From positions 1-64,000 of the forward strand of contig NZ_JAIQWW010000004.1 in the NCBI RefSeq assembly GCF_020164455.1: a stretch of DNA of 64,000 nucleotides. The letters run 5' to 3'. The translations under genes and the position numbers were made by a program. The stretch is from Phyllobacterium chamaecytisi. GTDB lineage: Bacteria > Pseudomonadota > Alphaproteobacteria > Rhizobiales > Rhizobiaceae. Positions 1-64,000 of this stretch are shown here, in pieces (the first letter of the stretch is position 1; each line of letters begins with the position of its first letter). Under the pieces are notes generated by a model that was not told the DNA's origin, made no database searches, and saw only the letters and a list, made by a program, of their open reading frames with translations.

Positions 1-183
1 GAAGAATGTGCTCCATTTTTGAAGTGCGTCGCCCAAGTGATGGCCGCGCCACCTCGCCGCACTGTTAGGCGGAGAAACTCGAACGACACCGTTCGAGTCG
101 TGGAAATTATAGAATGGCACCCAAAGCAATCCGATATACGGAATGAGCAGAAGCCAGAGCACAGGTCGTGAGCGTTTTTCCAT
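1..183 (-). CDS. DUF3311-like small membrane protein, incomplete at window edge, possibly frameshifted
   Basis: An open frame of 61 codons runs from an ATG at 183 (an in-frame ATG also lies at 189) to the window edge without a stop. The start is 18 nt after the adaptor gene and has a GAGAGGA ribosome site, so it probably belongs to the same operon. The N-terminus is a hydrophobic helix ending in IPYIGLLWVPFYN, the hallmark of DUF3311 proteins, which usually sit beside sodium:solute symporters. Beyond that motif the frame turns hydrophilic and lacks the family's FFYWYQ block, whereas the +1 frame reads YNSTTRTV and later AAITWATHF, which fits the family better. A one-base slip near 105 (a run of three T on the coding strand) would explain this. 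Function is unknown. Confidence 0.5.
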   Translation of the reverse strand, partial: MEKRSRPVLWLLLIPYIGLLWVPFYNFHDSNGVVRVSPPNSAARWRGHHLGDALQKWSTFF

Positions 184-207
184 CGTCATTTCCTCTCCAA
201 ATCCAGG

Positions 208-1071
208 TCAAGGTGTTACCGCAACGGTCGCAGTCATACCCGCCACCAATTGAGTGTTTTCAGGTAGGTCGTTGAGCGCTATCCTCACCGGAATACGCTG
301 AGCGAGACGAACCCACGTGAAAGTTGGATTGATGTTGGCAAGAAGGCCAGAACCTGCCGTTCGTTCACGATCTTCGATCCCTGCCGCGATGCTGTCGACA
401 TGGCCTTCGATGGTGCCAGGTCGTCCCATCAGTTTGATCCTTACCGGATCGCCAATGTGAATGCGCGAGAGCTTCGTTTCTTCGAAGTAACCCTCCACGC
501 GGAGTGAATCCGTATCGACGAGCGCCATTTCGGCACTTCCTGTCGTCACATAATTGCCCGGGCGAAGGGAAAGATTGGTGATGGTGCCGTTGACGGGCGC
601 CCTCACCTGCGACCGTTCCCTGTTGAGGCGGGCAAGATCGAGATTCGCTGATGCCTGGAGAAAGCTCGCCTGAGCTTGCGCTTCAGCGGCCTGGGCCTCT
701 TCCTTCTGTTGCTGCGATATCACCCCGCCGAGTTGTTCGCGACGCTTGCGGTCACGTGTCGCTTGGTCCAACGTCGCCTTGGCTCCTGCAACTGCAGCTT
801 CTGCCTGCTCCTCGGCAATCTGGAAACGCTTCTCGTCTACCTTGAACAACACGTCGCCTTTCTTGACGACATCATTGTCTTTAACGAGAACTTCACTCAC
901 CAGCCCTGATACGTCTGGTGCAACCGCAACAATGTCGGCGCGGACACGAGCGTCACGCGTCCAAGGGTCATTCATATAATGGTTCCAAAGCTCGCGGCCG
1001 ACGAACAGGGCGCAAACAACCAAGGACAGGGTCACGAGCACGCGCCCTGCAGTTTTCAAATTTTGATTCAT
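208..1071 (-). CDS. HlyD/EmrA-family periplasmic adaptor (membrane fusion protein)
   Basis: This 287-residue protein has one N-terminal transmembrane helix (about residues 8-30), then the conserved DPWTRDARVRADIVAVAPDVSG-type segment that opens the biotinyl-lipoyl half-domain, a coiled-coil hairpin rich in Ala, Glu and Gln, and a beta-barrel C-terminus. The family links an inner-membrane pump to the outer membrane or periplasm. The ATG at 1071 overlaps the stop of the DUF1656 gene (ATGA) and gives the normal family N-terminus; a longer in-frame start at 1176 would add 35 residues unlike the family. With the FUSC and DUF1656 genes it makes an AaeA/AaeX/AaeB-like exporter, so aromatic acids or similar small molecules are plausible substrates, but the substrate is inference. 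Confidence 0.9.
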   Translation of the reverse strand: MNQNLKTAGRVLVTLSLVVCALFVGRELWNHYMNDPWTRDARVRADIVAVAPDVSGLVSEVLVKDNDVVKKGDVLFKVDEKRFQIAEEQAEAAVAGAKATLDQATRDRKRREQLGGVISQQQKEEAQAAEAQAQASFLQASANLDLARLNRERSQVRAPVNGTITNLSLRPGNYVTTGSAEMALVDTDSLRVEGYFEETKLSRIHIGDPVRIKLMGRPGTIEGHVDSIAAGIEDRERTAGSGLLANINPTFTWVRLAQRIPVRIALNDLPENTQLVAGMTATVAVTP

Positions 1072-1277
1072 GACAATAACCGTTGGGTCAGGAAAGTGAT
1101 GGCGCCAAGCGTGACGACGTAAAGTGCAACATCGAACAACCCCCGATGCCAGACGATTGCATAAAGGCCGATCCATGAAAGCGCCCGGCGCAGCACCACG
1201 TTGAACAGAAGCGTGACAAGCATCAGCCCGAGAAGTCCGGGTACGTAAACGCCATAGATATCAAACTCACCTAACAT
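1068..1277 (-). CDS. DUF1656 (AaeX-like) small inner-membrane protein
   Basis: This 69-residue protein has two hydrophobic segments (about 10-30 and 45-65) and the family pattern of an acidic start (GEFDIYGVYVP) followed by a membrane helix. DUF1656 genes are found almost only between a FUSC-type exporter and an HlyD-type adaptor, as here. It starts 7 nt after the exporter stop and overlaps the adaptor start by 4 nt, so the three genes are translationally coupled. Its biochemical role is not known; a small accessory subunit of the exporter is the usual guess. Confidence 0.9.
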   Translation of the reverse strand: MLGEFDIYGVYVPGLLGLMLVTLLFNVVLRRALSWIGLYAIVWHRGLFDVALYVVTLGAITFLTQRLLS

Positions 1278-1284
1278 TCTGTTT

Positions 1285-3357
1285 TTACTCCGCGGCCAAC
1301 AGCATTTCTGGTGCGGATGGTCTCATATCGACGCCTGGAGGCGCGGACGGCGCAGCCGCATAGGGAAACAGTGCCCGTCGCAGGCCGACGAGCGCGTCTA
1401 ATACCTTGCGTCCACGAACATTCTCTTGAAAGCTGAAGGAAACGAGAGCGCTATCCAATTGCTCCCGCAACTTTACACTTGGCCTCACTGCCTCACGTCG
1501 TGCCACGCGCTGCCGGAACAACTCGGCAATCCCTAAAAGGACTGCGTTCACTCGGGATCGTTCCTCCCCGGTCAAATGTTGACGCTCCCGCTGGATTGCG
1601 AGGATGTTGAAGCCCATGCGCACTTCTGCAAAGCCATCGATATCCGACAGGTATCGATCGTCCAGGGATGCCAGCCTCGGTATGAGTTGCCCCATCCGGT
1701 CCAGCATCCGTCCCGAGAGCTTTTCATAGTCGCTTCGCTTCAATCCGGCGGCAGTTTCAGCGAGATCAGACCAGCCAGCACGGACAAGGCGACGAGCTGC
1801 AATCTCGGCACCAAACGGCCTTGCAAGTTGCGTCCAGACCAGAGCGAAACCAATGCCGGCCATTGCAGCAATCCCTTCGTTGGCAAATGTAATAAAATCA
1901 GCGCTGAGGCGGTTCTGCATTGCGACGAAGGAGGCCGTGTTCACCGTGAGAAGCATCGCGAGCATATTGAAATGCGGTCGCGGGATCAGCGTCCCGATGA
2001 AGAGGAATGCTGGTGCAAAGACCAGCACAAGCATTTCATAACCGCTGATCGCCGGAAGGATCGCAAACAGATAGACGAAGGATGCCACGAGACTCACACC
2101 GCACCACACGAACATCGCTGATATGAAAGGTGCCGGCCTGTCCATGGCAGCAAAGAATGAACAGGCAACAGCCGTCATCATCACGAAGCTTGCTCCGCTC
2201 TGCCATCCGATCTGTATCCAGATCAGGCCAGCAACGAGAGTTGCTACGACGACTGAACCCGACGAAAAGAACATCATGGCATAGTCGTAGTAGCGATTGC
2301 GGCCAACGACCTGGCGGTGGCGGAAGACTGGGCGCCACCGTCCGGAATACTGACCCTTGGCTATTTGCTCACGAAGGGTCAGGCAATCGTGCCAGAGGTT
2401 GACGATCTCCAACAATCGGGCAAGTGCACTAGAAAGTATCAGCCTTTCCCATGCCGCAGACTCATCCATTGATTCCAGTCGCTTGATCTGCGCCGCAAAA
2501 TAATCCGGACCCTTCTCTGTGCCTGATGCTTTGGATGTCAACCAACCGGCGACCTCGCAAAGAAGCGCGCCGAGTTCCGGAGGCAATTGCCGGCCATCAG
2601 CCTTAAGGGCATGGAGCCTGTCCGCCAACGACGAAAGCAGAGGCAGAAGCATCATGAGGCGTCCACGCAGTTCTCTCGCATGCCGGGCAACGTCGCGGGT
2701 GCCCGCATCATAGGTCAGCTGGCTAATAACGAGATCAAGTCCGGCTATATCCGATGCCAACTTCTGACGTCGTGCTGGCGTAGCGGGAATGGCACCCTCC
2801 CCACGTAATATCTCATCCGCCCAGTCCGCGGCATCATCGAGCCATCCAGAAATTCTGGCGCCGAGAAGTGTTCCAACGCTGCTGGGAAATACAAGCAAGC
2901 CTACGACAGTCGCGCAGGTAATGCCGATAATGATCTCTTCCGTCCGCGCGAGCGCTGTATCGAAGATCAATTCCGGCGTCATTACTGTTGGAAGCGCAAT
3001 GAGCGGTAGAGAATAGCCTGCCAGCATGAAAACATAACTGCGCGGCGTACGGTCGAGCATGGATATGTACAGTAGACAACCAGTCCAGAGCGCGACGACA
3101 AGCGATAGGAGTTCCGGAGCATTAACAAAGAGCGGCACAAAAAACACGGCGGCGCTGGCCCCGATAATCGTGCCAAGTGCACGATAAAGGCCTTTGGAAC
3201 TCGTCGCGCCTGCAAGCGGATTTGCAACCACGTAGACAGCCGCCATGGCCCAGTATGGTCGCGGCAAATCGAACCACAGCGCGATATAGAGGGCCATCAT
3301 CGATGCGAGAAAAGCTTTGGCCGAAAATACCCACTCCCGCCAGGACGGAAAAGTCAC
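1285..3357 (-). CDS. FUSC-family (fusaric acid/aromatic acid type) efflux protein
   Basis: The 690-residue protein has the duplicated layout of the family: an N-terminal bundle of membrane helices (about residues 15-160), a long cytoplasmic stretch, a second helix bundle (about 360-500), and a cytoplasmic C-terminal domain. Sequences such as WREWVFSAKAFLASMMALYIAL at the N-terminus (quoted only in part by family pattern) are typical of AaeB/FUSC exporters. The start codon is GTG at 3357, with a GGAG site 9 nt upstream and a GTGA overlap with the marR stop. It is the pump of the operon and probably moves small aromatic or amphipathic acids out of the cell together with the DUF1656 and HlyD proteins. 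Confidence 0.9.
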   Translation of the reverse strand: MTFPSWREWVFSAKAFLASMMALYIALWFDLPRPYWAMAAVYVVANPLAGATSSKGLYRALGTIIGASAAVFFVPLFVNAPELLSLVVALWTGCLLYISMLDRTPRSYVFMLAGYSLPLIALPTVMTPELIFDTALARTEEIIIGITCATVVGLLVFPSSVGTLLGARISGWLDDAADWADEILRGEGAIPATPARRQKLASDIAGLDLVISQLTYDAGTRDVARHARELRGRLMMLLPLLSSLADRLHALKADGRQLPPELGALLCEVAGWLTSKASGTEKGPDYFAAQIKRLESMDESAAWERLILSSALARLLEIVNLWHDCLTLREQIAKGQYSGRWRPVFRHRQVVGRNRYYDYAMMFFSSGSVVVATLVAGLIWIQIGWQSGASFVMMTAVACSFFAAMDRPAPFISAMFVWCGVSLVASFVYLFAILPAISGYEMLVLVFAPAFLFIGTLIPRPHFNMLAMLLTVNTASFVAMQNRLSADFITFANEGIAAMAGIGFALVWTQLARPFGAEIAARRLVRAGWSDLAETAAGLKRSDYEKLSGRMLDRMGQLIPRLASLDDRYLSDIDGFAEVRMGFNILAIQRERQHLTGEERSRVNAVLLGIAELFRQRVARREAVRPSVKLREQLDSALVSFSFQENVRGRKVLDALVGLRRALFPYAAAPSAPPGVDMRPSAPEMLLAAE

Positions 3358-3833
3358 GGTGTCAGCTCCGCCTCGCTCGCCGGAGGCCCTATCGTGGTTG
3401 AATTGCTTGCGCGATCAAATGCATCAAGTACGCGTAACGCGGCCTCAAGGTCTTCCTTGCTGACATCAGCAAGGATCTGCGCGCGCAAACCGACGAGGAT
3501 ATCCTCAAGTTCTGCCGTGAATTGCTTACCCTTTTCGGTAAGCCAAAGCGTCTTGGCGCGGCGGTCGCTACTATCTTCTTTCCGGATAACAAGTTCCGCC
3601 GCTTCAAGCTGATCGAGCAGACGGACCAATGACGGCCCCTCAATCCCTACATATGATGCAAGGGTAATCTGCCGCACGCCGCCGCCAAGCCGTCCAATCC
3701 AGATTAACGGCGCAGCCGTGGCTTCAGAGACATTCGAAGCCACCAGCGCCTGATCTGTAATGCGCCGCCATTGCCGCCCTGTCTGAAGCAGGCTCGCTGT
3801 AAACGCTCTGCGAAGATTATCAATCTCGTTCAT
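3354..3833 (-). CDS. MarR-family transcriptional regulator of the efflux operon
   Basis: The 158-residue protein contains a winged-helix MarR domain: ITLASYVGIEGPSLVRLLDQLE forms the helix-turn-helix (partly paraphrased), and the wing DRRAKTLWLTEKG has the usual DxR motif. The ATG at 3833 is preferred over an upstream in-frame TTG at 3869, which would place coding sequence over the candidate operator. It is the first gene of the marR-FUSC-DUF1656-HlyD operon and overlaps the FUSC start. Proteins of this kind usually repress their own operon and release DNA when they bind a phenolic or lipophilic ligand; the ligand here is unknown. Confidence 0.88.
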   Translation of the reverse strand: MNEIDNLRRAFTASLLQTGRQWRRITDQALVASNVSEATAAPLIWIGRLGGGVRQITLASYVGIEGPSLVRLLDQLEAAELVIRKEDSSDRRAKTLWLTEKGKQFTAELEDILVGLRAQILADVSKEDLEAALRVLDAFDRASNSTTIGPPASEAELTP

Positions 3834-3838
3834 ATAGA

Positions 3839-3862
3839 AATAATTAGCATACGAATAATTAG
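3839..3862. promoter_or_regulatory. Direct repeat of AATAATTAG upstream of marR, candidate operator
   Basis: AATAATTAG occurs at 3839-3847 and again at 3854-3862, 15 bp start to start, each copy containing the palindrome TAATTA. The repeats sit just upstream of the marR ATG (3833), in the only AT-rich stretch of the 52-bp gap between marR and the CYTH-CHAD gene, so they should overlap the operon promoter. Self-repression by MarR is the natural reading, but binding is inferred. Confidence 0.4.
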
Positions 3863-3885
3863 ATATCAATCTTTTATTCGCGGAC

Positions 3886-5475
3886 TTACCAGAATTGTGC
3901 GGTCCGTTTGAACTTGCCCCACCTGGTGTTCATCCGGCTGGCGCTCGTCGTTTCGAGATGGCCCTGCCAGCCGATCACAGCGCCAATGGCACGATGCAGG
4001 TCAGGACTTTCCGCACGTTCCCGAATATTCGACAGAAGAGTTCGCGAAGTTCTGATATCATTGGCTTCGCCCAGTACATCCTGCAGTCGAGACAGCTGCT
4101 TGAGATATTTTCCGGTCGATGCCCGGTTTGCAAAAAGTGGCAAAAAGAACTCTGTAGCATAGCGCAGTTTCTTCAAGGTCAGTCGCAGCTTGTGCCGCGC
4201 TTCAGGTCGAAGATGGCGAAAATGTCGCCCGCGCTTGAGTACCTTTCGCTCGATGTGGGTAAGGACGTTGGACGCAAATTTCGTAAGTGGCTCGGCAAGT
4301 GTCCGCAAATCCTCGCTGGCAACCTCGTTTCGCCAGCTTTTCCGCTGAATAACGAGCCCCAGTGACAAAAGAAAACGGTTGGTTTGCGAGTCAGCGATAT
4401 TATCGCGCACAATGCCATAGCCCTCATTCCGGAAGGGTACGCTCGCGTTGCGCAAGCTGGAGAAGTCGATGTCCGGCAGATTGGTCTTCTCGATATCGGC
4501 GAGCGTTGAATCGATAAAAACATCCCAGTTGCGTGCTGGTCCCAATGTTCGTGCGAACCACCTCGCCTCGGCATCGAGTGCCTGCAGTGATGGCGTCTCA
4601 AACTCGCGCCGTAAAAAATACAAGGCCGTTCGCAGACGTCGTAACGCCACGCGCAACTGATGGACGCCTTCGCCGCCATTTTCTGCCGGAGACAGATTTG
4701 CCAGTATCTGTTGTTGGCAGCTCGACAGGAGTTTGGCGATACCTTCATCCACGGTGCCTTGACAATCAAGATTAGACGAGGCCGCCTTCACAGCCACTGG
4801 ATCAATACCAAGCGCGAGCGCATAGCCGCGCGCAGATTTGCTCTGTGTTTCAAGGCACAGTGGCGAAATATCCATCAAGCCGAGGCCGAGTTGGTAGAGC
4901 GCTGCTGCCCTGCCCTGTTTCAATTCAAGTTCGACCTCGCATAACGGTTTCCTTTGCGATCCGGCCTCTACCACGCCGTCGTCGAACGCAACCTCGATCT
5001 GCCCCTCAGACACATCGACAGTAACCCGATGCCGGCGGACCTTGGTTACAAAGATCGGCACGAGTTGATCGACAGCGATTTTATCAAAAATCCCATCGAT
5101 TTCCGACACTGGCAGCACTCCGAGATCCGGGGCCAGGGTCTGGACCGGCGCTTCCCATTCATCGCGCGTCAGTGCATCATCGACGGACACTCGCTTGATG
5201 GTTTGCACCAGGTGCTTGCCGCTGCGCCGTACCCGCAGGGAAATGCCGGCGCCAAATAGCTTATGGTCAGCCGTATCGTAATACGTTGTTTCCAGCCGGC
5301 GTATCGTACCCTTGTTCCGGGAATCTTGCAGAATAACGGGGGACGTTCGAATCCGGTCGAGCGAACCTGGAGAGGCACGCAGCTTCAGTTCGACTTCGAC
5401 CGGAGCCGGTGGAGAGGCAACATCGACATCCTTGATGCTCGCTCGCTTCTCCTTGTCACGATCCACCGCGATCAT
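3886..5475 (-). CDS. CYTH and CHAD domain-containing protein (putative inorganic triphosphatase)
   Basis: The 529-residue protein has an N-terminal CYTH domain (about residues 25-205) with the signature ExExK as EVELK (E27, E29, K31), and a C-terminal CHAD domain (about 245-520) beginning near EGVHQLRVALRRLRT and rich in conserved His and Arg that bind polyphosphate. This is the architecture of YgiF-type inorganic triphosphatases. CYTH enzymes hydrolyse triphosphate-containing compounds with metal ions; CHAD domains associate with polyphosphate granules. It is transcribed away from a SixA-like phosphatase gene. ATG 5475 is the first start in frame and has only a weak ribosome site. Confidence 0.9.
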   Translation of the reverse strand: MIAVDRDKEKRASIKDVDVASPPAPVEVELKLRASPGSLDRIRTSPVILQDSRNKGTIRRLETTYYDTADHKLFGAGISLRVRRSGKHLVQTIKRVSVDDALTRDEWEAPVQTLAPDLGVLPVSEIDGIFDKIAVDQLVPIFVTKVRRHRVTVDVSEGQIEVAFDDGVVEAGSQRKPLCEVELELKQGRAAALYQLGLGLMDISPLCLETQSKSARGYALALGIDPVAVKAASSNLDCQGTVDEGIAKLLSSCQQQILANLSPAENGGEGVHQLRVALRRLRTALYFLRREFETPSLQALDAEARWFARTLGPARNWDVFIDSTLADIEKTNLPDIDFSSLRNASVPFRNEGYGIVRDNIADSQTNRFLLSLGLVIQRKSWRNEVASEDLRTLAEPLTKFASNVLTHIERKVLKRGRHFRHLRPEARHKLRLTLKKLRYATEFFLPLFANRASTGKYLKQLSRLQDVLGEANDIRTSRTLLSNIRERAESPDLHRAIGAVIGWQGHLETTSASRMNTRWGKFKRTAQFW

Positions 5476-5530
5476 CCTGTAAAACGCCTTTCTTATTTCC
5501 TTCCCATCTCAATTCTATATTATCCCTTAG

Positions 5531-5572
5531 GACCCAAATTGGTAGATGCGTTTGGCCCTTCCCGTTTGGGTC
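5531..5572. repeat. 8-bp perfect inverted repeat in the divergent CYTH-CHAD / SixA intergenic region
   Basis: GACCCAAA at 5531-5538 is matched by its reverse complement TTTGGGTC at 5565-5572, with 26 bp between the arms. The 132-bp region separates two divergent genes, so the dyad is placed where a shared operator would be. No T-run follows either arm, which argues against a terminator. The binding protein is unknown. Confidence 0.4.
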
Positions 5573-5607
5573 GATGGTCGCGATCTCAACCCAGTACGGT
5601 AAGACTG

Positions 5608-6144
5608 ATGATGCGCAGGCTAATGCTTCTTCGTCATGCCAAGTCGGACAGGCCCGACAACGTTGACGACCACGCGCGCCCGCTTGCGGAACGCGGCCGT
5701 CGGGCGTGCCCGCTGATGGGCGCATACATGGTGGAACAGGGACTTGTACCCGACCTTGCCATGATATCAACAGCCCGTCGCACGATGGAAACATGGGAAC
5801 TTATCCGAGCTGCCTTTCCGAAGGATATTACGCAGATCGATGAGGCGCGCATTTACGATGCTTCCGCCAAGGCGATCCTTGACGTCATCCACGAGACGCC
5901 ACCTGATGTTAAGGCGTTGCTGGTCGTCGGACATAATCCCGGACTCCATGAGCTTGCTCTCAAACTGATCAGAACGGGAAGCCAGCAAAATCTATCCCGA
6001 TTGCAACAAAAATACCCAACTGCGGCGCTTGTCGTGATCGACTTCGATGCCAGCAAGTGGAACGTCACATCGGAAGGCACCGGCCAACTCGAACGGTTTG
6101 TGACGCCGAAGTCGATCAGCAGCGGTTTATCCGGATTGGTATAG
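5608..6144 (+). CDS. SixA-like histidine phosphatase family protein
   Basis: The 178-residue protein opens with the phosphohistidine-acceptor motif LMLLRHAKSD and carries a second catalytic block VVGHNPGL near residue 115, both typical of the short SixA branch of the histidine phosphatase superfamily. SixA removes phosphate from phosphohistidine on signalling or PTS proteins; other members act on small phosphoesters. Tandem ATGs lie at 5608 and 5611, with GGTAAG upstream. It is divergent from the CYTH-CHAD gene, and a shared link to phosphate chemistry is possible but not shown. Confidence 0.85.
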   Translation: MMRRLMLLRHAKSDRPDNVDDHARPLAERGRRACPLMGAYMVEQGLVPDLAMISTARRTMETWELIRAAFPKDITQIDEARIYDASAKAILDVIHETPPDVKALLVVGHNPGLHELALKLIRTGSQQNLSRLQQKYPTAALVVIDFDASKWNVTSEGTGQLERFVTPKSISSGLSGLV

Positions 6145-6201
6145 TATGTGTCATTGCTGCAGGCGGCGGCGTGAGATCCGTCAAGCTACAAGAGCGGGAG
6201 G

Positions 6202-6513
6202 ATGTCAGCCATACGCCACAAGGTCCTTGTCATTGCCCTCCTCTTCGCAGCTCCCGCGTTCGCTCACGACGCCCCGCTTGGCTGGGCCTATGGTGCGGAA
6301 TGTTGCAGCATGACCGACTGTTGGCAGGAGAAGGATAGCGCCATCCTGGAAACGCCAAATGGCTACCGTGTTGTCGGTACCGGGGAAATGATCACCTACG
6401 GTGATAGCCGCATCAAACCGTCAAAGGATCAGTTTTTTCATCGCTGTACTGTCGGCGCCGACCCCAAGGCAAGGCGATCGATCTGCCTCTATGTTCCGCC
6501 AAGATCATTGTAG
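6202..6513 (+). CDS. Small secreted cysteine-containing hypothetical protein
   Basis: The 103-residue product starts with a Sec-type signal peptide (about residues 1-21, ending AAPAFA before HDAPLG). The mature part contains a WAYGAECCSMTDCW block with three cysteines and a fourth Cys in FFHRCTVG, plus a fifth near the end in SICLYVPP. The cysteine pattern suggests disulfide bonds in the periplasm. I recognise this as a conserved hypothetical type seen in alphaproteobacteria but know no function. It has a GGGAGG ribosome site upstream and lies 57 nt after the SixA-like gene. Confidence 0.75.
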   Translation: MSAIRHKVLVIALLFAAPAFAHDAPLGWAYGAECCSMTDCWQEKDSAILETPNGYRVVGTGEMITYGDSRIKPSKDQFFHRCTVGADPKARRSICLYVPPRSL

Positions 6514-6605
6514 AGCGCTACCCCCTGGCGTGCACGTTGTGGACAAGCAATTAACCGCAGCGCTTCGCCATATTCGCCGCTACTGACTTGGCCTATCCTG
6601 CATCC

Positions 6606-7427
6606 ATGAAACCATCACGCGATATAACCCGCTTGCTCGATATCATGGCTGCCTTGCGGACGCCGGTGACCGGATGCCCCTGGGATCTCGAACAGGATTT
6701 CAAATCCATCGCACCCTACACGCTCGAGGAGGCGTTCGAAGTGATCGATGCCATCGAGCGCAACGACATCGACGATCTGCGCGAGGAGCTCGGCGATCTG
6801 CTGCTGCAGGTTGTCTTCCACGCTCGCATGGCCGAAGAGCTCAAGGCGTTCGATTTTGGCGATGTCGTTCAGGCCATCACCCATAAGATGATCCGCCGTC
6901 ATCCGCACGTTTTCGGTGAAGAAGCTGCCCGCGGCGCAGGTATGGCCAAAGGCATGTGGGACAAGATCAAGGCCGAGGAAAAAGCTGAGCGCCGCGAACG
7001 CCGCGCCGTGCTCAATCCAGGTCTGGCCGAAGCCGACGGTTTTCTCGACGATATTCCCCATGGCTTCCCCGCGCTGATGCGGGCTTTGAAACTGCAGCAG
7101 AAAGCCGCCAAAGTCGGTTTTGACTGGTCAGAAGCTGCGCCGATCCTCGAGAAGATCGAAGAGGAGATCGGCGAGTTGAAGGATGCAATCGCCAGCGGCG
7201 ATCGACAGGATACCGAAGAAGAATATGGCGACCTGCTCTTTGCCCTCGTCAATCTCGGCCGTCACCTGAAGCTGGAGCCCGAAAGCGCCCTGCGCGGAAC
7301 GAATGAGAAGTTCCGCAAACGCTTCCACTACATCGAACGCAAACTGGCCGAACAGCAACAATCTCTCGACGCGGCGACGCTCGAGGAGATGGAAGCGCTG
7401 TGGCAGCAGGCCAAGACGGCGAAATAG
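6606..7427 (+). CDS. mazG: Nucleoside triphosphate pyrophosphohydrolase MazG
   Basis: The 273-residue protein has two tandem MazG domains. The first opens with the CPWDLEQDF segment and contains the metal-binding EExxE/ExxD pattern (EEAFEVIDAIE and REELGDLLLQVVFHARMAEE region); the second has KIEEEIGELKDAI and EEYGDLLFALVNLGRHL. MazG hydrolyses NTPs and dNTPs to the monophosphate and pyrophosphate, sanitising the pool and affecting ppGpp-linked responses. The ATG at 6606 gives the usual N-terminus; an upstream TTG at 6588 adds only six residues. Confidence 0.95.
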   Translation: MKPSRDITRLLDIMAALRTPVTGCPWDLEQDFKSIAPYTLEEAFEVIDAIERNDIDDLREELGDLLLQVVFHARMAEELKAFDFGDVVQAITHKMIRRHPHVFGEEAARGAGMAKGMWDKIKAEEKAERRERRAVLNPGLAEADGFLDDIPHGFPALMRALKLQQKAAKVGFDWSEAAPILEKIEEEIGELKDAIASGDRQDTEEEYGDLLFALVNLGRHLKLEPESALRGTNEKFRKRFHYIERKLAEQQQSLDAATLEEMEALWQQAKTAK

Positions 7428-7464
7428 CGCCCACTTCTCATGCATCATTGTTAGGCAGTTTCGA

Positions 7465-7488
7465 AATGCCGAATAAACATTGGGCATT
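7465..7488. repeat. Inverted repeat AATGCC-N12-GGCATT, candidate upstream activator site
   Basis: AATGCC at 7465-7470 and GGCATT at 7483-7488 form a perfect 6-bp dyad with an 18-bp centre spacing. Its centre is about 175 bp upstream of the predicted sigma-54 start site, within the range where enhancer-binding activators usually bind. It does not match the NtrC consensus (TGCACC-N5-GGTGCA). The rest of the 288-bp mazG-lipoprotein gap shows no gene. Confidence 0.35.
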
Positions 7489-7623
7489 CGATACATCCAA
7501 TCACAACTGTTGCTTGGTGATTTTGGCCGGGTAGCGTGAATTTAACGCGTCCAAATGGCCCGTCTCGGTTTAAATTAAGTATTCGGCTCCAGCGGAAGCA
7601 ACATTCCGGCCCAGTATGTTCAC

Positions 7624-7640
7624 TTGGCACGTTACTTGCT
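7624..7640 (+). promoter_or_regulatory. Sigma-54 (RpoN) promoter
   Basis: TTGGCACGTTACTTGCT matches the sigma-54 consensus TGGCACG-N4-TTGC at every conserved base, with the -24 GG (7626-7627) and -12 GC (7638-7639) exactly 10 bp apart between the dinucleotides. The predicted start is near 7651, giving a 65-nt leader before the ATG at 7716. It lies in an intergenic region and points at the gene. Transcription from such a promoter needs an AAA+ enhancer-binding protein. Confidence 0.85.
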
Positions 7641-7650
7641 CAGAAAGCGT

Positions 7651-7703
7651 GTGGTTCGATTAAACCACGAAACGCTACGACCAATATTTTCAGCAAATTT
7701 GCT
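7651..7703 (+). promoter_or_regulatory. Two dyads in the leader of the sigma-54 gene
   Basis: The predicted transcript begins with a hairpin, GTGGTT (7651-7656) and AACCAC (7663-7668) around a 6-nt loop. A second perfect palindrome, AGCAAATTTGCT (7692-7703), ends 2 nt before the GGAG ribosome site at 7706-7709. Either could affect mRNA stability or translation start. This is a sequence observation; no function is known. Confidence 0.4.
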
Positions 7704-7715
7704 CTGGAGTCATAG

Positions 7716-9455
7716 ATGAAAGAAATTTTTGAAACGGGCCGTCCGTCGGCTCGCGATACCGATCAGCCCTCCCCGATGCGACGGAGAATTTTGAAGGCCT
7801 GCGCCTATTTGCCGACAGCGCCGCTGCTGGCGATGCTGGGCGGATGTGATGGGGACAGCGGTGGCAGCGGTCTCTCAGGTGACACATCCACATTCACGCC
7901 CGAACAGCTAAAGGCAATAGAAACCGAGGTAACCAAGCGTCTGAACCTCAGAATTCCGCCGTTCAGCACAACAGACCCGGTGAAATTGCCGGAGAATAAA
8001 CTGGACACGCTGACGACCGGCTCGGTCGAGGTCACCCATGTTCCGGACAAAGCGCCGGCACCATCCAAGCAAAAGAAAGTCGGTATTTACAGCCTGCAAT
8101 ATAATGCATTTACGCAGATCTCCACACGCAAGAAGGCGCCAGTCGGAACACCGGAAGGCGATGCACTGGCCGCAACGCCCGGCAGCGTTGAATTCACTGT
8201 TGCCGATCCTAACGATGATACCCAGACAATTACGACAATCTATGAAGGGATCGAGCCTTATCTGAAGCGTGCTTTAGAAAATCGCTTCGCGCTTGTCTAC
8301 CGGGCGATGGTAACGGGCTTTCAAAAGCATTCGCCCAAGGAATTCGATGTCAGCTTCTTCACCGCGCCGGAATTCTACTGGAACGTGCCGTTTAGCGATT
8401 TCCTGAATGAGGCCGAACTGCAGGTGGCAGGAGACATATGCCAAGGCATCGTAACGAACAATGTGAAGACCCTCATATCCAAATTTCCGGCGAACCAGTA
8501 TGGCAACGTCGTCATGCTGCCGGGTACGATCGCCACGCTGAAAGCAACCACCGATGCTGTAAAATCAGATGGCACGCCGGTCGGCGATACCGTCTATATC
8601 GCTTCCAATCACCTTACCTGTACGCATAATCTGCCGCTCAACGACAGCAAATATCCGCGCCCCGCATATATGATATGGCCAAAACGGGCGGTATCGGGGA
8701 TTGATTATATCGATGAGTTTGTTAAGCGGAATAGATGTGGTGATGATGGCAACGAATTGATGCCGAACCCTGCCCATCCTGGTCTCCGTAATCCAATCAT
8801 GGATTGCCTGCTGAGCAAAAAGAGCGGACTAACGGTTCTGATCGAACATGTGTCTTCATCGCTGGCGCAATCATTCGATATAAACGGCAATCTGCTTTCC
8901 AGCAAATTCAACAACAGGATCGTTGAGGACTTGCCCTTCGGCGTCGATATCTGCCTGGATTATATCGAGGCAGACGTCCAGCGGGATCCGGTCCGCATGA
9001 GGCAACTTGATGAACAGAATTTCAAGCTGGATTTCCTGATTGCCGCAGGTATGGGTTTGTCTACATCCAACTATGCAAACACACCATTCATTCAATATGC
9101 GATACGCAATGAAGGGTATAGTGGCACGACCGGTAAGACCGAGGTCTGGAAACTGAATTGGACCAAAGGTACCGAAAGAAGTTTGGGAAAACTGAGCAAG
9201 GACGACGTGGCGCCGCTGGATGCAGCGTCGGCGAGTGACACGAAAGCGGGTGAGATCACCGTCGATCTGACTGCAGCATTCATAGCCCCGAAGGATGCTG
9301 ATACCACCGGTATTCCCAACATTCTCGATGAGATGAATGCCGGTATTGTCAAGGTCTGGCAGTTGGATGTCGATCAACCTGTGGAGGCGGTTGTCGCCAG
9401 CAAAACGGCGCCTGTTAGGGCCATAGCTGACCAGACTATACAGTTCATAAAATAG
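7716..9455 (+). CDS. Predicted Tat-exported lipoprotein, divergent nitrilase (carbon-nitrogen hydrolase) superfamily
   Basis: The 579-residue protein begins with a 20-residue hydrophilic extension, then RRRILK (22-27), close to the Tat motif RRxFLK, a short hydrophobic stretch, and a lipobox LGGC with Cys44 as the lipidation site. The body has pieces expected of the nitrilase fold in order: a strand before FFTAPEFYW with candidate catalytic Glu219, VVMLPGTIA (266-274), MIWPKRAVS with candidate Lys323, and FGVDICLDY with candidate nucleophile Cys413, followed by DFLIAAGMGL. Classical nitrilase-superfamily members are near 250-350 residues; here about 120 residues precede the domain and long inserts separate the blocks. 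Substrate is unknown; amide or nitrile hydrolysis in the periplasm is inference. It stands alone behind a sigma-54 promoter, with GGAG before the ATG at 7716, and base composition looks a little more AT-rich than its neighbours. Confidence 0.6.
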   Translation: MKEIFETGRPSARDTDQPSPMRRRILKACAYLPTAPLLAMLGGCDGDSGGSGLSGDTSTFTPEQLKAIETEVTKRLNLRIPPFSTTDPVKLPENKLDTLTTGSVEVTHVPDKAPAPSKQKKVGIYSLQYNAFTQISTRKKAPVGTPEGDALAATPGSVEFTVADPNDDTQTITTIYEGIEPYLKRALENRFALVYRAMVTGFQKHSPKEFDVSFFTAPEFYWNVPFSDFLNEAELQVAGDICQGIVTNNVKTLISKFPANQYGNVVMLPGTIATLKATTDAVKSDGTPVGDTVYIASNHLTCTHNLPLNDSKYPRPAYMIWPKRAVSGIDYIDEFVKRNRCGDDGNELMPNPAHPGLRNPIMDCLLSKKSGLTVLIEHVSSSLAQSFDINGNLLSSKFNNRIVEDLPFGVDICLDYIEADVQRDPVRMRQLDEQNFKLDFLIAAGMGLSTSNYANTPFIQYAIRNEGYSGTTGKTEVWKLNWTKGTERSLGKLSKDDVAPLDAASASDTKAGEITVDLTAAFIAPKDADTTGIPNILDEMNAGIVKVWQLDVDQPVEAVVASKTAPVRAIADQTIQFIK

Positions 9456-9523
9456 CGGCGTACCGCCAATAGCGGGGGCGGTGTGGCTGTCCTCGCCGTC
9501 CCCAAAATCGCAAAATAATTCGC

Positions 9524-10933
9524 TTACCTGCTGCTCCTGCTCAGGATCTTCTCGTCGAGCATCGCTTGCGAGTTGACTGTCATATCCATCGTCAAGGCGA
9601 TTGAACCGTCATCGAGATCCTTGCGCTTCACATTGCTGGAGTGCTGATAAATCCAGTCCATGAGCCGCATCTGGTTGTGCTGCAACGTGACCTTGACCTT
9701 GGTGAGCTTGCCGGCGATCCGGTCCTCGATCTCCTTGAGCAGGGCGTCGACGCCCTCACCCGTGATCGCCGAGACCGGGATCGGATGTTCATTACCAATC
9801 GCCGCGGCGCTCAAGCGCTGCGCTGCCTCGCGGCCGGCATCATCCAGCAGATCGATCTTGTTCCAGACTTCGATGATGCGCTTCGTATCGCCGCGCTCGA
9901 TGCCGAGGCTTTCCATGATCGCGTGCACATCTTCCGCCTGTGCTGCGGTGTCCGGATCGGAAATATCGCGCACATGCAGGATCAGATCGGCCTCGACCAC
10001 TTCTTCCAGTGTCGCGCGGAAGGCGGCGACCAGATGGGTCGGCAGGTTGGAAATGAAACCAACTGTATCCGAGAGAATGATCGTTTCGCCATGTTCGAGC
10101 TTGATGCGCCGCAGCGTCGGGTCCAGCGTGGCGAAGAGCATGTCTTCCGCAACGACCCCTGCTCCAGTCAGCCGGTTGAACAGCGTGGATTTTCCAGCGT
10201 TGGTATAGCCAACCAGGGCAACAACCGGATGCGGCACCTTCTTGCGTTTGGCGCGGTGCAGCGTACGCGTGCGAACGACCGTCTCAAGCTCCCTCTTGAT
10301 GCGCAGGATTTTTTCCTGCAAGGCGCGCCTGTCGGCCTCGATCTGCGTTTCACCCGGACCACCAAGGAAGCCGCCACCACCGCGCTGACGCTCAAGGTGC
10401 GTCCAGCTGCGCACCAGGCGGCCCTTCTGATAGGTCAGGTGCGCCAGTTCCACCTGCAGCGCGCCCTCCTTTGTTTGAGCGCGGCGGCCGAAGATTTCGA
10501 GAATAAGCCCGGTCCGGTCAAGGACCTTGGCATTCCATTCTTTTTCGAGATTGCGCTGCTGTACCGGCGTCAAGGAATGGTCGACTATAACCAGTTCCGC
10601 ATGTGAAGCCTCAATGATCTCGCCAATTGCCTCTACCTTGCCGGTCCCGAGCAATGTAGCCGGGCGCGGCGCAGAAACCTGCACAATATCGGAATGGACG
10701 ATGTCGAGGTCGATGGCGCGCGCGAGCCCCTCGGCTTCTTCGAGCCTCGCCTCATCGCTGCGCTGGAACTCATGCTTGAATTGGGACCGATTGGTCTCGC
10801 CATTGCCACTATTACTGAAGCGTTGTGGCAAAATTGGCACGATGACAACCGCACGCGTAGCTTCTCTGGCGGTTTCACCGTTATCAGCAATCCCACCAGT
10901 TTTCTGTGCGTTGCGCGTAAAGTCCTTGGTCAA
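9524..10933 (-). CDS. hflX: Ribosome-associated GTPase HflX
   Basis: The 469-residue protein has an N-terminal HflX domain with the glycine-rich GGGGFLGGPGETQIE linker, then the G domain: G1 GYTNAGKST, G3 DTVGF, G4 NKID. HflX binds the 50S subunit and rescues or splits stalled ribosomes under stress. The start appears to be TTG at 10933, 8 nt after the hfq stop; no ATG or GTG gives a full N-terminus, so weak initiation may tune its level relative to Hfq. It ends convergently with the lipoprotein gene. Confidence 0.93.
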   Translation of the reverse strand: MTKDFTRNAQKTGGIADNGETAREATRAVVIVPILPQRFSNSGNGETNRSQFKHEFQRSDEARLEEAEGLARAIDLDIVHSDIVQVSAPRPATLLGTGKVEAIGEIIEASHAELVIVDHSLTPVQQRNLEKEWNAKVLDRTGLILEIFGRRAQTKEGALQVELAHLTYQKGRLVRSWTHLERQRGGGGFLGGPGETQIEADRRALQEKILRIKRELETVVRTRTLHRAKRKKVPHPVVALVGYTNAGKSTLFNRLTGAGVVAEDMLFATLDPTLRRIKLEHGETIILSDTVGFISNLPTHLVAAFRATLEEVVEADLILHVRDISDPDTAAQAEDVHAIMESLGIERGDTKRIIEVWNKIDLLDDAGREAAQRLSAAAIGNEHPIPVSAITGEGVDALLKEIEDRIAGKLTKVKVTLQHNQMRLMDWIYQHSSNVKRKDLDDGSIALTMDMTVNSQAMLDEKILSRSSR

Positions 10934-10941
10934 ATGTGGTC

Positions 10942-11181
10942 TCAGTCGCTCTCTTCAACTTCGAACATCTGCACGGGCTGGCTCGGCATGATGGTCGATA
11001 TAGCATGTTTATAGACGAGCTGTGAATGGCCGTCACGGCGCAAAAGAACGCAGAAGTTGTCGAAAGATGTAACAATTCCAGTCAGTTTTACACCATTAAT
11101 GAGGAATATTGTCAGAGAAATCTTCTGTTTTCTGACTGAATTCAGAAAAAGGTCCTGAAGATTCTGCGATCGTTCAGCCAT
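10942..11181 (-). CDS. hfq: RNA chaperone Hfq
   Basis: The 79-residue protein is a full-length alphaproteobacterial Hfq with the Sm1 region ([15 protein letters not shown]), the Sm2 signature YKHAIST and a short acidic C-terminus. It forms a hexamer that pairs small RNAs with mRNAs. An AAAGGAC ribosome site lies 7 nt upstream. It is followed at once by hflX, the same order as in many proteobacteria. Confidence 0.98.
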
Positions 11182-11215
11182 TGTTTTTGTCCTTTTATGC
11201 GATCAGCAAACGTGT

Positions 11216-11243
11216 CTCATACAAAATTCTGCGGCGGAAGCAA
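11216..11243 (-). promoter_or_regulatory. Candidate sigma-70-type promoter for hfq
   Basis: On the minus strand TTGCTT (11238-11243) and TATGAG (11216-11221) are separated by 16 bp, about 35 nt upstream of the hfq ATG, in the 122-bp dat-hfq gap. Spacing is acceptable but the -10 box is weak, so read-through from dat may also supply hfq. Confidence 0.35.
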
Positions 11244-11303
11244 ACTTTCTTTGCTCCAGCAGGAGGTGAAAAATAGCGCTCTGTTAGTCCCCTCACTCTC
11301 CGG

Positions 11304-12170
11304 TTAACAGGATGGCGTTTTTTCCGCAATGTCAAAAAACGCTTCCCGCAAGGAAAGTGTAGTTGTTCCAGGATGGCCATTTGCTACCGATTCGCCGTCA
11401 ATCGCAACGATTGGCATGACAACTGTTGACGCAGCGGTCATGAAAACTTCCTTGGCCTTCTTTGCTTCATCGACCGAAAAGCCCCTTTCTTCGATCTTCA
11501 GCCCCAACTTTTTTGCCACGTCGAAAATGGTGGTGCGAGTGATACCGCGCAAAATTCCGCTTTCGGCCGGACGCGTGACCAGAACGCCATCCTTGGTAAC
11601 GATCCAGGCATTCGTCGCGGCGCCCTCCTTCACGATACCATCCCTATCGATGAACCATGCTTCCTGGGCACCCTGGTCCTTCGCCTGCTGGCGGGCCAGC
11701 ACATTTGGCAACAAACCGATGGACTTGATGTCGACACGATCCCAGCGGTTTTCCTGCGTGGTTATCACCTTGATGCCCTTGGCTGCCCGAGCGGCCGATA
11801 CGGCAGGGCTGGTGCGCTTGGCGGTGACGACAATGGCTGGCGGTGTATCTGGCGAGGGAAAGACGTGATCGCGCCTGGCAACGCCGCGTGTGACCTGCAA
11901 ATAGACAAGACCGTCGTGAACCCGGTTCCGTCGGACGACTTCCTTGACAATGACCTGGAGTGCCTTGCGAGCCATTGGCCAGGAAATCTTCAATTCAGAA
12001 AGCGAACGATTCAACCTGTCGAGGTGGCGGGTCATATCCATGATATTGCCACGCGCTATCTCGCAGACTTCATAAACACCATCGGCGAACTGATAGCCGC
12101 GGTCCTCGATGTGGATACCAGCTTCGGAATGCTGGACATATTGACCGTTTACATAGGCAATGCGCGACAT
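11304..12170 (-). CDS. dat: D-amino acid aminotransferase (class IV PLP enzyme)
   Basis: The 288-residue protein is a fold-type IV aminotransferase. The PLP lysine is K149 in the DIKSIGLLPNVLARQ block, and the phosphate-binding GITRTTIFDVAKKLG and TAASTVVMPI segments are in place. Members interconvert D-alanine and D-glutamate with 2-oxo acids for peptidoglycan; branched-chain specificity is possible. It starts 11 nt after the lactonase gene with a perfect AAAAGGAG site, so the two are very probably co-transcribed. In relatives dat is the usual upstream neighbour of hfq. Confidence 0.88.
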   Translation of the reverse strand: MSRIAYVNGQYVQHSEAGIHIEDRGYQFADGVYEVCEIARGNIMDMTRHLDRLNRSLSELKISWPMARKALQVIVKEVVRRNRVHDGLVYLQVTRGVARRDHVFPSPDTPPAIVVTAKRTSPAVSAARAAKGIKVITTQENRWDRVDIKSIGLLPNVLARQQAKDQGAQEAWFIDRDGIVKEGAATNAWIVTKDGVLVTRPAESGILRGITRTTIFDVAKKLGLKIEERGFSVDEAKKAKEVFMTAASTVVMPIVAIDGESVANGHPGTTTLSLREAFFDIAEKTPSC

Positions 12171-12181
12171 CGCGGCTCCTT

Positions 12182-13297
12182 TTAGTGGAATGTACCGAAT
12201 ACGATGCGCATGGGCGTCTCCAGCGCAACGCGTTTGCCGGTATCCTCAAGCGCTCCCGTATGAATATCGCGTTTGAAGATGGCGATACCGCCCCCTTTCT
12301 GATTGGCGACCAGCATGAACTTGCCGGACGGGTCAATTGCGAAATTACGCGGACCAATCCCTTGCGATGGCGTCCAGCCGATCAAGGTAATTTCACCCGA
12401 AGCTGCGATGGAATAGCTGACTATACTGTTGTGACCACGGTTGGATCCGTAGAGGAACCGACCGTCGGGGCTCACGGCGATTTCCGCGCAAGTATTGGTT
12501 CCGGTGAAGTCGTCCGGCAGTGCCGGCAATGTCTGGATTACGGTGAGCGTCGCGTTTTCCGGATTGTAATCCAAAACTGAAACGGTGCTATTCAACTCGT
12601 TGATGACATAGGCAATTTTGCCATTTGGGTGAAATACCATGTGGCGCGGGCCTGCGCCTTCTGGCATTTGCGTAAATGGTGTTACGGCAAGTGACAGGCT
12701 TTCGCCCTTCTTCGGCAACCTATAGGCCATGATCCGGTCGAGCCCGAGGTCGCAGACAAAGACAGTATGATTGTCGGGGCTTGCAACCGCACAATGGCCG
12801 TGCTGGCGCTTCTCGGTCGGCAAGATTGCGTTTTGGCCTTCATGGATCGCAGCGGCAAAGGCAGGCTCCAACCCGCCGTCTGCTCGTAGCGCAAAGGCAG
12901 TAATCGCATTACCTGGCCGCACGCCCAATTCAGCGACTGTGTAGTTCGACGCGAAGATCATTTCGCGGGTCTGGTCGAAACCGAGATGGCAGGTAGTGTT
13001 ACCCAACGTCGATTGCATATTGATATAGGACAGCGCACCGGTCGACGGATCGATGTCGAAGGCTGCGGCGAGATTCTCGTTCCACGCCGGAACTTCCGCA
13101 GCGGCGTAGAGCCGCTGGCGCTTCTCATCAATCGCCAGATACCCCGGATTGTCGATCGCCAGATATTCGCTCGCGAGCGTCATATCTCCCGTCTCACCAT
13201 CGAATTGAAAGACGCTGATTCCCTTTCCCTTACCGGGCAAGGCATTGCGATTCAGGTTACCGACAAAAGCAAAGGTTTTTGGCATTGTTGATCTCAT
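12182..13297 (-). CDS. Lactonase-family seven-bladed beta-propeller protein (6-phosphogluconolactonase-like)
   Basis: The 371-residue protein has the repeated propeller pattern of the YbhE/lactonase family, for instance FQFDGETGDMT, NPGYLAIDEKRQRLY, NTTCHLGFD, GPRHMVFHPNGKIAYV and EIAVSPDGRFLYGSNRGHNSI (shortened). E. coli YbhE hydrolyses 6-phosphogluconolactone; other members act on different lactones. The ATG at 13297 overlaps the MBL gene stop (ATGA); a second ATG lies at 13285. No signal peptide is visible. Position between an MBL-fold hydrolase and dat suggests one transcription unit, but the lactone substrate cannot be named. Confidence 0.85.
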   Translation of the reverse strand: MRSTMPKTFAFVGNLNRNALPGKGKGISVFQFDGETGDMTLASEYLAIDNPGYLAIDEKRQRLYAAAEVPAWNENLAAAFDIDPSTGALSYINMQSTLGNTTCHLGFDQTREMIFASNYTVAELGVRPGNAITAFALRADGGLEPAFAAAIHEGQNAILPTEKRQHGHCAVASPDNHTVFVCDLGLDRIMAYRLPKKGESLSLAVTPFTQMPEGAGPRHMVFHPNGKIAYVINELNSTVSVLDYNPENATLTVIQTLPALPDDFTGTNTCAEIAVSPDGRFLYGSNRGHNSIVSYSIAASGEITLIGWTPSQGIGPRNFAIDPSGKFMLVANQKGGGIAIFKRDIHTGALEDTGKRVALETPMRIVFGTFH

Positions 13298-14058
13298 GCG
13301 TTCGGAGCGGAGAGGTGGAGAATCTCTCCGTCGCTGGGAATAAGCAGCTTTTGCTTAGCGATGTCGTGGGCGTTCGCATAGGCCTGCAGATCATCGCGGG
13401 AAACGGTCGCGTGATCCAACGCTTCCATATGCGTCGCAATGATTCTCGTATCTTCGGGAGCAATGCGGCAGATCTCGATAGTCTGTTCGGCATCCATAAC
13501 AATCAGCAGATCGTCCCATTTTGCCCCGCAGGAATGGGTGATGACAATGTCCGGAGCAAATGTTGCAATTGTTTCGCGCACGGGCGGATAGAGGATCGTA
13601 TCGCCAGCCCAATAGACCGATGGTTCGCCCTCGGCCTCGATCGTGAGGCCGATAACGTGTCCCATCTTCTCGAGCACAGGACCTGAGCCGTGATTGCCAT
13701 CGCGGCGCGTCAAACGAATACCCTCATATGTCAAGCTGTCTGTCAGCGGCGTAACATCGGTGAAGCCGAATGACCGGATCTTTTCCTCGTCGCCTGGTTG
13801 GCAAATGAGAGGCAAATGTTTGGGAACGAGCTCCTGCGCGACCTTGTCGAAATGATCCGCATGCAGATGCGAAACAATGACAAGTTCCACTCCGGCAAGG
13901 ATTTCATCCGTCGATACCGGAAGTTCGACCATTGGATTGGGTGAGCGACCGGTGAAGGACGGACGGCTGTGCTTCGATCCGAAATCCGGGTCAATCAGGA
14001 TGGTCTTTCCAGCATACTCAAGTTTCAGCGTTGCGTTGCGGAGGAGTTGCAATTTCAT
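13294..14058 (-). CDS. MBL-fold metallo-hydrolase (UlaG-like)
   Basis: The 254-residue protein has the zinc-binding HLHADH motif at residues 64-69 and further metal ligands in the NHGSGPV and YWAGDTILY blocks and at IATHMEALDH. Its compact N-terminus (LRNATLKLEYAGKTILIDP) and overall layout resemble UlaG/YtnP-like hydrolases rather than beta-lactamases. ATG 14058 has an AGAGAAG site; an in-frame ATG at 14094 would add 12 residues. It precedes a lactonase gene with a 4-nt overlap, so a lactone or other cyclic ester is a reasonable guess at its substrate. Confidence 0.85.
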   Translation of the reverse strand: MKLQLLRNATLKLEYAGKTILIDPDFGSKHSRPSFTGRSPNPMVELPVSTDEILAGVELVIVSHLHADHFDKVAQELVPKHLPLICQPGDEEKIRSFGFTDVTPLTDSLTYEGIRLTRRDGNHGSGPVLEKMGHVIGLTIEAEGEPSVYWAGDTILYPPVRETIATFAPDIVITHSCGAKWDDLLIVMDAEQTIEICRIAPEDTRIIATHMEALDHATVSRDDLQAYANAHDIAKQKLLIPSDGEILHLSAPNA

Positions 14059-14170
14059 AGGGTTGCTTCTCTTTCTGGTGATATTCCACGACATTGCATT
14101 AAACGTTCATGCAAATCGGGAGCAAGGGGTGTGCCGGACGTCGAAGGGCTGCCAAAACTAGATGCTTTGA

Positions 14171-15532
14171 TCAGACTCCGAGGGACTTGAGCTTGCGGTG
14201 CAGTGCTGACCGTTCCATACCAACGAATTCGGCCGTGCGTGAGATGTTTCCACCAAAGCGATTGATCTGGGCGATCAGATATTCCTTCTCAAACCGCTCG
14301 CGTGCTTCGCGTAATGGCAGCGCCATGATGTGCTGGTCCGATTCCGTTGGTGGTTTTGGCAGTGTATCACCAATCTCGGCGGGTAGCAGATCAGCGGTAA
14401 TCACCGATTCAGGATCGTCGCCCCGGGCAAGAATGATCAGGCGCTCGATATTGTTGCGCAACTGACGAATGTTGCCCGGCCATGAATGCGACTGCAACAC
14501 TGCCATGGCATCGGGGCCAATCTTTCGCGGCTTGATACCCGCCTGATCGGCGATCTGCCCCATAAAGAACTCGACAAGCGCAGGAATATCATCCCGCCGG
14601 TCAGCCAATGGCGGGACGATGACCGGAACGACCGCGAGCCGATGAAACAGATCTTCGCGGAAACGTCCCTCGGCAATCATTGCCTCGAGGTTCTGTGCGG
14701 TCGAGGAAATAATACGAACATCGACCTTGATCCGCTTGGTGCCCCCGACCCGCTCGAACTGCTGATCCACCAAAACGCGAAGGATCTTGTTTTGGGTCTC
14801 TCGCGGCATATCGGCTATCTCGTTCAGGTAGAGAATGCCGCCATGCGCTTCTTCCAGGGCGCCGACCTTGCGCTCACCACCATCGGATTCGGTGCCAAAT
14901 AGTTCGACTTCCATTCGTTCCGGTGTGATCGTTGCCGCGTTCAGATTGACGAACGGCCCTTTGGACCGTGTCGACAGGGCATGGATGGCACGCGCGGTCA
15001 GTTCCTTGCCTGCACCGGAAGGGCCTGTGATCATGATGCGGCTGTTGGTTGGCGCAACCCGTTCAATGGTCTGGCGAAGATGGTTCATGGAGAGCGAACT
15101 GCCAAGAAGTTCGAAGCTTTCGCTCGAGCGCTTGCGCAAGTCGGAAACCTCGCGGCGCAGTTTCGATGTTTCCAAGGCGCGCTCGGCAATCAAGATCAAA
15201 CGGTCTGCCTTGAAAGGCTTCTCGATAAAATCATAAGCACCGCGGCGAATGGCCGAAACGGCCGTTTCGATATTGCCGTGGCCAGAAATCATAACAACCG
15301 GAATCTCCGGATGCCGCAGCTTGATCTCGTCCAGGAGCGCCAAGCCATCCAGGCGGCTGCCCTGCATCCAGATGTCGAGGAAAATCAGCCGGGGTATGCG
15401 GTCGTCTATCGAAGCGAGCGCGCTATCGGCGTCGGATGCAACACGGGCCTCATAGCCTTCGTCGCTGAGAATGCCAGCCACAAGCTCACGGATGTCGACC
15501 TCATCGTCGACCACAAGAATGTCAGATGCCAT
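14171..15532 (-). CDS. ntrX: Nitrogen regulation response regulator NtrX
   Basis: The 453-residue protein has an N-terminal receiver with acceptor Asp53 (FLDIWM), a central AAA+ domain with Walker A GPSGAGKE, and a C-terminal Fis-type helix-turn-helix (NISRTAEFVGMERSALHRKLK, shortened). Where NtrC has GAFTGA it reads FGTESDGGERKVGALEEA, so the sigma-54 contact loop is missing, as is usual in alphaproteobacterial NtrX; it likely regulates sigma-70 promoters. It starts 1 nt after ntrY, its cognate kinase. Downstream the usual neighbour is replaced by the MBL/lactonase pair. Confidence 0.97.
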   Translation of the reverse strand: MASDILVVDDEVDIRELVAGILSDEGYEARVASDADSALASIDDRIPRLIFLDIWMQGSRLDGLALLDEIKLRHPEIPVVMISGHGNIETAVSAIRRGAYDFIEKPFKADRLILIAERALETSKLRREVSDLRKRSSESFELLGSSLSMNHLRQTIERVAPTNSRIMITGPSGAGKELTARAIHALSTRSKGPFVNLNAATITPERMEVELFGTESDGGERKVGALEEAHGGILYLNEIADMPRETQNKILRVLVDQQFERVGGTKRIKVDVRIISSTAQNLEAMIAEGRFREDLFHRLAVVPVIVPPLADRRDDIPALVEFFMGQIADQAGIKPRKIGPDAMAVLQSHSWPGNIRQLRNNIERLIILARGDDPESVITADLLPAEIGDTLPKPPTESDQHIMALPLREARERFEKEYLIAQINRFGGNISRTAEFVGMERSALHRKLKSLGV

Positions 15533-15533
15533 A

Positions 15534-17798
15534 TTAATTCACCTGTTTTGCCGATTTATCGGTCTCTGCTTCGACCGGCGTAACGGTCTGTGTGGTTGGA
15601 AAAGTCATGCGGATCATGGCGCCCCGGCCCCCGTAAAAATCTTCCGGCGCGTCATGCAATTCGAGGTGTCCAGCGTGGTCCTCGACAATCTTTTTGACGA
15701 TAGCAAGACCAAGTCCGGTACCCTTTTCGCGGGTCGTCATGTAGGGCTCGAGCAGTCGCTGGCGGTGTTCGCGCGGCAGGCCTTTGCCATTATCAAGTAT
15801 CTCCACGACGATCGCCGCATCATCCTGTCTGGATCTGACAAGAATGTGTCCGTTCGCATGAGTCTCTTTCACAATGGATTCAACGGATTCAGCGGCGTTC
15901 TTGATAACATTTCCGAAAGCCTGTCCCATCAAACGACTGTCAAACTGACCGATGAGCGGGGTATTGCCAAAGTCGCGCTCGAAACGGATATCGCTGCGGC
16001 TGACTTCGACGAGGAACGAGGCCTCGCGCAGAGCTTCGCGCAAATCCATCGTTTTGATCTCCGGCTTGGGCATACGTGCGAAGGACGAAAATTCATCGAC
16101 CATGCGGCCTATATCACCGACCTGCCGAATGATCGTTTCGGTACATTGGTCGAAAACTTCCCGATCTTCAGTAATCACCTTGCTATAGCGGCGGCGCAGG
16201 CGTTCAGCCGAAAGTTGGATCGGCGTCAGGGGATTCTTGATCTCGTGAGCGATGCGCCTTGCAACGTCAGCCCATGCAGACGAACGCTGCGCCTCGACCA
16301 GATCGGTGATATCATCCACAGTCACAACGTAGGAATGATCAATCGATTCAGCGTCTTCTACGGTAATCTGGACATTGAAGGTCCGTGCGCTGCCGCGACG
16401 CGACATGGTCACCTGCTCGCGATAGACGGAGCGGCCCGTTGCATGCGCGACTTCGAAAACCAGTCCGATCTCCGGAACGAGCGCAGTCAGGTTCTTGCCA
16501 ATCGCGGTTGCCGGGTCGAGCGATAGCATCGTTTCAGCAGACCGGTTGACAATGCCTATGACACCATCACCATTCACACTGATGACGCCAGCGGTCACAC
16601 CTGAAAGCACGGCTTCGGAGAACCGTCGCCGCTCATCGATCTGATCTTTGGCGGCAACGAGATCACTGCGCTGAGTCCCCAACTGCCGAACCATTGTGTT
16701 GAACGTCTGCGAAAGAGAACCAATGTCCCCGTCATTGCGATGTACAGGAACCGAGACATCGAGATTACCAGTTGCCACATCATCAGCTGCACCAATCAAC
16801 AGCCGAATGGGGCGCACGAGCCTGTCCGCAACCGCTATGCCAGTCCAGATAGCCGATAGGAGCAGCGTCAGGGTCAGGCCGAAATAGAGCAGTGCAAAAA
16901 GGATCTGCGTGGTTACCCCGTCGCCGGCGGATGCCTGCTCGTCAGCGGTTCGTTTCTCCATCAATCGGCTCGAACTGAGGATGTCCGCATCGACGGGCCT
17001 GACGGTATAAAGAAACAGACCCGGTATTTCTCGCATCATGATGACTGCACTGAGAAGATTGGTTTGTTCTGGCGGAATAAGCACGGGCTTGCCGTCCGAT
17101 GCAGTCTCCAACACCGACCTTGCTATTGCAGGTATGGCGATATCGGTCTTGATGTCGGCGCGCACAGCGGTTTCACCATTTGACCTGACAAGTGATGCGC
17201 CAAGAAGCCCCCGCCCCAGCGCCTGTTGCGTGAGTAAACGCGTAAATCCGCTGCGATCGAGATTATAAAGCGTGCGCTGGTTATCAAGGTCATTGACCAT
17301 TTCCAGCGTCGTGCCTTGCAAATTGCGTGCACTTTCCTGGATGTAGGAATTGGCAAGGCTGATCGACGAATTCACGATGGTCGTACTTCGCATCTCGAAC
17401 CAGCGGTCAAGTCCAAGATCGAGTGTAATGGACGCGACGATAGCGACGATCATTGCCGGCACGGCGGCGACGAGCGAAAACAGCACGATTAGACGCACGT
17501 GCAGGCGAGATGCGGCTTTCCCGCGTGTTCTGGCTCGCGCAATGCGGTAGGCTTCGCGTCCAATAAGCATCATGAGCGCCGCGATGAGAGCGGCATTGAT
17601 ACTTGTAAGCAGCAACGTAGTCTGGCTGTCCGGGTGGATCGGCGTCATTCCGGTCAAGATCAGAAAAGTGACGCCCGTGGTGAGAAGCGCGAGAACAACC
17701 GTGGCAATTCCGGCCCTTGAATAAAACTTCTGTATGCCGCCGCTTGTTGCGCCAGCTGCCGAATTTCCAGATAGGTTGACCGAATTCGATAAAAGCAT
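15534..17798 (-). CDS. ntrY: Sensor histidine kinase NtrY
   Basis: The 754-residue membrane kinase has three to four N-terminal transmembrane helices, a periplasmic sensor region (about residues 110-290), a HAMP linker after a further helix (LLYFGLTLTLLLSAIWTG), a PAS domain, the HisKA box [17 protein letters not shown], and a HATPase domain ending with GTGLGLAIVKKI. It phosphorylates NtrX and in relatives responds to nitrogen and oxygen or redox conditions. ATG 17798 has an AAGGAAT site. It is separated from ntrC by about 3.6 kb of accessory genes here, so it probably has its own promoter in the 279-bp gap upstream (17799-18077), where I see no further gene. Confidence 0.97.
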   Translation of the reverse strand: MLLSNSVNLSGNSAAGATSGGIQKFYSRAGIATVVLALLTTGVTFLILTGMTPIHPDSQTTLLLTSINAALIAALMMLIGREAYRIARARTRGKAASRLHVRLIVLFSLVAAVPAMIVAIVASITLDLGLDRWFEMRSTTIVNSSISLANSYIQESARNLQGTTLEMVNDLDNQRTLYNLDRSGFTRLLTQQALGRGLLGASLVRSNGETAVRADIKTDIAIPAIARSVLETASDGKPVLIPPEQTNLLSAVIMMREIPGLFLYTVRPVDADILSSSRLMEKRTADEQASAGDGVTTQILFALLYFGLTLTLLLSAIWTGIAVADRLVRPIRLLIGAADDVATGNLDVSVPVHRNDGDIGSLSQTFNTMVRQLGTQRSDLVAAKDQIDERRRFSEAVLSGVTAGVISVNGDGVIGIVNRSAETMLSLDPATAIGKNLTALVPEIGLVFEVAHATGRSVYREQVTMSRRGSARTFNVQITVEDAESIDHSYVVTVDDITDLVEAQRSSAWADVARRIAHEIKNPLTPIQLSAERLRRRYSKVITEDREVFDQCTETIIRQVGDIGRMVDEFSSFARMPKPEIKTMDLREALREASFLVEVSRSDIRFERDFGNTPLIGQFDSRLMGQAFGNVIKNAAESVESIVKETHANGHILVRSRQDDAAIVVEILDNGKGLPREHRQRLLEPYMTTREKGTGLGLAIVKKIVEDHAGHLELHDAPEDFYGGRGAMIRMTFPTTQTVTPVEAETDKSAKQVN

Positions 17799-18077
17799 TG
17801 CTGTCGTGATTCCTTACACGTGGCACTCATGCAACACATTGTGGCGGAAATGCAACGTTTTGTCTTGGTTCAACATGGAATATTCAACACTCACCACAAT
17901 TGCAGGATCTGTGTCGGGGCCAACCTCGCGTCAATTTGTTGTTACAGGTTCATATCGGCATTTCAAAATTGACAAAACGGCTTACGACTGTGGAGACATC
18001 GTCCATTTGCCGCGTTGGCAAGAGCCGCCTGCAACAGGCTCCAACGTTCGTGCTTAGACTAAATATGGAGAACTGAG

Positions 18078-19052
18078 ATGGAATATGTACGTTTCGGAAA
18101 CACCGGCCTGGAAGTCTCGCGGATATGTCTCGGGTGCATGAGTTACGGTGAGCCTGATCGCGGCAACCATGCCTGGACGCTTTCAGAAGAAAAAAGCCGG
18201 CCATTCATCAAACAAGCGCTGGAACTTGGTATCAATTTTTTCGATACGGCGAATGTTTATTCGGACGGCTCCAGCGAAGAGATCATTGGCCGTGCGCTGA
18301 ACGATTTCAGTACGCGCGAAGAAGTTGTCATCGCCACAAAAGTGAACAGCCGGATGCGCCAAGGGCCAAATGGCGCGGGCCTTTCCCGCAAAGCCATCTT
18401 CGCGGAAATCGATGCGAGCTTGCGCCGGCTGGGCACTGACTATGTCGACCTCTACCAGATCCATCGCTTTGACTACGAAACGCCTATCGAAGAGACATTG
18501 GAAGCTCTTCATGAAGTCGTGAAATCCGGCAAGGCGAGGTATATCGGGGCATCTTCCATGTATGCCTGGCAGTTCGCTCAAATGCTTGCGACCTCTAGTC
18601 AGAAAGGATGGACACGCTTCGTTTCCATGCAAGACTACGTGAACCTCCTCTATCGCGAGGAAGAGCGGGAAATGTTACCGCTCTGCAAGGCCGAGGGCAT
18701 TGCCGTCATTCCATGGAGCCCCCTCGCCCGCGGCCGGCTTACGCGTGACTGGGACGAAACGAGCGCCCGTTCTGAAACCGACGAATTCGGCAAAACGCTT
18801 TATGCCGGTACTGAAGATGCTGACAAGAAGGTTGTAAGTGCAGTTGCAAAAATAGCAGAGCAACGGAAACTGCCACGCGCGCAAATAGCACTTGCCTGGG
18901 TTCTGACCAAGGTTACTTCGACTATAGTTGGCGCTACGAAAGCATCACATCTAGATGATGCTGTTGCGTCTCTTCAAATAAAATTATCTGACGATGAAAT
19001 TGCTGCGCTAGAAGCGCCCTATATTCCGCATCGCGTCATGGGTTTTGTTTGA
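18078..19052 (+). CDS. Aldo/keto reductase
   Basis: The 324-residue protein is a full-length AKR barrel with the catalytic tetrad visible: Asp56 and Tyr61 in FFDTANVYSDG, Lys88 in IATKVN and His129 in YQIHRFD. The C-terminal NADPH-binding part contains GATKASHLDDAVAS. It resembles the YajO/IolS-like subgroup of NADPH-dependent aldehyde and ketone reductases. A GGAGAACTGAG ribosome site precedes ATG 18078. It is first in a run of accessory genes between ntrY and ntrC; its substrate cannot be told from sequence. Confidence 0.92.
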   Translation: MEYVRFGNTGLEVSRICLGCMSYGEPDRGNHAWTLSEEKSRPFIKQALELGINFFDTANVYSDGSSEEIIGRALNDFSTREEVVIATKVNSRMRQGPNGAGLSRKAIFAEIDASLRRLGTDYVDLYQIHRFDYETPIEETLEALHEVVKSGKARYIGASSMYAWQFAQMLATSSQKGWTRFVSMQDYVNLLYREEEREMLPLCKAEGIAVIPWSPLARGRLTRDWDETSARSETDEFGKTLYAGTEDADKKVVSAVAKIAEQRKLPRAQIALAWVLTKVTSTIVGATKASHLDDAVASLQIKLSDDEIAALEAPYIPHRVMGFV

Positions 19053-19242
19053 TAGAAAATAGTTTTGCATTCTTTTGCGATAGTTCCAGCCGCGAGCGCG
19101 TTTATAAAACATGTGGCTGAAATAATTTGCCTCAGATGAACATCCGATAAAAAATAACAACAGTTAAAATTACACTCTTCGTAAAGAGCTTTCCTTATGG
19201 TCCTGTCGATATATGGAGTAAGAACACACTCGGCGGACGGCA

Positions 19243-20031
19243 ATGACGACCTACGATTTATGGATGACGAAATTCGGCGACTTGCCACCTTTAAAACAGG
19301 TCGCGATCATGGTCGGCATGGCGATTGCTGCCTCGGATTTGCTCACGGTTCTTTTCTTTTTGGTCGTAAGACTGGATCGTCTCGATGTGGCGCTCATCGT
19401 CACAACAATCATTGTTATTATCGTGAGCGTCCCGCTCGGCGCTTTTCTCGTCGGGCTTAACTATCGTCTCAAGCAAACCGCTCTAAGACTCGACCTCGCT
19501 CTGCGCAAAGATGATCTCACCGGCCTCTCGAACCGCAACGAATTCTACATGCAGGCGCAGAAACAGATTGCCTTGTGCGACCGGGAAAAAAGTGCCGGTG
19601 CAGTCCTCTATATCGATGCTGATCATTTCAAGTCGATCAATGACCGGTACGGCCACGCCGTTGGAGACGGGGTGCTGCAGGAGATTGGAATCCTTATCCG
19701 GTCCACCATCGGTGAGTGGGATTTCGCCGCGCGGTTCGGCGGTGAGGAGTTCGCCATTTTCCTGACGGGTGCGGATCTTGGAAAGGCCGATTGGATATCG
19801 CATCGGGTGCTCACAGGTGTTCGGGATATCTCAAAATATCTCGGGATAAGCGATCTCGACGTCACGGTAAGCGTCGGGATATCAATCCACCGACCTGGAC
19901 AGGATCTGGAGGAGGCGTTGGTTGCTGCTGACAAGTGCCTCTATGCAGCGAAGAACCAGGGGCGGAACCGCATAGTTCATGCCGACGAGAGTCCCCCCAC
20001 AATTTTCGAACCCAAGCTTCGCAAGATTTAG
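19243..20031 (+). CDS. Membrane-anchored diguanylate cyclase (GGDEF domain)
   Basis: The 262-residue protein has two N-terminal membrane helices (about 21-42 and 49-71) and a C-terminal GGDEF domain with DDLTGLSNR and the intact active-site motif GGEEF at 156-160, so it should make c-di-GMP. The inhibitory I-site, RxxD just before the motif, reads GEWD, so the Arg is missing and product inhibition is probably weak or absent. No EAL domain or periplasmic sensor is present. The 190-bp upstream gap is AT-rich and may hold its promoter; the ribosome site is weak (GGCGGACGG). Confidence 0.92.
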   Translation: MTTYDLWMTKFGDLPPLKQVAIMVGMAIAASDLLTVLFFLVVRLDRLDVALIVTTIIVIIVSVPLGAFLVGLNYRLKQTALRLDLALRKDDLTGLSNRNEFYMQAQKQIALCDREKSAGAVLYIDADHFKSINDRYGHAVGDGVLQEIGILIRSTIGEWDFAARFGGEEFAIFLTGADLGKADWISHRVLTGVRDISKYLGISDLDVTVSVGISIHRPGQDLEEALVAADKCLYAAKNQGRNRIVHADESPPTIFEPKLRKI

Positions 20032-20164
20032 CGACCGGGTGGCCTTGAAAAAGAGAGGCCGCGACGTATTTGCGCTTGGCACGCTACAATGTCACAACTC
20101 CATTCTAAATTTCATCTCGATCATAGATTCTGCTAGTTCTGAAATGCTTCAAAGGAGCACGCCT

Positions 20165-20674
20165 ATGTCATTATCCATGCACAAGATTTCCGTTCCGGCA
20201 TTTGTCCGTGGTTTCTCCGTTCTTTCGTCGTTGATCGACAAGGCTGAGGCATTCGCTGAGGAGAAGAAAATTGCTCCGGCTGTTCTCGTCAACGCGCGTC
20301 TGGCGCCGGATATGCTGCCGTTCTCCGGCCAAATCCAGCGGGCTAGTGACACATCGAAGGGCGTAATCGCCCGCCTGACGTCAATCGAAGTTCCGAAATT
20401 CCCCGATGAGGAAGCGGATTTTGCCGAGTTGCGAGAACGCATAGCCAAGACAGTTGCATTTTTAGAGAGCGTCGATCCTTCAACGCTCGATGGCACTGCA
20501 GATAAGGAAGTTACGCTGAAATTCGGCAAGTTGGGGATAACGCTGAGCGGCGAAGACTACATTCAGAAATTCGTCCTGCCGAACTTCTATTTTCATGTCA
20601 CGACAGCTCAAAACATTCTGCGCCACAACGGCGTGCCTGTCGGGAAACTCGACTACCTTGGCTCATTGGGTTGA
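20165..20674 (+). CDS. DUF1993 family protein
   Basis: The 169-residue protein begins MSLSMHKISVPAFVRGFSVLS and has the DUF1993 layout: an alpha-helical fold with the conserved N-terminal SVPxFxRGL pattern, the DMLPFSGQIQRASD block, and a C-terminal NFYFHVTTAQNILRHNGVPVGKLDYLG segment (shortened), which resembles DinB-like helical bundles. No function is established for the family. A perfect AAAGGAG site lies 6 nt before ATG 20165. The gene is followed by a strong palindrome at 20687-20721. Confidence 0.88.
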   Translation: MSLSMHKISVPAFVRGFSVLSSLIDKAEAFAEEKKIAPAVLVNARLAPDMLPFSGQIQRASDTSKGVIARLTSIEVPKFPDEEADFAELRERIAKTVAFLESVDPSTLDGTADKEVTLKFGKLGITLSGEDYIQKFVLPNFYFHVTTAQNILRHNGVPVGKLDYLGSLG

Positions 20675-20686
20675 ACGTCAAGCCTG

Positions 20687-20721
20687 AATGATTGTGGCCG
20701 GCATTGCCGGCCACAATCATT
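20687..20721. terminator. Perfect 16-bp palindrome, probable bidirectional terminator
   Basis: The arms 20687-20702 and 20706-20721 are perfectly complementary over 16 bp, with a 3-nt ATT loop; the core is GTGGCCGGC / GCCGGCCAC. It lies in the 61-bp gap between the convergent DUF1993 and YfbU genes, the expected place for a shared terminator. No clear U-run follows on either strand, so it may act as an mRNA-stabilising hairpin instead. Confidence 0.7.
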
Positions 20722-20735
20722 TGTATCTGTGCAGG

Positions 20736-21212
20736 TCAAGCGACCAGATGTTCGATCTGGTCAGCGGAAAGCTCGCGCTTCCTGCCGATTTCGTCCCATC
20801 GCTTCAGCATGGTGCGATATTTTTTGAGCTGCAGTTCCGGCCGATTGTCAGGGCTGTTCGAGACTTCCAGCGGGAACTTCAGGATGTTGCTGAGGAAGTC
20901 GGCATAAGCGAAACGCTCGTCAGGCTGGCCGGAGCCAAAGCCAACAAACTCCGTTTTGCCCGGCATGTTGCTGGCCGCACCCCCACTTGAAGCCTTTATT
21001 GCGCGGAACAGCGCAAGGATGTCGTCCATTTCCTGGGCCTCTTCCTTGCTCAGTGTCGTCGTTGAAATTCCGAGATCCTCATAAAGACTCTCGAAACCCT
21101 TCTCCACGACTTCCTGATGCCGCGCGTAGAGGCTCGATTTTTGAGGATCAAGCTTCTTCAAGATTTCGTACTGATTGAACAACATCAATCGTTCTGCAAA
21201 ACTGAACACCAT
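20736..21212 (-). CDS. YfbU family protein
   Basis: The 158-residue protein aligns by eye with E. coli YfbU from the start: AERLMLFNQYEILKKLDP, then EVVEKGFESLYEDL, VGFGSG and the C-terminal LKRWDEIGRKRELSADQIEHL. The family is helical and of unknown function, and is best known from gammaproteobacteria. A GGAGGTGC site precedes ATG 21212. The 200-bp gap to ntrC (21213-21412) is AT-rich and should hold this gene's promoter and the end of the ntrBC transcript; I see no further gene in it. Confidence 0.85.
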   Translation of the reverse strand: MVFSFAERLMLFNQYEILKKLDPQKSSLYARHQEVVEKGFESLYEDLGISTTTLSKEEAQEMDDILALFRAIKASSGGAASNMPGKTEFVGFGSGQPDERFAYADFLSNILKFPLEVSNSPDNRPELQLKKYRTMLKRWDEIGRKRELSADQIEHLVA

Positions 21213-21412
21213 GCACCTCCGTATGATCCAATGGCAATTCGGCGCTAACCGATTGCGTTTAATTCACGAGATTTCTGGTGATTACTCTGCACATACTCAC
21301 CTTAAAAAGGCTCTGTTGCAGTAGTTACAATTTTATCTTCTATTGATATTGTTAGAACTGGTGAATCATTTGATAATACTTAATGATTTCTTAAAGAGCA
21401 AAGGCCGCCTGT

Positions 21413-22873
21413 TCAGCGTTCGCTCTTGGTGCTCTTGTAGATGTTGACGCCCAGTTCGCGGATTTTCTTACGCAATGTATTGCGATTGAGTCCCAGCAAT
21501 TCGGCAGCCTTGATCTGGTTCCCATGTGTCGCCGTCAGGCAAGAAAGGATAAGTGGATACTCCATCTCCTCCAGCACGCGCTGATAAAGACCGACGGGTG
21601 GTAGGTCGTCCCCATAGGAAAGGAAGTAGCGCTGCATGTTCAGTTCGACCGCCTGGCCGATAGTTACATCCTGGTCCGCCATCGAATTCGACGATGGCTC
21701 GGTTGGCCGCAGGTCGGCCTTGAGTTCCGCCTCGATGACGTCCGCATTGATCTCTTCCTGGGGATAGAGAGCGGCAAGACGGCGGACGAGGTTTTCCAGT
21801 TCGCGCACGTTACCTGCCCAAGGGTAACGCCGCATAAGATCGAGGCCATCAGCCATGATACGTTTTTCAGGCAGACCGTCTTTCGCTGCCATCTTGAAAA
21901 AATGGCGCACGAGATCCGGAATATCTTCGCCGCGTTCGCGTAAGGGTGGCAGGCGCAGCGGCACGACATTGAGACGATAGTACAGATCTTCGCGGAAAAG
22001 GCCTTGATTGATCAGGGTGCGCAGATCCTTATTGGTGGCAGCAACAATGCGCACGTCGGTCTTGATCGGTGTGCGCCCGCCGACGGTCATATATTCACCC
22101 TGCTGCAACACGCGCAAAAGCCGCGTTTGTGCTTCCATCGGCATATCGCCGATTTCGTCGAGGAACAGCGTGCCGCCATCCGCCTGTTCGAACCGTCCGC
22201 TCGACCGGTTCTGCGCGCCAGTGAAAGCCCCGCGCTCATGGCCGAACAATTCTGACTCGATAAGGTCACGCGGAATCGCTGCCATATTGATGGCGACGAA
22301 CGGACCTTTGCGCCGGCGGCCATATTCATGCAGAGCCTTCGCCACCAGCTCCTTGCCGGTACCGGACTCACCGGAAATCATCACCGTCAGATCGGTTTGC
22401 ATCATGCGCGCCAATACCCGATAAATGTCCTGCATCGCTGGCGAGCGGCCGACCAGCGGCATTGTATCGGGTTGCTCGTCGGCAGCCCATTTTTCCGGCT
22501 TTTTCTTCGGTTCCGAAAGTGCTCGACCAACGATGCTGACCAGTTCCGTCAGATCGAACGGTTTGGGCAAATATTCGTAGGCTCCCGCCTCAGAGGCACG
22601 AATGGCGGTCATGAAGGTGTTTTGCGCACTCATGACGATGACGGGCAGATCGGGTCGCGATTTTTTGATGCGTGGCAGGAGATCGAAAGCGTTTTCATCG
22701 GGCATCACCACATCGGTGATTACGAGATCGCCATCGCCCGCCGATATCCAGCGCCACAGGGTGGCTGCATTCGACGTTATGCGGACGTCATAACCTGCAC
22801 GGGAGAGCGCCTGATTGAGGACCGTTCTGATTGCTGCGTCGTCATCTGCGACGAGAATACTGCCCAAACTCAT
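21413..22873 (-). CDS. ntrC: Nitrogen regulation response regulator NtrC
   Basis: The 486-residue protein is a classical sigma-54 activator: receiver with acceptor Asp54 (VITDVVMP), AAA+ domain with Walker A GESGTGKE (168-175), the sigma-54 contact loop GAFTGA at 215-220, and a Fis-type helix-turn-helix near the C-terminus ([20 protein letters not shown]). Phosphorylated by NtrB, it activates nitrogen-scavenging genes such as glnII and amt. It follows ntrB with a 2-nt gap and belongs to the dusB-ntrB-ntrC operon. Confidence 0.98.
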
Positions 22874-22875
22874 GA

Positions 22876-24030
22876 TCAGGATCCTGCTTTCTTCGTATAT
22901 GGACTGTCGTCTGCATGGTCGTCATCAAGCGGACCGCTCTGCCATGCGGGCATGAGAATTCTGAATGTCGTCTTGCGCGGTACGGAATCGCATTCGATGA
23001 CGCCGCCATGGTCCCCGACAATCTTGGCGACCAAAGCGAGGCCAAGCCCGGAACCATTCGGCTTTGTGGTTATGAACGGGTCGAACAGATGCGGCATAAT
23101 ATCGGGCGTCACACCCGCACCCGTGTCCGAAACGCAAAATTCGAGCGGCAGCGACACTCGGGTGCGCATACCTGGAACCGACAGGCGAATACCTGGACGG
23201 AACGCGGTTGAGAGTGTGATTTCGCCTGGCTCGTTGGCGCCGATGGATTCGGCTGCATTTTTTACGAGATTGAGGAACACCTGAACAAGCTGATCGCGAT
23301 TTGCGAACACATAAGGCAGCGACGGATCATAGTCCTCGTGAAACTTGATATGGCTGGCAAATCCGTTCTTGGCGATGGCTTTGACGTGATCGAGCACCAC
23401 GTGAATATTCACCGCTTCCCGTTCTATCGGGCGTTCGTCGGAAAAAACTTCCATACGATCGACGAGTGACACGATCCGGTCGGTCTCATCGGTGATCAAC
23501 CGTGTCAGCGCCCTGTCATCGTCAGAAAGGCCGGTCTCAAGCAATTGCGCTGCTCCCCGGATGCCAGAGAGCGGGTTCTTGATTTCATGCGCCAGCATGG
23601 ATGCAAGGCCAGTAACCGAACGCGCCGCGCCGCGATGCGTCATCTGCCGATCGAGTTTTTCCGCCATCGAGCGTTCCTTGAAAAGAATGACGATCGAACC
23701 CGGCGATTCACTGACGGGAGTGACATAGAGATCGACAATCCGGTCCTGGCCGAGCCGCGGTGACGAGACATCGACGCGGTACTCGTTCACTGGCGACGGG
23801 TTTTCGCGCACTTGCTTGACCAGCGCCAGCAGTGGGCTGCCGAACGGCAGCAGCATATCGAGCGTGTTGCGGCTCAAAATGTTGGCGCTTGAGCGGAAGA
23901 ACGCTTCAGCATCGGCGTTGGCATAAGAAATATAACCTGCATCATCGAGCATGATCACCGGGTGCCGGATCGAATTCAGGACGATGCCCGCCAACCGGTC
24001 GCCCAGCATAGATTTATCCGATGCTGTCAT
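22876..24030 (-). CDS. ntrB: Nitrogen sensor histidine kinase NtrB
   Basis: The 384-residue cytoplasmic kinase has an N-terminal PAS domain (about 15-120), the HisKA box with His148 in [17 protein letters not shown], and a HATPase domain with NLVKNAAE and the [15 protein letters not shown] lid. It phosphorylates and, with PII, dephosphorylates NtrC. ATG 24030 shares one base with the dusB stop (TGATG), so translation is coupled; this start gives the family's normal N-terminus. Confidence 0.98.
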
Positions 24031-25019
24031 CAGGCCACCTTCCTCATTTCTTCTGTATTTGTGAGCGCAGCGTGGAGACGTCGTGCAACGTGCTGGGGAT
24101 TGGTTTCGGTCATGATCGATGCGCGGACAAGGGGCCCTACGTCGCATCCGTGTTTGTCGAGATACCAGCCAAGATGTTTGCGCGCATGGCGAATACCCGT
24201 GGCTTCGCCGTAATGCGAGAGCATCGCTTCGTAATGCGCGACTGCATAATCGGCGATCATGTGGCTGGCATCTGGTTCGTTTCCGTGAACGATCGTTCCT
24301 GGTAGCCAAGGTTGACCGTAAGATCCGCGGCCTACCATGACCGCATCGGCACCCGAGGCCTCTAGGATTGCCTTTGCATCGTCACGGTTAAGAACATCGC
24401 CATTAGCCACGAGAGGGATCGAAATGGCGTCCTTGACAGCTCGAATAGCGTGCCAATCAGCTTTGCCTTCGTAGAACTGGCAGCGCGTGCGGCCATGCAC
24501 GGTGATCATCTTGATACCGGCCTGCTCTGCACGCGCAGCTAGCTCCGGCGCATTGATACTATCGTCATCCCAGCCGAGCCGCATTTTCAACGTAACCGGA
24601 ATCTGCACAGCACCGATTGTTGCTTCAACCAGTGTCAACGCATGATCGAGATCGCGCATGAGTGCCGAGCCCGACAAGCCACCCGTTACCTTTTTGGCCG
24701 GGCAACCCATGTTGATATCGACGATATGAGCGCCCTCGCCTTCGGCGATCCTCGCTGCTTCAGCCATCCATCGCGTTTCACGGCCTGCGATCTGCACAAC
24801 GTGCGTGCCCAATCCATCACCCCTGAGGCGCAACAGGTTGCCGCGTTCGCGCGTGCAAAGCTCTGCACTTGCAACCATTTCCGAGACGACCATGCCGGCT
24901 CCGGCCTGCCACGCCAACCGGCGAAACGGCAGGTCAGAGACGCCAGACATCGGCGCCAGAAACACGCGGTTACGCAAATGTACCCCGCCGATATCCAGTG
25001 GTTGATCCAATTCGATCAC
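24030..25019 (-). CDS. dusB: tRNA-dihydrouridine synthase DusB (NifR3)
   Basis: The 329-residue flavoprotein has the Dus TIM barrel with [12 protein letters not shown] near the N-terminus, the [14 protein letters not shown] block with the catalytic Cys, and the FMN-binding GRGSYGQPW. It reduces uridine to dihydrouridine in tRNA. The start is taken as GTG 25019, which gives a VIELDQPL N-terminus matching relatives and has AGGCAG upstream. In this order (dusB-ntrB-ntrC) it is the conserved first gene of the operon in alphaproteobacteria. Confidence 0.95.
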
Positions 25020-25194
25020 GCGATTCTGCCTGTTTCGTATGCAATTTCGTAATAGCCTATCCTTTAGACACGTCCGTGCCTCTTCGCAAGGCATTGCGTA
25101 CAGCGAATGGCCGGATTTCGACCCGGTCGTTGCTAAAGTTCTGGTCTTTCCGTTTGGCAAAGGGTAACGCAGTCTGCATCGAACGGAGAGAAGC

Positions 25195-26415
25195 GTGCCG
25201 GGGAAGTCTGACAATAAGGAAATGCGGGTATCTGCGGTCATTGTAGCGGCCGGACGCGGTGAACGCGCAGGCCAAAGCGTTGAAGGACCAAAGCAATACC
25301 GCAAGATTGGCGGAGAGGCCGTTCTGGCGCACACGATGCGCGCATTTCTTGATTGCCCGTTGATCGACCACGTCGTTGTGGTAATCCACAAGGAAGACAA
25401 TGCGCTGTTCGCCTTGGCTCTTGGAGATCACGCCGCAAGAGTTACTGCGGTGACAGGTGGACCAACCCGCCAGGAATCGACACGTCTCGGGCTTCTGGCT
25501 CTCAAGGAGAAAACACCGGATCACGTGTTGATTCACGACGGTGTTCGCCCCTTTATTTCGGCAGATCTGCTGGAGCGGGTCATTTTCAATCTGACCCCGC
25601 ATATCGGGGTCCTGCCGGTCCTTGCTGTGTCGGATACGTTGAAAGCTGCCGGACCGGACGCGATGGTCAGCTCAACGGTACCGCGCGCAGGCCTTTATGC
25701 AGCGCAGACTCCGCAAGCATTTCCCTATTTGCCGATCCTCAATGCGCATAACGCAGCATTTACAGCTGGCCGATCCGACTTCACGGACGATTCGGCGATC
25801 GCCGAATGGCATGGCCTGCCGGTGCGGATCGTTGAAGGATCGGCCGACAACACGAAATTGACTTGGGCAAAGGATATCGAAATGGCCGATGATCGCCTGT
25901 CGCAAAAATATTCGGCATTTCCGGACGTGCGCACCGGGAACGGTTACGATGTGCATGCTTTCGAGCCGGGCAATGGCGTGATGCTCGCCGGCGTATTCAT
26001 CGAACATGATCAAAAACTGTCCGGGCACTCGGACGCCGACGTTGCCCTGCACGCTTTGACCGACGCCCTGCTCGCAACACGCGGCGCCGGCGACATCGGC
26101 ACGCATTTTCCACCGTCCGATCCACAGTGGAAGGGCGCTGCCTCGCATATCTTCGTGGAGCATGCGGTGAAAATCGTCAAGGAAGCCGGCGGCCGGATTG
26201 CCAATGCGGATGTTACGCTGATCTGCGAAGCGCCGAAAGTAGGTCCGCACCGTGAGGCGATGACAGCAGCATTGTCAAAAATGCTGGGCATTTCCGTGGA
26301 TCGCATTTCTATCAAGGCCACGACCAATGAGAAGCTCGGTTTCATCGGTCGTAAGGAAGGCATTGCAGCCATTGCGACGGCATCTGTGATCTACCCGGGA
26401 GGGCTGCCGGAATGA
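25195..26415 (+). CDS. ispDF: Bifunctional IspD/IspF enzyme of the MEP isoprenoid pathway
   Basis: The 406-residue fusion has IspD (about 10-235; [14 protein letters not shown] nucleotide loop, GPKQY, HDGVRPF) followed by IspF (about 246-406; GNGYDVHAF with zinc ligands Asp252 and His254, [17 protein letters not shown], and TTNEKLG). IspD makes CDP-methylerythritol and IspF cyclises its phosphorylated product. The fusion is typical of alpha- and epsilonproteobacteria. GTG 25195 follows a GGAGAG site; ATG 25222 is an alternative. It is divergent from dusB across a 175-bp gap and overlaps pncC by 4 nt. Confidence 0.97.
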
Positions 26416-26903
26416 GCGGGCTCATCGCAGAAGCCAAGGCAATTGCGGTCCTTGAAGCCTGCCGTCGTCACGGCATTCTACTGGCCACGGCTGAATCCTG
26501 CACCGGTGGTTTGATCGCAGCGTCGCTGACTGATATCGGTGGCTCGTCAGATGTCGTGGACCGCGGGTTCGTCACCTATTCCAACGAAGCCAAGCAAGAA
26601 ATGATTGGCGTCCCGGCAGAACTGATCGCCAAACACGGTGCGGTATCTGAGGAAGTCGCTTTGGCTATGGCAACAGGCGCCCTCGCACATTCGCGCGCAG
26701 GCATTGCGGTTTCGGTAACAGGTATCGCCGGACCCGGTGGCGGTTCGGACGCCAAGCCCATAGGACTTGTCTGGTTTGGGTTGGCCCTGAAAGACAAGCC
26801 GCCGGTCGCAGCGCGCCACCTGTTTGTTGATCACGGTCGCGCATCAATCCGCAATGCCGCCGTCAATGCTGCGCTTGATATGCTTTTGCGGGCGCTACGG
26901 TAG
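26412..26903 (+). CDS. pncC: CinA C-terminal family nicotinamide-nucleotide amidohydrolase
   Basis: The 163-residue stand-alone CinA C-terminal domain has the [15 protein letters not shown] active-site segment with the conserved Ser, the [15 protein letters not shown] block and [11 protein letters not shown]. PncC deamidates NMN to nicotinate mononucleotide in NAD salvage. Its ATG overlaps the ispDF stop (ATGA), so the two are co-translated; this pairing is common in Rhizobiales. Confidence 0.95.
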
Positions 26904-26912
26904 GACTAACGG

Positions 26913-27146
26913 TTACGCAGCAGATGGTAATAACAGCATCAGCGCGCCTATTGCAGCAACCACAAGGCCCGGCCAATTCGCTTTCAAACCGAGAAAACGC
27001 AGACCGCGATGGCGCGGTTCAAGACCGGCAGAATCACCGTTGCGCGAATGGGATTCACTCATCTCACCGCGATAAACCGCAATTCCGGCCATATACAAAA
27101 GCCCGCAAACAACGAATAGCGCACCGATCAGTTTGGTCGTTAACAT
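26913..27146 (-). CDS. Small two-helix membrane protein of unknown function
   Basis: The 77-residue product has hydrophobic helices at about 6-25 and 58-75, with a charged middle (residues 28-53) containing MSESHSRNGDS and RHRGLRFLG. I do not recognise a family. The start is ATG 27146, 6 nt after a strong AAGGAGG site; a GTG directly upstream is less likely. It lies 75 nt after ratA on the same strand and ends convergently 9 nt from pncC. Confidence 0.6.
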   Translation of the reverse strand: MLTTKLIGALFVVCGLLYMAGIAVYRGEMSESHSRNGDSAGLEPRHRGLRFLGLKANWPGLVVAAIGALMLLLPSAA

Positions 27147-27221
27147 CACAACCTCCTTGCGATTAACGTAACGGATAGCGCGCGGTTTCGTTCCTGCGGG
27201 CGGGCCGGGCAGCGTGGCGGA

Positions 27222-27674
27222 TCACTTGCCGTAGATTGAGTCCGCTCGTTTTTCAAAAGCTTCGGTGAATTTCCTGAAGGCTATGTCGAACATCGACCCC
27301 ATGAGAAAGCCAAGCGTGCGGCTCTTGAATTCATAATCGATATAGAATTTCACTGCTGAATGTTCCGGATTTTCATCCAGGACGAATTGCCAGCGATTGT
27401 CGAGATAGCGGAATGGCCCGTCTATATATTTGGTGATGATGACTTTTTCTTCCGGCTTCAAAAGAACCTGGCTGGTGAAGGTCTCACGGATCAGCTTATA
27501 GCCGACAGTCATGTCGGCAATCAGCAACGTCTTACCATGACTTTCCTTGCGTGAACGCACTTTCAAGCTCTCGCACATCGGCAGAAATTGCGGATAAGTC
27601 TCAATATCGGCGACCAGATCAAACATCTGTTCGGCGCGATGCTTCACATGGCGGGTCGTTTCAAATTTCGGCAT
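27222..27674 (-). CDS. ratA: RatA/COQ10-type START-fold protein (ubiquinone-binding family)
   Basis: The 150-residue protein is a single START/polyketide-cyclase domain with the family's opening pattern FETTRHVKHRAEQMFDLVADIETYPQFLPMCE (shortened) and the C-terminal amphipathic helix FMGSMFDIAFRKFTEAFEKRA. Mitochondrial COQ10 and bacterial relatives bind ubiquinone and help respiration; E. coli RatA was named a toxin acting on ribosome assembly, a role not assumed here. It starts 3 nt after lipA and is probably the last core gene of the pdh-lipA operon. Confidence 0.9.
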   Translation of the reverse strand: MPKFETTRHVKHRAEQMFDLVADIETYPQFLPMCESLKVRSRKESHGKTLLIADMTVGYKLIRETFTSQVLLKPEEKVIITKYIDGPFRYLDNRWQFVLDENPEHSAVKFYIDYEFKSRTLGFLMGSMFDIAFRKFTEAFEKRADSIYGK

Positions 27675-27677
27675 CGG

Positions 27678-28643
27678 TCACGCGCGGTTTGCGTGCAGCG
27701 CCTCGCGTGCAGCCTTCAGCCTGGCGAAATCTTCACCGGCATGATGCGATGAACGTGTTAGCGGACTTGATGCTACGACCAAAAACCCCTTGGTTTTGGC
27801 GATTGTCGCATAGGATTTGAATTCGTCCGGCGTTACATAGTTCAGTACGGCGTGATGCTTGCGTGTTGGCTGCAGATACTGGCCAATCGTCATGAAATCC
27901 ACATCCGCCGAACGCAGATCATCCATCAGCTGCAGCACTTCGTTACGCTCTTCTCCAAGCCCAACCATAATGCCGGATTTTGTAAAGATCGTCGGATCAA
28001 GTTCCTTCACCCGCTGCAACAGGCGGATCGAGTGAAAGTACCGTGCGCCCGGACGAACTTTGAGATAATTGGACGGAACAGTCTCAAGATTGTGGTTGAA
28101 GACATCTGGACGGGCAGCCACGACAATTTCCAAAGCGCCTTCCTTGCGCAGGAAATCCGGTGTCAAAATCTCGATGGTCGTTCCGGGCGAAATACGGCGA
28201 ATGGCATGGATCACATCGGCAAAATGCTGCGCACCGCCATCAGCGAGATCGTCACGATCGACCGAAGTGATGACCACATGCTGCAAACCCATTTTCAAAA
28301 CGGCCTTGCCGACATTCTCCGGCTCATTCGGATCAAGCGCGGTTGGCAGACCAGTCGCGACGTTGCAGAACGCGCAGGCACGGGTGCAGATCTCGCCCAT
28401 GATCATGAATGTTGCGTGCTTCTTGTCCCAGCACTCGCCGATATTGGGGCAGCCGGCCTCTTCACACACCGTGACAAGATTGTGCGAGCGCACGATGTCA
28501 CGCGTTTCCGAATAGCCTTTCGACACGGGAGCCTTGACTCTTATCCAGTCCGGCTTCTTCAGAATCTCCGAGTCCGGGCGATGCGCTTTTTCGGGATGCC
28601 GAAGACGCCGCTTTTGATCGATCGTGTCGAGTACCGTTACCAT
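27678..28643 (-). CDS. lipA: Lipoyl synthase
   Basis: The 321-residue radical-SAM enzyme has both clusters visible: the auxiliary cluster ligands Cys60, Cys65 and Cys71 in [12 protein letters not shown], the radical-SAM ligands Cys86, Cys90 and Cys93 in CTRACAFC, and the C-terminal SSPLTRSS serine motif. It inserts two sulfurs into octanoyl groups to form lipoate. Location in the operon with pdhB and pdhC, whose lipoyl domains it modifies, makes biological sense. ATG 28643 is used; a TTG one codon earlier is unlikely. Confidence 0.98.
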
Positions 28644-28657
28644 CAAATTATCCTAGA

Positions 28658-28936
28658 CTAGCTTGCGGGCCTGGCTTTGCCGAAGACCCACAGAATGAGA
28701 ATTGCGCCAACTGTCGCAACGATCAGGTTTCCAAAAAAACCGTAGAAATTGAAATCCAGCAGACCTGCCAGCGTGCCGCCAACGAAAGAGCCGGCGATGC
28801 CTACAAGAATGTTGGTTAAAAGGCCATGATTACGGTTCGTTGCCTTTTCTGCGATATACCCGGCGAGGAAGCCGATAAGTAGCATTCCAAAGAAACCGAC
28901 ACCGGGCATGCCCATAATACCAACTGGCTGATCCAT
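28658..28936 (-). CDS. GlsB/YeaQ/YmgE family membrane protein
   Basis: The 92-residue protein has three short glycine-rich transmembrane helices with GFLAGYIAEKATNR, ILVGIAGSFVGGTLAGLL and GNLIVATVGAILILWVF, the pattern of the transglycosylase-associated/GlsB family. Members are often stress-induced, but their mechanism is unknown. GAGGGGAGAGAAGC precedes ATG 28936. It is 15 nt after the preceding gene and 14 nt before lipA, so it is within the operon. Confidence 0.92.
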   Translation of the reverse strand: MDQPVGIMGMPGVGFFGMLLIGFLAGYIAEKATNRNHGLLTNILVGIAGSFVGGTLAGLLDFNFYGFFGNLIVATVGAILILWVFGKARPAS

Positions 28937-28951
28937 GCTTCTCTCCCCTCG

Positions 28952-29215
28952 CTAGCGCCCTGATGCAATGGCAATTGCGCGCAACACCAAGGCCCATATA
29001 GCACCGAAAAGAAAACCACCCAACCCGCAAGCAAAGGTAACAATCCAGACACCAAGCCAACCGCCGATTGCCGTTCCGTTAATGGATATGGTGTTGCCTG
29101 AAACCAGACTCAAGGCGGACGGCACAAACCCGAGCCCAAGGCCGATCAAGGTCGACCATTTGAGGATCGCCCATGAAAGGCTGATCCAGGGTCTGCTATC
29201 CTTGATGGTGACCAA
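28952..29215 (-). CDS. Small conserved membrane protein of unknown function
   Basis: The 87-residue protein has two long hydrophobic segments (about 14-38 and 50-82) with the glycine-rich GWLGVWIVTFACGLGGFLFG. I do not recognise a named family. The start appears to be TTG 29215, 9 nt after AAGGAA; no ATG or GTG is available in the frame. It lies 21 nt after lpdA, and similar small membrane genes occur next to lpdA in related genomes from memory. Confidence 0.65.
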   Translation of the reverse strand: MVTIKDSRPWISLSWAILKWSTLIGLGLGFVPSALSLVSGNTISINGTAIGGWLGVWIVTFACGLGGFLFGAIWALVLRAIAIASGR

Positions 29216-29236
29216 GAGCCAAATTTCCTTCGTTGC

Positions 29237-30682
29237 TTACGCGTTTAACACACGGCCATAGGCATCCAGCACGCTTTCCTTCATCATTTCCGACAAAGTC
29301 GGATGCGGGAAGACAGTGTGCATCAATTCCTCTTCGGTCGTTTCGAGGTTCATGGCGACGACGAAGCCCTGGATAAGTTCCGTGACTTCCGCACCGACCA
29401 TGTGGGCGCCGATCAGCTGGCCGGTCTTTTTGTCGAAGATCGTCTTGACCAGACCCTGATCTTCGCCAAGCGCAATCGCCTTGCCGTTTGCGGCAAACGG
29501 GAAACGCCCGACGCGAATCTCGCGACCATTCTCCTTGGCCTTCGCTTCAGTGAGGCCAACGGACGCAACCTGTGGTTGGCAATAGGTACAGCCCGGAATC
29601 TTGTCCTTCTCGATAGGATGAACGCCCGGGAAGTTTGCAATCTTCTCGATACAGATCACACCTTCATGCTCAGCCTTGTGCGCGAGCATTGGTGGTCCGG
29701 CAACATCGCCAATGGCATAGACGCCGGGCACGTTGGTCCTGCCGTAACCGTCGATCACGACGCAACCACGATCGGTCTTCACGCCCAAAGCCTCGAGCCC
29801 AAGATTTTCGATATTACCCTGAACACCAACCGCCGAAATCAGTCGGTCCGCAGTGATCTTCTCTACCTTGCCGTCCTTGGTCTCGACATGTGCGGTGATT
29901 GAATTCGCGGCTTTATCGACCTTCGTCACCTTGGCGTCCGTGATGATTTTCATACCCTGCTTTTCGAACTGCTTGCGAGCGATCCCGGAGATTTCGGCAT
30001 CCTCGACAGGCATCACGTTGGACAGAAGTTCGACGACAGTCACCTCTGCACCCATGGAACGGTAGAACGACGCGAATTCGATCCCGATTGCGCCAGATCC
30101 CATAACAACAAGTGATTTAGGCATTTCCGGCGGCACCATTGCTTCGAAATAGGTCCAGATTAGCTTGCCGTCCGGCTCGATGCCCGGCAGCGCGCGCGGG
30201 CGGGCGCCAGTGGCGAGAATGATATGCTTAGCCGAATAAGTACCCTCGCCCAAAGCATTTTTCGGTAGCGGCGGTTGTGGCTCCATCGGCTTTTTCGAGG
30301 TCTTGGAGACAACGATCTCGCCGGGCTTCGACAGCTTGGCCTCTCCCCAGATCACGTCGACCTTGTTCTTCTTCATCAGGAATCCGACGCCGGCATTGAG
30401 TCTGCCCGAAACCCCGCGTGACCGCTGAACGACTGCTTTGACATCGGCGGAAATCTTTCCCTCGATGGTCAATCCGTAATCCTTGGCATGCTGGCCATAA
30501 TGAAAAATCTCTGCCGAGCGCAATAAGGCTTTGGTCGGGATACAACCCCAGTTCAGGCAGATGCCACCAAGATGTTCACGCTCGACGATTGCGGTCTTGA
30601 AACCGAGCTGTGCGGAGCGGATGGCGGTAACGTAGCCGCCCGGGCCCGAACCAATGATGATCACGTCGTAATTATTGGCCAA
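29237..30682 (-). CDS. lpdA: Dihydrolipoyl dehydrogenase (E3 of pyruvate dehydrogenase)
   Basis: The 481-residue flavoprotein has the FAD motif GSGPGGYV, the redox-active disulfide GGICLNWGCIPTKALL, an NAD-binding GSGAIGIEFA region, and the C-terminal catalytic HPTLSE. It reoxidises dihydrolipoyl groups and reduces NAD+. Compared with E. coli Lpd it carries an extra segment near residues 125-140 (SKTSKKPMEPQPPLPKN), seen in the rhizobial pdh-linked type. It is the fifth gene of the pdh operon, 17 nt after the esterase gene. Confidence 0.97.
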   Translation of the reverse strand: MANNYDVIIIGSGPGGYVTAIRSAQLGFKTAIVEREHLGGICLNWGCIPTKALLRSAEIFHYGQHAKDYGLTIEGKISADVKAVVQRSRGVSGRLNAGVGFLMKKNKVDVIWGEAKLSKPGEIVVSKTSKKPMEPQPPLPKNALGEGTYSAKHIILATGARPRALPGIEPDGKLIWTYFEAMVPPEMPKSLVVMGSGAIGIEFASFYRSMGAEVTVVELLSNVMPVEDAEISGIARKQFEKQGMKIITDAKVTKVDKAANSITAHVETKDGKVEKITADRLISAVGVQGNIENLGLEALGVKTDRGCVVIDGYGRTNVPGVYAIGDVAGPPMLAHKAEHEGVICIEKIANFPGVHPIEKDKIPGCTYCQPQVASVGLTEAKAKENGREIRVGRFPFAANGKAIALGEDQGLVKTIFDKKTGQLIGAHMVGAEVTELIQGFVVAMNLETTEEELMHTVFPHPTLSEMMKESVLDAYGRVLNA

Positions 30683-30699
30683 GACCTTGGTCCTCCTGC

Positions 30700-31338
30700 T
30701 TAAAGCTCGAGTATATCTCGAACGATGGGTGCAATGGCTTTGCCGATTGCCCGTGTATTCTCTGCATCAAGATGAACGCCATCTAATGGCGAAGTTCTGG
30801 CGACCGAGCCCGCATCGAAAAATGCACAATCAACAAGTTCAGCGGCATTCTTGTAAAAGGCAGCGAGCAGGCGTGACTGTTCGATGCCCTGTTCGAAAGT
30901 TCGTTGGAACTCCAGTTCGTCAATCGCCGTAAGCGCTGGAGGCGACATGATCAGGATCTGCGGCGCCTTTGCGTTCATTTGATACGGCGCGGTGCGGACA
31001 ATCTCGATCAACCGCTGCATACCGCGCTTGGTGCCTTGGGCATTACCACAGATAAAGTTCTTCATGTCATTGCTACCAAGCATGATGATCACGAGATCGA
31101 GCGGAAAATGCGCACCAAGTACGGTGGTCAGTGTCTTGGCGCCGTTGCGCTCGAAACCGGACAAATGGTCGTCAAAAGCCGTCGTGCGGCCATTCAAACC
31201 ATCGGTAACGACGTGAACCCCGCGCCCGAGTTCAGTTTGAAGAACCTCCGGCCAGCGATCCCCGAGCGCATGGCGACCCGAGCCATCGGGAATGTATCCC
31301 CAGGTCAGCGAGTCGCCATAGCAAAGGACCGTTTTCAT
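30700..31338 (-). CDS. SGNH/GDSL-family esterase (arylesterase-like)
   Basis: The 212-residue cytosolic protein shows the SGNH blocks: block I GDSLTWG with nucleophile Ser10, block II DGLNGRTT, block III MLGSNDMK, and block V SPLDGVHLDAEN with the catalytic Asp and His. It matches the aryl-esterase group related to TesA-like enzymes and SsAcT-type acyltransferases. The gene sits between pdhC and lpdA with gaps of 8 and 17 nt. This position is familiar from other Rhizobiales, which suggests a conserved but undefined role near acyl-CoA metabolism. Confidence 0.9.
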   Translation of the reverse strand: MKTVLCYGDSLTWGYIPDGSGRHALGDRWPEVLQTELGRGVHVVTDGLNGRTTAFDDHLSGFERNGAKTLTTVLGAHFPLDLVIIMLGSNDMKNFICGNAQGTKRGMQRLIEIVRTAPYQMNAKAPQILIMSPPALTAIDELEFQRTFEQGIEQSRLLAAFYKNAAELVDCAFFDAGSVARTSPLDGVHLDAENTRAIGKAIAPIVRDILEL

Positions 31339-31346
31339 GGCGCCCC

Positions 31347-32711
31347 TCAGACCAGCATGCCCATCGGGTTTTCGATATGACGTTTGAAGGCTTGGGCAAG
31401 TTCTGCACCCAAGGCGCCGTCAACGGCGCGGTGATCAGTCGAAAGCGTCACGGACATAACGGTTGCAACCTTGATCTCACCCTTCTTGACGACCGCCCGC
31501 TCCTCGCCCGCGCCGATCGCAAGAATGGTCGCGTGCGGCGGGTTGATGATGGCCGCAAAGTCCTTGACGCCAAACATGCCGAGATTGGACACGGCGGTTG
31601 TTCCGCCCTGATATTCCTCGGGCTTCAGCTTGCGGTCGCGAGCGCGCTTGGCAAGATCCTTCATCTCATTTGAAATGGCGGAAAGCGTCTTCTCTTCAGC
31701 CTTGCGGATGATCGGCGTGATCAGGCCTCCGGGAATGGAGACAGCGACGCCAACATCCGAATGCTTGTGCTTGACCATATTGGCTTCCGTCCAGGAGACA
31801 TTCGCCTCAGGCACATCGCGCAGCGCCAACGCCATCGCCTTGATGATCATGTCATTGACGGAGAGCTTGTAAGCTGGAACATCGCCCTTTTCCGTCTTGC
31901 GCATGGGCGAAGCGGCATTGATCTGCGCGCGAAGAGCCAAAAGTGCATCGAGCTCACAATCCACCGTCAGATAGAAATGCGGAACCGTCGACTTGGCTTC
32001 GAGCAGACGCTTGGCGATAGTCTTGCGCATGCCATCATGCGGTACGAGCTCGTAAGAGCCTTGCTCGAACAGTTTGAGCACTGCATCGTCAGACATTGGC
32101 TTCGGTGCTGCTGGCGCTGCAGCGGATGGCGCGGCTCCTGCAACGGGAGCCGCCTTGGCTCCACCACCGGAAATCGCCGCCTCGACGTCCTTCTTGATCA
32201 CACGGCCATGCGGGCCCGAACCTGTCACCGCGCCAAGATCAATACCTGCATCCTTGGCGATCCGCCGCGCAAGCGGTGACGAAAATGGACGATCGCCGGT
32301 CTTCGCAGCTGCGGAAGCTGCCGCCGGCGCTGGAGCAGCGGCCACCTGCGGTGCTTCAGCCTTCGCGGCTTCAGGTGCAGCGTCAGCCTTCTTGTCTTCT
32401 TTCGGTGCTTCCGCTTTGGCTGGCGCCGCTGCGTCACCGCCGCCTTTGGCAGCTGCCGCGACGTCCTCGCCCTCGCCCGCCAGAATGGCGATCAGCGCGT
32501 TGACCTTGACGCCTTCAGTACCGGCAGGAACAACGATCTTGGCCACAGTGCCTTCGTCAACCGCTTCGACTTCCATCGTCGCCTTGTCGGTCTCGATTTC
32601 GGCAATGACATCACCGGACGTGACCTTATCGCCTTCCTTGACCAGCCATTTGGCAAGATTGCCCTCTTCCATCGTAGGAGAAAGCGCCGGCATGGTGATA
32701 TTTATCGGCAT
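31347..32711 (-). CDS. pdhC: Dihydrolipoamide acetyltransferase (E2 of pyruvate dehydrogenase)
   Basis: The 454-residue protein has one lipoyl domain (1-80, Lys43 in ETDKATMEV), an Ala/Pro-rich linker, the peripheral-subunit-binding domain ([15 protein letters not shown] with [12 protein letters not shown]), and the catalytic domain with the active-site DHRAVDGA near the C-terminus. It transfers acetyl groups to CoA and forms the complex core. It starts 15 nt after pdhB. Confidence 0.98.
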
Positions 32712-32726
32712 ATCGGGTTCCTCCCC

Positions 32727-34115
32727 TTAGGCGGTGTAGGTCACAGCTTTGACGGCGTTGATGATTTCCTGAACATTAGGCAAAGCCAGCTTTTCAAGGT
32801 TTGCCGCGTAAGGCATCGGCACATCCTTGCCGGCGATTGTCAGGATCGGTGCGTCGAGATAATCGAAGGCTTGCTGCATGACGCGGGTAGCGATTTCCGT
32901 TCCAACCGAAGATTGCGGGTAGCCCTCTTCAATCGTGACGCAACGCCCCGTCTTCTTCACCGATTCAATGACTGTTGGAATGTCCATCGGCCGGATCGTC
33001 CGCAAATCGATGATTTCCGCGTCGATGCCCATCTTCGCAAGCTCGGCTTCCGCCTTCACCGTGTAATTCATGCCGATGCCGAAGGAAACGAGCGTTACGT
33101 CCTTGCCCTTCTTGTGAATGCGGGCCTTGCCGATCGGGAGAACGAAATCGTCCAGCTTCGGCACATCGAACGAGTGACCGTACAGTATTTCATTTTCGAG
33201 GAAGATTACCGGATTTGGATCGCGGATGGCAGCCTTGAGCAGGCCCTTCGCATCGGCAGCCGAATATGGCATCACGACCTTCAGACCCGGAATATGGCTG
33301 TACCAGGCGGCGTAGCACTGCGAGTGCTGGGCAGCGACCCGGGCGGCGGCGCCGCTTGGACCACGGAACACCATCGGTGCGCCCATCTGGCCGCCAGACA
33401 TATAAAGTGTCTTGGCCGCGGAATTGATGATCTGGTCGATCGCCTGCATGGCGAAGTTGAAAGTCATGAACTCGACGATCGGACGCAAACCCGTCATCGC
33501 AGCACCAACACCGACGCCGGCAAAGCCGTGTTCTGTGATCGGCGTATCAACAACGCGGCGCGGACCGAACTCGTCAAGCAAGCCCTGGGTGATCTTGTAG
33601 GCGCCCTGATATTCGGCGACTTCCTCGCCCATGATGAAGACGTTAGGGTCGCGGCGCATTTCCTCCGCCATTGCGTCGCGAAGCGCTTCGCGGACGGTGG
33701 TGGAAACCATCTCGGTTCCCTCGGGTATATCCGGGTCAGCAGCCACTTCAGCCTTAGGCGCTGCAGGAACGGATGCAGTTGGCTTTTCCGCCACAGCTTC
33801 CTGTTTCGGCGCTTCTTCCGCAGGCGCTTCAGCATTCGCCGCCTTGGGCGCGCTGGCGGCATCGGCGCTTTCGCCTTCACCAAGCAAAACGGCAATCACC
33901 GCATTGACTTTTACGTTGTCGGTGCCTTCCGGAACAAGGATCTTGCCAAGCGTTCCTTCATCGACAGCCTCGACTTCCATCGTCGCCTTGTCGGTCTCGA
34001 TCTCAGCGAGCACGTCACCGGAAGTGACCTTGTCGCCTTCTTTTTTTAGCCATTTTGACAGTTTGCCCTCTTCCATAGTCGGCGAGAGCGCGGGCATCAG
34101 AATTTCTACAGGCAT
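32727..34115 (-). CDS. pdhB: Pyruvate dehydrogenase E1 beta subunit with N-terminal lipoyl domain
   Basis: The 462-residue protein starts with its own lipoyl domain (1-80, Lys43 in ETDKATMEV) and an Ala/Glu/Pro-rich linker (about 82-135), followed by a complete E1-beta (about 140-462; [36 protein letters not shown] shortened, GHSFD). An extra lipoyl domain on E1-beta is a known alphaproteobacterial feature. AAGGGAGG precedes ATG 34115; a longer frame to 34199 overlaps pdhA and is rejected. The lipoyl domains of PdhB and PdhC are near-identical in their first 45 residues, pointing to recent duplication or gene conversion. Confidence 0.98.
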
Positions 34116-34128
34116 GATAGCGCCTCCC

Positions 34129-35160
34129 TTAGAGCAGAATGTCGGTGTAAAGCTCGGACGGATCCGGCTCAGGATCGGACTGGGCGAAATCGGCTGCATC
34201 GGCCACGATATCGCGAACGTCCTTGTCGATCTTCTTCAGGTCGTCCTCAGTGGACCATCCGTTTTCGATCAACCGGTGCTTCACCTGCTCTATGGGATCA
34301 TGGTCGGAGCGCATTTTCTGCACTTCGTCCTTGGAACGGTATTTGGCCGGATCCGACATGGAATGGCCGCGATACCGGTACGTCTGCATTTCAAGAATCA
34401 TCGGCCCCTTGCCGGAGCGTGCCCAGGCTGCAGCCTCTTCACCTGCAGCATTGACCGCACGCACGTCCATGCCGTCGACCTGAATTCCCGGAATATTGAA
34501 TGAAATACCGCGCTTGGAAAAATCCGTCTCGGCTGAAGCGCGCGAAACCGATGTGCCCATCGCGTAACGATTGTTCTCGATGATATAGATAACCGGCAGC
34601 TTCCACAGGGAAGCCATATTGAAGCTTTCGTAGACCTGACCCTGATTGGCAGCACCATCGCCAAAGTAAGCCAACGAAACATTGCCGTTATCACGATAGC
34701 GATTGGCGAAGGCGAGACCGGTACCGAGCGAAACCTGGGCACCGACGATGCCGTGTCCGCCGTAAAAGTGCTTCTCCTTGGAGAACATGTGCATCGAACC
34801 GCCCTTCCCCTTGGAAAGGCCGCCGCGCCGTCCTGTCAACTCCGCCATGACACCGCGCGGGCTCATGCCGCAAGCCAGCATGTGGCCATGGTCGCGATAG
34901 CCGGTGATAACCTGATCACCTTCCTTCAGCGACATTTGCATGCCGGTGACGACAGCTTCCTGACCGATGTAGAGATGGCAGAAACCACCGATGAAACCCA
35001 TACCGTAGAGCTGACCGGCCTTTTCTTCAAAGCGGCGGATCAGCAGCATGTGCCGGTAGGCTTCTAATTCTTGTTCCTTGGTGAACTGGATTGGTTTTGG
35101 TGCTTTAATAGCGGAGGTCTGCGCAGAACGCGCAGGGCTTTTTTTCGCCCTCGTGGCCAT
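34129..35160 (-). CDS. pdhA: Pyruvate dehydrogenase E1 alpha subunit
   Basis: The 343-residue protein has the thiamine-diphosphate motif [13 protein letters not shown]...NN, the [11 protein letters not shown] segment and the regulatory-loop sequence [14 protein letters not shown]. With PdhB it decarboxylates pyruvate and acetylates the lipoyl domains. It is the first gene of the operon, with GGGAGTG before ATG 35160, and is 13 nt upstream of pdhB. Confidence 0.98.
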
Positions 35161-35188
35161 ATCTCACTCCCTGTGAATTGGTCGCACG

Positions 35189-35216
35189 AGAATAGCAGCA
35201 GGGGCGCAACTTACAA
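35189..35216 (-). promoter_or_regulatory. Candidate sigma-70-type promoter for the pdh operon
   Basis: On the minus strand TTGTAA (35211-35216) and TATTCT (35189-35194) are 16 bp apart in the 128-bp ftsB-pdhA gap, placing the start about 22 nt before the pdhA ATG. The region between (35217-35288) is AT-rich, as expected upstream of a strong promoter. Other -10-like hexamers exist nearby, so this is one candidate. Confidence 0.4.
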
Positions 35217-35288
35217 TATGCAGAATCGAATAAGTGCTATGCAAATAAGATGTTCAAAATACAGAGAAAAACGTCGATTAACCAGAAA

Positions 35289-35627
35289 TCAGTTAATAGC
35301 TAGATCGCCGGAGCCACGCATGATAGTGACTTCGTCCGGCCGAGATACATTCAACCCCTTGCGGGCCTGTTCGTCTAGCATATCCTTCTCGATCGTACCA
35401 TCATGCATAAGTTGAACCTGGCGTTCAAGCTCGGAACGCGTTGCCTTGACCGCGTCGAGTTGCGCCTGCAGCAACTGGGTTTGCTCTTGCAGCTTGATAG
35501 TTGAATAGAGTCCGTATTCGCCATGGTATGCGTGAAAACCAAAATAGGCGAAAAACAGAGTGGAGAGCAACGGAACGATCAACCGCCCCCGTTTGGTTTT
35601 TTTTCGCTGTTTTGTCCACATTTCCAT
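35289..35627 (-). CDS. ftsB: FtsB/DivIC-type septum formation initiator
   Basis: The 112-residue protein has a short basic N-terminus, one membrane helix (about 17-35; LIVPLLSTLFFAYFGFHAYHG shortened), a coiled coil (about 43-75) and a C-terminal tail with EKDMLDEQARKGLNVSRPDE, all typical of FtsB. It bridges FtsL and FtsQ in the divisome. ATG 35627 is preferred over an upstream start at 35681; ATG 35621 is also possible. It sits between eno and pdhA, its usual place in Rhizobiales. Confidence 0.92.
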   Translation of the reverse strand: MEMWTKQRKKTKRGRLIVPLLSTLFFAYFGFHAYHGEYGLYSTIKLQEQTQLLQAQLDAVKATRSELERQVQLMHDGTIEKDMLDEQARKGLNVSRPDEVTIMRGSGDLAIN

Positions 35628-35731
35628 AGACCCGCAAACCCAAGGAATCAGACTCACTGGCCCGATTTTTCTCCAGTCCATAAGACAATGTTTTGCTTAA
35701 CAGGCGATTACCAACAGCGCAGGACAAAACG

Positions 35732-35758
35732 AAATGGCGGGCATTACGCCCGCCATTT
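35732..35758 (-). terminator. Terminator downstream of eno
   Basis: AAATGGCGGGC (35732-35742) and GCCCGCCATTT (35748-35758) form an 11-bp perfect stem with a 5-nt loop, 20 nt past the eno stop. On the minus strand the stem is followed by TCGTTTTG, a partial T-run. It separates eno from ftsB. Confidence 0.8.
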
Positions 35759-35778
35759 TGCTGTAGATCGACAGTTTA

Positions 35779-37565
<1,787 letters not shown>

Positions 37566-37669
37566 TTGCTCTTCTCCTCTTTTGCTTTGCCTATGAGGAT
37601 AATGAGCAAGGCTGCATCACGGTTGCATCAAAACTTAATTTTCTGCGAAGGAACTTTTATGCCGTAGGC

Positions 37670-38500
37670 TCAAGCCCTCTTGGCAATCCGGTCGAATTCC
37701 AGAAGTTTTTCCAGGAGCCGCGGCATCTGGTCGAGTGGCACCATATTTGGGCCATCCGACGGCGCATTGTCCGGATCCTGATGCGTTTCGATGAATACGC
37801 CCGCTACACCGACAGCAACTGCCGCGCGCGCCAGCGTCTCGACAAATTCGCGTTGACCGCCTGTCGAGCCACCCTGCCCGCCGGGCTGCTGCACCGAATG
37901 GGTTGCATCGAAAATAACCGGGGCCCCAAAACCAGCCATGATAGGCAGGGACCGCATGTCGGAGACAAGCGTGTTATAGCCAAACGAAGCGCCCCGCTCA
38001 GTGACCATCACGTTGGGATTGCCGCTTTCTGTGACCTTGGCAATGACATTCTTCATATCCCAAGGCGCGAGGAACTGGCCTTTCTTTATATTGACGATCT
38101 TGCCGGTGTTGGCAGCCGCGATCAAAAGATCAGTCTGCCGGCAAAGGAAAGCCGGTATTTGCAGGACATCGACCACTTGGCCAAGGATAATACATTGCTC
38201 TTCCGTATGGACGTCAGTCAACGTCGGCAGACCGAGTTCACTACGGATATCGGCGAATACCGGCAGGGAGTTCTCCAGTCCAAATCCACGCTTCCCTGTC
38301 AACGAGGTGCGGTTCGCTTTGTCGAAGCTCGACTTGTAGACAAGGCCGATCCCGAGTTTTGCTGTCAGCTCCTTCAGCGCCCCGGCCATGTCGAATGCGT
38401 GCTGGCGGCTTTCCATCTGGCAAGGCCCCGCAATGAGAGACAATTGGCCAGTGTTGGAAAATGCAACATTGCCGGCGGAAACCGTAGAATTCAGGGACAT
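37670..38500 (-). CDS. kdsA: 3-deoxy-8-phosphooctulonate synthase (KDO-8-P synthase)
   Basis: The 276-residue TIM-barrel enzyme has [21 protein letters not shown], the [13 protein letters not shown] block and [12 protein letters not shown], all conserved in KdsA. It condenses arabinose-5-phosphate with PEP to start KDO synthesis for lipopolysaccharide. The ATG shares a base with the stop of the upstream VOC gene (TGATG). Confidence 0.98.
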
Positions 38501-39396
38501 CAGGAAGCCTCAAATGCGATGGCAGCGCCCTGCCCTGGTGCCTTGTGCACAATCAGGCGGGAGCCGCGCTTTTCGAACGGAATATTGTTGCTGGCCAGCA
38601 AAGTTTCAACCGCAGCGAGGTCACGCACTGCCAGCACGAAGGCCTGAAGCCACAAACCACGCCCGGTTTCCGAAACCTCGATGCCGAAGAACGACTGCAA
38701 GCCCTGAGCTGTCAACACTGTCACATTGGCGTTCGCGGCACGCAGATCCATACCGAATGAGTGCGCGTTGACGTCGCGCTGGCTGATGATCTCCTGCAGC
38801 GGATACTGGAAATCCGTCGGATTGACTTCGGACAGGATGACTTCGCGTAGTGCAACCGCGCCGTTCCGGTGCGTCTGCAGCGGCGTGCGATCAACCTTGG
38901 GCGTGTTCACCCGCTCGCAAGTGAAGAAGAAAGCGTCTGGCGCGCGCAAATCAGCCGCAAAAGCCAAGCGGAATCCCGCGATATCCTCTTTCCCGTCCGG
39001 TGTTACGAACGGGCGGGAAAAATTGAGAATTCCGCCAGCGGAAATGCCCGCTTTGACGAAAGCCTTGTGATCGCCGAGTGCGTCGTGCGTGCCCATGACA
39101 AGAGCAGAGAAGCCTTCATTGCCATTGCGGAACCGCCAAGCCTGATCACGGGCGACAAACACATTGCCGTTCCGCGCCTCTTCCTCGCACGTCTCACGCT
39201 GGCCGACTGCCAGAAATTCGAGAAAGCAGTCATCGCCGAAGAAAACGCAGACATTTTCGGTACCAAATGGATGCTTCCCGACAGGCGCTACGATGAAGCC
39301 CAGCTGTTCTAGACGCGCGCGCGCGACGTCAAGATCAGCGGTCGGCAGAACCAGATGATCGACAGGACGCGGGGTGCGGGGAGATGAAATGGTCAT
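38500..39396 (-). CDS. VOC-superfamily (glyoxalase-like) protein
   Basis: The 298-residue protein has an N-terminal VOC domain opening [23 protein letters not shown] (shortened) with metal-type ligands His14 and a Glu in DDCFLEFL, and a degenerate second half. It belongs to the glyoxalase-like group found in Rhizobiales between pyrG and kdsA. The reaction is unknown. It starts 25 nt after pyrG and is translationally coupled to kdsA. Confidence 0.88.
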
Positions 39397-39421
39397 GTCA
39401 AATCGCCCCCAACGATTTTTG

Positions 39422-41062
<1,641 letters not shown>

Positions 41063-41147
41063 TTAGTCCTTTGCAAGTGATTTGGCCACAAAAAAATTCG
41101 GCCCGAAAGCCGTTTTCCCCGTTCCAATCATTTTCCATTCCAAACGA

Positions 41148-41174
41148 AACGGCCAGACGCGAGGTCTGGCCGTT
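41148..41174 (-). terminator. Hairpin terminator after the L,D-transpeptidase gene
   Basis: AACGGCCAGAC (41148-41158) and GTCTGGCCGTT (41164-41174) form an 11-bp perfect stem with a 5-nt loop, 22 nt past the transpeptidase stop. On the minus strand it is followed by TCGTTTGG. It separates this gene from pyrG. Confidence 0.78.
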
Positions 41175-41196
41175 CCAACAAATTCAACAATAGTTC

Positions 41197-41877
41197 TTAC
41201 AGAACAATAACTTCCGTGCCAATGCTGACGCGGTTATAAAGATCGATCACATGGTCGTTGACCATGCGGAAACAGCCGTTCGATGCGGAACTTCCAATGC
41301 TCGACGGCACGATCGTTCCATGAATGCGGATATGCGTGTCCTTGTTGCCCTGCGACAGGTAAAGTGCGCGCGCACCGAGCGGATTGCCTGGGCCGCCATC
41401 CATGCCGTTTTCATATTTGGCGTAATGGGCAGGTTCCCGTTCGATCATCTCTTTGGTCGGAATCCAGCGTGGCCATTCACGTTTCGTCTGGACCACGGCT
41501 GTGCCCTTGAATTCAAGGCCTTCCTTGCCGACTGCAATACCGTAGCGGCGAGCCGTGTACGAGCTTTCGACGAGGTAGAGGAACTTTGCCTTCGGATCGA
41601 TCACGATCGTGCCCGGCCTGTAGCCCGTGAATTCGACGTCCTGCGGCATGTATTTCGGATCGATCCCGTATTTGTTCTTGGCTTTGGCAGGCTGCACCGG
41701 CTTGCGAACTTCTGCAACCTCGATCGGCTGCGCCGCCGCTTGGGCATCAGTGTCGGCCTTGTCATTGCCGCCAAGCCCGAATGGATTCAGAATTTTTTTG
41801 ATAATTGGTTCTGCGGATGCCGGCCCCGACAAGGCCAGGAGCGACATTCCTATAAGCAGAGAGCGACGTGACAGCAT
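41197..41877 (-). CDS. L,D-transpeptidase (YkuD domain), exported
   Basis: The 226-residue protein has a signal peptide (SRRSLLIG then LLALSGPASA, cleavage near residue 22; the SRRxLL start is also Tat-like), a linker, and a YkuD domain with IRIHGT (His186) and the catalytic SSASNGCFRM (Cys202). These enzymes form 3-3 cross-links in peptidoglycan or attach outer-membrane proteins to it. It is bordered by a terminator downstream and a 210-bp gap upstream that holds only the secG hairpin and AT-rich DNA. Confidence 0.92.
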   Translation of the reverse strand: MLSRRSLLIGMSLLALSGPASAEPIIKKILNPFGLGGNDKADTDAQAAAQPIEVAEVRKPVQPAKAKNKYGIDPKYMPQDVEFTGYRPGTIVIDPKAKFLYLVESSYTARRYGIAVGKEGLEFKGTAVVQTKREWPRWIPTKEMIEREPAHYAKYENGMDGGPGNPLGARALYLSQGNKDTHIRIHGTIVPSSIGSSASNGCFRMVNDHVIDLYNRVSIGTEVIVL

Positions 41878-42031
41878 AGTTTAAAGTTCCCGCGTAGATT
41901 GCAAAACGCCATCAGCAGCGTTTGCGAGGCCCCAAGGCCAATCTGATATCGCGATATCCGAAGACCAGTTTCTTCTCAATGCAAATCGCTGTGAAGAATA
42001 CCACAGATTCATTGTTCGCATCAAAAGGTTG

Positions 42032-42061
42032 CGGAAGCGCAACACATTTTACGCGCTTCCG
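42032..42061 (-). terminator. Hairpin downstream of secG
   Basis: CGGAAGCGC (42032-42040) pairs with GCGCTTCCG (42053-42061) across a 12-nt loop. It begins 27 nt beyond the secG stop; on the minus strand CAACCTTTTG follows. It is likely a terminator for the tpiA-secG unit. Confidence 0.6.
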
Positions 42062-42087
42062 TCAATCAAACGATTTGGCGGTCCGAA

Positions 42088-42573
42088 TTACTGCGAATTC
42101 GGGACCGGATTTGCCGGTTGTGCAGGCGTAACCGGAGCTGTCGGCGCAGGTAGCGTCGATTCGGGCGCAGCCGGAGCAGTGGTACCCGGCGCTGCCGAAC
42201 CTGGGGCTGGCTCATTGGAGGCAGGCGGCGTTGCATTATTGGACGAGGGGCCACCCAACTGGTTGAGAATGCCACCGCTTGTGGGAGGCTGCTGGCCTGC
42301 GGGCTGAGTGCCTGTGGTCGTGGGGATACGGTTGAGAATATCAGTCGGATTTTCACCGTAGCGGGCCATGATGCCGAGCGCCAAAGACGTTATGAAGAAC
42401 CCCGTTGCAAGGATCGCCGTCGCCCGTGTCAGCACGTTTGCAGCGCCTCGGGCCGTCATGAAGCCGGAGCCACCACCAATTCCGAGACCGCCGCCTTCGG
42501 AGCGCTGCATGAGCACGACCCCAACAAGGGCAAGTACAATCAGAAGATGAATGACGATGACGACGGTTTGCAT
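42088..42573 (-). CDS. secG: Preprotein translocase subunit SecG
   Basis: The 161-residue protein has the two SecG helices (about 3-22 and 51-73) and the conserved loop LMQRSEGGGLGIGGGSGFM, followed by a long Pro/Ala/Thr/Gly-rich C-terminal tail (about 80-161). The tail makes it about 50 residues longer than E. coli SecG, as in other Rhizobiales. It assists SecYE during protein export. The gene is 112 nt downstream of tpiA. Confidence 0.95.
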   Translation of the reverse strand: MQTVVIVIHLLIVLALVGVVLMQRSEGGGLGIGGGSGFMTARGAANVLTRATAILATGFFITSLALGIMARYGENPTDILNRIPTTTGTQPAGQQPPTSGGILNQLGGPSSNNATPPASNEPAPGSAAPGTTAPAAPESTLPAPTAPVTPAQPANPVPNSQ

Positions 42574-42685
42574 GGGGTATTTTCTGCTTTCTAGGGGTCG
42601 GACGCGGCTCTTTACACCGTATCGGCCAATAAACCAAGCCCGTCAGGTGACAGTTTTCTTGTGCTTTTCGCGGTTTTTCCGTCAC

Positions 42686-43450
42686 TCAAAGAGAATGATA
42701 AGCCTCACAGATGGCGAGGAAGTCCGCTGCTTTCAAGCTTGCGCCACCAACAAGTGCGCCGTCGACATTTTCGACCCCCAGAAGCTCCACGGCGTTGCCT
42801 GGCTTTACTGATCCACCATAGAGGATACGAATCCTATCACCTTCACCACCGAAACGCGTACTCAACGCCGAACGGATAAAGGTATGCACTTCCTGTACAT
42901 CCGTGGCGGTCGGTGTCAGACCCGTTCCAATGGCCCATACGGGTTCATAGGCTATGATGCTGTTGCCGGCGTCGGCACCATCAGGAACCGAACCCGAAAG
43001 TTGTGTAGCCACCACGTCGAGCGTAGCGCCTGCCTGACGCTGCGCTCCTGTCTCGCCAATGCAGATGATCGCCACAAGACCCGCTTCCCAGGCTGCCCTC
43101 GCCTTTGCGTTGACCATATCGTCAGTTTCGCCATGGTCCGCCCGGCGTTCGGAATGTCCAACAATGACATGGGATGCGCCGGCGTCTTTCAGCATGTCCG
43201 CGGAGGTATCGCCTGTATGCGGGCCTGACTTCTGGGTATGGCAGTCTTGCCCCCCTATGCTCAAGGCTTCACCCTCGACGGACTGGGCAGCACGGAAGAC
43301 AAGCGTCGCCGGCACACAGATCAACGCGTCGATCTTCTCGCCAATCGCGGAATTCGGCCTGTTGACGATGATACGCAGTTCCTCGAGCGACTCTCCGGTA
43401 CCATTCATTTTCCAGTTACCAGCAACGAGCGGACGGACATCTGGGGTCAT
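42686..43450 (-). CDS. tpiA: Triose-phosphate isomerase
   Basis: The 254-residue enzyme shows the active-site Lys in GNWKMNG, the His in GHSERR, the Glu in [10 protein letters not shown] and the phosphate loop in [11 protein letters not shown]. It interconverts dihydroxyacetone phosphate and glyceraldehyde 3-phosphate. ATG 43450 (GGAACG upstream) gives the normal length; the frame extends to 43525 but without a family match. It is divergent from ppiD across 141 bp. Confidence 0.98.
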
Positions 43451-43591
43451 TGAGCGTTCCTTATGCGATTGTTTTGGCAATTTCTCAGTCTGACTAGCAA
43501 ATTCACTCGATAAAGCAATCGACACAAGCCTTCCATGACGCTATTCCCCTATGGATTCAATTAAGCCTCTTGACTGATACGGTGACTTTTA

Positions 43592-45481
43592 ATGCTCGAC
43601 TCTCTCCGCAATGTTGCACAAACCTGGGTGGCAAAAGTGCTCATGGGCCTTCTCGTGGTCAGCTTTGCCGGATGGGGTGTTTCCAGCACGATCCTCGGCG
43701 CAATAAGCGGCAGTGCAGCCATTCGTGCCGGACATTCCGAAGTGTCACCAGTCGATTATCGCTTGGCCTACGACCGCCAACTTGCTGCACTATCGCAGCG
43801 CTTCGGTCAGCGCCTCACGCGCGAGCAGGCCGATGCCATCGGGATTGGTCATCAGGTGCAGGGGCAGTTGGTTGCCGGCGTGGTTCTCGACGAACAGGCG
43901 CGTACCATGTCGCTCGGCCTGTCAAAGGATCGCCTGGCACAGCTCGCCGCTGAAGATCCGGCATTCCAGGGCGCCGATGGCCGCTTCAATCCAGCGCAGT
44001 TTGATATGGTGCTTCGCAACGCCGGCATGAGCCCGCAAAGCTATCTCGACAACCGTGCACAAGTCGCACGCCGTCAGCAGATCGTCGAAGCCGTTGCCGA
44101 TGGCGTCAAGGCGCCTGACACCCTTCTTAAAGCGGTTGCTCTTTATAAGGGCGAGTCACGCACGATCGATTACGTCGCCATGCCGAAGAGCTTCGTGAGC
44201 GATATTGCCGATCCCAGCGATGCGGATTTGAAGACATATTTCGATGCAAACAAGGAAGTTTACGGCGCGCCGCAATACCGCAAGGTAAGCTATGTCAAGC
44301 TTGAGCCGAAGGATATCGCCAATCCGGCTTTGGTGACCCCCGAAGAGATCAAGACTGAGTATGACAAGAACATTGCGCGCTATTCGACGCCGGAAACGCG
44401 CACCATCGAACAGTTGACGTTTGCAAATGAAGACGCAGCAAAAGCTGCACATGACAAGATCGTGGCCGGAACCAGCTTCGATGATATCGTCAAGTCGGAA
44501 GGCAAGACGATGGATGACGTTCGTCTCGGCACATTCCCGAAAACCGGCCTGCCCGATCAATCAATTGCCGATCCGATCTTTGCGCTTCAGGCAAACGGTG
44601 TCAGCGACGTGTTGAAGGGTGCATTTGGGCCAGTTCTCGTTCGCGTATCGGCTATCAATCCTGCGGTCACCAAGCCTCTCACCGAAGTTGAGAAGGATAT
44701 TCGTGAGACCATAGCTTTGACACAGGCAGCGTCCGCGATTGCGGATGTGCACGATGCCTATGAGAATGCGCGCGCTGACGGTGCGAGCATGGCAGAGGCC
44801 GCAGCAAAGCAGAACCTGAAGGTCGTAACGATTGATGCAGTCGATTCCAGTGGCCATGGTGCCGATGAAAAGGAAATTGCCAATCTGCCGTTCGATGAGA
44901 ACCAGTTGGCAGCAGTATTCCAAGCGGACGTTGGTTTCGACAATGAACCGTTCAATCTCGGCACGAACAGCTATCTTTGGTACGACGTCGACAGTGTAAC
45001 GCCTGCCCGAGAGCGCCCGCTTGATGAAGTGAAGCCGCGTGTTGTTGCTGCATGGAAGGCGGCTGAAGCCGAAAAGCGTCTCAACGAAAAAGCCGAGGAG
45101 GTGCGCAAGCGTGTTGCCGGCGGCACATCGCTCGACGACATAGCGGCCGAATTCAAATTCACCAAGGATACGAAACGCGGCATCACGCGCCAAAGCAAGG
45201 ATGCCGATCTCGGTGAAGGCGGCGTCGCATCGGTCTTCGATGGCCCGGAAGGGCTTGTCGGTGTAACAGAATCGGCGTCCGACGGCTCGAAACTCATCTT
45301 CAAGGTCGTCGAGTCGATCGAACCGGCGAATGTCGGACCGGAAACGCTGACGACCGTGGAACGAGATGCATTCGGTTCTCGCATTGCCGACGATCTGCTC
45401 GACCAGCTCGTTGCGCAATTGCAGACCGTATATCCCGTGTCCATCAACCAGACCGTCATTAATCAGGCACTTGCACGTTAG
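43592..45481 (+). CDS. ppiD: PpiD-type periplasmic peptidyl-prolyl isomerase
   Basis: The 629-residue protein has one N-terminal membrane anchor (about 14-36), a SurA-N-like chaperone domain (about 40-200), a parvulin region (about 255-365; TIEQLTF, GTSFDDIVKSEG, PIFALQANGVSDVLKGAFGPVLVRV shortened) and a C-terminal helical part. It assists folding of proteins leaving the SecYEG channel. It is followed 12 nt later by trpD and appears to lead a five-gene unit with trpD, trpC, moaC and moeA. Confidence 0.93.
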   Translation: MLDSLRNVAQTWVAKVLMGLLVVSFAGWGVSSTILGAISGSAAIRAGHSEVSPVDYRLAYDRQLAALSQRFGQRLTREQADAIGIGHQVQGQLVAGVVLDEQARTMSLGLSKDRLAQLAAEDPAFQGADGRFNPAQFDMVLRNAGMSPQSYLDNRAQVARRQQIVEAVADGVKAPDTLLKAVALYKGESRTIDYVAMPKSFVSDIADPSDADLKTYFDANKEVYGAPQYRKVSYVKLEPKDIANPALVTPEEIKTEYDKNIARYSTPETRTIEQLTFANEDAAKAAHDKIVAGTSFDDIVKSEGKTMDDVRLGTFPKTGLPDQSIADPIFALQANGVSDVLKGAFGPVLVRVSAINPAVTKPLTEVEKDIRETIALTQAASAIADVHDAYENARADGASMAEAAAKQNLKVVTIDAVDSSGHGADEKEIANLPFDENQLAAVFQADVGFDNEPFNLGTNSYLWYDVDSVTPARERPLDEVKPRVVAAWKAAEAEKRLNEKAEEVRKRVAGGTSLDDIAAEFKFTKDTKRGITRQSKDADLGEGGVASVFDGPEGLVGVTESASDGSKLIFKVVESIEPANVGPETLTTVERDAFGSRIADDLLDQLVAQLQTVYPVSINQTVINQALAR

Positions 45482-45493
45482 GTCAGACAGAAA

Positions 45494-46513
45494 ATGGCTG
45501 AATTAAAGCGTTTCATCGGCATAGCGGCTACAGGCAAAGCGCTCTCGCAGGAGGAAGCCGTCGAGGCTTTTGACATCATGATGTCGGGACAGGCCACCCC
45601 TGCCCAAATCGGTGCCCTGTTAATGGCGCTGCGGGTGCGTGGCGAAAATATCGACGAGATCAGCGGCGCTGTTTCCGCCATGCGTTCAAAGATGCTGAAG
45701 GTGAATACCTCTTCGAATGCCATCGATATTGTCGGAACGGGTGGCGATCAATCGGGTTCATATAATGTCTCTACCTGCGCCGCATTCGTTGCCGCCGGTG
45801 CCGGTGTTCCCGTCGCCAAGCACGGCAATCGTGCCTTGTCATCGCGTTCCGGCGCGGCCGATACACTTGCTGCTCTTGGCATCAACATCGAAATTGGCCC
45901 AGAACTGATTGCCACCTGCATTGAACAGGCCGGGATCGGCTTCATGTTCGCGCCCATGCATCACCCGGCCATGAAACATGTTGGTCCCGCACGTGTCGAA
46001 CTTGGCACGCGGACCATCTTCAATCTGCTTGGCCCTTTAACCAATCCGGCAGGCGTCAAACGTCAACTTGTCGGCGTGTTCGCGCCTGAATGGGTCGAGC
46101 CCATAGCGCATGTGCTGAAAAACCTCGGATCCGAAGCCGTATGGGTTGTGCATGGCGATGGTCTGGACGAGATCACCACGGCCGGCGTGACCAAGGTCGC
46201 GGCGCTGGAAAACGGAAAAGTTCGCACTTTCGAGATCGATCCGGAATCCTTTGGCTTGCGGCTGGTGGATCCGCAGGATTTGAAGGGCGGTACGGCCGAT
46301 GAGAATGCAGTGTCGCTTCTTTCGGTACTTGATGGAGCGCACGGCGCTTACCGCGATATTACCCTGTTCAATGCCGCTGCAGGGCTTGTAATTGCCGGCG
46401 TAGCGGCCGATCTCAAGGTTGGCATAGAAATGGCTGCACATTCGATTGACAGCGGTGCTGCCCGAAATGTGCTTAAAAAGCTGGTTCATGTTTCCAACAG
46501 CGAGGCGCTTTGA
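45494..46513 (+). CDS. trpD: Anthranilate phosphoribosyltransferase
   Basis: The 339-residue enzyme has the PRPP-binding [15 protein letters not shown] motif, the [17 protein letters not shown] block and the [12 protein letters not shown] segment that binds anthranilate. It transfers phosphoribose to anthranilate in tryptophan synthesis. No leader peptide or attenuator is visible upstream, and trpE is not in the window. Confidence 0.98.
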
Positions 46514-46515
46514 CC

Positions 46516-47334
46516 ATGGTTGATATCCTTCGCAAGATCGAAGCCTATAAGCGCGAGGAGATCGCTGCTGCCAAGACACGCGTCACACTTGATGAACTGA
46601 AGGTACAGATAAAGGATCAGGACTCGCCGCGCGGTTTTCTCGGTGCCCTGCAGAAGAAACGCGCCGCCGGACAGTTCGCACTGATCGCCGAGATCAAGAA
46701 GGCCAGCCCATCCAAGGGCCTGATCCGTCCGGATTTCGATCCGCCAGCCTTGGCGAAAGCCTATGAGGCCGGTGGAGCCGCGTGCCTCTCCGTACTGACC
46801 GACGCACCATCATTTCAGGGTGCTCCGGAGTTCCTGCAAGCCGCCCGTGCGGCGACTAGGCTACCTGCCCTGCGCAAGGATTTCCTGTTCGATACCTATC
46901 AGGTTTATGAAGCGCGCAGTTGGGGTGCCGATTGTATTCTTGTCATAATGGCAAGCGTTACCGACGACGTAGCCCGCGCGTTGGAAGAAGCGGCCGTTGC
47001 CCTCGATATGGATGTGCTTGTCGAAGTGCACGATGAGGCGGAACTCGAGCGCGCGTTGAAATTGAATTCGCCATTGCTCGGCATCAATAATCGTAACCTG
47101 CGCACGTTCAACGTGGACCTGGCCGTATCGGAACGCTTGGCGAAAATGGTACCGTCGAGCAAGTTTCTGGTCAGCGAGAGCGGTGTGTTCACGCATGCCG
47201 ACTGCCAGAGGCTGGCAAAATCCAACATCGGCACATTTCTGGTCGGCGAAAGCCTCATGCGCCAGGATGACGTGGCGGCAGCCACGAGAACACTATTGCA
47301 GGGCACCGTAGACAAGCAGACAGACGCGGCATGA
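46516..47334 (+). CDS. trpC: Indole-3-glycerol phosphate synthase
   Basis: The 272-residue TIM barrel has [34 protein letters not shown], the [10 protein letters not shown] segment and SESGVF, the catalytic and phosphate-binding blocks of TrpC. It is monofunctional, not fused to TrpF. ATG 46516 follows the trpD stop by 2 nt; a TTG at 46510 overlapping trpD is less likely. Confidence 0.98.
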
Positions 47335-47822
47335 CAACACCCAAGCTTACGCATCTCGACGAGACGGGCGCCGCCCATATGGTCGATGTTGGCGCCAAGG
47401 TTGATACAGAACGGGTGGCGGTTGCCGAAGGCTTGGTGAAAATGCGCGCGGAAACGCTGGCGCTTATCAAATCCGGCAATGCCGCCAAGGGTGACGTGAT
47501 TGGAACGGCGCGGATCGCCGGGATCATGGCGGCGAAAAAGACCCATGATCTGATCCCGCTTTGTCATCCGCTGCTCTTGAGCAAGATATCCATCGATATC
47601 GAGGCCGATGACGCCTTGCCAGGTCTGCACGTCGTCGCAACGGTCAAATTGACCGGCAAGACAGGCGTCGAGATGGAAGCGCTGACCGCTGTTTCTGTGG
47701 CATGCCTGACGATTTACGACATGGCGAAGGCTGCAGACAAGGCAATGGTCATCCAGGATATCCGCCTTCTGCAGAAGACCGGCGGAAAGTCCGGAGCATG
47801 GTCAGCAGCGCATGAGAGATAA
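47331..47822 (+). CDS. moaC: Cyclic pyranopterin monophosphate synthase
   Basis: The 163-residue protein has MVDVGAK, the [23 protein letters not shown] core (shortened) and [20 protein letters not shown] (shortened) typical of MoaC. It makes cyclic pyranopterin monophosphate in molybdenum-cofactor synthesis. It overlaps the trpC stop by 4 nt (ATGA). Confidence 0.98.
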
Positions 47823-47823
47823 T

Positions 47824-49032
47824 ATGTCAGGACTTCTTCCGGTTGACGAGGCGTTAAGGCGTATTCTCGCCAGCGCAGAGAAACTCGAAGCAGAGCTTAT
47901 CCCTCTTGCCGCCGCCGGTGGCCGCGTTCTCGCTACTGATGTTTATGCCAAACGGCAGCAGCCCCCCTTTGCAGCCTCCGCCATGGACGGATACGCGGTT
48001 CAGGCCGCCGACGTGGCGACAGTTCCGGTCACGTTGAAACTGATCGGACAATCGGCAGCAGGGCATGCGTTTTCCGGCACTATGAAATCAGGTGAAGCCG
48101 TTCGTATTTTCACTGGAGCGCCGGTTCCCGAGGGTGCGGACAGTGTCGTGATCCAGGAAAACACGATTCCGGGAGACCGCGAGGTCGGGATCACAGAAAC
48201 CGTCACATTCGGCAGAAATATCCGCAAAGCCGGTCTGGACTTCGACGAAGGCGATCTGCTGCTTGAGGCGGGACGCGTTCTTGATTCAGCCGCCCTCGCC
48301 CTCGCCGCCGCAGCCAATCACCCGACGCTTGAAGTGGTTCGGCTGCCTCGCGTGGCCATTCTCGCTACCGGCGACGAATTGGTCACCCCAGGTGAGAATT
48401 ATCGGCCGGATCAGATCATTGCCTCCAACAGCTATGGACTGGCCGAAATCGTGCGACAGGCTGGCGGAGTGCCAATCGATCTTGGTATTGCCGAGGACCG
48501 GCTCGAAGCCTTGAGCGATGCACTCGATGAGGCCGTGGCGGCCAAGGCAGATATTTTGGTCACGCTTGGCGGCGCGTCGGTCGGAGATCATGACCTCGTT
48601 CAACCGGCACTCGCTGCCAAGGGCATGGAACTCGATTTCTGGAAGATTGCGCTGCGCCCAGGTAAGCCGTTGATGTTTGGCCGCCTGCAGGACATGAAAA
48701 TCCTAGGCCTGCCCGGCAATCCGGTCTCCAGCCTGATTTGCGCGCATATATTTCTGATCCCGCTGATCCACGCCATGCTCGACTTGCCCCATACGCCTGA
48801 TCTTCGTTCGGCGGTTCTTGGCACCGACATGGGCACCAATGACCAGCGTCAGGATTATGTTCGCGCGCGCATCACCAAAGACGATCGCGGACAACTGATC
48901 GCGACGCCCTTCGTTATGCAGGATTCGTCGATGCTGAAGTTCCTGGCGGACGCCAACGGCCTGATTGTGCGTGAACCGCATGCGCCCGCGATCAAGGCGG
49001 GATCGGCTTGCAGTGTGATGATGCTACGCTGA
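47824..49032 (+). CDS. moeA: Molybdopterin molybdenumtransferase
   Basis: The 402-residue protein has the MoeA order: domain with AMDGYAV, IFTGAPVPEGADSVV, GRNIRKAG, the central GDELVTPGE and TLGGASVGDHD, the GNPVSS motif and a C-terminal beta-barrel. It inserts molybdate into molybdopterin. ATG 47824, just after the moaC stop, is preferred; ATG 47812 within moaC is in frame and adds four residues. The 3' end overlaps the convergent thuB by 9 nt. Confidence 0.96.
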   Translation: MSGLLPVDEALRRILASAEKLEAELIPLAAAGGRVLATDVYAKRQQPPFAASAMDGYAVQAADVATVPVTLKLIGQSAAGHAFSGTMKSGEAVRIFTGAPVPEGADSVVIQENTIPGDREVGITETVTFGRNIRKAGLDFDEGDLLLEAGRVLDSAALALAAAANHPTLEVVRLPRVAILATGDELVTPGENYRPDQIIASNSYGLAEIVRQAGGVPIDLGIAEDRLEALSDALDEAVAAKADILVTLGGASVGDHDLVQPALAAKGMELDFWKIALRPGKPLMFGRLQDMKILGLPGNPVSSLICAHIFLIPLIHAMLDLPHTPDLRSAVLGTDMGTNDQRQDYVRARITKDDRGQLIATPFVMQDSSMLKFLADANGLIVREPHAPAIKAGSACSVMMLR

Positions 49033-50079
49033 TCCTTCGAGACGGTGTTCCTTGCGGTCGACTTCGGTGACGGTAGCAAGGTCGATTGCCTTCTGCAATT
49101 TGGCCGCGTGACGGAATGACGGTTCGAGCGTCCGGCCTTGCCCTACAGCCTCGACAAAGCGTTGATAATTGGTCGGTACCGGCTCGACATCGATTTCCTT
49201 CCAGGTCGCCGTCTCGATATCGTCACCTAGGCAAACGAAGAGCTTGGATCCATCATGACGATGCTGGATTTCAAATGAACCCTTGTCGCCATAGACACGC
49301 AAACGCAATTCATTGACGTGTCCAGTAGCCCAGCGACTTGAATGCACTACGCCAAGCGCTCCATTGGTGAAGCTCACCGTCATGGTGAAACTGTCATTCG
49401 CATCGAGTTGATATTCACCGATCCTGTTGCCGTCGGCTTTGTCAAAGGCTTTCAGACGGCAGAAAACCTCGTCAATCTCCGTATCGGTCGCGTAGACGAC
49501 AAAATCGAGAATGTGGACGCCCACATCGCCGAGGGTGCCGTTGGACCCATGCTGTTTCGACAAGCGCCACAGCCATTGGCTTTCCGTGCGCCAATCGCCC
49601 CAGACTTTTGATACAAGCCAGCTTTGGAGGTAGGACGCCTCGACATGCCTGATCTTGCCGATCTGGCCGCTTGTCACCAATCGGCGAGCAGTTTGTAGCT
49701 GTGCTACATTGCGGTAAGTGAGGTTGACCATGCCGACCAGATTGGCGTTTTCGGCGGTCTCGGCCATTTCCATGGCATCGTGATAGTTCGTTGCCAGAGG
49801 CTTTTCGCAAAAGACATGCTTGCCGGCGGCAAGACATTTCATCGTTGTGGAATGATGAGCGCTGTCAGGGGTTACATTGGCGACGGCATCGAATTCCCCC
49901 CAGGCAAGCGCATCCTCAAGTGACGTGAACGCTCGTTCGAATGAGTATTTGTCACGGAACGCTTCCGCCCTGCCCTTGTCGACGTCAACCGCACCGGCAA
50001 ACGAGACACCTTCAATGTCGATAAAGTTTCTGGCGTGGGCGCTCGCCATGTGGCCAGTCCCCAGGATTAATAGACGCAT
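49024..50079 (-). CDS. thuB: Gfo/Idh/MocA-family oxidoreductase, ThuB of disaccharide utilisation
   Basis: The 351-residue protein has a Rossmann start LLILGTGHMASAHA, the VANVTPDSAHH region and the conserved EKPLA with the catalytic-type Lys, then the Gfo/Idh C-terminal sheet domain. In Sinorhizobium meliloti ThuB works with ThuA in conversion of imported trehalose, maltose or sucrose to keto-disaccharides. Its start shares a base with the thuA stop (TAATG). It is the last gene of the operon and runs 9 nt into the end of moeA, leaving no room for a terminator. Confidence 0.88.
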   Translation of the reverse strand: MRLLILGTGHMASAHARNFIDIEGVSFAGAVDVDKGRAEAFRDKYSFERAFTSLEDALAWGEFDAVANVTPDSAHHSTTMKCLAAGKHVFCEKPLATNYHDAMEMAETAENANLVGMVNLTYRNVAQLQTARRLVTSGQIGKIRHVEASYLQSWLVSKVWGDWRTESQWLWRLSKQHGSNGTLGDVGVHILDFVVYATDTEIDEVFCRLKAFDKADGNRIGEYQLDANDSFTMTVSFTNGALGVVHSSRWATGHVNELRLRVYGDKGSFEIQHRHDGSKLFVCLGDDIETATWKEIDVEPVPTNYQRFVEAVGQGRTLEPSFRHAAKLQKAIDLATVTEVDRKEHRLEGSA

Positions 50080-50861
50080 TAACGAAAGCCTTCCTCACCA
50101 GACTCGTGCAAACTGCCGCCGCGTGCCGTGATCGGTTCCAAAGCTTTCTCAATCGGCACATTCGGCGCCTGTGTAATATCCGGAAAACGCAGCGGATTAT
50201 ACGCCCAGTTCACCGCATTGCGCAGCACGAGCCCCACAGTTTCGTCATGATACGTCGGGTAGGTTTCATGTCCCGGGCGGAAGTAGAAAACATTGCCTGC
50301 GCCTTTGCGATAGGTAAGCCCCGAGCGAAAGACTTCGCCGCCCTGGAACCACGATACGAATATTGTTTCCAATGGTTCCGGCACAGAGAATGGTTCGCCG
50401 TACATTTCCTCGTTTTCCAGCTCGAAAAATGCCGGCAATCCTCTGGCGATAGGATGTCCGGGGTTAACGACCCAGAGACGTTCCCGTTCGCCCGCCTCGC
50501 GCCAGTTCAAAGCGCAGGGTGAACCCATCAATCTCTTGAAAATCTTCGAAAAATGCCCCGAATGCAGAACGATCAGTCCCATCCCTTCCCAGACCCGCTG
50601 GGCCACACGCTCGACTACCTCGTCGGCAACGTCGCCATGAGCGCGGTGCCCCCACCAGACAAGGACATCGGTCTCTTCCAGTACCTTGTCCGTCAGGCCA
50701 TGCTCCGGCTCCTGCAAGGTCGTGGTTTTGACGCTGAGGTTGGTGTCGCTCTGCAAAAGCTTGGCGATCTGGTTGTGCATGCCTTTCGGATAGATTTCGG
50801 CAACTGTTTTATTGATCTGTTCATGGACGTTCTCGCCCCAGATAAGCGTGCGAATTGCCAT
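50079..50861 (-). CDS. thuA: ThuA family trehalose utilisation protein
   Basis: The 260-residue protein begins [13 protein letters not shown] and has [14 protein letters not shown] and [12 protein letters not shown], hallmarks of ThuA (a class I glutamine amidotransferase-like fold without the usual Cys triad). In S. meliloti thuA and thuB are both needed for catabolism of trehalose, maltose and sucrose taken up by ThuEFGK. AAGGAAAG precedes ATG 50861. It is 33 nt downstream of thuK. Confidence 0.93.
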
Positions 50862-50894
50862 TGGTCTTTCCTTATCTTTGGTATGGAGGTTTTA

Positions 50895-51902
50895 TCAATT
50901 TGCCGCCGGGCGGCCCGATTGGTCGAAACGGTGGATGTTGTTGTTAACGGGCGCAACGCAAAGCAGTTCCCCCGGCTGCTGGTGTGCCGAGCCGTCCTGC
51001 CGTACCACCAAGGGTTCCTTGGCGCCGATATCGATATAGAGGAAGCTCTCGGATCCTAGATTTTCCGCCAAAAGAAGCTTGCCTTTCCAGAGACCGTCCT
51101 TGTCCTTGATTTCCAGATGCTCCGGCCGCACTCCCAATATGTCGGTCTTGTAGGCATCCGCGAATTGCTCAGTGAGGAAATTCATCTTGGGTGAGCCTAT
51201 GAAACCGGCAACAAAGATCGATTGCGGCTTTTCATAAAGCTCCAATGGCGTGCCAACTTGCTCGACATTGCCATCCCGCAGAACACAAATCCGGTCTGCC
51301 AGCGTCATCGCCTCCACCTGATCGTGGGTTACATAGATCATCGTCGTCTCATGCATCTTGGCGTGGAGCTTGGCTATTTCAAGACGGGTGGCGACACGTA
51401 GCGCGGCATCGAGATTGGACAGCGGCTCATCGAAGAGAAAGACCTTCGGATCGCGAACAATTGCCCGGCCGATGGCAACCCTCTGCCGCTGGCCGCCGGA
51501 AAGCTGCTTGGGAAGCCGGTCAAGATAATCCGTAATCTGCAGCATTTCCGCGGCCTTATGCACTCGCCGCTTGACGTCGTCCGCGCTGCCCTTTGCCAGC
51601 TTCAGGCCAAACGCCATGTTGTCATAAACGGTCATATGCGGATACAGCGCATAGGATTGAAACACCATGGCGATACCGCGCTGGGATGGCGTCAGACTGT
51701 TGACGATCTTCTCATCGAAAGCGAGCGTCCCTGACGTGATGTCCTCAAGCCCGGCGACAAGCCGCAGCAGCGTCGATTTTCCACAACCCGACGGGCCAAC
51801 GAAAACCATGAACTCGCCGGGCTCGATTTCAAGGTCCACACCTTTGATAACGTCGAACGTGCCGAAGGATTTTCGGAGATCTTGCATACGAATAGTGGTC
51901 AT
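50895..51902 (-). CDS. thuK: ABC transporter ATP-binding protein ThuK (MalK/UgpC type)
   Basis: The 335-residue ATPase has Walker A GPSGCGKST (36-44), signature LSGGQRQR, Walker B VFLFDEPLSNLDA, the H-loop YVTHDQVEAMTLADR, and a C-terminal TOBE/OB domain typical of sugar importers. AAGGAG lies just before ATG 51902. It starts 10 nt after thuG. It powers the ThuEFG importer. Confidence 0.95.
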   Translation of the reverse strand: MTTIRMQDLRKSFGTFDVIKGVDLEIEPGEFMVFVGPSGCGKSTLLRLVAGLEDITSGTLAFDEKIVNSLTPSQRGIAMVFQSYALYPHMTVYDNMAFGLKLAKGSADDVKRRVHKAAEMLQITDYLDRLPKQLSGGQRQRVAIGRAIVRDPKVFLFDEPLSNLDAALRVATRLEIAKLHAKMHETTMIYVTHDQVEAMTLADRICVLRDGNVEQVGTPLELYEKPQSIFVAGFIGSPKMNFLTEQFADAYKTDILGVRPEHLEIKDKDGLWKGKLLLAENLGSESFLYIDIGAKEPLVVRQDGSAHQQPGELLCVAPVNNNIHRFDQSGRPAAN

Positions 51903-51912
51903 TTGAAGCTCC

Positions 51913-52743
51913 TTAGCCTTTGACACCGCCAGCCGTGAGGCCGGAAATAATCTTGCGTTGAAAGATGAGGACGAGGACGACCAAAGGTACCGTGACGATC
52001 ACCGAGGCTGCCATGACGATCCCCCACGGTACCTCGTGCGCGCTTGAGCCGGTAAAGAGGGCGATGGTGACCGGAACCGTGCGCGTTTCCGTCGAGGACG
52101 TGAAAGTCAACGCGAAAAGGAACTCGTTCCAGGCCGCGATGAAGGCAAGCAATCCGGTCGTTACCAGCGCAGGCCACATGAGGGGCAGGAACACCCTTGT
52201 TATGATCACCCAGGGCGTGGCGCCATCGACGATGGCAGCCTCTTCGATCTCGACCGGCAGATCACGCATGAACGTCGTGAGTACCCATACCGTAAATGGC
52301 AAGGTGAAGATCATGTAGGAAAAGACCAACCCGCCGAGCGTGTTATAGAGGCCGAGAAGCCGGATGACTTCGAACAGCCCGGCGAGGACGGCTATCTGCG
52401 GGAACATCGAAACTGACAGGATCGTCAGAAGCAACAACGAGCGCCCGCGAAATCGAACCCTGGACAAAGCAAAGGCGGCCGTAACCGCCATCAGCAAAGA
52501 GAGGGTCACGACGCATGCCGATACAATGATGGAATTCAACAGGTTGCGGGCAAAACTTCCCGAAGCGATAACGTTCACATAATTCGCTACGGAGAATGAA
52601 GTCGGCCAATATTCGATTGTGAAGATCGCACTACCGGTTCTAAAACTTGTGATGATCGCGTAGTAAAACGGGAAAACCGCGCAAACAACGATCACAGCGA
52701 CAAGTGCATAGAACGCTGTGTTTTTGATGATGGACATGGGCAT
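51913..52743 (-). CDS. thuG: Carbohydrate ABC transporter permease ThuG (MalG type)
   Basis: The 276-residue protein has six membrane helices and the EAA loop EEAAIVDGATPWVIITRVFLPL (shortened), which contacts the ATPase, plus the FAWNEFLFAL-type segment of MalG proteins. Start ATG 52743 shares a base with the thuF stop (TGATG) and has GGAGAG upstream. Confidence 0.95.
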   Translation of the reverse strand: MPMSIIKNTAFYALVAVIVVCAVFPFYYAIITSFRTGSAIFTIEYWPTSFSVANYVNVIASGSFARNLLNSIIVSACVVTLSLLMAVTAAFALSRVRFRGRSLLLLTILSVSMFPQIAVLAGLFEVIRLLGLYNTLGGLVFSYMIFTLPFTVWVLTTFMRDLPVEIEEAAIVDGATPWVIITRVFLPLMWPALVTTGLLAFIAAWNEFLFALTFTSSTETRTVPVTIALFTGSSAHEVPWGIVMAASVIVTVPLVVLVLIFQRKIISGLTAGGVKG

Positions 52744-53693
52744 CAGCGCTCTCCTCCGTCCAGCTTTACACGGCCGATCCAGATCGCCAGCATGGTCATG
52801 AGCGCTATAACCAGAAACAACAGCGTCGACTGTGCCGAGCCATAGGCGAACTTATCGAAGTCGATCAGATTCTCGCGCGCCAGAACCGACATGGTCTTGG
52901 TCTGGGCACTGTTTGGCGTCAGCACGTAGATCAAATCGAAGATGCGCATTGCATCGAGCAGCCGGAATATGATCGCCACCATCAGCGCTGGTTTCACTAG
53001 CGGCAACGTGATCCGAAAGAACTGCTTGACGGGATGAACGCCATCGATGCGCGCCGCTTCATAAATGTCACCCGGGATCATCTGTAGACCTGCGAGGATC
53101 AATAGCGCCATGAATGGCGTGGTCTTCCACACATCGACGATCAGCACAGCGATCATCGCGGTATCGGAACTTGCGGTCCAGGCAATCGGATGGTCGATCA
53201 GGCCGACGCGCATGAAGAGATCGTTGAGGATGCCAAACTGATCATTCATCATCCATCCCCACATGCGGGCCGATACGATGGTCGGGATCGCCCAAGGGAT
53301 AAGGATTGCCGCTCGAACGATGCCCCTGCCCTTGAATTCGGCATTAAGGACGAGAGCTATGATCATTCCAAAAACGGCCTCGAGCGCCACCGAGATAACG
53401 CTGAAGCGAACCGTGTTCCAGACAGCATTCCACCATGCCGGATCGACCAGCAGACCGGAATAAATCGTCCGCCCGCTTTTGAGCTGTATCCACGAAAGAT
53501 AATTCTTGAAGCCTACCCACTTGGCCGCATCGATGTTGGTCAGCGAGGCATCAGTAAAGGAAAAATAGATCGTACGGAGCAGCGGCCAGCCCGCAACAAC
53601 CGCCAAAGCCAAAATCATGGGAAGAAGAAACAGTCGTGCGGAGCGCGACCGCTGACGCAAGAGTTCCGAACGTACAGTGGGAGACGCTGTCAT
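52743..53693 (-). CDS. thuF: Carbohydrate ABC transporter permease ThuF (MalF type)
   Basis: The 316-residue protein has six membrane helices and the EAA loop EAARIDGVHPVKQFFRITLPL (shortened). Together with ThuG it forms the channel for the disaccharide. ATG 53693 is used; the TTG one codon upstream is unlikely. A 100-bp gap (53694-53793) follows thuE, longer than other gaps in the operon, where a stabilising hairpin could raise the level of the binding protein. Confidence 0.94.
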   Translation of the reverse strand: MTASPTVRSELLRQRSRSARLFLLPMILALAVVAGWPLLRTIYFSFTDASLTNIDAAKWVGFKNYLSWIQLKSGRTIYSGLLVDPAWWNAVWNTVRFSVISVALEAVFGMIIALVLNAEFKGRGIVRAAILIPWAIPTIVSARMWGWMMNDQFGILNDLFMRVGLIDHPIAWTASSDTAMIAVLIVDVWKTTPFMALLILAGLQMIPGDIYEAARIDGVHPVKQFFRITLPLVKPALMVAIIFRLLDAMRIFDLIYVLTPNSAQTKTMSVLARENLIDFDKFAYGSAQSTLLFLVIALMTMLAIWIGRVKLDGGER

Positions 53694-53793
53694 CAAATTC
53701 CTGCCCGCGAAGGTTACATTCAGGTTTGATCAGGCAATCGGTACGAATGGTCTATGATAAGTCCAATCGCACCGCGCCGTCGACTGGCAGGGA

Positions 53794-55056
53794 TTACCAG
53801 CTACCACCCTGAAGTTCCGTCAGCTTGGCTTCCAGAAGCTCAAGATTATCTGCAGCAGTTCCGTTGCCGGACAACGTGTCGTGGATCGCGCTCCAGAACA
53901 TCGACGACACTTCGTTGTATTTGACCTTCGTGGGTGCGGATGGACGAGGCACGGCCGTCTCGAATACTGGCTTCCAGTTCGTGATTACCGGTTGAGCCGC
54001 GGCAATGTCCTTGTCGTCATAGAGTGCCTTCAGCGTAGGCAAATTGGCGATTTCGATCGCCCGTTCCTTCTGTTGTTCGGGTGCAGCCAGGAATTTGACC
54101 AGTTTGATCGCTTCCTCGGGTGATTTTGTATATTTCGAGATCGCAAGATTCCAGCCGCCCAACGTCGCGGCAGAACTCTGCCCCTCTTTCGAGCTCGGCA
54201 GGGTCGTCACGTCGAACTTGCCCTTGATCGCGCTGTCCGGGCCATTGCCCAGCGCATAGGCATAAGGCCAGTTGCGCATGAAGACGGCGTTCCCCGTCTG
54301 CCAGACACCGCGGCTCTCCTCTTCCGTATAGGCAAGGACGCCCTTCGGTGTAATCGTATCGATCCAGCCCTTTGCCCGGTCGACTGCAGCGACTGCTTCT
54401 GGATTGTTGATTGAGATCGTACCGTCAGGCTCGATAATCTGGCCGCCGCCAGAAGACTTGATCCATTCAAGCGCGTTGCAAGTCAGGCCCTCGTAGGCGT
54501 TACCCTGGAAAACAAAACCATACATCGCCTTGTTGCCGGCGCCGCGTTCGCCCTCCTGGATTTCCTTGGCGGTCGCAGCCATCTCGTCCCAGGTTTTGGG
54601 AACCGGCTTCTTGTATTTCTCCAGAAGATCCTTGCGGTAGTAGAAGGCCGGCGCGTCCGTGTACATCGGCATGGCAACGAGTTTGCCATCAACCGTCTGG
54701 CTTTGGATCATCGATGGAAAGTGTTGATCGACGACATCCTTCATGGCCTCTGTCAGATCGAGAAACTGGTCAGCCAATTGCGGCGCCCAGATCACATCCG
54801 TACGGTAGACATCGATGTCCGTATTTCCCGCAGCAAGCCAGAGCCTGTACTGGCCAAACTGGTCGGAGCTGTTTGCAGGCATCGCGACAATTTTGACTTT
54901 GTTGCCCGTTTCCTTTTCGAAACGATCGAGCTGCTTGCGCAGGAACTCGCGCCCGTTACCCGTATCGCCGGAGACGATTGAAAGGTCGGCGGCGAACGCG
55001 CCCGAACAGATCAACGTTGTAGCCAAAAGGCCTGCAAGGATTGATTTCGCTCTCAT
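53794..55056 (-). CDS. thuE: Periplasmic sugar-binding protein ThuE
   Basis: The 420-residue protein has a Sec signal peptide (1-22, cleaved after SGAFA), followed by a family 1 extracellular solute-binding fold with GNTDIDVYRTDVIWAPQLA, YRKDLLEKY and GWNLAISKYTKSPEEA (shortened). In S. meliloti ThuE binds trehalose, maltose and sucrose. GGGAGGA precedes ATG 55056. A second strong ribosome-site sequence, AGGAGGAG at 55124-55131, lies 10 nt before an in-frame TTG (55113) but that start would add 19 residues before the signal peptide. Confidence 0.94.
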   Translation of the reverse strand: MRAKSILAGLLATTLICSGAFAADLSIVSGDTGNGREFLRKQLDRFEKETGNKVKIVAMPANSSDQFGQYRLWLAAGNTDIDVYRTDVIWAPQLADQFLDLTEAMKDVVDQHFPSMIQSQTVDGKLVAMPMYTDAPAFYYRKDLLEKYKKPVPKTWDEMAATAKEIQEGERGAGNKAMYGFVFQGNAYEGLTCNALEWIKSSGGGQIIEPDGTISINNPEAVAAVDRAKGWIDTITPKGVLAYTEEESRGVWQTGNAVFMRNWPYAYALGNGPDSAIKGKFDVTTLPSSKEGQSSAATLGGWNLAISKYTKSPEEAIKLVKFLAAPEQQKERAIEIANLPTLKALYDDKDIAAAQPVITNWKPVFETAVPRPSAPTKVKYNEVSSMFWSAIHDTLSGNGTAADNLELLEAKLTELQGGSW

Positions 55057-55165
55057 GATTTCCTCCCGTAAATCCACGACGGAACAACGCGTACTGGTGG
55101 TGCGCTGTTCCAACTTATGAAAACTCCTCCTCAAACACTTTGAAGCATTAACGTAAAATACCAAT

Positions 55166-55179
55166 CCAAAGCGCTTTGG
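55166..55179. promoter_or_regulatory. ThuR operator O1 (perfect LacI-type palindrome)
   Basis: CCAAAGCGCTTTGG is a perfect 14-bp palindrome with the central CG expected of LacI-family sites. It lies 110 bp upstream of the thuE ATG, in the 323-bp gap between thuE and the divergent LacI-type gene, and an almost identical copy lies 131 bp away. This gap holds no other gene. Confidence 0.8.
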
Positions 55180-55296
55180 GTAAAAGGTGACAAAGGCCAG
55201 TCCTGCTGTCAAGTTGGAATATCCGATGTCTGTTAGAATCCAGCGGATAACGGCGATCTGATTTCTACCCGCTTCCATCTTGAGTTGAAATTACTT

Positions 55297-55310
55297 CCAA
55301 AGCGCTTCGA
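55297..55310. promoter_or_regulatory. ThuR operator O2 upstream of thuR
   Basis: CCAAAGCGCTTCGA matches O1 at 12 of 14 positions and keeps the AAAGCGCTT core. It lies 70 bp upstream of the thuR ATG, so it would allow ThuR to control its own gene; with O1 it could also support a DNA loop. Confidence 0.7.
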
Positions 55311-55379
55311 AATTGCGCTATGGTAAGGCGCTAGATGCCCTCTGATTAACTGGAATTTTTCACTCTTGGATCGTCTGAT

Positions 55380-56408
55380 ATGAAACTCAAGGAACTGGCC
55401 GAACAACTTGGGCTCTCGCAAACGACGGTCAGCCGCGCACTCAATGGCTATCCGGAGGTCAACGAGGCAACCAGGGAGCGGGTCAACAAGGCCGCCCTCA
55501 AGTTTGGCTATAGCGCCAACGCCAATGCGCGCCGTTTGGCGATGGGGCGTGTCGGCGCGATTGGAATTGTCGTGCCTATTCACAGCAGCGAGCGTTTCGG
55601 CCCGCATACCAGCGAGTTCTTGTCCGGCCTTGCCGAGCGTCTCTCGCGTGACGAAATCGATTTTCTGATCACCCCCCTGATCAACAATGACGAGATTTCC
55701 GCCTATAAGCGTCTGATTTCCAGCAAGCGCGTCGATGCGATGATTGTCTCGCACCCTTCCCTTGTCGATGAACGCGTTGCCATGCTTGCCGAAGCGCAAT
55801 TTCCGTTTGTGCTTCACGGGCGGACTAACATAGATACACCGCACGCCTGGCTGGATATCGACAACAAGGGTGCCTTCTATCAAGCAACGTCGCATCTGCT
55901 CGATCTTGGCCACAAGCACATTGCCATGATCGACGGCCTCAAAGGTTTCACCTTCTCGGAGCACCGTGAGGAAGGCTATCGTAATGCGCTTAACGAACGC
56001 GGCATTTCGATTGACCCCAATTTTATCGTGCATGATTGTTTTTCCGACGAGATCGGTTTCCGCGAAACACAACGTTTCCTGTCCTTGAAGCCTCATCCAA
56101 CCGCCATTCTCGCAGGATCGATGATGACAGCATTGGGCGTTTCCCGGGCGATCCGCGCCAAGGGCTACCAGCTTGGCAAGGAAGTTTCGATCATCGCCCA
56201 TGATGACGTCTTTCCCTACCTCAATGCCAGCAACATGGTTCCGGCGATGACGACGACACGTTCTTCGATAAGAGCGGCAGGTACTCGGATTGCAGAAATG
56301 CTTGTTCGCTTGCTTGATGGCGAGCCACCGGAAACCATCCACGAAGTTTGGCCGGTTGAACTGATCCTTCGCCAATCCAGCGGCCCGCCGGTTGTTCCGG
56401 CTAAGTAA
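55380..56408 (+). CDS. thuR: LacI-family transcriptional regulator ThuR
   Basis: The 342-residue protein has an N-terminal LacI helix-turn-helix ([21 protein letters not shown], shortened; hinge near NANARRLA) and a periplasmic-binding-protein-like effector domain. Its position next to and divergent from thuE, with two matching palindromes between, supports repression of thuEFGKAB relieved by a disaccharide. ATG 55380 lacks a strong ribosome site. It ends 118 bp before lexA. Confidence 0.9.
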
Positions 56409-56458
56409 CAGCCAACCCACGTTTCTCGGCTTCCGTACACCTCATATTAATCCTTGTG

Positions 56459-56473
56459 GAACACAACTGGAAC
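56459..56473. promoter_or_regulatory. SOS box 1 upstream of lexA
   Basis: GAAC-N7-GAAC (GAACACAACTGGAAC) is the reverse complement of the alphaproteobacterial LexA site GTTC-N7-GTTC, an exact match in both half-sites. It lies 54 bp before the lexA ATG. Confidence 0.85.
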
Positions 56474-56484
56474 AGATAGTGTTT

Positions 56485-56499
56485 GTTCTGGTTTTGTTT
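56485..56499. promoter_or_regulatory. Possible second SOS box upstream of lexA
   Basis: GTTC-N7-GTTT at 56485-56499 matches the LexA site except for the last base and begins 12 bp after box 1. It lies 28 bp before the lexA ATG. It may be a weaker second site for autoregulation. Confidence 0.45.
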
Positions 56500-56526
56500 T
56501 TTCCGATTCCACGCAAAGGATCGCCG

Positions 56527-57246
56527 ATGCTCACGCGTAAACAACATGAACTTCTGCTCTTCATCCACGAGCGTTTGAAGGAGACAGGCATCCCACCTTC
56601 GTTCGACGAGATGAAGGATGCATTGGATCTTGCGTCGAAATCCGGCATACACCGGTTGATCACTGCTCTCGAAGAGCGCGGCTTCATTCGCCGGCTTGCA
56701 AACCGTGCAAGAGCGCTGGAGGTTTTGCGCCTGCCGGACTCCATCGCTCCCGGCCTCAACGCCCAACGGAAATTCTCGCCGAGTGTCATCGAGGGAAGCC
56801 TTGGCCGAAATGTCGCCCCTGCCCGCCCACCGGCGCGTTCCTCCGACGATATAGGCGCATCGACGGTCGTCAGCATCCCGGTCATGGGCCGCATTGCCGC
56901 TGGTGTGCCGATTTCCGCGATCCAGAATCAGACCCATATGATCGGCCTGCCCCCGGACATGATTGGGAGCGGCGAACACTACGCACTCGAAGTCAAAGGC
57001 GATTCGATGATCGAGGCCGGGATTTTCGATGGCGATACGGTCGTCATCAAGCGCGGCGATACCGCCAATCCGGGCGAGATCGTTGTCGCGCTGGTCGATG
57101 ACGAAGAGGCGACGCTCAAGCGCTTCCGCCGTAAAGGAGCGTCGATCGCCCTCGAGGCGGCGAATCCGGCCTATGAGACGCGGATTTTCGGACCGGATCG
57201 CGTTCAGGTTCAAGGAAAGCTTGTCGGTCTTATACGACGATACTAG
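56527..57246 (+). CDS. lexA: SOS repressor LexA
   Basis: The 239-residue protein has the N-terminal winged helix-turn-helix (1-65), a linker about 45 residues long, and the S24-type autopeptidase with cleavage site Ala125-Gly126 in RIAAGVP, nucleophile Ser160 in KGDSM and Lys198 in ATLKRF. It is longer than E. coli LexA because of the linker, as in other Rhizobiales. AAAGGATC precedes ATG 56527. Two candidate SOS boxes indicate autoregulation. Confidence 0.98.
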
Positions 57247-59720
57247 CAGTCCGGCTTTTCGCAGCCTGATGCCTTACCGCTATCAGCATTCACACGTTTA
57301 CGGGATTTGTAGTCCTCGATGTTACGCGCGGCACGCGAATACATTCGGTAGGCGTTCCATGGCCGGACCGGTGGTCCTACGGCGTAGTTGATGGTGACGG
57401 ACTGAAGGCGTCGAGCGCGCGAGGTGTTTGTCTCGGCAAGGATGACCTCTGGTGAACCATTTTCGCTGTTTGTGGAGGGTAGCCGAACAGGTTCGTAAGA
57501 CTTCAAAGTGATTTCTGCGGTACCATGTAGCGCGAGATCGCGCTTGGTGAATACGAGTATGTTCTTGTCCTCGCACGTCGTGGGTCCGGCCGAGTACGCC
57601 AGAACCACGATGTCTCCCTCCTGGCAGGCAGATGACCTCTGTGCAGCTTGGTCCGTATAGGCGATTATCAATCCGCCCGGCTCGCGTGCGGTACAAACGT
57701 TTTCAACACATTCAAACTGCATTTCTTTAGAAATTGCGCCAGCCTTGGACCGCTTTATCACCTCGTTTATACCATAGCCCTGCTGCCAATTGTTTAGAGT
57801 GAACGCACTGCCGGTTGCTCGATTGACCGCCAGATTGCCGTCATCAGTGCGCAATGCGACCAGTTTTCCATCCTCTGAAACAATAATCTGCGGCTCCTGC
57901 GCTCGCATCATCAGCAAGGCCGCGCTTAACAATAACGGTATGCCGCACAGCCGAAGACGCGTCGACAGGAACAGCAACATCACAAGACCAATGCTCATGA
58001 GGATCAAGGTGCCTTGCGGCATAAGGCCGAGATTGCCGTTGGGAGAGCGCGAAGCGACCATTTTTGCAAGAGCGATGACGACCTCGATGCCCTGTCCCAT
58101 GACCGTAAACGGTAGCCAATCCAGATCGAATGGCATGGCCAGCAAGCCGAGCACAGCAAAAGGCATGACAGCAACTGAAATGACCGGCAATGCGAGAGCG
58201 TTACCGATAAGGCCGAACGGCGCCGTATTATTGAAATGATAAGCCGCAAAAATTGAGCTCGCAGTCCCGGCTACCACGGATGTCATGGCAATCGCGCCGA
58301 CATGGTTCACGGCCTTTATCGGCAGCGCCAAAAGCAAATGGCTGGACGCACCTTTCCGGAAGGCCTGCCTTCCCTGACGCCGGGACCACCAGCTATAAAA
58401 TGCAATCAAGGCGGCAGTCGCCGAATACGACATCTGAAAGCTTGGTCCGAGGATTTCGTGCGGTGAGATCGCCGTGGTGATCAATGCCGCAATAGCAAGA
58501 TTGCGCATCGATATCGCCGCCCGGTCAACAGTCATGGCCAGGAGCATTACAGCGAGCATGACGAAGCTGCGCTGGGCCGCGACATCGGAGCCTGACAGCA
58601 GCAAATAAAATGCGGAACCCACCAAGGCTATCACCGCCGAGAATTTCTTCACGGGGAACCGCGCCGAAAATCCGGGGAACAACGCCATGATCGCGCGTAG
58701 TGAGCCGATAATCGTTGCCGCTACCAGTGCCATGTGGAAGCCGGAGATTGACAGGATATGCGAAAGTCCGCTCAAGCGAAAAGCACTGTTGGTGTCATCG
58801 CTGATGCCATCGCGCTGGCCGGTGATCAACGACGCAGCGATGTCACCCTGTTCGCCTCTGATGTTATGCAAGATGCGCTGGGTGAGTTGCTGTCTGATAT
58901 TTGCAATCACCAGCAAGATTGTAGCAACTGGTCCTGTGTCCGAAGCCACAGGCACTATTTCGAGCTTCCCCAGCACAAATCCACTGGCACCGACACCTCT
59001 GTAGTAATTATAGAAGGCGAAATCATAATTGCCCGGCCGCATCGGGCCTGACTGCGGCCGCAGATGAACGAGGCCTTTGAGACCATCGCCAACCTTCAGG
59101 TTGCGAGGAACTGATCTTGCCGAAACAGCAACGCGGTCCGGGCCGTATTTCAGTGCCGGTCGCTCTGTCGAAATCACATCCATGGTGAGACGCCATCCAC
59201 CCTTGGCATCTCGCGACATGGCTTTGACACGGCCCGTCATTCGCGTCGTGACTTCCGAGCCAAGCATTCGGGTTCCGGCCCGGATCGTTTCGACTTTGCC
59301 AAAAAGCATGCCGGCCACCAGGGCGATCGCGAATAGAAGAACAAGCCGCAACATGGGCCGTGCCTGCGCCAAGGCATGGCAACCGACGAGAAAGGTCATC
59401 CCTGAAAGAATGGCGCTGAGTCTCGGTTCGACAGCCGCGTTAAAATAGAAAATCGCACCGATACCCGCAAAGACGGGTAAAAACAGAAACAGCGTACCGC
59501 GATCGACTTCGCAGTTGAATGCCTTCGGAATCGCGAGGGGCACGGACTGAAGTTGAGTTCGTGCAGAATTGCCAAGTCCACGTAACCTCGCAGGCCAGTT
59601 TCCCTTTTCAACGACTAAATCACTGGTCCGTGTTTGAGTCGCGATTTCATAACCGCCGCTGTCGGGACGGAAAAAAAACAGCTGTTCTCTGGTCTTTGTT
59701 TTGGTAGCAGGACCTTCCAT
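57243..59720 (-). CDS. comEC: ComEC/Rec2-family DNA-uptake channel protein
   Basis: The 825-residue protein has N-terminal membrane helices with an OB-like DUF4131 region (about 75-260), and the Competence domain with the [17 protein letters not shown] core (motif at 323-332) and several helices up to about residue 660. The C-terminal part (about 665-825) lacks the HxHxDH metal site of a functional MBL domain, as in many alphaproteobacterial ComEC proteins. It is the inner-membrane channel for single-stranded DNA in transformation; no other competence gene is in the window. GGAAAG precedes ATG 59720. Its stop shares CTAG with the lexA stop. Confidence 0.92.
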
Positions 59721-59833
59721 TTGCTTTCCGGTTCTGCCAGTGCCCTTGCACAGCAGCGGTGCTATGCTACATGAACGCCAGATCAATTCGATTGGACGTT
59801 CGGCTAATACGCTGGGCACCTGCTGGAGAACTT

Positions 59834-61261
59834 ATGTCATCTTCCGTTGTCACCCGTTTCGCACCCTCTCCGACCGGTTATTTGCATATCGGCGGCGCCC
59901 GCACTGCCCTGTTCAATTGGCTTTATGCCAAGCATACGGGCGGCAAGATGCTGCTGCGCATTGAAGACACCGATCGGGAACGCTCTTCGGAAGCAGCCGT
60001 AACTGCAATTCTCGACGGTTTAAAATGGCTGGGTCTTGATTGGGATGGCGATGCCGTGTCGCAATATGAGCGCGCGCCACGCCATCGCGAAGTTGCGGAA
60101 GAGCTCGTCACCAGAGGTAAGGCCTATTATTGCTATGCTTCACAAGCCGAGCTTGAAGAAATGCGCGAGAAAGCCCGCTCCGAAGGCCGTCCACCGCGTT
60201 ACGACGGGCGCTGGCGGGATCGCGATCCCAAGGAAGCACCCGAAGGTATCAAGCCGGTCATCCGCATCAAGGCGCCTCAGACGGGTGAAACACTCGTTCG
60301 CGACCAGGTTCAGGGCGATGTCCGGTTCCCCAACAAGGATCTCGACGATTTCATCATCCTGCGCTCCGATGGCAATCCGACCTATATGCACGCTGTCGTA
60401 GTCGATGATCATGACATGGGCGTCACCCACATCATCCGTGGCGACGATCATTTGACCAATGCGGCGCGACAGACGGTTATCTACGACGCGATGGGCTGGG
60501 ATGTGCCGGTCATGGGTCACATTCCCCTCATTCATGGCGCAGATGGCGCAAAATTGTCAAAGCGGCATGGCGCGCTTGGAGTGGAGGCCTATCGCGCCAT
60601 GGGTTACCTGCCGGCCGCGCTACGCAATTATCTCGTTCGTCTCGGCTGGAGCCATGGTGATGACGAGATCATGTCCGATGAACAGATGATCCAATGGTTC
60701 GAAATCTCGGATATCAACCGCGGCGCATCGCGCTTTGATTTCCAGAAGCTCGAGGCGATCAATGGCCATTATATGCGCATCTCGGACGATGCGGACCTGG
60801 CCAAAGCCATGATCGATATATTGCCGGAAATCGAGGGTGGCGCGGAGATGCTGTCGCGATTGGATGGCAACACGAAAAAGCAATTGCTCGCCGCGATGCC
60901 CGGCCTGAAGGAGCGCGCGAAGACATTGGTGGAACTCGCAGATAGCGCAAAGTATCTTTTCGCGAAGCGACCGCTTGCACTCGATGAAAAAGCGCACGAC
61001 TTGCTTAACGAGGAGGGCCGGAGCATTCTTTCCGGCGTACTTCCGGACCTTGCTGCGGTTGATGAGTGGAGCGCTGAGCCGTTGGATGCTGCAGTGCGGG
61101 CATATGCGGAAAAAACTGGTCTGAAGCTAGGTAAAATCGCGCAACCTCTGCGTGCCGCTTTGACCGGAAGAGCAACGTCTCCGGGTGTTTTCGATGTATT
61201 GGCGGTGTTGGGAAGAGAAGAATCCCTTGGCCGCATACAGGATCAGGCAAAAGGGCGATAG
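59834..61261 (+). CDS. gltX: Glutamyl-tRNA synthetase
   Basis: The 475-residue class I synthetase has the HIGH-type motif in [12 protein letters not shown] (residues 18-21) and the KMSKS-type motif KLSKRHG, with [10 protein letters not shown] between. It charges tRNA-Glu; since Rhizobiales also have a second gltX paralogue in some species, a role with tRNA-Gln cannot be excluded. TGGAGAACTT precedes ATG 59834; the frame opens at 59759 without a family match. It is divergent from comEC. Confidence 0.97.
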
Positions 61262-61363
61262 CACGCAAATTTGAGCACATTTTTGCATTGCAACATCGTA
61301 CCTTTCGAGTACGGTGTCGTGCCTGACAAGATAAGATTGTGGCCTCATTCGAGGTAGATGCTT

Positions 61364-61382
61364 TTGCGCTGGATCAGCGCAA
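61364..61382 (+). promoter_or_regulatory. Hairpin in the gltA leader
   Basis: TTGCGCTG (61364-61371) and CAGCGCAA (61375-61382) form an 8-bp perfect stem with a 3-nt GAT loop. It ends 24 nt before the gltA ATG and just upstream of the AAAGGAA ribosome site. No T-run follows, so it is more likely a leader hairpin that affects mRNA stability or translation than a gltX terminator. Confidence 0.45.
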
Positions 61383-61406
61383 GTCAAAGCAAGAAAGGAA
61401 CGGCAA

Positions 61407-62699
61407 ATGTCTGAAAACAGCGTCAACATCGACCTGAATGGTCACGAATTCTCCTTACCCATTAAAAAGGGGACTATTGGACCGGATGTCGTAGACATTG
61501 GGACATTATACAAGAACACCGGTGCCTTCACGTATGATCCGGGGTTCACATCCACTGCTGCTTGCGAGTCGCAGATCACCTATATCGATGGCGATGAAGG
61601 TATCTTGCTGCATCGCGGTTACCCGATCGAACAACTGGCCGAACACGGCGATTTTCTAGAAGCCTGCTATCTATTGCTCTACGGCGAATTGCCGACAAAG
61701 AGCCAGAAGGCAGACTTTGACTTCCGCGTAACCCGGCACACCATGGTGCACGAGCAGATGTCGCGTTTTTTCAGTGGTTTCCGCCGCGATGCGCATCCAA
61801 TGGCTGTCATGGTCGGCTGCGTCGGCGCCTTGTCCGCGTTTTATCACGACTCGACGGACATTTCCGATCCGCATCAGCGCATGGTCGCTTCGATCCGCAT
61901 GATTGCGAAAATCCCGACCCTCGCCGCGATGGCCTACAAATATCACATCGGTCAGCCTTTCGTTTACCCGAAGAACAATCTCGATTTCGCGACGAACTTC
62001 CTCCACATGTGCTTCGCTGTTCCCTGTGAGGATTACGTGCCAAATCCGGTTCTTGCACGCGCAATGGATCGCATTTTCATCCTGCACGCCGATCACGAGC
62101 AGAATGCATCGACGTCCACAGTTCGCCTGGCCGGTTCGTCGGGCGCCAATCCCTTCGCTTGTATCGCTGCGGGCATTGCCTGCCTCTGGGGTCCGGCTCA
62201 TGGCGGCGCCAACGAAGCAGCACTGCAGATGCTCGGTGAGATTGGCACCATGGATCGCATTCCCGAGTTTATCAATCGCGCCAAGGACAAGAACGATCCG
62301 TTCCGCCTGATGGGCTTTGGTCATCGCGTCTACAAGAATTACGATCCGCGCGCAAAGATCATGCAGCAGACGACGCGCGAAGTGCTCGCCGAACTCGGCA
62401 TCAAGGATGACCCACTGCTTGACGTTGCCATGGAACTTGAGCGGATTGCGCTAACCGATGAATATTTCATCGAAAAGAAGCTTTATCCAAACGTCGACTT
62501 TTATTCCGGCATCACATTGAAGGCGCTTGGCTTCCCCACCACCATGTTTACCGTGCTGTTCGCTGTTGCGCGCACCGTCGGCTGGATTGCCCAGTGGAAA
62601 GAGATGATCGAAGACCCGCATCAAAAGATTGGCCGCCCGCGCCAGCTCTATACAGGTGCGACGCCGCGCGATTATGTGAGTGTTGAAGATCGCAAATAG
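61407..62699 (+). CDS. gltA: Type II citrate synthase
   Basis: The 430-residue enzyme has the [10 protein letters not shown] block, the active-site regions with [12 protein letters not shown] and [15 protein letters not shown], and the late VDFYSGI with the catalytic Asp region. It condenses acetyl-CoA and oxaloacetate. AAAGGAA precedes ATG 61407. A 145-bp gap separates it from gltX and should hold its promoter (a TAAGAT near 61330 is a possible -10). Confidence 0.98.
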
Positions 62700-62715
62700 T
62701 CACCATCATATGGTC

Positions 62716-62744
62716 AAAAAAGGCGCCCATCCGGCGCCTTTTTT
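62716..62744. terminator. Bidirectional Rho-independent terminator between gltA and lpxB
   Basis: A run of six A (62716-62721), GGCGCC (62722-62727), a 5-nt loop, GGCGCC (62733-62738) and six T (62739-62744) form a symmetric terminator. It can end both gltA (plus) and lpxB (minus). Confidence 0.92.
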
Positions 62745-62749
62745 ATTGG

Positions 62750-63928
62750 TCATTTGCGTGAAGCAAATTCCAGCACTTTTTCTGCGGCAATCTCCCCGGC
62801 GGGACGCTCAGTCTGCATTAGCTTCGCAACCTTGTCGAAACTTTCAAGCTGTGCGGCGCGCCGATGACCCGGAACTAGCAATTGCTCGATTTGACGGGCA
62901 ATGGGGCCGGATCGGACAAAAATATTGAAATATTCCGGAACAACCGGCTCGTCTGCGATGATATTTGGAAGCGCCGCACTCCATACCTTGATCCTTGGCG
63001 CAATAAATGTCCGCGCCAGCCAGTCGGGCTTGTAGGAAAGGACTGTGGGAATACGCGCCAGCGCCAGTTCCAGCGAAACGGTTCCGGAGGCGGCAAGCGC
63101 TGCGTCGGCCTCAGCAAATGCTTTCAATCTCTCCGCCTCACCCACAACGATGCGAGGCTTCACCTTCCAGCTTGCGGTCAATTGCCGGACGAGTGGCTCG
63201 ACCTTCGGCAGCGTCGGCAGAACGACGTTGATGCGATTGCCACGGTTTGCCAAAAGATCGACGGTCTCGCCAAATGGTTCGACGAGACTGATGATTTCAG
63301 AGCGGCGAGAGCCCGGCAGTACAACAAGGTTCTTCTCTACCCGATCACCCAGGCTAGCGTCGCGCACGCGATTTTGTTTTGCGGCTTCCAGCAACGGTAC
63401 ATGCGATACCAGCCTGTGCCCGACATAGGTCGCAGGCGGGCCATCCAGATCCTTCAGGGCCTGCACCTCAAACGGCAGGATCGCCAGCACATGATCGATA
63501 TAGGCGCGCATTGCCTTGGCGCGTTCCGGTCTCCAGGCCCACACCGAAGGGCTGATGTAGTTGACGATCGGGATCGAAGGATCAGCCGCCCTCACCTTGC
63601 GCGCGACGCGATGGGTAAAATCCGGACTGTCGATGATCACCAGACAATCTGGCTTCGCTGCGACGATTGCCGTCGAAAGCTGCGAGATCCGGTGCAGAAG
63701 TTGCGGCAGCTTTTGAACAATGGCACTCAGGCCAACGAGCGCGATTTCATGCTGATCGAACAGGCTGTCGAGCCCGAGTGCGGCAAGATGCTCGCCGCCG
63801 ACACCGGTGAGCGTCACCTCGCCTGCATATTGCCGGCGCAGCGCTTGAACCAGATCGGCGCCCAGCAAATCCCCGGACTCTTCCCCCGTGACAATGGCAA
63901 GGCGCAAGGGTTTCGGCGCGGCAGTCAT
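62750..63928 (-). CDS. lpxB: Lipid-A-disaccharide synthase
   Basis: The 392-residue GT-B glycosyltransferase has the N-terminal GEESGDLLGADLV, DSPDF, the NYISPSVWAWRP block, LPGSRRSEI and the C-terminal ASGTVSLELAL nucleotide-sugar site. It joins UDP-2,3-diacylglucosamine and lipid X to make the lipid A disaccharide. ATG 63928 shares a base with the lpxI stop (TGATG). Confidence 0.98.
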   Translation of the reverse strand: MTAAPKPLRLAIVTGEESGDLLGADLVQALRRQYAGEVTLTGVGGEHLAALGLDSLFDQHEIALVGLSAIVQKLPQLLHRISQLSTAIVAAKPDCLVIIDSPDFTHRVARKVRAADPSIPIVNYISPSVWAWRPERAKAMRAYIDHVLAILPFEVQALKDLDGPPATYVGHRLVSHVPLLEAAKQNRVRDASLGDRVEKNLVVLPGSRRSEIISLVEPFGETVDLLANRGNRINVVLPTLPKVEPLVRQLTASWKVKPRIVVGEAERLKAFAEADAALAASGTVSLELALARIPTVLSYKPDWLARTFIAPRIKVWSAALPNIIADEPVVPEYFNIFVRSGPIARQIEQLLVPGHRRAAQLESFDKVAKLMQTERPAGEIAAEKVLEFASRK

Positions 63929-64000
63929 CAGGAGGGTTCCTGCTCAAAGGTCTCGATGAATAGTCCGGCTTTGTCGGCGGCGGCAATAGTTTCGCCGTAA
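63928..64000 (-). CDS. lpxI: LpxI (UDP-2,3-diacylglucosamine pyrophosphatase), C-terminal end only
   Basis: Only the last 24 codons are in the window. They end ETIAAADKAGLFIETFEQ plus four residues, matching the conserved IAAADxAGLF(I/V) end of LpxI (DUF1009). The stop overlaps the lpxB start. In Rhizobiales lpxI lies directly upstream of lpxB and makes the lipid X that LpxB uses, so the call rests on both motif and context. Confidence 0.8.
   Translation of the reverse strand, partial: YGETIAAADKAGLFIETFEQEPS

Follow-up and report, generated by a model that had tools for sequence, protein, structure and literature searches.

The window, that is, the whole 64-kb stretch of Phyllobacterium DNA analysed here, contains a gene at 7716..9455 that is separated from the upstream mazG (stop codon at 7425-7427) by a gap of 288 nt and is faced by hflX, which converges from the far side. 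The gap harbors TGGCACGTTACTTGCT, 16 bases at 7625-7640 on the + strand that agree with TGGCACG-N4-TTGCW exactly at 12 of 12 specified positions and end 75 nt before the ATG at 7716. The original prediction had described an RpoN element matching at all conserved bases with GG-N10-GC spacing, intergenic, aimed at one gene and giving a predicted transcript start near 7651. Each of these points was borne out: sequence and place are as described, the site lies between the mazG stop and 7716, the predicted start lies 12 nt beyond the C of the -12 element and, because mazG ends upstream and hflX converges from the other side, the promoter would serve a single gene. The locus comprises the following features.

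7428..7624, + strand: upstream intergenic region, putative activator-binding zone with no recognisable NtrC or DctD site (alignment, site scans)
7625..7640, + strand: sigma-54 -24/-12 promoter, exact consensus (sequence match, conservation)
7651..7668, + strand: predicted transcript start at 7651 and 5'-terminal hairpin GTGGTT-6-AACCAC (stem prediction, shuffles)
7706..7709, + strand: Shine-Dalgarno sequence GGAG (read from sequence)
7716..9455, + strand: gene for a protein of 579 aa, predicted to be exported and lipid-anchored and to have a nitrilase-superfamily core (sequence, alignment, structure models)
7776..7847, + strand: Tat-type lipoprotein signal MRRRILK...LGGC, residues 21-44 (RR22-23 and Cys44)
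8370..8372, + strand: predicted catalytic Glu219 in TAPEFYW (13 of 13 sequences)
8682..8684, + strand: predicted catalytic Lys323 in WPKR (13 of 13 sequences)
8952..8954, + strand: predicted nucleophile Cys413 in GVDICLDY (13 of 13 sequences)

Matches to sigma-54 patterns with one mismatch are common and meaningless by themselves (59 for TGGC-N7-TTGCW in the window, with 36.7 expected); the site at 7625-7640 is the sole match to this looser pattern with no mismatch. The exact TGGCACG-N4-TTGCW occurs nine times in the 6.36 Mb of the same genome, compared with two occurrences of a backwards control pattern and ~1.8 expected from base composition, and 116 times across 20 genomes of the genus compared with 22 for the control. 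None of 4000 shuffles of the 200 nt upstream of the start codon matched the score of the site. A chance match was rejected on these counts and shuffles, and we give next to no credence to a consensus without function. Such a reading could draw on the two control matches in the own genome and on the surroundings of the 108 other exact sites examined in the genus (8 in the own genome and 100 of 102 elsewhere, excluding C5:783881 and C5:1297414 of genome G019 as well as six exact sites of the nitrilase-like family itself), of which 70 lie outside genes and ahead of an open frame, whereas 38 lie inside an open frame or have no clear one behind them. It is opposed by the retention of the element in 11 of 12 gene copies, 75 to 118 nt ahead of the start codon, and by a sigma-70 scan of 7428-7715 that listed no alternative promoter candidate on the + strand. 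Sequence and conservation thus support 7625-7640 as a sigma-54 promoter.

The gene itself is patchily distributed. A contig search named seven Phyllobacterium loci and one Acinetobacter locus as relatives; the gene is present in 10 of the 20 genomes of the genus (12 copies). A sample of the family, covering 297 genomes and 109 genera, has it in two genomes of a single genus, and in a sample of 398 from the phylum it occurs in its own genome only. A search of 72,556 plasmid records gave 24 matches, 23 from Acinetobacter and one from Burkholderia, a number that a laxer E-value left at 24, and the five candidate stretches on viral contigs yielded no relative. The original prediction had named loss of the GG and GC elements in relatives that keep the gene as a refuting observation, and the comparison did not refute it. 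GG-N10-GC is kept in 11 of the 12 Phyllobacterium copies, comprising all 11 leading ones, which agree with the 12-position consensus at 10 to 12 bases, and the distance to the start codon given above was measured in 10 of these 11. The only copy without a promoter belongs to a tandem pair in G009, where it comes second, directly behind a promoter-bearing copy.

The unit of promoter and gene lies directly after mazG in 6 of the 20 genomes, with hflX on its far side in the five looked at (the window, G001, G002, G004 and G009; G019 is the sixth). Among the 14 genomes without the unit at this position, the end of hflX follows within ~30 bases in 11, ~175 bases past mazG in G006 and ~760 bases past mazG in G007 and G013, with another gene between (read in G013). 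Presence of the unit at mazG in 6 genomes and its absence there in 14 imply that promoter and gene come or go together. Five copies (L005, L006, L007, L008 and L013) occupy non-mazG positions where the upstream DNA is unalignable with the window, and still keep the element; two of them, in G003 and G013, lie one gene upstream of mazG. The sigma-54 element also survives at a gene remnant in G002. The region 7428..7624 is alignable only among copies at the mazG locus, and no dyads in the upstream region are kept across copies. The sigma-54 site is absent from all three copies scanned outside the genus; the idea that RpoN control is ancestral to the entire protein family was therefore rejected, and nitrogen control does not belong to the enzyme as such. 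Three of the 12 Phyllobacterium copies are broken: the G002 remnant (L018), a frame break in G009 (L004:5001-6681) and an early stop in G003 (L006:593-668). The broken copies point to fast gain and loss of the gene. For protein alignments the remnant was left out, L006 was used from after its in-frame stop and the first L004 copy up to its frame break.

Despite sequence differences, all 11 promoter-bearing copies are predicted to form a stem at the predicted transcript start, beginning between +1 and +3. Single-copy shuffles yield P values of 0.010 to 0.075, six of which combine to ~4e-5 (mononucleotide shuffles of related copies), and the window's leader taken in full has unremarkable stability (z -1.04). 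A 5' hairpin as a general trait of sigma-54 transcripts was rejected, as it is absent, for example, from 7 of 12 urtA copies among the 108 other exact sites, and we therefore report it for the nitrilase-like family only. That the stem protects the mRNA is a guess. Separately, among the 13 leaders of the nrtA-read transporter (L037 plus its 12 clustered sites), 12 open with a stem GTTCC...GGAAC where sigma-54 transcription is predicted to start, and the thirteenth (L217) forms a different stem.

The original prediction had called the product an uncharacterised exported lipoprotein. Predicted export stands, with the twin-arginine motif RR22-23 and the lipobox Cys44 legible in 12 of 12 sequences having an N-terminus; the product is revised to a protein with a predicted nitrilase-superfamily fold and triad residues. 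Every one of the 13 sequences aligned, down to ~25 percent identity, keeps Glu, Lys and Cys, which may assemble in a single site. In the predicted structure the core adopts the alpha-beta-beta-alpha fold of the superfamily, at moderate model confidence (pLDDT 58 and 70). Against this assignment, Pfam and NCBIfam gave no nitrilase match for any of nine members (PF00795, 0 of 9); a PF00795 match helps detection but does not define the superfamily, and we assign the protein to no known branch. Alignment of 13 family members with 34 nitrilase domains by hhalign failed, with a probability of 0.4 percent over 16 columns, and Foldseek returned no match at E<=0.001 for core or full model. Among the matches listed for the core model, vanin-1 (E 0.003) and a carbamoylase (0.1) rank on top and the other 48 are unrelated; for the full model unrelated folds rank on top and a nitrilase fold first appears at rank 16. 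Taken at the strength of these models, the product is a predicted lipid-anchored Tat-type protein with a nitrilase-type core missed by the profile libraries used.

Compared with PF00795 members such as Nit2, formamidase AmiF, beta-ureidopropionase and carbamoylase, the protein is larger, unseen by the Pfam model and, by its signal, predicted to be exported and lipid-anchored. Its Lys-to-Cys distance is 90 residues, and typical superfamily members have fewer residues between the two. Vanin-1, a pantetheinase ectoenzyme and the best Foldseek match of the core, shares ~10 percent identity with it; vanin-1 is a nitrilase-type amidase outside the cell with a GPI lipid anchor, an animal protein carrying an extra domain. 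Apolipoprotein N-acyltransferase (Lnt), whose nitrilase-fold domain faces the periplasm and is among the structure matches, is an integral membrane protein, whereas the protein here has a lipoprotein signal. The fold might also belong to a catalytically dead binding or scaffold protein, as its activity is a prediction and the protein stands far from known branches; invariance of all three residues in 13 of 13 sequences at such low identity makes this very improbable. A remote relative on a Burkholderia stagnalis plasmid (L043:4668-6044) keeps the three triad residues and has no RR and lipobox leader, and a cytoplasmic form of this nitrilase-like branch may exist.

On the Acinetobacter plasmids, tatA, tatB and tatC lie ~0.8 kb downstream of the gene in four of the five records read (23 found), the fifth record ending before that point; this neighbourhood bears indirectly on export through Tat. 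The link to Tat predicts that the enzyme folds before export. TatA-, TatB- and TatC-like frames were recognised by eye at L009. Four loci (L042, L240, L241 and L243) are mobilizable Acinetobacter plasmids on which tatABC adjoins the relative of the enzyme, as if the cargo brought its own translocase.

The own genome encodes one rpoN, and two proteins related to sigma-54 activators lie in the window.

14174..15532, - strand: NtrX, activator-like, without GAFTGA (named by domains and neighbouring NtrY)
21416..22873, - strand: NtrC, with receiver, sigma-54 activation and Fis domains and GAFTGA; likely activator (named by domains and position)

Six stretches of the own genome match PF00158 (names as read): NtrC, NtrX, DctD near dctA, a 591-aa protein and two Clp ATPases. 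PMC10274813 describes GAFTGA as the sigma-54 contact loop and the NtrC and NtrX of Caulobacter as lacking it. Here GAFTGA is present in only two activators, those read as NtrC and DctD. NtrX, without GAFTGA, was rejected as activator and is not expected to activate sigma-54; the 591-aa protein on contig C18 was rejected on the same ground, and two further PF00158 matches as they read as Clp ATPases. The 591-aa protein (L102, C18:31327-31740) combines a long N-terminal part, an AAA+ domain of the sigma-54-activator type and a helix-turn-helix-like C-terminus. At the DNA level the exact GAFTGA pattern finds only NtrC and DctD in the gene-bearing genomes G001, G013 and G018 and gives 3 to 5 raw matches in the other six gene-bearing genomes, which counts against control by NtrC; in the own genome, two of four matches fall in frames of 14 and 43 codons.

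Scans with site models also count against NtrC, the best NtrC-type site before the gene reaching 7 of 10 (shuffle P 0.57). No NtrC-type site was found at urtA either, and the gene read as nrtA has a weak match (8 of 10, P 0.08). That plant C4-dicarboxylates switch on the same promoter and enzyme through DctD instead is quite unlikely in our estimation: DctD is the only other own-genome protein with GAFTGA and dctA has an exact sigma-54 site, but dctA is preceded by two DctD-type sites, whereas the best match before the gene (8 of 12 in the window, P 0.44) ranges from 7 to 9 of 12 in the 10 copies scanned, the same as in shuffles.

The largest groups behind the other exact sites are the nrtA-read transporter (13), an alpha/beta-hydrolase lipoprotein (12), urtA (12), dctA (12) and frames read as glnII (6) and narK (3); the NCBIfam match of the nrtA-read transporter is SsuA_fam, below cut-off, and the glnII- and narK-read frames are incomplete with NCBIfam matches below cut-offs. 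The promoters of urtA and of the genes read as nrtA, narK and glnII share with the one described here the exact TGGCACG-N4-TTGCW, the sigma factor and the available activators. Their products are uptake systems or a cytoplasmic enzyme, whereas here the product is a single exported lipoprotein, of a gene found in half of the genus genomes and preceded by no recognised NtrC site. The nitrogen link, which the original prediction had called tempting from the ntr genes in the window, is strengthened by there being just two GAFTGA activators in the genome; together with the nitrogen company of exact sites, this favours NtrC by elimination and company, not by a binding site.

The gene had further been regarded as a lone exported member of the regulon, a view that does not hold: a second lipoprotein, a PAF-acetylhydrolase-like alpha/beta hydrolase (L064:746-3274, complement, on C4; PF03403, E 1.1e-12), has an exact promoter at C4:119777-119792 in the same genome, and its cluster accounts for 12 exact sites, spread over 9 of the 20 genomes. 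Both proteins have an exact sigma-54 promoter, a lipoprotein signal and STF after the lipid cysteine; they differ in fold family and in the twin-arginine motif, which 11 of the 12 alpha/beta-hydrolase leaders lack. STF/TTF follows shortly after the lipid cysteine in 10 of 10 Phyllobacterium nitrilase-like members and 10 of 12 of the alpha/beta-hydrolase set, the one Acinetobacter leader recovered being without it, and may be a sorting signal common to both families. Comparison of 15 pairs of leaders from the two families (P 0.000 to 0.58, one pair below 0.005; the lipobox pattern used missed L009, L143 and L160) is only suggestive of a shared leader.

Behind a real sigma-54 site the enzyme could also serve the cell's own envelope or competition, by Lnt-like acyl transfer, as a wall or lipid amidase, or in defence or self-protection, rather than nitrogen supply. 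Such a role would fit its predicted place in the envelope, the appearance of Lnt in the structure comparison, the patchy distribution with relatives on mobilizable plasmids and the general tie of sigma-54 to the cell exterior drawn in a published survey (PMC3162934). Across the genus, the genes in company with exact sites serve mostly nitrogen and C4 uptake or assimilation, which speaks against it, and we regard an envelope or competitive function as unlikely.

We favour, with a probability of roughly 0.6, a one-gene nitrogen-scavenging unit made of an NtrC-opened sigma-54 promoter and a Tat-exported, lipid-anchored nitrilase-type hydrolase. RNA polymerase with the single sigma-54 would sit at 7625-7640 until nitrogen scarcity, when phosphorylated NtrC would open it and transcription would start near 7651. 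The product would fold in the cytoplasm, exit via Tat, be lipidated at Cys44 and stay anchored in the envelope, where a Glu-Lys-Cys site would hydrolyse an amide, nitrile or carbamoyl compound and release ammonia or a small nitrogen compound for uptake. Of this picture, the promoter with its conservation, the lipoprotein signal and the triad residues are read directly from sequence and the fold comes from structure prediction, while NtrC control, the Tat route, catalysis, substrate and purpose are inferred. More tentatively, and at less than even odds, the protein may represent an unrecognised branch of the nitrilase superfamily, Tat-exported and lipid-anchored, which moves as a self-contained insert (equipped with a sigma-54 promoter of its own in Phyllobacterium and with dedicated tatABC on Acinetobacter plasmids) and digests external organic nitrogen under NtrC control.

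A lone promoter thereby becomes a testable physiological unit, and since the genome offers two candidates for the activator, the regulator can be decided with as many mutants. One published study reportedly connects a nitrilase with nitrogen assimilation, mentioning sigma-54 once; to our knowledge, hydrolysis of organic nitrogen outside the cytoplasm is not usually placed in the rhizobial NtrC regulon. Confirmation of the enzyme would give a place and a probable role to a nitrilase-superfamily branch missed by the profile libraries used, and would mean that nitrogen limitation in these plant-associated bacteria triggers organic-nitrogen hydrolysis outside the cytoplasm.
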